A DNA stretch of 38,111 bases from Acidobacteriota bacterium (GTDB taxonomy: Bacteria > Acidobacteriota > Terriglobia > Terriglobales > SCQP01), in the NCBI GenBank assembly GCA_027451805.1, contig DAIDIF010000167.1, positions 1 to 38,111 on the forward strand, read 5' to 3'. Both the position numbers and the translations under genes were made by a program. The notes under the pieces are model-generated. The model did no database searches. It was given only the letters and a program-made list of their open reading frames with translations, and had not been told where the DNA came from. Below are positions 1-38,111 of the stretch, one piece after another; within the stretch, counting starts at the first letter, position 1, and every line of letters starts with the position of its first letter.

Positions 1-1
1 C

Positions 2-739
2 CGCGGTTTCCCGGTGCTGCGGTCGGAGGCGAAGACCGGGAAGGAGTTCAGTCCTAGGGCGTTCTCGGTGTTCGGCCCGAAGCTCGTCGCCACCCGGGGC
101 TTCTTCGAGGACCGCGCGCTCGAGACCCGATGCCTCACGGAGGGAACCGGTGGGCGGGCGCTCCGAACCGACATCCCGCTGAACCTGACCGAGACGTACC
201 GAGAAGAGTCGCTTGCGATCCGAAACCAGCTTTTGATGTACCGCCTGCGGAACGTGGGCAGCCTCGCCGTCCGTCCGGAGTTCCTGGACCGGGAGATCGA
301 ACCCCGGCTCGCCCAGGTCTTCCTGCCGCTTCTGTCAGTGATCGAGGACGAGGGCGCCCGGGGTCGCCTCCAAAAGGCCGCCAGAGCCTTCCATCGTGAG
401 TTGGTCGCAGAACGCGGCACCGACCGGGAGGCGACCGTCCTTGAGGTCATCCATGGCCTTAGGGAGGCCGTTCCGGGTACGCCGGTGGCGGTGAAGGCGA
501 TCACGGAGGCGCTGACCGACCGCGTGGGGGAGGACTGGGACCGAAAGATCACGCCCCACTGGGTCGGTTACTTGCTACGCCGGAAGCTCGGACTGCGGAC
601 CGAGCGTCACGAATCGGGGTACGTGGTAGCCCCTGGGGAGTCGGGCAAGCTGGACCGGTTAATCGAACGATACGGCGTGACCGTGGGCCATGTTGAGCGG
701 CGAGAGGAGCCTGAAGTGCCTGCACTCCATGAACTCTGA
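2..739 (+). CDS. Phage/plasmid-type helicase-primase ATPase, C-terminal part (partial at left edge)
   Basis: The frame is open to the left edge, so the first in-frame GTG (14) is unlikely to be the true start. The visible 245 or so residues read like the end of the AAA+-type ATPases found in replicative primase-helicases of phages, plasmids and integrative elements (DUF3631-like). A block with FGPKLVATRGFFEDRALETR near the start matches the sensor region that follows the ATPase core. It is followed by an Arg-rich helical lid, and then by a C-terminal winged-helix-like segment (ITPHWVGYLLRRKLGL, about 75% along). The Walker A and B motifs would lie upstream, outside the window. The family assignment rests on remembered sequence style, and the partial state limits certainty. 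It probably supports replication of the element. Confidence 0.55.
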   Translation, partial: RGFPVLRSEAKTGKEFSPRAFSVFGPKLVATRGFFEDRALETRCLTEGTGGRALRTDIPLNLTETYREESLAIRNQLLMYRLRNVGSLAVRPEFLDREIEPRLAQVFLPLLSVIEDEGARGRLQKAARAFHRELVAERGTDREATVLEVIHGLREAVPGTPVAVKAITEALTDRVGEDWDRKITPHWVGYLLRRKLGLRTERHESGYVVAPGESGKLDRLIERYGVTVGHVERREEPEVPALHEL

Positions 740-884
740 ATACTTGCTCAATCTCATAAAACGAACAATTCGCCCGATGTCAAAGAGCCCGTTGCGGGTC
801 GATACTGCCGCCGGACTAGCGGCATCGCAGAGTTCAGCAAGTACATGAAGTCCAACTCGGCAAGGACAAAGGCATGTCACTGCA

Positions 885-3800
885 TCACGTCCCGATACAC
901 ATGTACATGAACTCGTTGCCGTTTGCCATGGTTCCTCGGTTGCTTATGACGTAGAACCCGGCCGTGGAAAGGGACACGACTTCATAGGGCGCACCGACAA
1001 GCGGATTGCTGGAGGTGCCGCCGTCAGTCACCGTGCAGACAGGGGTGGACGCAAAGTTCGAGGAAAAAATGATGTGCACCTCGGAGCAAGTGCCGGAAAT
1101 CGTCACGCGCCCTGCCGTATCGGTACCAGAAATGGCGTCGTTGCCCGTCGAGCAATACTGATTGCCAAGGGACGGCGTAACGCCGTTTGTACTCACATGT
1201 CCATCAACCGTGAGCGCCTCGTCGGGGCTTGCCGTGTCGATACCGACATCCTTTGTGGTACCGTCAAAATAGGCAATGGCGCTCTGCTCGCCATTTCCAA
1301 CAAACAGGCTTCGCGGCTGGGTGAATCCCTGGTTGTAGCCACGGTAGTTGATGTAGAGCGTGGCGGCGGCGTTCGTGGCCGGCTGGGTCCACGTCTCGTT
1401 CGTATAGCCGGCCCAGAGCGCATTACCGCCGATGTCGGTGGTACCATCCGCCGTCATATTGCCGTCCACCGTCAGTGTGCTGGGGAATTCGTACGCCCCT
1501 CCGCCTGTGCTATTTCCGAACGTACCCGCCGATATATTCGCGGCATTCACGGTGCCGTTGAACGTACCAGTGAGGGTGCCGGTCACCGTTTCATTCCCAT
1601 TTACATAGACCGGCCCATCAAAATATCCCGCGTAGGTCTCGGTGCTTCCATCCGCATTTATGCCACCTTGGGCGTATATGCCGGCACCGCCCTGGGCGGT
1701 GCTGCCCGAATAGGTATAGGCGTTGCCGCCGATCGCGACGATGCCTGCGCCGCCTCCTGCCAATGGATACCCCTCGCCGCCATGGAAATATCCGCCCGCC
1801 ATGCCGCCCATGTAGACAGAGCTCGTGGCATTCTGATTCCCGTAGGTGTACGGTGAGCCGTCCCCGTACTGATCGCCAAAGACCCCTGTGTGCTGCGCGC
1901 CGCCGCCATAATAGTTCGTGGTGTTGCCCGACAATGTCGCCCTGTCGTATGCGCCTTCGGAGTCTAGGGTCGTGCCGGGGGCGGTGGTGCCGATGCCGAC
2001 GTCGCCGTTCGCGGCAAACGTGGTTGAATAATTCGCAACGTTGTAATCTTGCGTCTGGATTGACACGCTGACGTTGCCATTGGTCGCATTGTTCATCACC
2101 AACCCAGCACCGCCGCCAGGTGTTGCACCGTTTGCATCAGCTTCGCCAACAAACGTAGTCCAGGTTTGCCCCAGCGAACTGCCATAAGGGATGCGTCCCA
2201 GTGCGAAAGTGCCTCCTTCGTTGTTGGACGAGTTCGAAATGACGTCAAGCTTTGCGTCCGGCGATGCCGTCCCAATGCCGACGCTATTCGGCACATAGAC
2301 ATTGCCATTCGCCAGGAACTGCATTGAAAGCGTGCCGTTCGAATCCGCGTTATAGCCGTTTGTGTTGTTGACGTAGATGCTACCCAAACCGCCGGCCGCA
2401 CTGTTGCCGAAGCGAATCTCGTTCTCGCCGTTGTTGCCGAGAATGAGCGAGCCAATCGCATTCGACTGCGCACCGAGCTCCGTGCGATAGTTGCCGCCAT
2501 ATCCGCTCGGGCTCAGCCAGATGTCTGGAGCACTTGCGGAAACCTCAAGTGAGGCGCCGGGGCCGGCTGTTCCGATCCCGATGTCGCCTTGGGTGTAGAG
2601 ATTCCCCGTGCGCGTGTCGATCACCAAGCTGTAGTTGTTGCCAGTGATCCCGCAGCAGTTCGAATTGAACCCGATGCCGTTCCAGCTCTGGATTGTGTCG
2701 TCGACTGTCGAGAAGCTCGCGCCGTCGTTACCCGTCGAATTGAGCACAAGCCCAAGGTTCGATGCCGCACCAATTCTTGCCCCGCCGTTCACATCGAGCA
2801 CTGCTCCTGGATTCGAAGTGCCGATGCCGACGAGGTTTCCATTCGTCACAAACAAACCGGTCTGCCCGCCGCCGACCTGGTAGCCATTGTTCGAGAGCCG
2901 AATCATCGGCGACCCAAGCAAGGAAAGGTCCGCACGGTACCCGTCGTTGTCGTTGATGAAGCCGCCGTCGCCGCCGTACCAGCCGATGTTGTCGTACGGG
3001 CTTGCGAAGGTGAGGGTCCAGCCGAGCGGGTTCGTGCCGCCAAGCTCGACGCTGGCGGGAAATTCATAACTGCCGTTCCCCACATTCGATCCAAAAGTAC
3101 CCGCCGAGACGTTGCCAGCGTTGATCGTGCCGGTGAAGGTGTTGGCGGACAGCGCGCCATTGACGTTGACCGTGTTCGCGTCGAGGTAGATTTCGGAAAG
3201 GTTCGTGCCCGTGCTTCCGCTCGACGCCAATCCGCGTATATCGAGCGATCCCGAATTGCTGCCGTTCACGTCGCTCACGTCAATATAGGCAGTGCTCGCC
3301 GTCCCGGAGGCAGAGACGAACGACAGCTCGCCGGCGTTCCCGCTCTCTGCGATGGTGAGCGGGCGGATGGGGTTCGTCGTCCCGATACCGACGTCGCCGC
3401 CGTCGAACCACGTCGCCTGGTTGCTCCCGATATTCACGGTCTGCGTGCCGCCGTTGAAGAGTTCGAGCAGGCCGGCATCATTGCCGCTCGAATAGCCGAG
3501 GAGGGCGGAAATGTTGTTATTCGTGGTGGAAAACCACCCGGTAGTGCCGCCGAAATCTTGAGAGTGGCCGCTTTGCGTGGTGCCGGCCTGCAGGACGCCC
3601 GGGGTATAGATCACGCCGTTGCCCATGATGTGAAGCACCGCATTGCTGTTCTGCGTCTCTTGAAGCGTCAGGTCCGCGGTGCCGCTGTCGTTTTGGGAAC
3701 CGATCTGGGCAACCCCCGGGAATCCCGGATTCTCCCAGACGACGCCCTCCGGGGAACTTGGCATGTTGATGCACAATGCGCCGCCGCCGCAGATCGTGCT

Positions 3801-5075
3801 GGTGGCTTCGATCTCGACGGAACTCGGGAATATATACATGCCGCCTCCCACATTAGAGCCAAAGGTACCCGCGGAGACGTTCGCCGCATTAAGGGTGCCA
3901 GTGAGTGCCTGACCGCCGAAGGTGCCGCCAACCGTGAGGTTGCCGGTGATGTTGGCGCTGCCGTTGACTTGGAGCGTCGAGGTGGGCGTGACGGTACCGA
4001 TGCCCACGTTGCCGTTCGAAGCGACCGTGAACAACTCTTTGTCGGTCGAGCCGTTGTACCAGCTCGTTGCCAGGAATTCACTCCCCGGATTGCCCTCTGT
4101 CGTGAAAACGAACTCGTCCGTGCCATTCCATGTGGTACGGCGGAGTCCCAACGCGTTGTCATTTGAAGAATACAAGTCAAGCAATCGGCTGGGCGCGGTC
4201 GTCCCGATACCGACATTGCCGCCGTTCGGCGCGAGCCAGGTGTCGCCGTTCGAACTCACCGCGAACCGGTCCTTGCCCGCCGCCATGTCATAGAGGGAGA
4301 CCCTGCCGAACTGGTTTAGATAGAAGGCGTAGTCGTTCGTTCCCGCTCCCGTGCTCGTCAAACTGAGTTGGGTATTCCCGGCCGATCCGATAGTGAGTTG
4401 GGAACCGCCCACGGGCGTTGTGTTGATGCCGATATCACCCGACGCGTTCCACGAGAGCACGTTGTTTTGGCTACCGTTCAATACGTTGGACCACCCGAGC
4501 GACCAAGTGTTGCTGCCGCTGTTCTGGAGGTAGCCGTACTCGGAATAGCTGTTCAGCCAATAGCCGCCGCTGTTCGCCGCGGCGCTATCGTAGAGATAGG
4601 TTGGGAATGTGACGGCGGCGGGAAATGCATACGCGCCGCCGCCGAAATTGTTGCCGAACGTGCCTGCAGTTACATTCGCAGCGTTGATGCTGCCCGTGAA
4701 TCCGTTGGCCGATGAAACCAGACCGTTCACATTCAGCAGTCCGCCCGAAAGATCGCTCGTGCCCATGCCGATGCTCCCGTCGTTCCTGATGATGAAGAGC
4801 GGATTCTGCGTCGAGTCGAGCACCTTGAAGACGAAGCTCGACGTGTCGTTCGTGGAAGAAGCCTGGACGAGCAGCTTCGTGCCGGTGCTCGCCGTCGAGG
4901 TGCCGATGCTGATGTCCTGATTGGAGCCAACGCCGATCGCCCCGCTGCCGCTTCCGGCCGACTGGCCGGCTGCGGGACCGTTGAAGGCGAGTGCGGTCGT
5001 GGAGTATGCGAACGTCGCCGCCAGGAGCAGGGGAATGGCCGCACTTGTGAAAAGCGGGAAGCGGCGCGTGCGCAT
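885..5075 (-). CDS. Giant exported repeat protein with 'VGIGT' and 'NAANVSAGTFG' repeats (tail-fibre/adhesin-like)
   Basis: This 1396-residue protein starts with a signal peptide (residues 1-30, RRFP then a hydrophobic stretch, likely cut after TTALA). The rest is Gly/Ser/Asn/Thr-rich and built from two repeat families. The first, of the form G(N/D)VGIGT.xP...L.V.G, occurs about eleven times (coding DNA near 4900, 4760, 4425, 4205, 3995, 3385, 2820, 2575, 2275, 1990 and 1235). The second, of the form TG(T/S)(I/L)NAANVSAGTFG..GGG.Y.FP, occurs four times (near 4655, 3865, 3095 and 1525). Such beta-rich repeats are known from tail fibres and endosialidase-chaperone (S74) proteins, but I see no S74 domain. 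The C-terminal 90 residues contain four Cys (CSTGND, GTCSEV, PVCTVT, YMCIGT) and look like a closing beta domain. No LPXTG motif, outer-membrane barrel or autotransporter domain is evident. Composition is lower in GC than the chromosome. Probable surface or secreted fibre; its function is unknown. Confidence 0.8.
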   Translation of the reverse strand: MRTRRFPLFTSAAIPLLLAATFAYSTTALAFNGPAAGQSAGSGSGAIGVGSNQDISIGTSTASTGTKLLVQASSTNDTSSFVFKVLDSTQNPLFIIRNDGSIGMGTSDLSGGLLNVNGLVSSANGFTGSINAANVTAGTFGNNFGGGAYAFPAAVTFPTYLYDSAAANSGGYWLNSYSEYGYLQNSGSNTWSLGWSNVLNGSQNNVLSWNASGDIGINTTPVGGSQLTIGSAGNTQLSLTSTGAGTNDYAFYLNQFGRVSLYDMAAGKDRFAVSSNGDTWLAPNGGNVGIGTTAPSRLLDLYSSNDNALGLRRTTWNGTDEFVFTTEGNPGSEFLATSWYNGSTDKELFTVASNGNVGIGTVTPTSTLQVNGSANITGNLTVGGTFGGQALTGTLNAANVSAGTFGSNVGGGMYIFPSSVEIEATSTICGGGALCINMPSSPEGVVWENPGFPGVAQIGSQNDSGTADLTLQETQNSNAVLHIMGNGVIYTPGVLQAGTTQSGHSQDFGGTTGWFSTTNNNISALLGYSSGNDAGLLELFNGGTQTVNIGSNQATWFDGGDVGIGTTNPIRPLTIAESGNAGELSFVSASGTASTAYIDVSDVNGSNSGSLDIRGLASSGSTGTNLSEIYLDANTVNVNGALSANTFTGTINAGNVSAGTFGSNVGNGSYEFPASVELGGTNPLGWTLTFASPYDNIGWYGGDGGFINDNDGYRADLSLLGSPMIRLSNNGYQVGGGQTGLFVTNGNLVGIGTSNPGAVLDVNGGARIGAASNLGLVLNSTGNDGASFSTVDDTIQSWNGIGFNSNCCGITGNNYSLVIDTRTGNLYTQGDIGIGTAGPGASLEVSASAPDIWLSPSGYGGNYRTELGAQSNAIGSLILGNNGENEIRFGNSAAGGLGSIYVNNTNGYNADSNGTLSMQFLANGNVYVPNSVGIGTASPDAKLDVISNSSNNEGGTFALGRIPYGSSLGQTWTTFVGEADANGATPGGGAGLVMNNATNGNVSVSIQTQDYNVANYSTTFAANGDVGIGTTAPGTTLDSEGAYDRATLSGNTTNYYGGGAQHTGVFGDQYGDGSPYTYGNQNATSSVYMGGMAGGYFHGGEGYPLAGGGAGIVAIGGNAYTYSGSTAQGGAGIYAQGGINADGSTETYAGYFDGPVYVNGNETVTGTLTGTFNGTVNAANISAGTFGNSTGGGAYEFPSTLTVDGNMTADGTTDIGGNALWAGYTNETWTQPATNAAATLYINYRGYNQGFTQPRSLFVGNGEQSAIAYFDGTTKDVGIDTASPDEALTVDGHVSTNGVTPSLGNQYCSTGNDAISGTDTAGRVTISGTCSEVHIIFSSNFASTPVCTVTDGGTSSNPLVGAPYEVVSLSTAGFYVISNRGTMANGNEFMYMCIGT

Positions 5076-5090
5076 TGAATCGGTGCTTTC

Positions 5091-5096
5091 ATTTTA
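5091..5096 (-). promoter_or_regulatory. Candidate -10 box for the repeat-protein gene
   Basis: TAAAAT on the minus strand lies 15 bases before the ATG at 5075. A start of transcription about 7 bases downstream would leave almost no leader, and there is no convincing Shine-Dalgarno sequence (only GAAAG). The gene may therefore have a near-leaderless transcript. I see no good -35 box. Confidence 0.3.
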
Positions 5097-5120
5097 CCAA
5101 ATGCCATCTCCATCACATGG

Positions 5121-5149
5121 GGATAGAACGCGGCAACGCCGCGCTATCC
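5121..5149. repeat. Long imperfect hairpin in the divergent intergenic region
   Basis: GGATAG, a two-base AA bulge, CGCGGC, a three-base AAC loop, then GCCGCG and CTATCC: 12 base pairs with one bulge. It lies 46 bases upstream of the repeat-protein start and about 220 bases upstream of the XRE gene, in the 292-base space between two divergent genes. There is no T-run on either side, so a terminator is unlikely. It may be a recombination or replication signal of the element, or a regulatory structure. The rest of the gap (5150-5294) is C-rich and shows nothing I can name. Confidence 0.5.
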
Positions 5150-5294
5150 ACCGCCGTGCAACTTCCGATTCGTTATAGTTAGAACGACGCCCCGCCCGCC
5201 GTCCGCGTCCCGCCGTCCACTGCCTGCCCGTCGAGCCTCACCGCCCGCCGCTTTTTTGTTTCAGGTATGACAACTGGTCACATCCGTAGCGCTG

Positions 5295-5321
5295 TTGACT
5301 GATCTCCGCGACGGGTACGAT
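5295..5321 (+). promoter_or_regulatory. Candidate promoter for the XRE/RuvC-like pair
   Basis: TTGACT (5295-5300) as a -35 box and TACGAT (5316-5321) as a -10 box, with a short 15-base spacer. Transcription would begin at about 5328, exactly where a perfect palindrome begins. The match to a housekeeping promoter is only fair, but its position just upstream of the regulator gene fits. Confidence 0.35.
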
Positions 5322-5327
5322 TCCAAA

Positions 5328-5347
5328 GTGCACGAAGTCGCGTGCAC
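5328..5347 (+). promoter_or_regulatory. Perfect inverted repeat before the XRE gene: operator or attenuator
   Basis: GTGCACG, six bases, CGTGCAC, followed at once by CC and a run of five T, and 20 bases later the ATG of the XRE regulator. It could be the regulator's own binding site overlapping the transcription start (negative autoregulation). Alternatively, it could be a rho-independent terminator or attenuator, since the stem is followed by T-rich sequence. Confidence 0.45.
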
Positions 5348-5367
5348 CCTTTTTAAAAACTTTTTTC

Positions 5368-5739
5368 ATGCGACGCAGCAGAAGACTTGAGAACTACATC
5401 GCCTCCCACCGCAAGCGGTCCGGCCTCTCGCAGAAGGAGGTCGCCTGGCTGCTCGGCCACCGGAGCGGGTCGGAGGTCGCGCTGTTCGAACTGAACCGGC
5501 GCCAGCCGAAGCTCGACACCGCGCTGAAGCTCGAGATTCTCTTCGGCATCCCCGCAGCGGAGCTCTTTGCCGGAAAGCGGCAGCGGTACGAGCGCGAGAT
5601 CGAGGAGCGCCTCAGAAAATTCCACTCGCAGGTGGTCGCAACACCCGTGGTTGCCAAAGGTCGCCGCAAGCGCGAACGCGAGATGAAGCTCGAGTGGCTC
5701 GCGAACCGCCTTGACCGCCCGCCGATCGAACTCGCCTGA
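5368..5739 (+). CDS. XRE-family helix-turn-helix regulator
   Basis: A 123-residue protein. Residues about 8-62 form a Cro/C1-type HTH: ENYIASHRKRSGLSQKEVAWLLG, then SEVALFELNRRQPKLDTALKLEILF, the usual arrangement of recognition helix and following helix. The tail (70-123) is strongly basic and helical. The start lacks a clear Shine-Dalgarno sequence, being preceded by a T-run, but it gives a normal-length HTH N-terminus. Its stop overlaps the start of the next gene (TGATG), so the two are co-translated. It likely represses its own operon through the palindrome just upstream, and may respond to the state of the element. The HTH call is firm; the target is inference. Confidence 0.85.
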   Translation: MRRSRRLENYIASHRKRSGLSQKEVAWLLGHRSGSEVALFELNRRQPKLDTALKLEILFGIPAAELFAGKRQRYEREIEERLRKFHSQVVATPVVAKGRRKREREMKLEWLANRLDRPPIELA

Positions 5740-6257
5740 TGCACTCGTCCCATCGCCGGATACTGGCGTTCGACGTGCGCTCCCGCCGGGCAGGCTTCGT
5801 CCTGCTCGAAAGCCCCCACCATCTCATCGACTGGGGCTGCCTGTACTGCTCAAATCGGGACGTCTCGCCGGCGCGTCAGTTGGCCAAGCTCCTCGCCCGG
5901 ACCCGGCCGGACCGGGTCGTCGTCGTGACTCCGGCGAACCAGGCGCTCGCCCGGCGGCGGCTCCGCCGCATGGTGGACATGGTGACGAAGGAAGCGGAGA
6001 CATCGCGCGTCCGGGTGATCGTATTTTCCCGCCGGAGCGTGCTGCGTGCGCTCGACGTGAAACGCCGCCATGCGGCCGCGGTACTCGTCACGGAACGGTT
6101 CCCCGTGCTCAAGCCGCGCCTGCCCCGTCCCCGGAGAATCCAGGACAGCGAGCATCCGTCCATGTGCCTCTTCGACGCGGCCGCCGCCGGCCTCGCGTAT
6201 TTCGAGAAGTACGCGCGGCGGCGGACCGCGGCGGCCACTCCGCCACGCGCTGCCTGA
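5739..6257 (+). CDS. RuvC-like RNase H-fold protein coupled to the XRE regulator
   Basis: A 172-residue protein that opens with RRILAFDVRSRRAGFVLLE. This is the first beta strand and acidic residue (D12) of RuvC/RNase H-fold resolvases, which typically read 'ILGIDPGxxxTGxAVLE'. A middle strand (DRVVVVTP, about 58-65) sits where the second acidic residue would be, but no Glu is there. Near the end comes D146 in CLFDAAAAGLAYFEKY, like the 'DAxALAL' helix of RuvC. The protein overlaps the XRE gene by TGATG. It could be a diverged Holliday-junction nuclease or an RNase H-fold binder without cutting activity. The fold call is fairly sure; activity is doubtful because one acidic position appears missing. 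Confidence 0.6.
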   Translation: MHSSHRRILAFDVRSRRAGFVLLESPHHLIDWGCLYCSNRDVSPARQLAKLLARTRPDRVVVVTPANQALARRRLRRMVDMVTKEAETSRVRVIVFSRRSVLRALDVKRRHAAAVLVTERFPVLKPRLPRPRRIQDSEHPSMCLFDAAAAGLAYFEKYARRRTAAATPPRAA

Positions 6258-6268
6258 GCCCAGGCGCG

Positions 6269-6312
6269 CTTCCGGCAGCCGGGGTGTCCCCCCGCACTCC
6301 CGCTGCCGGAAG
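6269..6312. repeat. Inverted repeat between the RuvC-like and HipA-like genes
   Basis: CTTCCGGCAGC (6269-6279) and its exact complement GCTGCCGGAAG (6302-6312) flank a C-rich 22-base loop. There is no T-run, so it is not a typical terminator. It sits 45 bases before the GTG start of the HipA-like gene and may shape the leader RNA or serve as a binding site. Confidence 0.5.
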
Positions 6313-6356
6313 GGCACCGCCCTTCCCACGTCCTTTGACAACCGAGGAGGAATCTC

Positions 6357-7196
6357 GTGATCAGGCCGGTCGAACACGTCCGCCCCATGCGGGGTGGCGC
6401 GCAATCGCATCTCATCCGTGGCGACGATGGACATTACTACGTCGTCAAATTTCTCAACAACCCCCAGCACTCCCGCATCCTCGCCAACGAATGGCTTGGG
6501 ACGAACCTTGCCCGATTCGTCGGCCTTTCGGCGCCCCACGCTGTCGTGATGGACGTCGATCAGGCCTTCATCGCGACGCACAAGCTGTCGCTTCGGATCG
6601 CCGGGAAATCCGTCGCGTGCAGCCCGGGACCGGCGTTTGCATCCCGGTTGCCGGTCCAGCACGTCGAGTCTCCGATCTACGATCATCTGCCCGAGGCCAG
6701 GCTGGCGCTCGTCGAAAATCTCGACGAGTTTGCCGGCATCCTGGCCGTGGACAAGTGGCTCTGCAACTGCGACGGCCGGCAGGTGGTGTTCTGCCGCCCC
6801 CAGCGCTTCAGCAGACTCCGGGCGTACTTCGTGGATTTCGGGTTCTGTTTCAACGCGGGGGAGTGGTCGTTCCCCGACAGCCCCCTTCGCGGCGCCCATT
6901 CCCACAACGCCGTCTACCGGACCGTCACCGGCTGGGACAGCTTCGAGCCGTGGCTTTCGCGGATCGAAACGCTCAGGTACCGGGAGATCAAGGCCATTGC
7001 CTACGACATGCCACCGCCCTGGCGGACGGACACCGACGCGCTCAACCGCCTGGTCGCCGATCTCCTGCTCCGCCGCGGAACCGTCAGACGCCTCATTGAA
7101 TCAGTTCGATTCAGCAACCGCGCACCGTTCACGAATTGGACGGATGCAAACGCGGCGGCTGCCACCACCTTACCGCCCGAACAGAAGCACGCCTGA
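6357..7196 (+). CDS. HipA-like protein kinase (HipA_2 type)
   Basis: A 279-residue protein with a GTG start preceded by a strong GAGGAGG seven bases upstream. The sequence follows the HipA-like kinase plan. An N-terminal glycine-rich turn (MRGGAQSHLI) leads to the ATP-binding lysine K31 in YYVVKF. E45 in ILANEW follows. The catalytic loop is VDKWLCNCDGRQ (D132, N137, D139) and the metal-binding DFG is at D160. All key kinase residues appear present, so it should be an active Ser/Thr kinase of the type that phosphorylates translation factors or aminoacyl-tRNA synthetases. There is no HipB beside it; the nearest HTH is the XRE gene two genes upstream. A DUF932 gene follows after 13 bases. Target and role (persistence, element control or defence) are unknown. 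Confidence 0.75.
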   Translation: MIRPVEHVRPMRGGAQSHLIRGDDGHYYVVKFLNNPQHSRILANEWLGTNLARFVGLSAPHAVVMDVDQAFIATHKLSLRIAGKSVACSPGPAFASRLPVQHVESPIYDHLPEARLALVENLDEFAGILAVDKWLCNCDGRQVVFCRPQRFSRLRAYFVDFGFCFNAGEWSFPDSPLRGAHSHNAVYRTVTGWDSFEPWLSRIETLRYREIKAIAYDMPPPWRTDTDALNRLVADLLLRRGTVRRLIESVRFSNRAPFTNWTDANAAAATTLPPEQKHA

Positions 7197-7209
7197 AAGG
7201 AGAATCCCT

Positions 7210-7962
7210 ATGAACGTCGTCGCAATGCCCCTCGGGAACGGTACGCACGCCGCTCCCACGGTTGGAACCCTCATCGCCCGGCGCCGCATCTCGCGCGCCG
7301 AACTGGCCCTCGTACCCACGCCCCCGGGCACGTCCACTCATCGTCCCGTGCCGCACGTCGAAGTCGTCGAGGCCCTGGTCGAGACGCTCGGCTTCCGGCA
7401 CATCGGGATCCATCGCGAGGAGTACGCCGTCTCTCCGGACGGCATGAAGCTCTTCGGCCTCATGGAACTCGAGACCACGTTCCAGGGGTGCCGCTTCGCC
7501 GTGGGAATCCGCAATTCGCACGACAAGAGCATGCGGCTCGCCCTCACCGTCGGCTACCGCGTGCTCGTCTGCGAGAACATGGCCTTCCATGGCGACTTCC
7601 AGCCGTTGCTCGCGAAACACAGCAAGCACTTCTCGCTCAAGTCCGCAATGTCGGTGGGCGCGGACGAGATGCAGCGGAACTTCGCGCCGATGGTCGAGGC
7701 CGTCTCACGCTGGCGGGAAAGCCAGCTCACCGACGTGAAAGCCCGACTCACCATCTACCGGGCATTCATCGAAGGGGAGCTGGAGGCCCCGCGCCATCTT
7801 GACCGGCACGTCCATGAGCTCTACTTCAACCCGCCGCACGAGGAGTTCCGCCCGCGCACGATGTGGTCGCTCTCGAATGCGTTCACGGCCGCGTTCAAGG
7901 AGCTTGATCCGATCCCCCAGTTCAAGGCCACCGCGCGGCTCGGGGCATTCCTCAATCCCTGA
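7210..7962 (+). CDS. DUF932 (phage/plasmid-like) protein
   Basis: A 250-residue protein starting at an ATG with AAAGGAGA seven bases upstream; that ribosome site overlaps the end of the HipA-like gene. The core matches the DUF932 family found in phages, plasmids and genomic islands. Seen are: GIHREEYAVSPDGMKLFGLMELE, then FAVGIRNSHDKSMRLALTVGY with conserved Arg, Asn and Asp, then VLVCENMAFHGDF, and a helical tail with YFNPPHEEF and TMWSLSNAFT. The biochemical function of DUF932 is not established. Co-transcription with a kinase and the terminator right after it define a two-gene unit. Confidence 0.8.
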   Translation: MNVVAMPLGNGTHAAPTVGTLIARRRISRAELALVPTPPGTSTHRPVPHVEVVEALVETLGFRHIGIHREEYAVSPDGMKLFGLMELETTFQGCRFAVGIRNSHDKSMRLALTVGYRVLVCENMAFHGDFQPLLAKHSKHFSLKSAMSVGADEMQRNFAPMVEAVSRWRESQLTDVKARLTIYRAFIEGELEAPRHLDRHVHELYFNPPHEEFRPRTMWSLSNAFTAAFKELDPIPQFKATARLGAFLNP

Positions 7963-7981
7963 CGGTAACCCCGTCGCATCA

Positions 7982-8015
7982 CGAAGCCAACGAAACCCGT
8001 TGGCTTCGCTATTTT
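7982..8015 (+). terminator. Rho-independent terminator after the DUF932 gene
   Basis: CGAAGCCAACG (7982-7992) pairs perfectly with CGTTGGCTTCG (7998-8008) around a five-base loop and is followed by CTATTTT. It ends the HipA-like/DUF932 unit. It also makes the ATG at 8016, inside the tail, an unlikely translation start for the next gene. Confidence 0.8.
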
Positions 8016-8081
8016 ATGGACAATTTCTCCGGGGTGGCTCTCGAAGAGCGAGTATTCTCTGGACAAGGGGATCAGCTGGCA

Positions 8082-9197
8082 ATGTGGACCAAAGCAATGA
8101 TCGAAGCGCAGCTTATCGGACGCATCGAAGACACATTAGCCCTTGAACCGGAGCGCGTCGTCGAGGCATATCGTCGAACAGAGCGCGTTCTCGGGGTTCG
8201 TTGGATTCAAAAAACAGTGGGGCATGATCGCGGCATCCATCCGGTGATATCTGTGCTGGCCATAGGTCTTTCATTGCGTGCTGTCGAGGACCTTCAAAAT
8301 TGCGAGCTTCTGATTAAAAAACTGAAACGACAGCGAGATGACGATGCGATATCCGTCTTGCAGGCAGTTTACATTTTGCGTTTTCCTGATTTCCAGCCCT
8401 GTGAATTTGAATGGGAGCCGCCCGTAGGCACGAAAAAGGCGGACTTCCGGATTCGCCGGCCCGGCGAGGATTGGACAACGGTCGAAGTGTGTCGTCCGGA
8501 CAGTTCTCAGGCTTTGAAGGCTCTCGACAAAATGGCGGCGAATATCGGGGAGTCTCTGGCTGATGTCATCGGGCCCGGCACAGTGCATCTGTTCTTTCAG
8601 CGGGAGCCCGATGCCTCAGCAATTCAGGCCGTGATCGAATGGGCCCAATTGCGTCGTTCTCAAAGCTCGGGAGATGAAATACTGCCCGGTGACATCGGGG
8701 TTGCAAGCTTCCCAAAAACGCCTGCGGCCAATCTTACTTCGAGTCGACCAATAGGTTTCGACGCCGTGCCGATGGTGGGCGTAATTACGCTCAAGCCAGG
8801 AGCGAGCGGCGTTCCTGATCGCCAAGTGGGCATTTGGATTCCCTTTTCTGATCGAAGAGTGGATCGATTCATTAACGATAAGGCAAAGCAACTGCGCCCA
8901 TCTGAGGCCGGTTTATTGATGCTTCACACTGGTGGAATTGCCGGCGGCATTCCTTCGTGGTCGTTGACTATCAAGCGAAGGCTTCAATATTCGCCAACGG
9001 GGCCCGTGAGCGCTGTCTGTCTTTTTGGTCCGATGTCAGCTTCGGTCTTTGGGCGCTATCGGCCCGCGTTTGAGACTTCGCTCGTGATGAACGACGCCGC
9101 AAAATTCCCGTTGCCCGGTTCTCTTTGCCAATCAGTCGTTGCGGTTCGCGAGGATTTTGCGAAAACACTACATGTCGAACCCCCGGTGCCATCTTGA
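8082..9197 (+). CDS. Uncharacterised protein with a possible PD-(D/E)XK-like nuclease core
   Basis: 371 residues from the ATG at 8082, which has AAGGGG 11 bases upstream. An earlier in-frame ATG at 8016 would add 22 residues, but it falls in the tail of the preceding terminator. The N-terminal third is helical (IEAQLIGRIEDTLALEPERVVEAYRR). A central block reads FEWEPPVGTKKADFRIRRPG then WTTVEVCRP, with D121 and E135 spaced like the acidic pair of PD-(D/E)XK nucleases. The expected Lys after the Glu is Cys here, so it may be inactive or the resemblance may be chance. The C-terminal half is unfamiliar. Base composition is less GC-rich than neighbours, consistent with recent acquisition. It sits next to the integrase, where accessory or defence cargo often lies. 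Confidence 0.5.
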   Translation: MWTKAMIEAQLIGRIEDTLALEPERVVEAYRRTERVLGVRWIQKTVGHDRGIHPVISVLAIGLSLRAVEDLQNCELLIKKLKRQRDDDAISVLQAVYILRFPDFQPCEFEWEPPVGTKKADFRIRRPGEDWTTVEVCRPDSSQALKALDKMAANIGESLADVIGPGTVHLFFQREPDASAIQAVIEWAQLRRSQSSGDEILPGDIGVASFPKTPAANLTSSRPIGFDAVPMVGVITLKPGASGVPDRQVGIWIPFSDRRVDRFINDKAKQLRPSEAGLLMLHTGGIAGGIPSWSLTIKRRLQYSPTGPVSAVCLFGPMSASVFGRYRPAFETSLVMNDAAKFPLPGSLCQSVVAVREDFAKTLHVEPPVPS

Positions 9198-9230
9198 GGA
9201 GATAGTGGTCGGTCGGGGGAGGAAACGGTG

Positions 9231-10265
9231 TTACGCCCACGTCTGCCGAACCGCTGCCTCAAGGTTCCGCTGTAATGAGGGCACCCACGGTGCGTAGGAC
9301 TTCTGCGTCGTCCTGACGTTCGTGTGTCCAAGGAGGATCGAGACGGTCTCCAGCGGGACGTTCTTTTCCAGGAGGCGGACGGCGAAGCTGTCCCGCCACC
9401 GGTGCGGGTGTGCGTGCGCCACGTTTGCCTTCTTCGCAGCCTTGAGGAGCTTCACGCGGTAATATTCGGCGATGCTCGCGGGCCTTTCGCTTGCCACCCT
9501 GAAGTACATGCCGGCAAACGGCGCCAGCTTCTTCAAATCCCGCAACAGGTCTGGCGGCAGGGGAACGCGCACCGGAACGCCGGTCTTCTGCTGATAAAGG
9601 AACAGTGCCCCGTTTTCGATGCGATCAGGGCCGAGCCTCGCCGCGTCGATGATGCGGAGGCCCGAGTGCAGGAGCACCCGAAAGAAGACACCGGATCGAA
9701 AGTCGGCGGCCTTGATGATCGCCGCGGTTTCTTTTTCGGTGAAGGGAAGCGTCGGGCTCGGCTTGACCACCGGGGGCTTGAGGTGTGCGACGGGGCTGCG
9801 GTCGATCCATCCGTTTGCAAGGAAGAAGGAGAATACGGTCTTCATCCGCTCCAATTCCTTCGCCGAGCTGATCGCCGCGAGCTTCCAGCGGGAGCGGAAC
9901 TCGACTGCGTGCGCGTGGGTGAAGTCGTTGAGTGGCCGCTTGCCCCAATAGGCCTCGATGCGGGAGCGGAGCCGCTCGTACTTGACCATTGAAGCGGGGG
10001 AGAGATTGCGCGCCTGGCAATCCGCGATAAATCGACCGAAGGCGTCGGGAAGCGTGATGTTCTCCCGCATTTCACGTGGCGCCGCCCCCTCCTCAAGTTC
10101 GCGTTTCATGGATTCGGCCCGTTCCCACGAGGAGGTTTTTAGGGCGTGGCGTCGCTTACGACCGCCGATGGTTCCCTGACACCACATCTGGCACCGGCAT
10201 TTGCGGTAGTACCGGTTCGCGTGGTGCGGACAGCTCGCTGCGTGGCGGCGGTAGAGGGTGAGCAC
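9231..10265 (-). CDS. Tyrosine recombinase (integrase) of the element
   Basis: 344 residues from the GTG at 10263-10265. The open frame continues upstream but there it reads through the tRNA-Leu gene, so that extension is not real. The N-terminus has a Cys/His cluster (LYRRHAASCPHH, then RKCRCQMWC), a zinc-finger-like module seen in many acidobacterial integrases. A core-binding helical domain follows at about 70-165. The catalytic domain has all expected residues: R204 (SGLRI), K227 (QQKTGV), H288 and R291 (HRWRD), H314 (LLGHTN) and Y324 (KSYAPW). It is intact and should be active. The gene faces away from the tRNA 3' end, with 75 bases between its start and the tRNA, the usual arrangement for tRNA-targeting integrases. 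Confidence 0.92.
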   Translation of the reverse strand: MLTLYRRHAASCPHHANRYYRKCRCQMWCQGTIGGRKRRHALKTSSWERAESMKRELEEGAAPREMRENITLPDAFGRFIADCQARNLSPASMVKYERLRSRIEAYWGKRPLNDFTHAHAVEFRSRWKLAAISSAKELERMKTVFSFFLANGWIDRSPVAHLKPPVVKPSPTLPFTEKETAAIIKAADFRSGVFFRVLLHSGLRIIDAARLGPDRIENGALFLYQQKTGVPVRVPLPPDLLRDLKKLAPFAGMYFRVASERPASIAEYYRVKLLKAAKKANVAHAHPHRWRDSFAVRLLEKNVPLETVSILLGHTNVRTTQKSYAPWVPSLQRNLEAAVRQTWA

Positions 10266-10340
10266 GGCTGTACGATGGTACAAAAAGCGGTACAGCCAGC
10301 GCAACTCGCTGTTAAACGATTGAAAATAAGCAGGATAATA

Positions 10341-10428
10341 TGGTGCTGGAGGGGGGAATCGAACCCCCAAGGGGACAAGCCCCGGCAGATTTTGAGTCTG
10401 CTGCGTCTGCCAGTTCCGCCACTCCAGC
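10341..10428 (-). tRNA. tRNA-Leu (anticodon CAA), attachment site of the element
   Basis: An 88-base tRNA with encoded CCA. The acceptor stem GCTGGAG pairs fully with CTCCAGC. The anticodon stem GCAGA/TCTGC closes a CTCAAAA loop with CAA at 10392-10394. The long variable arm (GGGG, CTTGT, CCCC) is class II, as expected for Leu. The T arm is GGGGG, TTCGATT, CCCCC. It lies on the minus strand with its 3' end facing the integrase. Its 3' part is therefore most likely the attachment-site core kept intact by integration. Confidence 0.97.
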
Positions 10429-10564
10429 GTGCCGCGCCCACGGCTTGCGCGCGGCCCATTCATTTTGGCATGGTCCGCCAGCCGGCGCCAGCGCCCGGGC
10501 CGGCCGGCGGGGACCCGGTCACAGACAATTGAACTTGCGCTGTGCATCGTAGGAGATGGATCCC

Positions 10565-11203
10565 ATGCGGTTTGCGGATCGGAGCGACGCCGGGCGGCGG
10601 CTGGCGGAGGCGCTGGCGGGGTATGCGGGCGAAGCGTGCGTGGTCTACGGGCTGCCGCGCGGGGGCGTGGTGACGGCCGTGGAAGTGGCGCGGCGGCTGC
10701 GGGCGCCGCTGGATCTTTTGATCACGCGCAAGATCGGGCATCCCTTGGTGCCGGAGTACGCGGTGGCGGCGGTGGCGGGCTCGGGCGACGTGGTGCGGAA
10801 CGAGGCGGAAGTGGCCAAGCTTGACCCGGAGTGGTTCCGGCAGGAGGTGAAGCGGCAGCGAGCGGAGGCGGAGCGGCGGCGGGAGCGGTACCTGGGCGGG
10901 CGGCCGGTGCCGGACGCCGAAGGCAAGACGGCGATACTGGTGGACGACGGGTTGGCCACCGGGCTGACCATGAAGGCGGCGATCCTCGAGGCCAAACGGC
11001 GGCGGCCGCGGTGGACCGTGGTGGCGGTGCCGGTGGCGCCGCGGGACACGGTGGCGGCACTCGCCACGCTGGTGGACGAGGTGGTGTGCCTGCACGCGCC
11101 GGAAGACTTCGAGGCGATCGGGCAGTTCTACGACCGCTTCGAGCAGGTCAGCGACGGGGAAGTGCTGGCGCTGCTGCGCGCGGCGGCGCCGGACGGGCCA
11201 TGA
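10565..11203 (+). CDS. Predicted phosphoribosyltransferase (COG1926 type)
   Basis: 212 residues from the ATG at 10565, with AGGAG nine bases upstream. An in-frame ATG at 10556 is directly against that site and is less likely. The protein has the type I phosphoribosyltransferase fold. VVYGLPRGGVVTAVEVARRL is the N-terminal hood. ITRKIGHPLVPEYAVAAVA is characteristic of this family. The PRPP loop AILVDDGLATGLTM is at about 123-136. The base or substrate it acts on is not known. It is first in a tight five-gene operon, with its stop overlapping the next start (ATGA) that encodes the PRPP-making enzyme, so it plausibly uses PRPP made next door. Confidence 0.85.
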   Translation: MRFADRSDAGRRLAEALAGYAGEACVVYGLPRGGVVTAVEVARRLRAPLDLLITRKIGHPLVPEYAVAAVAGSGDVVRNEAEVAKLDPEWFRQEVKRQRAEAERRRERYLGGRPVPDAEGKTAILVDDGLATGLTMKAAILEAKRRRPRWTVVAVPVAPRDTVAALATLVDEVVCLHAPEDFEAIGQFYDRFEQVSDGEVLALLRAAAPDGP

Positions 11204-12102
11204 GGCTGTTGAGCGCCCCAGGGTTCGAGCCGCTGGCGGCGGAGCTGTTGCAGGGGAAGGGCCTGCGCGCGGGCGCGTACACGCTGGGGCGGCATCCCAA
11301 TCGGGAGATGCACGTGAAGCTGGCGGGCGGCGTCGCCGGCGAGCGGTGCGTGGTGCTGGGCACGATCGCGCCGCCGGAGGCGAACTTGGCGCTGGTCACG
11401 CTGCTGGCGCACACGCTGCGGCGGGCGGGGGCGCGGCAGGTGACGGCGCTGCTGCCCTATTTGGGCTACGCCCGGCAGGACAAGGCGCCGGCGGAGGAGA
11501 GCCTGGGGATGGCCTGGGTGGGCGGGCTGCTGCGGGCGGCGGGCGTGGACGACGTGGTGACGGTGGATGTGCACAGCCCGCGCGATGGCGAGTTGCTGGG
11601 GTTGCCGCTGGTCTCGCTCTCGCCCGCGGACCTATTCGCCGCGGCGATCCGGGCGCGCGGGCTGGAGACGGCGACGCTGGTGGCGCCCGACCAGGGAGCG
11701 GTGGCGCGGTGCGCGGCGGTGCGCGATCGGCTGGGGACGCAGGCGGCGGTGATCAGCTTCGTGAAGGAGCGCAGCGCGGGCGGCGTGCGGCTGGGGGAGC
11801 CGTCGGGCGCGGTGGGCGAGCGCGCGCTGCTGGTGGACGACATCCTGGACACGGGGGCGACCTTGGTGCTGGCGGCGCGGGCGCTGGTGCGGCAGGGCGT
11901 GCGCGAGATCCACGTGATGGTGACCCACGGCGGCTTCAGCGGGCGCCGCTGGCGGGCGCTGCTGCGGCCGCCGGTGCGGTCGCTGACCACGGCCGACACC
12001 CTGCCGGCGCGGGCGGGACTGGAGGGCGCCCTGACGCGGCTGCCGGCGGCGCCCTTGCTGCGGTCTTACTTGGAGGCGGAGCATGCGGGCGGACGCGGTT
12101 GA
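11200..12102 (+). CDS. prs: Ribose-phosphate pyrophosphokinase (diverged)
   Basis: A 300-residue protein, close to usual Prs length. It should make PRPP from ribose 5-phosphate and ATP. Seen are: LGRHPNREMHVKL for the N-terminal ribose-phosphate region; LLPYLGYARQDK, the ATP-binding segment; VVTVDVHSPRD, matching the 'DLHxxQ' segment; VAPDQGAVARC, matching 'SPDxGGxxR'; FVKERS for the flexible catalytic loop; and the PRPP loop LLVDDILDTGAT (about 210-221). Several motifs differ from textbook Prs (DVHSP and PDQGA), so this looks like a second, specialised lineage rather than the housekeeping enzyme. It overlaps the upstream stop by ATGA and the downstream gene by 20 bases. Confidence 0.82.
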   Translation: MRLLSAPGFEPLAAELLQGKGLRAGAYTLGRHPNREMHVKLAGGVAGERCVVLGTIAPPEANLALVTLLAHTLRRAGARQVTALLPYLGYARQDKAPAEESLGMAWVGGLLRAAGVDDVVTVDVHSPRDGELLGLPLVSLSPADLFAAAIRARGLETATLVAPDQGAVARCAAVRDRLGTQAAVISFVKERSAGGVRLGEPSGAVGERALLVDDILDTGATLVLAARALVRQGVREIHVMVTHGGFSGRRWRALLRPPVRSLTTADTLPARAGLEGALTRLPAAPLLRSYLEAEHAGGRG

Positions 12103-12733
12103 GGAGGTGCGCATTGGCGCCGGGCGGGTGGAGTTGGCGGGGCGGCTGCGGCTGGCGGAGGGGGCGCGGGGCGTGGTGCTGTTCGCGCACGGCAGCGGCA
12201 GCAGCCGGCTCAGCGCGCGCAACAACGCCGTGGCGCAAGTGCTGCAGGCGGCGGGGCTGGCCTCGCTGCTGATGGACCTGCTGACCGCGGCGGAGGACCG
12301 GGAGGTCGAGCAGCGGTTCGCCATCGGGCTGCTGACCGCGCGGCTGGGGTTGGGGGCGGATTGGCTGGGCCGGGACGCGCGCACGCGCGCGCTGGGGTTG
12401 GGGCTGTTCGGGGCCAGCACCGGAGCGGCGGCGGCGCTGGACCTGGCGGTGCGGCTCGGGGCGCGGGTGCGGGCGGTGGTCGCGCGCGGCGGGCGCCCGG
12501 ACTTGGCCGGCGAAGATGTGGCGCTGGTGCAGGCGCCGACGCTGCTGCTGGTGGGCGGGGAGGATACCGAGGTGCTGGCGCTGAACCGGCGCGTCTACCG
12601 CCAGCTGCGGGCGGAAAAGGAGCTGGCGGTGATTGCCGGCGCGACTCACTTGTTCGAGGAGCCGGGGGCGCTGGAGGAGGTGGCGCGCCGGGCGGCGGCG
12701 TGGTTTGCGCGCCACCTGCCCGAGGCGGGCTGA
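12083..12733 (+). CDS. Dienelactone-hydrolase-like alpha/beta hydrolase
   Basis: A 216-residue protein with a compact alpha/beta-hydrolase layout. VVLFAHGSGSSRLSARN carries the oxyanion turn. GLFGASTGAAAAL holds the nucleophile Ser in a GxSxG elbow. LLLVGGEDTEV carries the acid and ATHLFEEPGALE the catalytic His. It starts inside the end of the prs gene (20-base overlap, different frame), so translation is coupled. Homologues are often encoded beside phosphoribosyltransferases of the type found two genes upstream. The substrate is unknown. Confidence 0.82.
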   Translation: MRADAVEEVRIGAGRVELAGRLRLAEGARGVVLFAHGSGSSRLSARNNAVAQVLQAAGLASLLMDLLTAAEDREVEQRFAIGLLTARLGLGADWLGRDARTRALGLGLFGASTGAAAALDLAVRLGARVRAVVARGGRPDLAGEDVALVQAPTLLLVGGEDTEVLALNRRVYRQLRAEKELAVIAGATHLFEEPGALEEVARRAAAWFARHLPEAG

Positions 12734-12739
12734 ACTGCG

Positions 12740-13141
12740 ATGCCCTACCGGCGGCTGGAACACACCTCCGATCTCCGCCTGCGGGTGACCGGCGCCACCC
12801 GCGAGGCGCTGTTCCGCGACGCGCTGCGCGGCCTGGCGGCGGCGATGCGCCCGCGGCAGGCGCGGGCTGCGGTGACGCGGGAGCTGGCGCTGGAGGCCGC
12901 CGACGCCACCGCGCTGCTGGTGGATTTCTTGAGCGAGGCGCTGGCGTTGATGCAGGCGCGGCGCGAGAGCTACCGCGACGTGCGTTTCACGGCCTTGACG
13001 GAGCGGCGGCTGGTGGCGACGCTGCGCGGCGCCGCGGTGGAGGGCTTCGACGCGGACGTCAAGGCGGTGACCTACCACGAGGCCGAGGTCGCCGCCGGCG
13101 CGGGCGGCGGATGGCAAACCCATCTGGTGTTGGACCTATGA
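12740..13141 (+). CDS. Archease (RtcB activator)
   Basis: A 133-residue protein of the archease family, which speeds guanylylation and turnover of the tRNA/RNA ligase RtcB. Typical signatures are present: YRRLEHTSDLRLRVTG at the N-terminus with the metal-binding Asp, ATALLVDFLSEALALM in the middle, and DADVKAVTYHE near the end. The last residues, THLVLDL, match the usual 'VVLDI' ending. It lies six bases after the hydrolase gene, and its stop overlaps the RtcB start (ATGA), so partner proteins are made from coupled frames. Confidence 0.93.
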   Translation: MPYRRLEHTSDLRLRVTGATREALFRDALRGLAAAMRPRQARAAVTRELALEAADATALLVDFLSEALALMQARRESYRDVRFTALTERRLVATLRGAAVEGFDADVKAVTYHEAEVAAGAGGGWQTHLVLDL

Positions 13142-14550
13142 ACGAGCCGCCGCGCTGGCCGTTGCACGCGATCACGCCGCTGCTGTGGGAGATCCCTCCC
13201 AGCGCGCGCGCCGACATGCGCGCGCCGGCGCGGGTCTACGCCACGGCGGCGCTACTGGAGGAGATCCGCAGGGACCGCTCGCTGGAGCAGTTGGTGAACG
13301 TGGCCACGCTGCCCGGCATCGTGGGCTGGGCGCTGGCGATGCCCGACGCGCACGAAGGGTACGGGTTTCCGGTGGGCGGCGTCGCCGCCTTCGACCTGGA
13401 GGCGGGGGTGATCTCGCCCGGCGGCATCGGCTACGACATCAATTGCGGGGTGCGGCTGCTGCGCTCCACCCTGACGCGGGCGGGGGTGGCCGCGGCGGCG
13501 CCCAACCTGGGGCGGACGCTGTTCGCGGCGGTGCCGTCGGGCGTGGGGCGATCGGGGATGCTCCAGCTCACCGGGCGGGAGTTGGATGCGGTGCTCGAGG
13601 GCGGGGCGCAGCGCATGCGGGAGCTGGGCTACGCCAGCGAGCGCGATTTGGCGCACACCGAATCGGCGGGCCGCCTGGAGGGCGCCGATCCGGCGCGGGT
13701 GTCGGCCCACGCGCGGGCGCGGGGCGAGGACCAGTTGGGCACCATGGGAGCGGGCAATCACTTCGTCGAGGTGGGGTACGTGGAGCAGGTGTTCGATGCC
13801 GCGGCGGCGGAGCGGATGGGGCTCGCGGCGGAGCAGGCGACGGTGTTGATCCATACCGGCTCGCGCGGGCTGGGGCATCAGGTGGCGACCGATTTCATCC
13901 GGCGGATGAACCAGGCCATGGCGGGTTATGGGATCACGCTGCCCGACCGCGAGCTCGCCTGCGCGCCGTTCGCGAGCGCCGACGGCCAGGCCTACGTCGC
14001 AGCGATGGCGGCGGCGGCGAACTTTGCCTGGGCCAACCGCCAGATGATCACCTTCGAGGTGCGGCAGGCGTTTGCGCGCGTCTTTGGGCCGCGGGAGGCG
14101 GAGTTGGAGCTGGTGTACGACGTGGCGCACAACATCGCCAAGGTGGAGGAGTACACCGTGGGCGGCGAGCGGCGGCGGGTGGTGGTGCACCGCAAGGGGG
14201 CGACGCGGGCGTTTCCCGGCGACCCGGTGCTGATCCCGGGGAGTATGGGCACGGCGTCGTACGTGCTCGAGGGCGCGCCCGGCGCGCTGGCGGCGAGTTT
14301 CGGCTCCAGCTGCCACGGCGCGGGACGGCGGATGTCGCGCACCCGGGCGCGGCGCGAGGCGTCGGCGGCGGCGCTGCGGACCGAACTGGCGGCGCTGGGC
14401 ATCACGGTCAATGCCGGCTCGCGGCGCGGGCTGACCGAGGAGGCGCCGCTGGCCTATAAGGACGTGGACGAGGTGGTGAACGTCATCCACGCGGCCGGGC
14501 TGGCGCGCAAGGTGGCGCGGCTGCGGCCGCTGGTGGTGGTCAAAGGCTGA
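13138..14550 (+). CDS. rtcB: RNA-splicing ligase RtcB
   Basis: A 470-residue, full-length RtcB, the GTP-dependent ligase that joins 2',3'-cyclic-phosphate or 3'-phosphate RNA ends to 5'-OH ends. Manganese and guanylate ligands are visible: D70 in MPDAHEGYG, C103 in GYDINCGVR, H208 in GAGNHFVEV, H239 in LIHTGSRGLG and H331 in AHNIAK. The guanylated histidine is H393 in SSCHGAGRRMSR. The start is fixed by the ATGA overlap with the archease gene. It is last in the five-gene operon. Its bacterial role is usually RNA repair or tRNA ligation after damage. Confidence 0.95.
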   Translation: MNEPPRWPLHAITPLLWEIPPSARADMRAPARVYATAALLEEIRRDRSLEQLVNVATLPGIVGWALAMPDAHEGYGFPVGGVAAFDLEAGVISPGGIGYDINCGVRLLRSTLTRAGVAAAAPNLGRTLFAAVPSGVGRSGMLQLTGRELDAVLEGGAQRMRELGYASERDLAHTESAGRLEGADPARVSAHARARGEDQLGTMGAGNHFVEVGYVEQVFDAAAAERMGLAAEQATVLIHTGSRGLGHQVATDFIRRMNQAMAGYGITLPDRELACAPFASADGQAYVAAMAAAANFAWANRQMITFEVRQAFARVFGPREAELELVYDVAHNIAKVEEYTVGGERRRVVVHRKGATRAFPGDPVLIPGSMGTASYVLEGAPGALAASFGSSCHGAGRRMSRTRARREASAAALRTELAALGITVNAGSRRGLTEEAPLAYKDVDEVVNVIHAAGLARKVARLRPLVVVKG

Positions 14551-14580
14551 GCGCCCGCGGGCGGCGTCGGCCATGGGCGG

Positions 14581-14776
14581 GCAGGATAGCCCAGAGTTGA
14601 ACGCCCGAGAGCGTGGGCGCGGCCAGACATACATTCCGGCGGCGCGGTTCGTGCATCGGAGCGGGGATGGACCTGTATGTGCTCGGGGGCATACAAAGGG
14701 CGGAGCGCGCCGACGCGGAGCAGGACTGGCGGTTGTTTGAGCGGGCCGTGGTGGGGCGGGTGCGGCCGGAGGCGGG
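14581..14776 (+). repeat. Copy 1 of a 196-bp duplicated block
   Basis: It aligns without any gap to 24659-24854. The first 25 bases (GCAGGATAGCCCA and on) and the last 140 are nearly identical, while a stretch of about 30 bases at 14606-14635 is scrambled. In copy 2 the block is the divergent upstream region plus the first 37 codons of a real gene. Here it ends abruptly six bases before the stop of the AsmA gene. Confidence 0.85.
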
Positions 14777-14777
14777 G
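14667..14777 (+). pseudogene. Truncated 5' fragment of the beta-propeller-like gene at 24745
   Basis: The 37 codons from the ATG (MDLYVLGGIQ to RPEAG) match the start of the gene at 24745 exactly at protein level. The two base differences, a Leu codon and a Gly codon, are both silent. After codon 37 homology stops and the frame runs antisense into the AsmA gene. It is a relic of a duplicated or moved gene, or a retained conserved element. A 5' GGAG precedes the ATG, so a short peptide could still be made. Confidence 0.75.
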
Positions 14778-14781
14778 GCGA

Positions 14782-16392
14782 TCAGTGCCCGATATCGGGG
14801 CGGAAGACCGGCTTGGCCGTGGTGCCGGTGACGCGCAGGGGGATGGTGAGGCCGCCTTTGGCGCCGCTCGTCTGGCCGCTGCCGCCGCTGAGAGCGCCGA
14901 GCGCGCCGCTCAGGATACCGCCGATCTTGCTCTTGCCGGCCAGGTTGCCCACCGCGTTGGTGACCGCGTTGGCGGCGAGCGTCGCCACCAGGTGGCAGTC
15001 GAGCTGGCCCGCCGTGCTGATCGTGCCGTTGCCGCGCAGCGTGCCGACGGTGGGCACGATCAGGTTCACGTTTTGCAAATTCGTTCCGCCGGCGTCGAGC
15101 CGGAGGTTGGCGCTGAGGGTTTGAATCAGCGTGTCCGATCCGGCGCGGCCCAGGCCGGCGAAGGCCTGCAGCGCGCCCAGTTCGCCGCCCAGGTTGAAGC
15201 CGGTCATTTTGGCGTTGGCGAGGTTGACCGGGCCGGCGATGATCAGCTTGTCGAGCGGGCCGGTGAAGGCCAGCGCGGTACTCAGCGTCCCGGACTGCAG
15301 GGCGGCGCCGTCGGGCAGGGTCATGCCGAGCGCGGGGAACATGCCCTGCAGTTCGGTGGCGGGCATGGATGTGCCGTTCAACTTCATATCCAGCCTCGGC
15401 GTGGCGCCCGCCAGGTTGTAGGTGCCGGTGAGCGTGGCCAGCGCCTGGCCGACGTGCACCGCGCCCTGCGTCAGCGCGCCCGTGCTGCGGCGCAGGTCGT
15501 AGGCGGTGGCGTAGGCGACGTTCACGGGTACGGCCGCGGGCGTGGCGTCGGGCGCGAAGCGGACACGCTCGGCCTGGAGCGTCCCCCGCGAGGTCGCCTG
15601 GCGGCCATTCGAGGTGAGCGATCCGTCGAAGGAGACCGTGCCTCCGATGCCGGCGGAGGGCGGGATGAAGCCGGTGGCGGCGAGATCGAAATTCTTGACG
15701 CTGAGCGTCAGCCGGAACGGCGTCAGCGCCGCGTTGGCCGCATCGACCGGGCCGGCCGTGCCGTCGAGCTTGACGGTGCCGCCGCCGGGCGTGTCGGCCG
15801 TGAAATGCAACGGAAACGCGGAACGGTAGGATACGTTCGAGGCTTCCAGATTCACGCTGGTATAGCGCGTCACCTTCGCGCTGCCGGCGTCGCCCACGGT
15901 CATCGTGCCGTTGGCGAGCTTCAGCTCTCCCACCGAAAAGTTGTTTGCCGCCGACGCACTGGAGGCAGGGGCGGCGGCGGCATGCGGCGCGGCCGCGGGT
16001 CCGAGGCTCGAGTAGTTCCACCGGCCGGAGGGCGAGCGCAGCAACGTGATCCGCGGATCGGTGATGGTGAGGGACGTCACGTCGAGCCGCTTGGAAAAAA
16101 TCAGCGGCATCAGCGACACGCCGGCGCTGAGGCGTTTCGCGCTGAGAAACGGCGTGGCGCTGAAGGCGGCGTCGTCGGCCACGGAAAAGCCGTCCACCGA
16201 AACGCTGCCGGTCAGGACCGAGAGCTGGATGCTTCCGATCTCGACCTTGCGCCCCAGCGCGCCCGTCAGATAGCGCTCCAGCATGGGCTTGAAGGTGTTG
16301 GCGTTGATGAACAGCGGCAGGACCAGCGCGATGAGCAGGAGCAGAACTACGATCGAGCCTGCGGCGATCCAAAGCTTCTTGCGCACATGCAC
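14782..16392 (-). CDS. AsmA-family envelope protein
   Basis: A 536-residue protein. Residues 9-30 form an N-terminal membrane anchor (LWIAAGSIVVLLLLIALVLP), immediately followed by FINANTFKPMLERYLTGALGRKVEIGSIQLS, the hallmark opening of AsmA-like proteins. The long remainder is beta-strand-rich with repeated 'GTxxx...L...A' patterns, typical of the AsmA/DUF748-type groove that moves lipids between membranes or affects outer-membrane assembly. A Gly/Ser-rich C-terminal segment (GALGALSGGSGQTSG) precedes the last strand. The start has GGGAGG seven bases upstream. It stands alone on the minus strand, convergent with the rtcB operon. Confidence 0.8.
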   Translation of the reverse strand: MHVRKKLWIAAGSIVVLLLLIALVLPLFINANTFKPMLERYLTGALGRKVEIGSIQLSVLTGSVSVDGFSVADDAAFSATPFLSAKRLSAGVSLMPLIFSKRLDVTSLTITDPRITLLRSPSGRWNYSSLGPAAAPHAAAAPASSASAANNFSVGELKLANGTMTVGDAGSAKVTRYTSVNLEASNVSYRSAFPLHFTADTPGGGTVKLDGTAGPVDAANAALTPFRLTLSVKNFDLAATGFIPPSAGIGGTVSFDGSLTSNGRQATSRGTLQAERVRFAPDATPAAVPVNVAYATAYDLRRSTGALTQGAVHVGQALATLTGTYNLAGATPRLDMKLNGTSMPATELQGMFPALGMTLPDGAALQSGTLSTALAFTGPLDKLIIAGPVNLANAKMTGFNLGGELGALQAFAGLGRAGSDTLIQTLSANLRLDAGGTNLQNVNLIVPTVGTLRGNGTISTAGQLDCHLVATLAANAVTNAVGNLAGKSKIGGILSGALGALSGGSGQTSGAKGGLTIPLRVTGTTAKPVFRPDIGH

Positions 16393-16461
16393 CTCCCGCG
16401 GCCTTGGGCCGGGCGGTAACCCGGCAAGGCGTCGTTCGCGACCATCATACCGCCGGCGGTG

Positions 16462-19263
16462 TCATGGCGCCGGCGGCGGGGAGGCGAGGGCAGCCGCTTT
16501 GCGCTCGAGCAGGAGCAGGCCGTGCCGGTGGGCGTCGGCGGCGAGAGCGGCGAGGCGGACGCGGGCGGCGGGCGCATCGGTGCGCAGTTCGAGCTGGGCC
16601 AGCGCGAGGCGGGCGTTGGCGGCGATCTGGAAGTAGCCGAGGCGGCGGGCGGAGGCAAGCACGCCCTCGAGTTGGCGGCGCAGGACGGCGAGGTCGGGCG
16701 GTCCCGGGGCGCGCGCCAGACGGGCGGCCGCGATGCGGGCCGCGACGGTCGTGGCGGGGAGCGTGAGATAGGGGTAGGGGTTGGAAGGGGCCAAGCGGAG
16801 AGCGGAGGCGACCGCCTGGCGCGCTTCGTCAAGCCGGCCTTGGTGGAGCAGCGCGCGGGCCAGGTCGGTTGCGGCCTGCATCTGGTCGAGCGCGAGATGG
16901 AGCGCGCGAAACTGGGCAAGCGAGGAGCGGAGTTGTTGCTCGGCGTCGGAGGGATTGCCTTGCTCGAGCGAAACCTCGGCGAGAGCCGCGCCGGCCTCGT
17001 AGATGCCAACTGGAGCGCCGCGCTGGCGGTAGATGCCGAGAGCATGCAGCGCGGCCGAGCGCGCGGCGGCGAGATCGCCCGCCGCCAGCTCGACCGCCGC
17101 GATTACCTCATCCGCACCGGCGAGGTCGTTGGTGTTGTTGCGGCGGCGAGCCATGGCGAGCGATTCCAGCGCCAGCCGACGGGCGCCGGCGACGTCGCCT
17201 TCATCCAGATGGATGCCGGCGATGCTGTAGAGCAGGTAGGCGGCGCCGTGGGGATCGCCGGCTTCGATCTGCGCGCGCGCGCGCCGGTACTGGGCTTCGG
17301 CCGCATGCAGTTGGCCGCGGAGCATGAGAATGTCGCCCAGATTGCCCTGCGCCGCGGCGGCGTCCTCCCGGTCGCCGCATTCGGTCCAGGTCGCGGCCGC
17401 CTGGCGAAACAGCGCCTGCGCGCGCGCCACCTGGCCCTGGTTCTCGTAGCCGACGGCCATATTGTTGAGCACCACGCCGGTCTTTTCGTGCTCGTGCAGC
17501 GGGGCCAGCAGCGCCAGCGCGCGCCGGTAGTAAGAGCGCGCGCCGGAGATGTCGCCCGCGCCGCCGCGGCGATCGCCCATGGTGCGCAACGCATCCGCGG
17601 CATAGAGATGGTTGCCGGCCGCGAGGAAAATCCCGTAGGCCTGCCGGCAGTGCGCGTTCGCTCCTTGCGGATGGCCGCTGTACACCTGGTTGACGCACTG
17701 GCTCAGGCGAATATGGGCGTAGAGCAGCGCCTGGCCGCGGGATTGCGCCTCGGCGGCGGCCCGTTCATATAGCGGCTGCACGGCCGCGCTGCGCGCTTCC
17801 GTCGTGCTCAGTGCCTGCCAATAATCGAGGCGCGGGTCTTGCCCGGCCGGCGGCGGCAGCGCGCGCAATTGCTGGACCACCGCCAAGGCTTGTGCGTGCT
17901 GGCCGGCGGCGTTGAGCGCGGCGATCAACTGCCCGGCATGGTCCAGGCTGCCGGGATCGAGCGCAAACAGGGCGCGGTAAGCGCCGATGGCCTGGTCCGG
18001 CTGTTGCCGGCTGGCGAAGTAGGCGCCCTCGATGCGCAGCCGATCGGTTTCGGGCAGGCCCGAGGAGAGCTGGTAAGCACGCTGGATTTCAGCGTTGGAT
18101 TTTTGGTCATAGCCCAATCCCTGCCATGCGCGCGCGAGCATGAGATGCACCAGCGGGAAGCGGGGGTCGAGCTGTTCGGCCTGGAGCAAGAGGTCCTTCG
18201 CGGCGTCCACGTCGGCGGCGCGAAGCTTGGCGAGGCCGAGCGTATAAAGACGGTTGGCGTCGGGGTTGGCGGGGAAGGTGAATACGATGCTGGCCGCAGC
18301 GGAGCCGGATGGCGACGGCAGGTGCAGACGCGCGCCGAGATCCGCGCCGATTTTGGTCACCAAGGCGAAAAACTGACGTTCGTTGCCGCTCTCGGCGCCC
18401 TCATAGAGGAGCTCGCCGGTGGCGGCGTCCTGGAGACGGAAATCCACCCGCAGCAGGTCATCGCGCGCTGTGCCGATGGTGGCAAACGAACCCAGCACGA
18501 GGAGCTGGCTGTCCAGTGCCTTGCCGATGCGGAAGGCGGTGGGCGGGCTGAGAGAATCGGTGGGCGACCAGGGCGAGGCGAGGCGGAGTTGGGCCACCGC
18601 CCCGCCGGGCACAACCTGGAGTTTTCCGGCGGCGCCGAGTTCGGTGCGCAGCATATCGGCGAGCGCGGGCGCGAGCCAGGCGTCGCGGGCGCGTCCGGAG
18701 ACGTTTTGAAAATCAAGGACGGCGACCGAACGGCGCGGCGCAATCAGGCTGGCCGCCGCCGCGGCGGCGGCGCCGCGAGGCGATGCCGCGGGCTTGCGCA
18801 GGGCGATCGCCGCCAGGACGGCGAGCAGGGCCAGGGGCGCGGTGGCGAGCCAGAGCCAGCGGCGCGATGGCCGCGCCGGCGCGGGCGACGGCGGGCGGGA
18901 ATCGGCCGAAGCGTCGGGCGCGGCCGTTTTGACGCTAAGCGGAGCGATAAATCGGTAGCCATGCCGGGGGATGGTTTCAATGAAGCGGGGGTTGTCGGCG
19001 TCATCGTCGAGCGCGGCGCGCAGGCGTTTCAGGGCGGCGTTGAGATTGCCCTCGAAATCCACATGGGTTTCCGCCGGCCACAGAGCGCGGCGAAGCTCCT
19101 CGCGGGTGACGACCTGGCCGGCGCGCTGCAACAAGGTGGCGAGCACGCGAAAGGGCTGGTCCTGGAGGCGAATCGCCACGCCCTTGCGCGTGAGCCGGGC
19201 ATTCTGCAAATCCGCCTCGAAAAGGCCAAAGCAGAACACGCGAGATGGGGTAGGGCCGCTCAC
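16462..19263 (-). CDS. CadC-like winged-helix regulator with membrane anchor and TPR domain
   Basis: A 933-residue protein. Residues about 8-105 are an OmpR/CadC-type winged helix (FGLFEADLQNARLTRKG, then LLQRAGQVVTREELRRALWP and FIETIPRHGYRFI). A Pro-rich linker and one membrane segment follow (about 133-153, LWLATAPLALLAVLAAIAL). Next is a TolB-N-like domain (SVAVLDFQNVSGRARDAWLAPALADMLRTEL) and then a long array of Ala-rich TPR helices to the end. Such CadC-type sensors, with DNA binding in the cytoplasm and a periplasmic sensor part, are highly expanded in Acidobacteriota. It diverges from the secreted-protein operon at 19431 and may control it. The signal sensed is unknown. Confidence 0.85.
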   Translation of the reverse strand: MSGPTPSRVFCFGLFEADLQNARLTRKGVAIRLQDQPFRVLATLLQRAGQVVTREELRRALWPAETHVDFEGNLNAALKRLRAALDDDADNPRFIETIPRHGYRFIAPLSVKTAAPDASADSRPPSPAPARPSRRWLWLATAPLALLAVLAAIALRKPAASPRGAAAAAAASLIAPRRSVAVLDFQNVSGRARDAWLAPALADMLRTELGAAGKLQVVPGGAVAQLRLASPWSPTDSLSPPTAFRIGKALDSQLLVLGSFATIGTARDDLLRVDFRLQDAATGELLYEGAESGNERQFFALVTKIGADLGARLHLPSPSGSAAASIVFTFPANPDANRLYTLGLAKLRAADVDAAKDLLLQAEQLDPRFPLVHLMLARAWQGLGYDQKSNAEIQRAYQLSSGLPETDRLRIEGAYFASRQQPDQAIGAYRALFALDPGSLDHAGQLIAALNAAGQHAQALAVVQQLRALPPPAGQDPRLDYWQALSTTEARSAAVQPLYERAAAEAQSRGQALLYAHIRLSQCVNQVYSGHPQGANAHCRQAYGIFLAAGNHLYAADALRTMGDRRGGAGDISGARSYYRRALALLAPLHEHEKTGVVLNNMAVGYENQGQVARAQALFRQAAATWTECGDREDAAAAQGNLGDILMLRGQLHAAEAQYRRARAQIEAGDPHGAAYLLYSIAGIHLDEGDVAGARRLALESLAMARRRNNTNDLAGADEVIAAVELAAGDLAAARSAALHALGIYRQRGAPVGIYEAGAALAEVSLEQGNPSDAEQQLRSSLAQFRALHLALDQMQAATDLARALLHQGRLDEARQAVASALRLAPSNPYPYLTLPATTVAARIAAARLARAPGPPDLAVLRRQLEGVLASARRLGYFQIAANARLALAQLELRTDAPAARVRLAALAADAHRHGLLLLERKAAALASPPPAP

Positions 19264-19285
19264 CGGACCTCACCCCGCCATTTTG

Positions 19286-19305
19286 TCACATGTGCGGCCA
19301 TGTGA
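19286..19305. promoter_or_regulatory. Inverted repeat in the divergent promoter region of the CadC-like gene
   Basis: TCACATG, six bases, CATGTGA lies 23 bases upstream of the CadC-like start and 126 bases upstream of the secreted-protein operon. It is a good candidate for the regulator's own binding site. The half-site order is the reverse of a CRP site (TGTGA-N6-TCACA), so it is not a CRP box. Confidence 0.4.
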
Positions 19306-19354
19306 ATTGTTTTCAGCCGCTTAGCAGGTCATACGCACGCCACGTGCTCGCCCT

Positions 19355-19383
19355 TTGACACCGGCGCCGCGCGGCTGCAATTC
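19355..19383 (+). promoter_or_regulatory. Candidate promoter of the secreted-protein operon
   Basis: TTGACA (19355-19360), a 17-base spacer, then CAATTC (19378-19383) as a weak -10. It lies 47 bases upstream of the ATG at 19431, which has a strong AAGGAGGA ribosome site. The -35 box is perfect; the -10 box is poor. Confidence 0.4.
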
Positions 19384-19430
19384 TCGCACCTGCGGACGAT
19401 GCCCGGCGCGAATTTTAAGGAGGACAGCCA

Positions 19431-20918
19431 ATGACAAACCGCATCTTGGCGTTGATGATCGGTGCGGCTCTGGGAGCCGGAACCGCTTATGGGCAAATGG
19501 GGCAGGTGAACGGAGGCTCGGGGCAGAGCCACGTGCCCTGCCAGGTCACGCGGCTTCGACTGCGCATCGGGACCGGCAGCGATGATCTGCGCGGCGGTCA
19601 GGACAACTTAAACATCATCATTTTCTTTTCCGCGGGCCCAGCGCAGGTCGCCGCCAACGTCAACCAGGGCCACAACTGGCCCAACAACAGCGTCAACAGC
19701 ATCAACATTCTGCTGTCCAGGACGGTGCGGCCGGATGAGATCAAGGCGCTGCGCCTGGTCCACATCGCCGACGCCAGCTTCAGCCTCAACTTGGGGGAAC
19801 TGCTGACGCCCGGTGCGCCGATCGCCCTTGCGCAGGCGTTTCAATCGCCGGACAACTGGAATATGAACGCGCTGGCGGTTGCTGCCATCGGCAGCGGCGG
19901 TGGCGTCCGCATCGCCAATTATGGGTTCCATAGGTTCACCGGCAGCGATCCCACCTTGACCGTCGCGACCACACGGCCGGCCACCCACTGCCCTGCCGGC
20001 GAGCTGAATACTGCTACGGGCGGCAGTGGACCGCGGCTGAGCATGGCGGGCGGCCGATCCGTGATGCCGGGGTTGAACAACGCCGACATGCTGCGGATGG
20101 TGAGGTCGGGCGCGCCGGATTCAGCGACCGTGGCCAAGGTCCGGTCGACGCCGGCAAATTTCGATGTCTCGCCGGCGACGCTGGAGGCCCTGCAACGGCA
20201 GGGCGTGAGCCCGGAGGTTTTGAACACCATGGTGATCCGCGAACTTTTGGCGCGGAAGGGCGCGGAAAGGGGGCGGGGCGGCGCAGTGGCGCTGAACCCG
20301 CAGCCGTATCCTCCGCGGGGCGCGCTGTTGGGTGCGGGCGCGCCGCGCACCCTGCTGGGGGCACCGGCCAATCCGGGAATGAGCCCCGGCAGCACCTCCG
20401 CGCTCATCCCTGCGGTGCAGCGGCCGGCGATCACCGATGGCACTCGGCCGGGGGCGCCCATGATCGGAGCCAGCCGGATCATGAGCGCCCCCGGCTTTGC
20501 CCGCGGCGGGCGGATGGCGGCGATGCAGCGCGGCCCCTCGCTCGACGCGGCGGCGCAGTGTGCGCGGAATGCCACACGCCGGATTGTGAGCGTCAGCAAC
20601 AGCGCCGGCAGCCCGGTGCGCGTGTTGGCGCCGGGGCAGCAGTACACCATTCGGGGGTGCTCGTTCGGGGCCATCAGCCGCAAGGGCGATGCGGCGATGC
20701 TGTTGCCGCGTTCGGCGGGCGACTTGTTCCGGATCGAGTTGAATGTCATCTCGTGGACCGACCAGGCGATTGTGGTTTCCTTTCCCTCCGACCCCGCCTA
20801 TCTCGCCGATCTGCGCCAGTACGGGGGCGCCACCAGCGGGCTCCGGCTGACGCTGCAAATCCTTCCCGGAGCGGATGTCTCACTGGGCGACATCGGATAC
20901 AGCACGGTTCCGCAGTAA
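19431..20918 (+). CDS. Secreted protein with PLAT-like N-terminus and a short shared domain
   Basis: A 495-residue protein with a signal peptide (residues 1-21, ILALMIGAALGAGTAYG). Residues about 38-185 carry TRLRLRIGTGSDDLRGGQDN and further strands, resembling a calcium/lipid-binding beta sandwich, though this is uncertain. Residues about 215-265 (LNNADMLRMVRSG, then FDVSPATLEALQRQGVSPEVLNTMV) are a helical domain also present in the next gene. Pro/Gly/Ala-rich low-complexity sequence follows. A C-terminal block of about 100 residues (IVSVSNSAGSPVRVLAPGQQ and on) looks like an IPT/TIG-type beta domain. It is first of four secreted-protein genes read in the same direction. I do not recognise a named family for the whole protein. 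Confidence 0.75.
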   Translation: MTNRILALMIGAALGAGTAYGQMGQVNGGSGQSHVPCQVTRLRLRIGTGSDDLRGGQDNLNIIIFFSAGPAQVAANVNQGHNWPNNSVNSINILLSRTVRPDEIKALRLVHIADASFSLNLGELLTPGAPIALAQAFQSPDNWNMNALAVAAIGSGGGVRIANYGFHRFTGSDPTLTVATTRPATHCPAGELNTATGGSGPRLSMAGGRSVMPGLNNADMLRMVRSGAPDSATVAKVRSTPANFDVSPATLEALQRQGVSPEVLNTMVIRELLARKGAERGRGGAVALNPQPYPPRGALLGAGAPRTLLGAPANPGMSPGSTSALIPAVQRPAITDGTRPGAPMIGASRIMSAPGFARGGRMAAMQRGPSLDAAAQCARNATRRIVSVSNSAGSPVRVLAPGQQYTIRGCSFGAISRKGDAAMLLPRSAGDLFRIELNVISWTDQAIVVSFPSDPAYLADLRQYGGATSGLRLTLQILPGADVSLGDIGYSTVPQ

Positions 20919-20934
20919 CGCGGGAGGGTCAACA

Positions 20935-22092
20935 ATGATCGGGCGCAAGGTTTTACGGCGAGCGGCGCTTGCGGTGGTAACCGCGGCGATGGCGGCGCTT
21001 CCCTGCGTGTTGGCGGCGCAGCGGGCACAGAAGCCGCTTACCAACGCGGACGTCACCGCGATGGTGCAGCTGGGGCTGCCGGCGCAGCCGATCCTCGATC
21101 TGATCCGCTGCCGCACGCCCGGCTTTGACGTTTCGCCCCAGGCCAAGGCCGCGCTATTCGCGGCCGGTGGCGCCGCGCGCGCCGGTGACATGCAGCGCAT
21201 CTGGGAGGCGATGACGAACGCCGCGCGGGGCTCCGCGCCCGGCCAACGGATCGCGCAAGCGACCCATGGCCGGGGCGGCGAGGACGCCGGCTCGTGTTCG
21301 CAGCCCGGGACGCCAGCGGGCGCCGCCGCGGCGGCGCTTTCGCCGGCGCCTGCCGCGGCCAAGCCGCGTGGGCCGTATTGGGCCATGCCGACGGTGGCGC
21401 TGCTTGCCGGCGGCGGCACGCAGGCGCTGGCGATGGAAAAGACGCAATTGGCGCAGACCAAGACCAAGCCGCAATCGCTGGCGGGCCTGGCCGAGGATAC
21501 GGCGGTGACGCAGGGCCTGCAGGCCGGCATCAACACCGCGACCCAGAGCGCGGCCGAACACATGAGTTCGCAGCTGGGGAGTTCGGCGGTGATGCAGGCG
21601 GGGGCCGTCTTCGGTGGCCTGATGGGCCACCGAACGCCGGACGTGACCTATGTGTGGGGCGTGCCGGGACCGGCATCGTCGAACGTGCTGCAAACCACCA
21701 TGCCGGCGTTTCAGGTGGACTTTGCCCGGGCGCCGGGGGTGAACCCCGACGATTTCGTGCCGGAGATCGTGAAGCTGACGCCGGCGCAGAACACCTGCCG
21801 GCTGGTGGGGGCGACGCGCGGCAAGCAGGATGCGGCCTCGCAGGATGCGGCGGACTGGCAGGTGTACTCGGGTTTTGTCGAGGACCGGGTGGGGGTCGAG
21901 CTGCGGAAGCAAGCCCGGGGAGAATACGCCCTCTCGCCCGCTTCGCCGCTGGTGCCGGGCGAGTATGCGGTGGTGCTGCGCCCGGTGCGGCGCAACCAGA
22001 AGTTTTCCGGCGGGGACGTGTCGCGCGGGCAGGGCGCGGGGCTGATGTTCGACGCGCTCTGGACGTTCTCGGTGGCCGACACGGCCCAGTGA
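20935..22092 (+). CDS. Secreted protein of unknown function sharing a short domain with its neighbour
   Basis: 385 residues from the ATG at 20935, with GGGAGGG six bases upstream. The signal peptide is residues 1-26 (KVLRRAALAVVTAAMAALPCVLAA). Directly after it, residues about 29-80 (LTNADVTAMVQLGLPAQPIL, then FDVSPQAKAALFAAG) repeat the small helical domain of the upstream protein. An Ala/Gln/Thr-rich central part (TQALAMEKTQLAQTKTK) may be helical. The C-terminal half (YVWGVPGPASSNVLQTTMPAFQVDF to VPGEYAVVLRP) is beta-rich and unfamiliar. It sits 16 bases after the previous gene, so the two are surely co-transcribed. Confidence 0.75.
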   Translation: MIGRKVLRRAALAVVTAAMAALPCVLAAQRAQKPLTNADVTAMVQLGLPAQPILDLIRCRTPGFDVSPQAKAALFAAGGAARAGDMQRIWEAMTNAARGSAPGQRIAQATHGRGGEDAGSCSQPGTPAGAAAAALSPAPAAAKPRGPYWAMPTVALLAGGGTQALAMEKTQLAQTKTKPQSLAGLAEDTAVTQGLQAGINTATQSAAEHMSSQLGSSAVMQAGAVFGGLMGHRTPDVTYVWGVPGPASSNVLQTTMPAFQVDFARAPGVNPDDFVPEIVKLTPAQNTCRLVGATRGKQDAASQDAADWQVYSGFVEDRVGVELRKQARGEYALSPASPLVPGEYAVVLRPVRRNQKFSGGDVSRGQGAGLMFDALWTFSVADTAQ

Positions 22093-22118
22093 TTGCTCGC
22101 GATGGAAAGCGGATCAGG

Positions 22119-22634
22119 ATGAAGGCATCGCATGCGGCAATCGCACGGCTGGGGTTGGCGGTGGCGCTGTGCGCCGCCGCGGCCTATGGCGCCACACCCG
22201 ACCCTTGTGCCTTGCCCACCTCAGCCCAAGCCGGCGCCGCGCTCGGAGTCGCCACGGTGGGGCCGGGCAAGCATCTCAATGCGTACCTTTGCGCGTGGGG
22301 CGAAGCGGGCAAGCCGATGGCGAGCGGCAAGGCGGTGCGGCTGCATGTGCTCGGGCCGGTCGGGAGCATGACGCCGGCACAGATGTTCCACAACATCAAG
22401 ACGCCGGTGCCCGGGTTCTTCCTGCCCGCGCACGCCATCGTGAAAACGCCCGTCCGCGGGGTCGGGGACGATGCGGTGTACGAGAGGGTGGGGTACGGGA
22501 CGCCGGAGCTATCCGTCAAAAAAGGCGGGAACGGGTTCCAGATTTCGATCCACGGGCTGGCGGGAAACCAGACCAGCCTCATCGAAGCAAGGGAAAAGGA
22601 GCTGGCGCTGGCGGTCATGGCCAAGCTGCCTTGA
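22119..22634 (+). CDS. Small secreted protein of unknown function
   Basis: 171 residues, with a signal peptide (residues 1-24, ARLGLAVALCAAAAYGA). The mature part begins DPCALPTSAQAGAALGVAT and contains LNAYLCAWGEAG; the two Cys could form a disulfide. This resembles the DUF3558-like or 'DPCALLT..EA...LG' layout of small secreted or lipoprotein families, but I cannot assign it. The start is an ATG with GGATCAGG just upstream, 26 bases after the previous stop. It is third in the operon. Confidence 0.7.
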   Translation: MKASHAAIARLGLAVALCAAAAYGATPDPCALPTSAQAGAALGVATVGPGKHLNAYLCAWGEAGKPMASGKAVRLHVLGPVGSMTPAQMFHNIKTPVPGFFLPAHAIVKTPVRGVGDDAVYERVGYGTPELSVKKGGNGFQISIHGLAGNQTSLIEAREKELALAVMAKLP

Positions 22635-22662
22635 GGGGAAGACCGAGGGAAGGAGAACTACG

Positions 22663-23103
22663 GTGAAGAAAATCATGAGGCTGGCGATCATGGGTTTGGG
22701 AGGGGCGCTGGTGCTCTTCCCGCAATCGGCAACGCTGAACGTGAAGCCGGGGGAGTGGCACATGAACATGACCTCGGTGATGATGGGCAAGCCGATGCAA
22801 TACGATTCGTGCATCAAGGCGAGCGACCTGAACCTTTCCACCTGGACCTCGGGCACGCGGTCCAGATGCACGTGGAAGGTTCTCACCGCCACCAGCACCG
22901 ACTTGGAATTGCAGGGGTCGGGCTGCAGGATGGGCAAGGGCCCCGGCGCCGGCACCGCGCAAATTCACGCAAAAATTCACGCGACTGATTCCGAGCACAC
23001 GCAGGGCTCATTCGACGTCACGATCAGCGTCTACGGCCAGACCATGTCCAACCACGCCAACTTGACCGGAAGCTGGATCAGCCCCACCTGCACGAACAAT
23101 TAG
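22663..23103 (+). CDS. DUF3617-like secreted protein
   Basis: 146 residues from a GTG with GGAAGGAGAA eight bases upstream. A short signal peptide (residues 5-22, MRLAIMGLGGALVLFPQSA) leads to LNVKPGEWHMNMTSVMMGKP, then DSCIKASDLN. This is the pattern of DUF3617 proteins ('pGxWev..tt...Gxp....CvtpedL'). Four Cys (CIKAS, CTWK, GCRMG, SPTCTN) suggest two disulfides. A short direct repeat in the DNA (AAATTCACGC twice, near 22970) gives IHAKIHA. It ends the four-gene run and is convergent with the gene at 23123. Confidence 0.7.
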   Translation: MKKIMRLAIMGLGGALVLFPQSATLNVKPGEWHMNMTSVMMGKPMQYDSCIKASDLNLSTWTSGTRSRCTWKVLTATSTDLELQGSGCRMGKGPGAGTAQIHAKIHATDSEHTQGSFDVTISVYGQTMSNHANLTGSWISPTCTNN

Positions 23104-23122
23104 CCGGCCGTCAGGCGCGGCT

Positions 23123-24652
23123 CTAGGGCGCGGCGGCGCCGACGGCGGAGAGGGCGAGCGGCTTGAGCAGCGGCGCGTCGAGCTGGAGCGCCGACTGCGC
23201 GGCCAGGGGGAAGTCGTAGCGGGCGAGGATGGAGTAGTCCTGATGCAGGCCGGCGCCGGGGAGCCAGGGCTGGGCCAGGCGCGCGGGGTGGGCGGCAAGA
23301 CGTTCGGCGCGCGCTTCGGAGGCAATCGCGTCGTGCTGCAGGCGGGTGGCGAGTGTGGTGAGCAGGGATTGTTCCCGGCCAATGAGGCCGAGACGCTGGA
23401 GGTCGCCTAGCGTCTGGTCCGCTCCCTGGCCGGCGAGCGAGTTGACGTCCGCGGCCATGGCCGTCACCGCCTGCGATGCCACCTGCGGATTTTTGCCGAC
23501 GGCGGCGTCGAAGACCAGTTGCAGGTAGAAGAGCCGCCCCGAGCCGGGTTTCTCGGCGTACGCCAGCGCCGCCGGCAAGCCGCTTTGCAACGCCTGCTGC
23601 CAGCGCGACGGCGCCGCCGGTGCGGCGTTGAATCCCGCGTTCGGGCGGGGCAACGGCGGCACGCGGCCGAAGCCGGCGGCGGCGCCGGGCGAGACCTGCC
23701 ACAGCTCGCGCAGCAGATTCTGCAGCACCATCGGCGGCACGGAGGGCCGCTGCCGCAGCAGGGCGGTCGTTGAGTCCACCCAAGCGTCTTTGTAGGCGGC
23801 GGGAGGGACCTGGAATTCGGTGACTATATTGGCGCTGGCCGCGAATAAGACGCCCGGCGGCGTGTAGATTTGGTCCGCGGTGGCGTGGCGTTGGCCGGCG
23901 ATGGGCGCGGTGTTTGCGAGAAAGCCGAGCGCCTCAAGAACGTCCATCGGGTCGCTTGCCTGGCGGGTGGCGGCGTCGGCGGCGCGCATGAGCTGGATTT
24001 GCGCGGGGAGCGAGACGATCCCGCCGCGCGCCCCGGCGTTGACGAGGATCGCGAATGCCCCCTGATAGGGGAACGAGCCGTCGGCGGCCTGACACTCTTG
24101 CGCGAGCGCGAGGGGGTCGTCGCGCGTGTCTTGCTGGTAGACGAAGGCGGACTCAAAGTAGGCGCTGTAGAGCGGCCCTTTGCGTGCGGTTGCGGCGCGA
24201 ATCAGGTCCAAGGTCTGCCCGAGGCGGGCAGGCAGGGGCGTAGGGAAGTTCGTGAGCAACTCGACGATCAAGTTGGCCTCGGCCCAGTCCTTGGCGTCGT
24301 ACCAGCCTTCGGGCGGCATGGGGCGGGGCGGCGGCGGGAAGGCGGTTGCGTCCAACTGCTGAAAGGCGGCGACGCCGTCGGCGAGGGCGCGCCGCTGCCA
24401 GGCGGCGTCGCCCGGCATGGCGCGCGCCTCGTCCTCGGCGACGGTGATTTCCTCGCGCGCAGCCAGCATCGGCGGTAGGCCGACCAGCCCCGCGCGGGCG
24501 GCGCGAAACAGGGCACGGGCGGTGACGGGCCCGGTCGGGGCAGCGCCGGCCTGCGGGGGGCGGCGCGCGAGGGAAGGCGCGCCACCGGCGCTGAACCCCA
24601 GGCCCCCCAGGGCCGCCAGCGCGCATGCCGCGTTACGTACCGCCGCGGACAT
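23123..24652 (-). CDS. Exported alpha-helical protein of unknown function
   Basis: A 509-residue protein with a weak signal peptide or membrane anchor (residues 1-28, AACALAALGGLGFSAGG). The rest is Ala/Leu/Gln-rich and helical, with regular pairs that look like a TPR-less helical repeat or an alpha/alpha toroid (for example KDWAEANLIVELLTNFPTPL and PLYSAYFESAFVYQQDTRDD). I do not recognise a family. The start is an ATG without a Shine-Dalgarno sequence. Upstream, the minus strand has GGGCTATCCTGCC, possibly holding a -10 box (TATCCT) close to the start. That sequence belongs to the block duplicated at 14581. The gene is divergent from the one at 24745. Confidence 0.7.
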   Translation of the reverse strand: MSAAVRNAACALAALGGLGFSAGGAPSLARRPPQAGAAPTGPVTARALFRAARAGLVGLPPMLAAREEITVAEDEARAMPGDAAWQRRALADGVAAFQQLDATAFPPPPRPMPPEGWYDAKDWAEANLIVELLTNFPTPLPARLGQTLDLIRAATARKGPLYSAYFESAFVYQQDTRDDPLALAQECQAADGSFPYQGAFAILVNAGARGGIVSLPAQIQLMRAADAATRQASDPMDVLEALGFLANTAPIAGQRHATADQIYTPPGVLFAASANIVTEFQVPPAAYKDAWVDSTTALLRQRPSVPPMVLQNLLRELWQVSPGAAAGFGRVPPLPRPNAGFNAAPAAPSRWQQALQSGLPAALAYAEKPGSGRLFYLQLVFDAAVGKNPQVASQAVTAMAADVNSLAGQGADQTLGDLQRLGLIGREQSLLTTLATRLQHDAIASEARAERLAAHPARLAQPWLPGAGLHQDYSILARYDFPLAAQSALQLDAPLLKPLALSAVGAAAP

Positions 24653-24658
24653 ATGCAG

Positions 24659-24854
24659 GCAGGATAGCCCAAAGTTGAACGCCGCGGGAAGAACAGCGCG
24701 GGCGAGATATGGCCCGGCGGCGGGGTTCTTGCATCGGAGCGGGGATGGACCTGTATGTGCTCGGGGGCATACAAAGGGCGGAGCGCGCCGACGCGGAGCA
24801 GGACTGGCGGCTGTTTGAGCGGGCCGTGGTGGGACGGGTGCGGCCGGAGGCGGG
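24659..24854 (+). repeat. Copy 2 of the 196-bp duplicated block (functional context)
   Basis: It spans the 92 bases between two divergent genes and the first 37 codons of the gene at 24745. It is collinear with 14581-14776. The ends are conserved, and only about 30 bases at 24684-24713 are unrelated. Confidence 0.85.
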
Positions 24855-25800
24855 CGTGTGCGAGCTGTGCCACCGCTACGATAGCCCGCTGGAGGCGCGC
24901 GCGGCGGCCGACAGCTCGGTGCTGTTCAAGTCGGGCGCGGTGGCGGGCGATCGTCTCTATGCCTGCACCTCGACGGAAGTGCTGGTGTATCAACTTCCCG
25001 ACTTTCGTCCGGCGGCGTACATCTCGCTGCCCTTCTTCAATGACCTGCATCATGTGACGCCGACGCCGCAGGGGACGCTGCTGGTCGCGGTGACCGGCTT
25101 GGACCTGGTGGCAGAGATTACGCTGCAAGGGGAGTTGGTCCAAAGCTGGAGCGCCACCGGCGGCGATCCGTGGTCGCGGTTCTCGCCGGCGACGGACTAT
25201 CGCAAGGTGGCGACGCTCAAGCCCTACCGGACGCACGTCAACTATGTGTTTTCGGCCCAGGGCGTGTGGTGGGCGACGCGGGGCGATTTGGGCGATGCGA
25301 TCTGCCTGGACGATCCGCGGCGCCGGATCGAGCTGGGCGTGCAGGAGTGCGTGCACGACGGCTGGGCGCGGGGCGGCTATCTGTACTTTACGGCGGTGGA
25401 CGGCAGGCTGATGATCGTCAACGAAGCCACGCTGCGGGTGGAGGAGACGCTGGTGTTGGCGGAGATGGAAGCGGGCGGGCCGCGCGGCTCTAGCTGGTGC
25501 CGCGGCGTCCTGCCGATGGATGAGACCCGCGTCTGGGTCGGTTTCACCCGCCTGCGCAACACGCGCTGGAAGGAGAAGCTGCGCTGGGTGAAGAGCAAGA
25601 TCGCCCCAGTGACGCTGCCGACGCGGCTCAGCCTGTACGACCTGGCGCGACGCGAGCTGCTGCAGGAGATCGACCTGGAGGCGGCGGGCATCCACGCCGT
25701 CTTCAACGCCTTGCCGGCGGAAGGCCGCGCGGCGGAGATGAGCGGCGGGCCCGCGGCGGTGACCGGCGCGGGTGCCGGGGCGCGGACGCAACGTGATTGA
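24745..25800 (+). CDS. Beta-propeller-like protein of unknown function
   Basis: 351 residues from the ATG that follows GGAGCGGGG; an in-frame ATG at 24709 is less likely. There is no signal peptide. The N-terminal 37 residues (MDLYVLGGIQRAER and on) lead to a CxxC pair (VCELCHRYDSP). The rest is a run of beta-strand units with periodic 'GDRLYACTSTEVLVYQLPDF', 'TPQGTLLVAVTGLDLVAEI' and 'GGYLYFTAVDGRLMIVN' patterns, as in six-bladed propellers of the SMP-30/NHL type. FFNDLHHVTPTP and RGVLPMDETRVWVGFTRLR look conserved. I recall similar proteins as conserved hypotheticals in several phyla, with no known activity. Its end overlaps the PHP gene start. Confidence 0.7.
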   Translation: MDLYVLGGIQRAERADAEQDWRLFERAVVGRVRPEAGVCELCHRYDSPLEARAAADSSVLFKSGAVAGDRLYACTSTEVLVYQLPDFRPAAYISLPFFNDLHHVTPTPQGTLLVAVTGLDLVAEITLQGELVQSWSATGGDPWSRFSPATDYRKVATLKPYRTHVNYVFSAQGVWWATRGDLGDAICLDDPRRRIELGVQECVHDGWARGGYLYFTAVDGRLMIVNEATLRVEETLVLAEMEAGGPRGSSWCRGVLPMDETRVWVGFTRLRNTRWKEKLRWVKSKIAPVTLPTRLSLYDLARRELLQEIDLEAAGIHAVFNALPAEGRAAEMSGGPAAVTGAGAGARTQRD

Positions 25801-26665
25801 TTTGCACTGCCATAGCAGCGCCTCGGACGGCGTGCTGGCGCCGGAGGCGGTCATGGAGCGCGCCGCCGGGCTGGGCTTGGCCGGCATCGCGCTCACCGAC
25901 CACGACACGCTCGGCGGGTTGGCGCAAGCGCGGGCGCGGGCGCGCCAGCTCGGTCTGCGCTTTCTGGGCGGCATCGAGTTGAGCACGTGTTGGGAGGGAG
26001 CGGACCACGCCGCAGGCGACGTGCACCTGCTGGGCTACGGCGTGCATGAGAACGCCGGCGGAGCGCTGGCGGCCGCCTGCCGGCGGCTGCGCCGCGCCCG
26101 CGCCGAACGTGCACGGCTCATGGTGCGGCAGTTGCAGGCGGCGGGCGTGGGGCTGGTGCTGGAGGCGGTGCGAGCCGAAGCCGGCGCCGCCGCGCCCGGC
26201 CGGCCGCATGTGGCGCGGGCGCTGGTCGCGGGCGGCTGGGCAAGTGGCGTGGCGGAGGCGTTTCAGCGCTGGCTGGTGCCGGGCGCGGCCGGATATGTGC
26301 CGCTCGCGAAGCTGGAGACGCGGGCCGCGGTGCGGCTGCTGCGCGCGGCGGGGGCGGCGCCGGTGCTGGCGCATCCCGGGCGGCTGCGGCTGGGCGAAAG
26401 CGGCGTCGCGGCGCTGACGACGGCACTGGCGGAGGAGGGCTTAGCCGGGATCGAGGCCCATTGGGGGCAGCATTCGCCGGCGGAGGCGGCGCTATGCCTG
26501 CGCTTGGCGACGCGGCACAGGCTTTTGGCCACCGGCGGCTCCGACTTTCACGGCGCGGGCCATGCGGGCCTGGAGCTGGGCGAATGCGCGGGCGGCCGGG
26601 CGCTGCCGCTGACGCTGATGGACCAGCTCGAACACGCGGCGGGGGCGCGGGCGCGCGCGGCTTGA
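25793..26665 (+). CDS. PHP-family phosphatase (3',5'-nucleoside bisphosphate phosphatase-like)
   Basis: 290 residues from the GTG at 25793, placed so the protein opens VIDLHCHSSASDG as in the family; an in-frame GTG at 25772 is possible. Metal-binding PHP motifs are seen: H5 and H7 (LHCHS), D13, ALTDHDTLGG, then GGIELST, LAHPGRL, GIEAHW and the final GGSDFHG. This set fits the YciV/TrpH group, which includes enzymes that remove the 3' phosphate from pAp and trim RNA 5' ends. Its stop lies 60 bases before cysD, so destruction of pAp, the by-product of PAPS use, is a plausible job here. It overlaps the previous gene by eight bases. Confidence 0.82.
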   Translation: MIDLHCHSSASDGVLAPEAVMERAAGLGLAGIALTDHDTLGGLAQARARARQLGLRFLGGIELSTCWEGADHAAGDVHLLGYGVHENAGGALAAACRRLRRARAERARLMVRQLQAAGVGLVLEAVRAEAGAAAPGRPHVARALVAGGWASGVAEAFQRWLVPGAAGYVPLAKLETRAAVRLLRAAGAAPVLAHPGRLRLGESGVAALTTALAEEGLAGIEAHWGQHSPAEAALCLRLATRHRLLATGGSDFHGAGHAGLELGECAGGRALPLTLMDQLEHAAGARARAA

Positions 26666-26725
26666 CGCTGCCTGCGCTGCGGCGGCGCAACCCGGGTGCC
26701 TGGCCGAGGCTTCCAAGCGGGTACT

Positions 26726-27640
26726 GTGGCGACCGCGGCACCAACGCTGCCCCTGCTGCTGCGCGAGCTGGAGGCGGAGGCGATCTATATCATGCGCGAG
26801 GCGGCGGGGCAGTTCGAGCGGCCGGTGGTGCTGTTTTCCGGCGGCAAGGACTCGATCACGCTGGCCTGGCTGGCGCGCAAGGCGTTTCTGCCGGCGGCGC
26901 CGCCGATGCCGCTGCTGCACATCGACACCGGGCACAACTTCGAGGAGACGCTGGCGTTTCGCGACTGGTTCGCCGCGCGCTACGGCTGGCGGCTGGAGGT
27001 GCGCGGCGTGGCCGAGGCGATCGCGCGCGGGCGGGCGGCCGAGGAGCCGGGGCCGCACCCCAGCCGCAACGCGCAGCAGGCGGTAACGCTGCTCGATGCA
27101 CTGCAGGAGTTAGGCAGCGACTGCGCCCTCGGCGGGGGGCGAAGGGATGAGGAGAAGGCGCGGGCCAAAGAGCGGATCTTTTCGCATCGCGACGCTTTCG
27201 GCCAGTGGGACCCGAAGGCGCAGCGGCCGGAGCTGTGGCGGCTGTTCAACGGGCGGCACCACCCGGGCGAGCACTTTCGGGTGTTTCCGCTGTCGAACTG
27301 GACCGAGCTCGACGTCTGGCAGTACATCGCCGCCGAAGCGATTCCGCTGCCCAGCCTGTACTTCGCCCACCGGCGGCGGGTATTCGAGCGCGGCGGATTG
27401 CTGCTGGCGGACACGCCGCCGGCGCGGCGGGGCGAGGACGAGCCCGCGCGGGAGGCGCGGGTGCGGTTCCGCACGGTGGGGGATGCGACCTGCACCGGAG
27501 CGATCGAGTCGGAGGCGGAGACGGTGGAGGCGGTGGTGGCCGAGATCGCGGCGGCGCGGGTGAGCGAGCGCGGCGGGCGGCTGGACGACCAGCGCAGCGA
27601 GGCGGCGATGGAAGACCGGAAGCGGCAGGGGTACTTCTGA
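26726..27640 (+). CDS. cysD: Sulfate adenylyltransferase subunit 2 (CysD)
   Basis: 304 residues from the GTG at 26726; another in-frame GTG at 26696 would add ten residues, and neither has a strong ribosome site. CysD makes adenosine 5'-phosphosulfate from ATP and sulfate. The PP-loop FSGGKDSITLAWLA (residues about 37-50) binds ATP. LLHIDTGHNFEETLAFRDW, ALGGGRRDEEKARAKERIFS, FPLSNWTELDVWQYIA, LYFAHRR and the end RSEAAMEDRKRQGYF are all family signatures. Length matches the family. It is translationally coupled to cysNC by a TGATG overlap. Confidence 0.95.
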   Translation: MATAAPTLPLLLRELEAEAIYIMREAAGQFERPVVLFSGGKDSITLAWLARKAFLPAAPPMPLLHIDTGHNFEETLAFRDWFAARYGWRLEVRGVAEAIARGRAAEEPGPHPSRNAQQAVTLLDALQELGSDCALGGGRRDEEKARAKERIFSHRDAFGQWDPKAQRPELWRLFNGRHHPGEHFRVFPLSNWTELDVWQYIAAEAIPLPSLYFAHRRRVFERGGLLLADTPPARRGEDEPAREARVRFRTVGDATCTGAIESEAETVEAVVAEIAAARVSERGGRLDDQRSEAAMEDRKRQGYF

Positions 27641-29580
27641 TGGGCCTGATGGTGGAGCCGGCGCGGCGCGCGGCGGCCGGTGCGGCGGTGCGGGTGGGGA
27701 CCGAGCGGCGGGCGCTGCGCTTCTGCACGGCCGGCAGCGTGGACGACGGCAAGAGCACGCTCATCGGGCGACTGCTGTACGACAGCCGGGCGATCGCCGA
27801 GGACGCGCTGCAGGCGCTCGCGGGCGCCAGTCAACGCCGGGGCGAGGCGCTGAACCTGGCGCTGCTGACCGACGGGCTGCGGGCGGAGCGGGAGCAGAAC
27901 ATCACGATTGACGTGGCCTACCGCTACTTCGCCACGCCGCGGCGGCGGTTCGTGATCGCCGACACGCCCGGGCACACGCAGTACACGCGCAACCTGGTGA
28001 CCGGGGCGAGCCAGGCGGAGCTGGCGCTGATCCTGCTCGATGCGCGCAAAGGCGTGCTGCCGCAGTCGCGGCGGCATGCGGCGATCGCGGCGTGGCTCGG
28101 CATCCGGCACTTCGTGATCGCGGTGAACAAGTTGGACCTGATGGGCTGGAGCCGGGAGGCATTCGAACGCGCGGCGGGGGAGATGCGGGCCTACCTCGGG
28201 CGGCTGGGGGCGCACGACGTGGCTGTGATCCCGGTGTCGGCGCTACTCGGCGACAACGTGGTCAACCGCAGCGCGAACATGCCCTGGTACGACGGTCCGG
28301 CGCTGCTCGAGCACCTGGAGACGGTGGCGGTCGCGCCGCGGGGTGGGGCGTGCGGGTTTCGGTTGCCGGTGCAGTGCGTGCTGCGGCCCAACCTGGACTA
28401 TCGCGGTTTTGCCGGGACAGTGGCGGCGGGGCGGGTGCGGGCGGGCGAGGAGGTGCTGCTGCTGCCGTCGCGACGGCGGACGCGGGTGCGCAGCGTCGCG
28501 CAGGCAGGCGAAGCGGTGGCCGAGGCGCGGGCAGGCGAGGCGGCGGTGGTGACGCTGGAGGAGGAGTGCGACCTGAGCCGGGGCGAGATGATCGTATCCG
28601 CGGCGGCGCCGCCGGTGGCGGCGTCGCGCTTGCGGGCGGCGCTGTGCTGGATGGCGGAAGCGGCGCTGGAGCGCGAGCGCGCCTACATCCTGATGCACAC
28701 CACGCGCGCGACGCGGGCGTATGTGGAGCGGGTGGAGCACCGGCTGGAGATCGAGACGCTGGCCGAGACGCCGGCGGAGAAGCTGGAGGGGAACGAGATC
28801 GGGCGGGTGACGATTACGACGGCGCAGCCGGTGTTCTGCGACCGCTTCGCCGACAACCCGGAGACGGGCAGCTTCATTCTGGTGGACCCGCACACCAACG
28901 CGACCGTGGCGGCGGGGATGATCGAGGCGGCGGAAGGCGAGGGTGGCCGCGCCGGGGTACCGGGCGAACGCGCGGCGCGCGCCGGCGCGAACATCGGGCG
29001 CGCGCGCCGGGAGGCGCGGCAGGGGCACCGGGCGGGGGTGGTGTGGTTCACCGGGCTTTCGGGCAGCGGCAAGTCAACGCTGGCGCGGGGGCTGGAGCGG
29101 CGGCTGTTCGCGCTGGGGTGCCGCACGGTGCTGCTCGACGGGGACGCGCTGCGGCGGGGGCTGTCGAACGACCTGGGGTTCAGCCCGGCGGACCGGATGG
29201 AGAACATTCGCCGGGCCAGCGAAGTCGCGCGCCTGTTTTATGAGAACGGCTGCCTGGTGCTGTGCGCCTTCGTCTCGCCGTTCCGCCGCGACCGCGCGTT
29301 CGCGCGGCAGGGGATCGGGCGCGGGCGGTTCTTCGAGATCCACGTCGACTGCCCGATCGAGGAGTGCCGGCGGCGCGACACCAAGGGGCTGTACGCGGCG
29401 GCGCGCGCGGGCGCGCTCGGCGACCTCACCGGCGTGGGGCAGGCGTACGAGCCGCCGCAGGCGCCCGAGTGGGTGGCCCGGACGGCGGAGCGGACGCCGG
29501 AGGCGGTCGTCGAAGAGCTGGTGGCGCTGCTGCGCGCGCGGGGGCTGCTGCCCGACGCGCGCACGCCGAGAGCGCGTTGA
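27640..29580 (+). CDS. cysNC: Bifunctional sulfate adenylyltransferase subunit 1 / adenylylsulfate kinase (CysNC)
   Basis: A 646-residue fusion. Residues about 25-430 are the GTPase CysN: P-loop AGSVDDGKST (31-40), switch region EREQNITIDVAYRYF, DTPGH at 108-112 and NKLDLM for guanine binding, followed by the EF-Tu-like beta barrels. Residues about 465-640 are the APS kinase CysC: P-loop FTGLSGSGKST (about 470-480), LLDGDALRRGLSNDLGFS, RASEVARLFYENG and DTKGLYAAARAG. Together with CysD it carries sulfate to APS and on to PAPS. The linker (about 435-464) is Arg/Ala-rich. The start is fixed by the TGATG overlap with cysD. Confidence 0.95.
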   Translation: MGLMVEPARRAAAGAAVRVGTERRALRFCTAGSVDDGKSTLIGRLLYDSRAIAEDALQALAGASQRRGEALNLALLTDGLRAEREQNITIDVAYRYFATPRRRFVIADTPGHTQYTRNLVTGASQAELALILLDARKGVLPQSRRHAAIAAWLGIRHFVIAVNKLDLMGWSREAFERAAGEMRAYLGRLGAHDVAVIPVSALLGDNVVNRSANMPWYDGPALLEHLETVAVAPRGGACGFRLPVQCVLRPNLDYRGFAGTVAAGRVRAGEEVLLLPSRRRTRVRSVAQAGEAVAEARAGEAAVVTLEEECDLSRGEMIVSAAAPPVAASRLRAALCWMAEAALERERAYILMHTTRATRAYVERVEHRLEIETLAETPAEKLEGNEIGRVTITTAQPVFCDRFADNPETGSFILVDPHTNATVAAGMIEAAEGEGGRAGVPGERAARAGANIGRARREARQGHRAGVVWFTGLSGSGKSTLARGLERRLFALGCRTVLLDGDALRRGLSNDLGFSPADRMENIRRASEVARLFYENGCLVLCAFVSPFRRDRAFARQGIGRGRFFEIHVDCPIEECRRRDTKGLYAAARAGALGDLTGVGQAYEPPQAPEWVARTAERTPEAVVEELVALLRARGLLPDARTPRAR

Positions 29581-29583
29581 CCG

Positions 29584-31593
29584 TCACCAGACGCGACAGG
29601 ACTTCGGGCCGGCGGACATGGGCGCGTTGGGGCCGCAGTGGAAAGCCTGGGCGAACTCGGGCATGTTGGTGACCACGCCCAGGACGCGGAACTTGCCCGG
29701 CGAGTGGGGATCGGTCTTGACCGAGGCGCGGGCGGCCTGCGGGCGGGTGTTCTCGCAGAAGACGCGGGCGAAGGCGAGGAAGAAGCGCTGCTCGGGGGTG
29801 TAGCCGTCGATGGTTTTGCGGTCGGCGGGGGTGAGGGCGGCTTCCATCGCCATGTAGGCGATGCGGGCGCCGCCGTTGTCGGCGGTGTTTTCGCCCAGCG
29901 TCAGGCGGCCGTTGAGGTGGACGCCGGCGACCGGGCTGTAGCGCGAGTACTGGTCGATCAGGCAGCGGGCGCGGAAGTCGAACGCCTTGCTGTCGGCCGA
30001 GGTCCACCAGTCGTGCAGATTGCCCTGGCCGTCGAAGTGGCGGCCTTCGTCGTCGAAGCCGTGCGTCATTTCATGCCCGATCACGACGCCGATGCCGCCG
30101 AAGTTGCTGGCGAGGTCGCGGTGAGGGTCGTAGAAGGGCGGCTGCAGGATGCCGGCGGGGAAGGTGATGGTGTTGCGGTCGGGCGTGTAGTTGGCGTTGA
30201 CCGTGGGCGGGGTCATGTTGAAGCGGGTGCGGTTGAAGGGGCGGCCCAGGTCGTGCATGGCGCGGGTCCAATTGAACGCCGCCACGCTGCGTTCGTCGCC
30301 GAAGTAGTCGCCGCGCCGGATCACCAGCGCGCTGTAGTCGCGCCAGTGGCTGGGGTAGGCGATCATATTGGAGATCTTGGCGAGCTTGGCCAGCGCCTGT
30401 TGCTTGGTCGGCGCGGACATCCAGGTAAGGCTTTGAATGTCGCGCCCGAGCGCGGCCTCGAGCTGGTGCACCATGAGCAGCGCCTTCTGCTTGGCGTTGC
30501 CGCCGAAGGCGGCTTTGACGTAGAGCTGGCCGACGTCCTCGCCCAGGCCGCGATCGGCGGCGGCGGAGCAGCGGAACCAGCGCGGCTGGTTGACGCGGGT
30601 GCCGCGCAGGGTGTGGCTGAAGAAGTCGAAGTTGGCCTGGACAAAGGCGTGCGAGAGCGCGGGCGCGCCGGCGTGGGCGACCTGCCAGCGCAGGTAGGTC
30701 TTCCAATCGTCAAGCGACACCGTGGTGAGCTCGGTGTTGAGGGCGCGGAAGAAGGCGGGCTCGCCCACGTTGAGGGTGGCGAAGGCGGGGGCGTGGACGG
30801 CGGCGAGGTAGGCGGTCCAGTCGAACGCCGGGGTGAGCGAGCGCAACTGCGCCAGGCTCATGAGGTGATAGCGCGCATTGGGATTGCGCAACTGCACGTT
30901 CGAGAGCGAGGCGCGGGCGAAGGCGGTTTCGATGCGCAGCACGGTGGCGGCTTCAGCCGCGGCGCGGGGCGCGGGGTCGCCCAGCAGTTCGAAGACGCGC
31001 GCGATATGGGTGCGGTAGGCGCTGAGGATGGCGCGGTTGTGGGGTGTGTCCTTGACGTAATAGTCGCGCGGCAGGTCGGCGCCGCCCTGGCCCGCCTGGG
31101 CGATGACGTGGTTGGAATCCTTGGCGTCGGGCCCGGAGCCGAAGCGGAACAGCGCGGCTTCGCCGGCGACGTGCATGCGGCCGATCTCGGCGGCGAATGA
31201 CGTTTGGGAGTCGATGGCGGCGATGCGGCGCAGCTCGGGCTGCAGGGGCGCGGCGCCCAGCCGGTTGAGCGCGGCGGTGTTCATGCAGGCGGCGTAGAAG
31301 TTGCCGACTTTGGTGGTGACCGGATCGGGATCCTTGGCGTTCTCGGCGGAGGTGAGGATCTTGCGCAGCTCGACGTGGTCGCGCTGCGCCACCTCGCCGA
31401 AGGTGCCCCAACTCGCCTGATCACCCGGGATCGGATGGTGGGCCATCCAGTTGCCGCAGGCGTACTGGTAGAAGTTGTCGCAGGGGTTGACGTGAGTATC
31501 GATGGCGGCGAGGTCGACGCCATGGTTGGCCTGCTGCGCGGCGGCGGCGGCGGCCAGGGCGAGCGCGAGAAACGAGATGCCTGCAAGGCGCAT
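29584..31593 (-). CDS. Secreted M13-family metalloendopeptidase
   Basis: 669 residues from the ATG at 31593, with GGGAGG seven bases upstream. Signal peptide at 1-19 (ISFLALALAAAAAAQ). The mature protein begins DTHVNPCDNFYQYACGNW, the standard neprilysin-like opening with its disulfide Cys. The zinc site is VIGHEMTHGFDD (about residue 505), with the third ligand in LGENTADNGG (about 567), and catalytic support from NAYYxP-like NANYTPDRNTI. The C-terminus ends in CRVW, as in nearly all M13 peptidases. Complete and probably active in the periplasm on peptides. Several paralogues per genome are common in Acidobacteriota. Its stop is three bases from that of cysNC on the other strand. Confidence 0.93.
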   Translation of the reverse strand: MRLAGISFLALALAAAAAAQQANHGVDLAAIDTHVNPCDNFYQYACGNWMAHHPIPGDQASWGTFGEVAQRDHVELRKILTSAENAKDPDPVTTKVGNFYAACMNTAALNRLGAAPLQPELRRIAAIDSQTSFAAEIGRMHVAGEAALFRFGSGPDAKDSNHVIAQAGQGGADLPRDYYVKDTPHNRAILSAYRTHIARVFELLGDPAPRAAAEAATVLRIETAFARASLSNVQLRNPNARYHLMSLAQLRSLTPAFDWTAYLAAVHAPAFATLNVGEPAFFRALNTELTTVSLDDWKTYLRWQVAHAGAPALSHAFVQANFDFFSHTLRGTRVNQPRWFRCSAAADRGLGEDVGQLYVKAAFGGNAKQKALLMVHQLEAALGRDIQSLTWMSAPTKQQALAKLAKISNMIAYPSHWRDYSALVIRRGDYFGDERSVAAFNWTRAMHDLGRPFNRTRFNMTPPTVNANYTPDRNTITFPAGILQPPFYDPHRDLASNFGGIGVVIGHEMTHGFDDEGRHFDGQGNLHDWWTSADSKAFDFRARCLIDQYSRYSPVAGVHLNGRLTLGENTADNGGARIAYMAMEAALTPADRKTIDGYTPEQRFFLAFARVFCENTRPQAARASVKTDPHSPGKFRVLGVVTNMPEFAQAFHCGPNAPMSAGPKSCRVW

Positions 31594-31674
31594 GGGAATG
31601 CCTCCCGGATCGGGGCCAGTGTACTCTCCGCCGTGCAGCGGGGCAAGGCAGCCGCCGGGAGTAAGATAGCGGCT

Positions 31675-33003
31675 ATGCTTCACTTGGCGTTGAGTCTGTG
31701 GCTGCTGGCGGCGCCGGCGGCGCCGGCGGCGCAGGCGCGTTCCTTCCTGGGCGAACTGGCAGCGGGGCAGTATCGCCAGGCTGAGGCGGCGTGCGACGCG
31801 CCGGTGCGGGCGCGGGCGCCGGCGGCGGCGCTGCAGCGGTTGTGGGAGTCGCTGGAGCGGGCGCACGGCGCGTACCGGTCGCTGGGGGCGACCGAGGTAG
31901 TGGCGACGGTGCGCGGAGTGACTGTGACGCGCACCAACGTGGCGTTCGCCCAGGGCACGATCGGCTTGCAGGTGGCGATCAATGGCGGCGGACAGGTGGC
32001 GGGGATCTTCATCGTGGCGGCGAGCGCGGTGCCCGGCGTGCCGCGGCCGGCGGCGGAGCCGCTGCCGGATTGGAAGCCGCCGCCGTATGCGCGGCGGGCG
32101 AGCTTTCATGAAGTCAAGGTCACGGTCGGCAGCGCCCCCTGGGCCCTACCCGGCTTCCTCACCTTGCCCGACGGCCAAGGGCCGTTTCCGGCGGTAGTGC
32201 TGGTGGCGGGTTCGGGGCCGGAGGACGCGGATGAGACCATCGGGCCGAACAAGCCGCTCAAGGACTTGGCCTGGGGGCTGGCATCGCGCGGGATCGCAGT
32301 GCTGCGCTACGCCAAACGCACCTATGAGTATCCGCGGGAATGCGCCGCGCTGCCCGACTTCACCGTGACGCAGGAGTACGTGGACGATGCCCAGGCGGCG
32401 CTGGCGCTGCTGGCGGCGCGGCCCGACATCGAGCGCGATCGGATCTTCGTGCTGGGGCACAGCGAGGGCGGGATGGTGGCGCCGCGGATCGCCGCCAGCC
32501 CGCTGGCGGCGGGGATGATCGCGCTGGCCGGCAGCGCGCAGCCGTTGGAGCGGAGCGTGGTGATGCAGGTGAAGTACCTGGCGTCGCTGCGGCCGCCGCG
32601 GGCGACGGCGGCGATGGTGCGCGAGGCGGAGGCGGACGCCGAGGCGATCGAGAGCCCGGCGCTCAAGCCGGGCATGCGGGTGAGTCTGCTGGGCGTCCCG
32701 CTACCTGCGGCGTACGTGCTCAACCTGCGCGGCTACAATCCGCCCCGCGCGGCGGCGGCGCTGCGCAAACCGGTGTTGGTGCTACAAGGCGGCAAAGACT
32801 ATCAAGTGACGCGGGTGGATTATCGGCTCTGGCAGAGGGGCCTGGCCGGCGACCGGCTGGCCGCGTTCCACTTTTATCCGACGCTCTCGCACGAGTTTAT
32901 GCCGGTGCGCGGGGCGCCGTCGCCGGCCGACTACGCGGTGGCGGGGCACGTGGCGGCGGAGGTGATCGCCGATATCGCGGCCTGGGTGCGCACGGCGCGT
33001 TAG
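31675..33003 (+). CDS. Secreted DUF3887/alpha-beta hydrolase protein
   Basis: A 442-residue protein with a signal peptide (residues 1-20, LALSLWLLAAPAAPAAQA). Residues about 22-110 are a DUF3887-like small alpha+beta domain (FLGELAAGQYRQAEAACDAP, TNVAFAQGTIGLQVAIN). Residues about 140-440 are an alpha/beta hydrolase: oxyanion region LVAGSGPEDADETIG, nucleophile elbow VLGHSEGGMV, acid in LQGGKDYQV, and His in TLSHEFMPV. Such two-domain exported esterases or acyl hydrolases are common in Acidobacteriota and Bacteroidota; the substrate is unknown. TAAGAT nine bases before the ATG may be a -10 box, giving a nearly leaderless transcript, and I see no ribosome site. Confidence 0.85.
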   Translation: MLHLALSLWLLAAPAAPAAQARSFLGELAAGQYRQAEAACDAPVRARAPAAALQRLWESLERAHGAYRSLGATEVVATVRGVTVTRTNVAFAQGTIGLQVAINGGGQVAGIFIVAASAVPGVPRPAAEPLPDWKPPPYARRASFHEVKVTVGSAPWALPGFLTLPDGQGPFPAVVLVAGSGPEDADETIGPNKPLKDLAWGLASRGIAVLRYAKRTYEYPRECAALPDFTVTQEYVDDAQAALALLAARPDIERDRIFVLGHSEGGMVAPRIAASPLAAGMIALAGSAQPLERSVVMQVKYLASLRPPRATAAMVREAEADAEAIESPALKPGMRVSLLGVPLPAAYVLNLRGYNPPRAAAALRKPVLVLQGGKDYQVTRVDYRLWQRGLAGDRLAAFHFYPTLSHEFMPVRGAPSPADYAVAGHVAAEVIADIAAWVRTAR

Positions 33004-33008
33004 GGCCA

Positions 33009-33917
33009 CTACTGGCCGTCGGCGCGGTGCAGAAAGAGGCTGCCGAGGCTCATGTCCACGTGGATCAGCGCCGCCCCGCCGCCGAACTGCAGCACGGAAT
33101 CGCCGTTGCTGTCCTTGCTGAATTTGGCGGTGGAGACATCGTTGTGCAGGAAGCCGAGATCCTTGTGGGTGACGATGCGGCAGTTGGGGTGCTGCGGCAG
33201 GTCGAGGTAGGTGCTGCCGACGTTGTCGGTTTTGAGCGCGATGGCGCGGCTGGCACCCAGCCCGTCAGTGAACTCGATCTTGCCGTAGTCGGTCTCGAGC
33301 TTGACCGAATCCCATTCCGGGCGGTACACGCTGAAGTCGCCGACGCCGGTGAAGGCGTCCAGGATTCCGGCGGCCGGCTGCGCCCCCGGCTGGGCGGCGC
33401 CGCGCAGGGTGACGTCGCCATAGATATTGCGGATCACCAAGCCGAGCGAAGCCGGCAGTTGCAGCCGCACCTCGGCCCAGAGCTCGACTGCCTGGCTGCT
33501 GCCGGCGGCGCGGATGAAGACCTTCTTGCCGTCGTAGACGTTGGTGTCGGTGCCGTGGATGCCGAGGATGCTCTTCATCATCGGGTAGCCGTAGTCGCGG
33601 AAATGATCCAGCGGGTAGACACCGGTGATGCGGAGTTGGCCGGCGATCCGGGTCACGGGGAAGCTGACTTGTTGCGCCAGGGTGCGGGCGAAGGCCTTGT
33701 CGGGTCCGCCCGAGTGCACGATGACGGTGAGCTTGACGGTGTCGCCCGAGGTGGTGGCGATGCTGATCGGGCCGACCAGGTTCTGCACCACCACCTGGGT
33801 CAAGCCGGCGGCGGGAACGGTCTGGACGATGGGGTTGAGGTAGGTGACGTGGCTGGCCCAGGCCGGCAACGCGCCGAACCCAAGCAATAACAACATGATT
33901 TGAATGTTTGCGCGCAC
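33009..33917 (-). CDS. Secreted DUF4097-like beta-helix protein
   Basis: A 302-residue protein with a signal peptide (residues 1-22, IQIMLLLLGFGALPAWA). The mature part shows the repeated short strands of the DUF4097 putative adhesin family: VVVQNLVGPISIATTSGDTVKLTV, LPASLGLVIRNIYGDVTLRG, and VKLETDYGKIEFTDG. In this family, 'xxx.x.G.v.v' units stack into a beta helix. The central part holds an unusual insertion (DHFRDYGYPMMKSILGIHGTDTNVYDGKK). It is divergent from the gene at 34030. The 112-base gap contains ATTATA near 33940, a possible -10 box. Confidence 0.7.
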   Translation of the reverse strand: MRANIQIMLLLLGFGALPAWASHVTYLNPIVQTVPAAGLTQVVVQNLVGPISIATTSGDTVKLTVIVHSGGPDKAFARTLAQQVSFPVTRIAGQLRITGVYPLDHFRDYGYPMMKSILGIHGTDTNVYDGKKVFIRAAGSSQAVELWAEVRLQLPASLGLVIRNIYGDVTLRGAAQPGAQPAAGILDAFTGVGDFSVYRPEWDSVKLETDYGKIEFTDGLGASRAIALKTDNVGSTYLDLPQHPNCRIVTHKDLGFLHNDVSTAKFSKDSNGDSVLQFGGGAALIHVDMSLGSLFLHRADGQ

Positions 33918-34029
33918 GGGCGGGGCTCCTGCTGTTCACAATTATAACCGTCCGGTCTGCTCGCGCCGGCCGGCCTGAAACCTCCCGCGGCGTTCCGGTA
34001 TCCTTATAGAAACGCAGCAGGAGGATCCC

Positions 34030-35007
34030 ATGCGGGCAAAAGGGGCGGGCTGGGCACGGCGGCTGGCGGGGTGGGGAGCGATGGCGGCGCTGGCGGCGGC
34101 GCTGGGAACGGCGGCCGCGGCGCAGCGCGCGAAATCCGCGGCGCCGTTGCCGAAGGACGCGATGGTGATCGGCGGACAGCCGCCGGCGGCGCCGGCGCCC
34201 AAAGCCGCGGCCGCGCCGAAGCCGGCGGTCAAGCTGTTGCCCAACCCGAGCCCGGCGCGCATCCAGCAGATCATCCACACCTTCACCAGCAACGAAAAGC
34301 TGTTCCGGCAACTGCTGCGGCACAACTACATCTACACCGAATCCATTGACATGCAGGAGCTGGATTCCAGCGGGAATCCGGTGGGCAGCTACCGCCAGGT
34401 CAACGACATCACTTACGATCCGTACTCCGGGCAGCGGGAAATCGTCTGCACGTTCTGCCCGCAGCCGTCGCTGCGGGACATCATGGTGACGGAAGACGAC
34501 ATCACCGACATGTTCGACATGAACATGTACACACTCTCGATTGACCAATTGCCCGAGTACAACATCACCTACGTGGATCACCAGCCGCTGGATGAGATCA
34601 CCGCCTACGTGTTCGACGTGGCGCCCAAGAAGATCGTCAAGGGGCAGCGGTATTTCGACGGCAGGGTGTACGTGGACGACCACGACCTGATGATCGTAAA
34701 GAGCGCGGGGCGGGTGGTGCCGAACCAATACGATAAACACGGCAACCCGACCAATACCTTCCTGCCGTTCACGGTGTGGCGGCAGAAGATCGACCACAAG
34801 TACTGGTTCCCGGTGTATACGCTGATGCAGGGCAGCATTCCGGGCGGTCCGGGGGCGCCGGGGATTCCGATGAAGATGGTGATTCAGTTCACAAAATACA
34901 AGGAGTTCCGCGCCACGTCGCGTATCCTGTCGGTGCAGGCGCTGCCTCCGGGCGGCGCCCCGGCGACCGGGAAGAAGAAGACCGCGGCGCCAACGATACC
35001 GCATTAG
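34030..35007 (+). CDS. Exported LolA-like / conserved acidobacterial protein
   Basis: 325 residues, with an ATG after a strong CAGGAGGA. Signal peptide about 1-31 (GAMAALAAALGTAAAAQ). A Pro/Ala/Lys-rich linker runs to about residue 75. A conserved domain follows (RIQQIIHTFTSNEKLFRQLLRHNYIYTESI, DITYDPYSGQREIVCTFCPQ, ITAYVFDVAPKKIVKGQRYF, GRVYVDDHDLMIVKSAGRVV), which looks like the half-barrel of LolA/LolB or outer-membrane lipoprotein-sorting proteins. TTATAG 32 bases upstream of the ATG may be the -10 box. The role is likely in envelope lipid or lipoprotein traffic, an inference from the fold style only. The FAH gene follows after 15 bases. Confidence 0.7.
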   Translation: MRAKGAGWARRLAGWGAMAALAAALGTAAAAQRAKSAAPLPKDAMVIGGQPPAAPAPKAAAAPKPAVKLLPNPSPARIQQIIHTFTSNEKLFRQLLRHNYIYTESIDMQELDSSGNPVGSYRQVNDITYDPYSGQREIVCTFCPQPSLRDIMVTEDDITDMFDMNMYTLSIDQLPEYNITYVDHQPLDEITAYVFDVAPKKIVKGQRYFDGRVYVDDHDLMIVKSAGRVVPNQYDKHGNPTNTFLPFTVWRQKIDHKYWFPVYTLMQGSIPGGPGAPGIPMKMVIQFTKYKEFRATSRILSVQALPPGGAPATGKKKTAAPTIPH

Positions 35008-35022
35008 TCCGAAGATCCCACG

Positions 35023-35829
35023 ATGACCCAATGGGTGCGCTTTCTGCAGGAGGGCCAACGCTGCTGGGGCCAACTCCACGACGGCATGATCCAGGTGTAC
35101 GCGGGCTCGCCGCTGTCGCCGCTGGCGTGCGGTCCGCAGCCGGGGATGGAGCGGCTGCCGCTGGACGACACCCCGCTGCTGCCGCCGTGTGAGCCGACCA
35201 AAATTGTCTGCGTGGGGCGCAACTACCGCGCCCACGCGGCCGAGCTGGGGCACGACGTACCGAAGACGCCGCTGTTTTTCCTCAAGCCGCCTTCGGCGTT
35301 GCTCCCGCCCGGGGGCACGATCCTGCTGCCCAGGCTGTCGCAGCAGGTGGAGTACGAGGGCGAGATCGGGGTGGTGATGCGGCGGCGCTGCTCGCATCTG
35401 CAGCCGGGGGCGGATCTGCGCCGTTACGTGCTGGGCTTCACCTGCGTCAACGACGTCACCGCGCGCGATCTGCAGAACCGCGACCCGCAGTGGACGCGAG
35501 CCAAGGGGTTTGACACCTTCTGCCCGGTGGGGCCATGCGTGGCCGAGCCGGGAACGGGAGAAGGCGCGGCAACCTTCGGCGCAGGCATCCGGGTGGAGAC
35601 GCGGGTGAACGGGGAAGTGCGGCAGCAGGGTTCGAGCGACGACTTTCTGTTCACGCTGGAGCAGTTGCTGTGCGCCATCACCGAAGTGATGACGCTGGAG
35701 GCGGGCGACCTGGTGGCCACCGGCACGCCGGCAGGGGTGGGCGCGCTGCATCCGGGCGACCGCGTGAGTGTGGAGATCGCGGGCGTGGGCCGGCTGGAGA
35801 ACGGGGTGGCCGGCGCCGCCGAGGCGTGA
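35023..35829 (+). CDS. Fumarylacetoacetate hydrolase (FAH) family protein
   Basis: A 268-residue enzyme of the FAH superfamily, which cleaves C-C bonds or decarboxylates or hydrates dicarbonyl acids. IVCVGRNYRAHAAELGHDVP and PLFFLKPPSALLPPGGTI are standard. Metal ligands are in VEYEGEIGVVM (the ExE pair) and in FTCVNDVTARDLQNRD, followed by the lysine of WTRAKGFDTFCPVGP. The C-terminal ATGTPAGVGAL and PGDRVSVEIAGVG fit too. All core residues are present. The particular substrate (for example homoprotocatechuate pathway or oxaloacetate) cannot be told. It shares a transcript with the small gene at 35835. Confidence 0.9.
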   Translation: MTQWVRFLQEGQRCWGQLHDGMIQVYAGSPLSPLACGPQPGMERLPLDDTPLLPPCEPTKIVCVGRNYRAHAAELGHDVPKTPLFFLKPPSALLPPGGTILLPRLSQQVEYEGEIGVVMRRRCSHLQPGADLRRYVLGFTCVNDVTARDLQNRDPQWTRAKGFDTFCPVGPCVAEPGTGEGAATFGAGIRVETRVNGEVRQQGSSDDFLFTLEQLLCAITEVMTLEAGDLVATGTPAGVGALHPGDRVSVEIAGVGRLENGVAGAAEA

Positions 35830-35834
35830 GCGCG

Positions 35835-36290
35835 ATGCCGCCGCCGCGGTTGTTGCGGGATATCGCCTGGGGGGTGGCGCCGCTGGCGGCAGCGGGCGTG
35901 GGCTACCTGCTGTGGCGGCGCTGGCACCGGCCTACGGCCGAGCAACTGGAGCGGGCGCGGCGACTGCGGGTGCACGCGGTGGGGCGACTGGCGGCGGGCG
36001 AGATCCTGGAGATGCTGCCGGCGCCGGGCCCGGCGGCGGGCGAGGACGCGCTGCCGCCGACGCTGGTGTACCAGTACGAAGTCGGCGGCGTGACCTACCA
36101 GGTGTCGCAGGCGTTGCACCTGGTGCCGGTGGCATTCGATCCGCAGAGCTGGATCCCGGGCTGGCCGGTGGAGGTGAAGTTCGACCCGGCCAATCCCGGC
36201 AACTCCATCATCGCCTGCGAACACTGGCAGGGGCTGGCGGCCAGACGGCGCGCCGCGGGCGCGGCCGGGGGCAGCCCGCCGCCGGAGTAG
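35835..36290 (+). CDS. DUF3592-like membrane-anchored protein
   Basis: A 151-residue protein, five bases after the FAH stop. Residues about 8-27 form one membrane helix (IAWGVAPLAAAGVGYLLWRR). A beta-rich part then contains LVYQYEVGGVTYQVSQAL and VEVKFDPANPGNSIIACEHW, matching the DUF3592 theme of a Y-x-Y 'extended' strand and the 'YDPxNPxxS' motif. The C-terminus is Ala/Arg/Gly-rich. Function unknown. Confidence 0.65.
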   Translation: MPPPRLLRDIAWGVAPLAAAGVGYLLWRRWHRPTAEQLERARRLRVHAVGRLAAGEILEMLPAPGPAAGEDALPPTLVYQYEVGGVTYQVSQALHLVPVAFDPQSWIPGWPVEVKFDPANPGNSIIACEHWQGLAARRRAAGAAGGSPPPE

Positions 36291-36363
36291 AGCGGGGGCA
36301 GGCGGCATGGTAAGCTCACAGAAACCTCCCGAGGGCGCGCCCCTGGCGTCCCGGACATACTCT

Positions 36364-37758
36364 ATGCCTTCTCCTTATCTCTCTCTTGATGAGTTACTTT
36401 CCGCAGTGACCGGCCGCTCGGCGCGGGTGGGCGTGGTGGGGCTGGGGTACGTGGGCCTGCCGCTGTGCCTTACGTTCGAGCGCGCCGGGTTTCCGGTGAC
36501 CGGCTTTGACGTCGACCCGGCCAAGGTCGCAAGCCTCAATCAGGGCAGGAGCTACATCAAGCACTTCAGCGACGCGCAGATCCAGCAGGGGCTGGCGGGC
36601 GGGCGCTTCCAGGCGACCACGGACTTCGACCGGCTGGCGGCGATGGACGCGATCCTGATCTGCGTGCCGACGCCGCTGACGGAGCGGCGGGAGCCCGACC
36701 TGAGCTACGTGGAGCAGACCGGACGGGACATCGCGCAGCGGCTGCGGCCGGGGCAACTGGTGGTGCTGGAGAGCAGCACCTACCCCGGCACCACGGACGA
36801 GGTGCTGCTGCCGATTCTGGAGGCGAGCGGCGTCCCCTGCCGCGCGCCGGCGGCGCGGGCGGCGGCGGCGGGCGCGGGCGGAGGGGGCGGCACGGCGAGC
36901 GGCCGGCGGGGGCGGGCCTACGTCGCCTATTCGCCCGAACGTGAGGATCCGGGCAATGCCCAGTACACCACGGTGCGCATCCCCAAGCTGGTGGGCGGGG
37001 TGGACGCGGAAGCGGCGGAGCTGGCGCTGGGGCTGTACGCGGCGGCGTTCGAGCGCGCGGTGCCGGTAGCCTCGGCCAAAGTGGCGGAGATGGCGAAGAT
37101 TCTGGAGAACACCTATCGCTGCGTCAACATCGCGCTGGTGAACGAGCTCAAGCAGCTCTGCCTGCGGATGGGCATCGACATGTGGGATGTCATCGAGGCG
37201 GCGGCGACCAAGCCGTTCGGGTTCCAGGCGTTCTACCCCGGGCCCGGGCTGGGCGGGCACTGCATCCCGATCGATCCGTTCTATCTCTCCTGGAAGGCGA
37301 AGGAGTTCGACTTCACCGCGCGCTTCATCGAGCTGGCGGGCGAGATCAACACCGAGATGCCTTACAAGGCGGTGGAGGCGCTGGCGAACGCGCTGAACCG
37401 GCAGGGCAAGCCGGTGCGGGGGGCGCGCATCCTGCTGCTGGGGGTGGCCTACAAGCACGACATCGACGACCTGCGGGAGTCGCCGGCGTTGAAGATTTAC
37501 CAACTGCTGCGCGAACGCGGCGCGGAGGTGAGCTACCACGATCCGCACTGCCCGCACGTGCACCGCGGCCGGCACTTTCCCTACGAGCTGGACTCGGTGG
37601 CGTTCACGCCGGCGGATGCGGGCAACTACGACTGCGTCATGGTGACCACCGACCACAGCGGGTTGGACTATGCCGCGATCGCGCGCGCGGCCCAGTTGCT
37701 GGTGGATACCCGGAACGTGACCCGCGGGATGGCGGGGGCGAACCTCTGCCGCTGTTAG
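36364..37758 (+). CDS. Nucleotide-sugar (UDP-GlcNAc/UDP-glucose type) 6-dehydrogenase
   Basis: 464 residues from the ATG at 36364; an in-frame ATG at 36307 would add 19 residues without family likeness. It oxidises the C6 alcohol of a UDP-sugar to the uronic acid with two NAD, for surface polysaccharide. The Rossmann motif is [13 protein letters not shown] (about 22-34). [19 protein letters not shown] and [14 protein letters not shown] are of the WbpA/TuaD type. [16 protein letters not shown] carries the catalytic C300, and [20 protein letters not shown] opens the C-terminal domain. An Ala/Gly/Arg-rich stretch of about 25 residues (coded 36838-36915) is inserted before [11 protein letters not shown] and is unusual. 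The sequence style favours UDP-HexNAc (WbpA) over UDP-glucose. Confidence 0.88.
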
Positions 37759-37779
37759 TCCGGCGGCGGGGCGGCAGTC

Positions 37780-37785
37780 TACAAT
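37780..37785 (+). promoter_or_regulatory. Candidate -10 box for gatB
   Basis: TACAAT, five of six consensus bases, lies 10 bases before the ATG at 37796. This gives a near-leaderless start like those suspected for other genes here. The best -35 (TTAGTC, 37755-37760) has a long 19-base spacer and is poor. Confidence 0.4.
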
Positions 37786-37795
37786 AAAACTCAGC

Positions 37796-38111
<316 letters not shown>

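Follow-up and report, generated by a model that had tools for sequence, protein, structure and literature searches.

A HipA_2-family kinase gene and a DUF932 gene lie side by side in a 38,111-nucleotide stretch of an Acidobacteriota genome (the window), in what appears to be the end of a mobile element with an integrase beside a tRNA-Leu. On balance, we favor the reading that the kinase is mobile-element cargo that travels without a DUF3037 gene of its own, and that DUF932 is a gene of the same element rather than a dedicated antidote. Comparison with related genomes suggests that the two are independent passengers on mobile DNA. The first-pass annotation had seen in them a candidate stress, dormancy or defence system; such a role is plausible for the kinase, whose family forms a published anti-phage pair with DUF3037, but a dedicated kinase-DUF932 system is unlikely.

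The kinase gene (6357-7196, + strand, GTG start) encodes 279 amino acids that score 39.4 bits against PF20613 (HipA_2; cut-off 27), and the following gene (7210-7962, + strand, ATG start) encodes 250 amino acids that score 30.1 bits against PF06067 (DUF932; cut-off 23), which places both proteins in these families. Neither ORF is disrupted; each has a good ribosome-binding site and conserved motifs. Foldseek matched the kinase model (pLDDT 91.9) to PI4KIIalpha (E=4e-6), Fam20C and CtkA and, more weakly, to HipA (3tpd; E=1.8e-3); TM-scores were moderate, and the model points to a kinase fold of the HipA/PI4K type. The DUF932 model (pLDDT 86) matched only models of phage DUF932, TIGR03299 and DUF945 proteins, and neither sequence nor structure searches returned a significant PDB match; as far as the model allows one to judge, this fold is possibly unsolved.

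K31, D132, N137, D139 and D160 (the DFG Asp) are all found in the kinase at these positions, as had been annotated. The accompanying claim that this amounts to a complete catalytic set stands for the residues themselves but is less certain for catalysis throughout the family, since position 139 is Asp in 24 and Asn in 32 of the 56 aligned relatives. In the same alignment K31, D132, D160 and G162 never vary, and N137 hardly does; the Asn that HipA carries five residues past its catalytic Asp is not conserved, and an invariant Gln is present at position 142. From an alignment of motifs, we take D139 to be the equivalent of the HipA catalytic Asp, D309. D139 is kept in all 16 kinases without a detectable nearby DUF3037, and the 40 DUF3037-associated kinases, which include three with weak or divergently placed DUF3037 matches, carry N139 in 32 cases and D139 in 8, a pattern that tracks phylogeny in part. 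With its motif residues intact, the window kinase is predicted to have Ser/Thr kinase activity.

Exactly 13 bases, with an AGGAG among them, separate the kinase stop codon (7194-7196) from the DUF932 ATG (7210), and DUF932 is followed by a perfect 11-bp stem with a T-rich tail (7982-8008, + strand), a probable intrinsic terminator; both features are as first annotated. The sequence 3' of this hairpin is CTATTTTATG. As terminator-like matches in the region are no more numerous than in shuffled sequences (2 versus 2.4), the only argument for a terminator is the quality of the stem. The description of the two genes as a sealed unit holds at the downstream end but not upstream, where an XRE-type HTH regulator gene (5368-5739, + strand; HTH_3, 25.1 bits) and a RuvC-like gene (5739-6257, + strand) share the kinase's orientation and are separated from it by a 99-base gap. 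This gap holds a 24-nt inverted repeat (6263-6318, 83% complementary), a candidate operator or RNA hairpin. The RuvC-like protein was recognized by alignment with its relatives, one of which (L083) weakly matches PF02075 (E=0.009); the acidic residue that both relatives keep (LED) is missing, and the protein is therefore probably inactive.

HipB usually adjoins HipA, and its absence had been noted for this locus. This is correct for the adjacent genes, but the XRE HTH lies two genes upstream, and its fold and strand could suit a displaced HipB in a classical HipBA-like operon. We give this very little credence: the protein scores 14.2 bits against the HipB-type model TIGR03070 (cut-off 71.65), its position two genes off does not fit, and the HTH/RuvC-like pair recurs near DUF932 at loci that carry no kinase (L082, L083, L103), which argues that these genes are not HipB. 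The model score and the kinase-free recurrence led us to reject the HTH as a neighboring HipB. The window does share with HipBA the HipA kinase fold, the motif order and a nearby HTH gene; in HipBA, however, HipB is adjacent, whereas the window kinase is of the short HipA_2 type and belongs with another partner family.

Downstream of the probable terminator lie a 393-aa ORF (8016-9197, + strand; G+C 0.54), for which family searches gave no matches, and a tyrosine integrase gene (9231-10310, - strand; PF00589, E=1e-15), whose start is approximate because a longer version of the ORF runs through the neighboring tRNA. The latter, a tRNA-Leu (CAA) gene (10341-10428, - strand), is the probable integration site. 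G+C is 0.54-0.70 in genes to the left of the tRNA region and 0.71 (host-like) to its right, and this shift puts the kinase/DUF932 pair at the boundary of an integrated element that extends leftward beyond the contig. A second attachment site (a repeat of the tRNA-Leu 3' end) was not found in the window, in which the element, of phage or conjugative type, is clipped by the contig end. The integrase belongs to one family with integrases from DUF932-bearing viral contigs. At the left, the contig start clips a gene for an AAA+ protein, leaving its C-terminal part (2-739, + strand; blastp family F28); Pfam and PHROG searches with this fragment returned zero matches, a P-loop motif is seen in its relatives, and the gene is common to the DUF932/HTH/RuvC elements L153 and L154. 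It is followed by a gene for a long, secreted, tail-fibre-like protein of 1396 aa (885-5075, - strand; PF03903 Phage_T4_gp36, E=3e-14), probably cargo of the same mobile region. A clear prophage reading of the window was not upheld, since a gene in its left part also occurs in elements with HTH, RuvC-like and DUF932 genes; one of these (L082/L153) carries a T4SS coupling-protein-like gene. Kinases encoded by phages or prophages include 933W Stk, for which superinfection immunity is reported, and the HipA-family kinases of 'Gratiaviridae', for which it is proposed (PMC8008677). These sit on a phage or prophage, whereas the window element is known as an integrase-tRNA edge and not as an intact phage.

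HipA-like kinases and DUF3037 form an anti-phage, toxin-antitoxin-like pair (PDC-M66, DS-6 or HipAD; PMC12548924, PMC13092281), in which deletion of the kinase abolishes defence, deletion of DUF3037 is toxic (PMC12548924) and DS-6A depends on a predicted catalytic residue (PMC13092281). The window kinase matches the PADLOC model PDC-M66A with 24.4 bits, and relatives of 46-57% identity occur in the DUF3037 arrangement; among them is the kinase of a pair located elsewhere in the source genome (L001), which is 56% identical to the window kinase. Across the phylum sample and the viral contigs, kinase relatives are almost always followed by DUF3037, which adjoins 22 of 23 viral-contig copies and nearly all chromosomal ones. 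In contrast, the window kinase adjoins DUF932, and a profile search of all window ORFs identified no DUF3037 beside it. It also keeps D139, whereas HipAD-type acidobacterial kinases paired with DUF3037 mostly carry N139. A separate, solitary clade of HipA_2 kinases (L035, L124-L127) is encoded 3' of a gene for an acidic, Lys/Ala-rich low-complexity protein and has no DUF3037.

The kinase-DUF932 adjacency is unique in our samples. Among 247 genomes of the phylum, HipA_2 is present in 47, DUF932 in 15 and both in 3, and the window is the sole case of the two on one contig. Sequence searches with the window kinase (E<=1e-4 or 1e-5) revealed no adjacent kinase of its type at any of 58 DUF932 loci in GTDB genomes or 80 in IMG/VR viral contigs. 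The recurrent neighborhood for which the first-pass annotation asked has no second case here. DUF932 is mostly kinase-free, and kinase relatives are also found without it. DUF932 is strongly conserved and widespread in phages and mobile DNA, where it is far commoner than kinases of the window type; the nearest relatives of the window copy are in IMG/VR viral contigs, and its identity to viral copies is 76-77%. The kinase itself had zero matches in phage records and two, both distant, in plasmid records.

A looser association was encountered in a PRTRC-type element, where in five loci of a targeted set a co-directional kinase, frameshifted in two of them, precedes DUF932 by approximately 5 kb. 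The conserved order is PRTRC_B, PRTRC ThiF, (SSB), Rad52-like, kinase, DUF6094 methyltransferase, 223-aa protein, helicase and DUF932. With partial loci included, eight intact and two frameshifted kinases occupy the position at the Rad52-like gene, all in the absence of DUF3037. Other elements hold different genes at this position, which hence looks like a cargo slot, and DUF932 persists in copies with a broken kinase or none. The two frameshifted copies out of ten indicate that the kinase is dispensable; dN/dS values for the element kinases, about 0.07-0.2, indicate purifying selection. DUF932 together with a HipA_2 kinase lacking DUF3037 is thus common to the window and this Acidobacteriota element (about ten loci), but in the window no genes intervene and both genes belong to other clades. 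The draft source genome gave no helicase or PRTRC ThiF match, and none of the genes that mark the element (PRTRC_B, ThiF, helicase, methyltransferase) lies between kinase and DUF932.

In the kinase tree, the PRTRC-element kinases are united in a single clade (100/99) to which the window kinase does not belong; the latter sits on a long branch and has a weak affinity to L001 and L115 (90/71). In the DUF932 tree, the window copy does not fall in the PRTRC-element clade but shares a clade (96/92) with L060 and nine rows from viral contigs. Since neither gene groups with the element copies, the window adjacency arose separately, and its origin by simple deletion from a PRTRC-type element was rejected. 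Kinases without DUF3037 are found mostly on mobile DNA, namely the PRTRC-type element, an integrase island (L158), a phage-like contig (L266) and the window. In the viral contig L266, the kinase gene is flanked by a peptidase-like gene and the integrase, a slot that DUF932 fills in the sister contigs L175 and L182, and no DUF932 match was obtained in the 34.7-kb L266 record. Taken with the tree positions, this suggests that kinase and DUF932 are interchangeable or co-resident cargo and not an obligate pair.

These data bear directly on the proposal that DUF932 has replaced DUF3037 as a direct neutralizer of the kinase in a new two-gene toxin-antidote system. The 13-base spacing, ribosome-binding site and shared terminator would suit it, as would the absence of DUF3037 beside the window kinase and the PRTRC-type element, where kinases lacking DUF3037 have come to be associated with DUF932 on another, independent occasion. 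We nevertheless consider it improbable, given that none of the other DUF932 loci or genomes surveyed has an adjacent pair, that the PRTRC-type element has genes in between and retains DUF932 without a working kinase, that the L266 kinase has no DUF932, and that DUF932 is strongly conserved in mobile DNA well beyond the range of the kinase. The proposal that DUF932 is an antidote dedicated to this kinase therefore fails most of the refuting test that the first-pass annotation itself had set: the adjacency is unique, the two genes have different relatives in their trees, and they occur apart. The first and second of these led us to reject a dedicated pair. A broader version, in which DUF932 neutralizes or gates HipA_2 kinases that have lost DUF3037 and the combination arose on two independent occasions, in the PRTRC-type and window elements, seems to us similarly doubtful. 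We hold it to be very improbable that the kinase senses or phosphorylates DUF932 as a phage or plasmid protein; its wide occurrence in phages and the defensive role of the DUF3037-paired kinase family (PMC12548924, PMC13092281) would be compatible with a trigger or substrate, but constant co-expression of a trigger with its kinase would be self-defeating, and the adjacency does not recur. That both genes are passengers without function, decaying at the margin of a truncated element, is unlikely, yet deserves more serious thought: the RuvC-like neighbor has lost its conserved acidic residue, kinases are broken in part of the PRTRC-type copies and the branch of the window kinase is long, whereas the reading frames, ribosome-binding sites and motifs of both genes are intact and DUF932 remains close to its viral counterparts.

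The preferred reading, a kinase carried as cargo beside an unrelated element gene, draws on the HipAD experiments, in which the kinase was needed for defence and DUF3037 loss was toxic (PMC12548924), and on the fact that DUF3037-less kinases are mostly mobile and in all 16 cases keep D139, with purifying selection on the element kinases; the solitary clade L035, L124-L127, which is not obviously mobile, the partly phylogenetic basis of the D139 pattern and the frameshifted element copies speak against it. The window kinase would thus be of the type that usually provides the toxin in the anti-phage pair with DUF3037 and, once released or triggered, would most likely phosphorylate a cellular target, with superinfection exclusion, abortive infection or element maintenance as the possible outcome. 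DUF932, as a phage/plasmid-type gene, would probably be co-transcribed with it. Restraint of the kinase, if needed, would most likely come from low expression driven by the upstream regulator region or from host DUF3037 encoded elsewhere. The toxin member of a defence pair described only recently would then travel partnerless, with its motif Asp intact, on Acidobacteriota mobile elements, which raises the question of whether such orphan kinases are restrained by host DUF3037 in trans or by an element protein. Should DUF932 prove to restrain the kinase, a common uncharacterized phage/plasmid family would gain a function.

DUF932 genes are themselves found interrupted or duplicated in part. At L100 (1385-5736) and L101 (477-6423), DUF932 is split near codon 119-125 by three tandem tyrosine recombinases (RIT-like). 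Several genomes (G253, G258 and others) carry many copies of the 3' half of DUF932, starting at approximately residue 126-131, lined up on one strand at intervals of about 5-15 kb (L145-L150, L141, L068). The junctions of these extra copies often share sequence, such as CATTGTCTCAGGCGTGTTTACGCC, and the serial arrangement with a shared junction suggests repeated site-specific insertion into DUF932.
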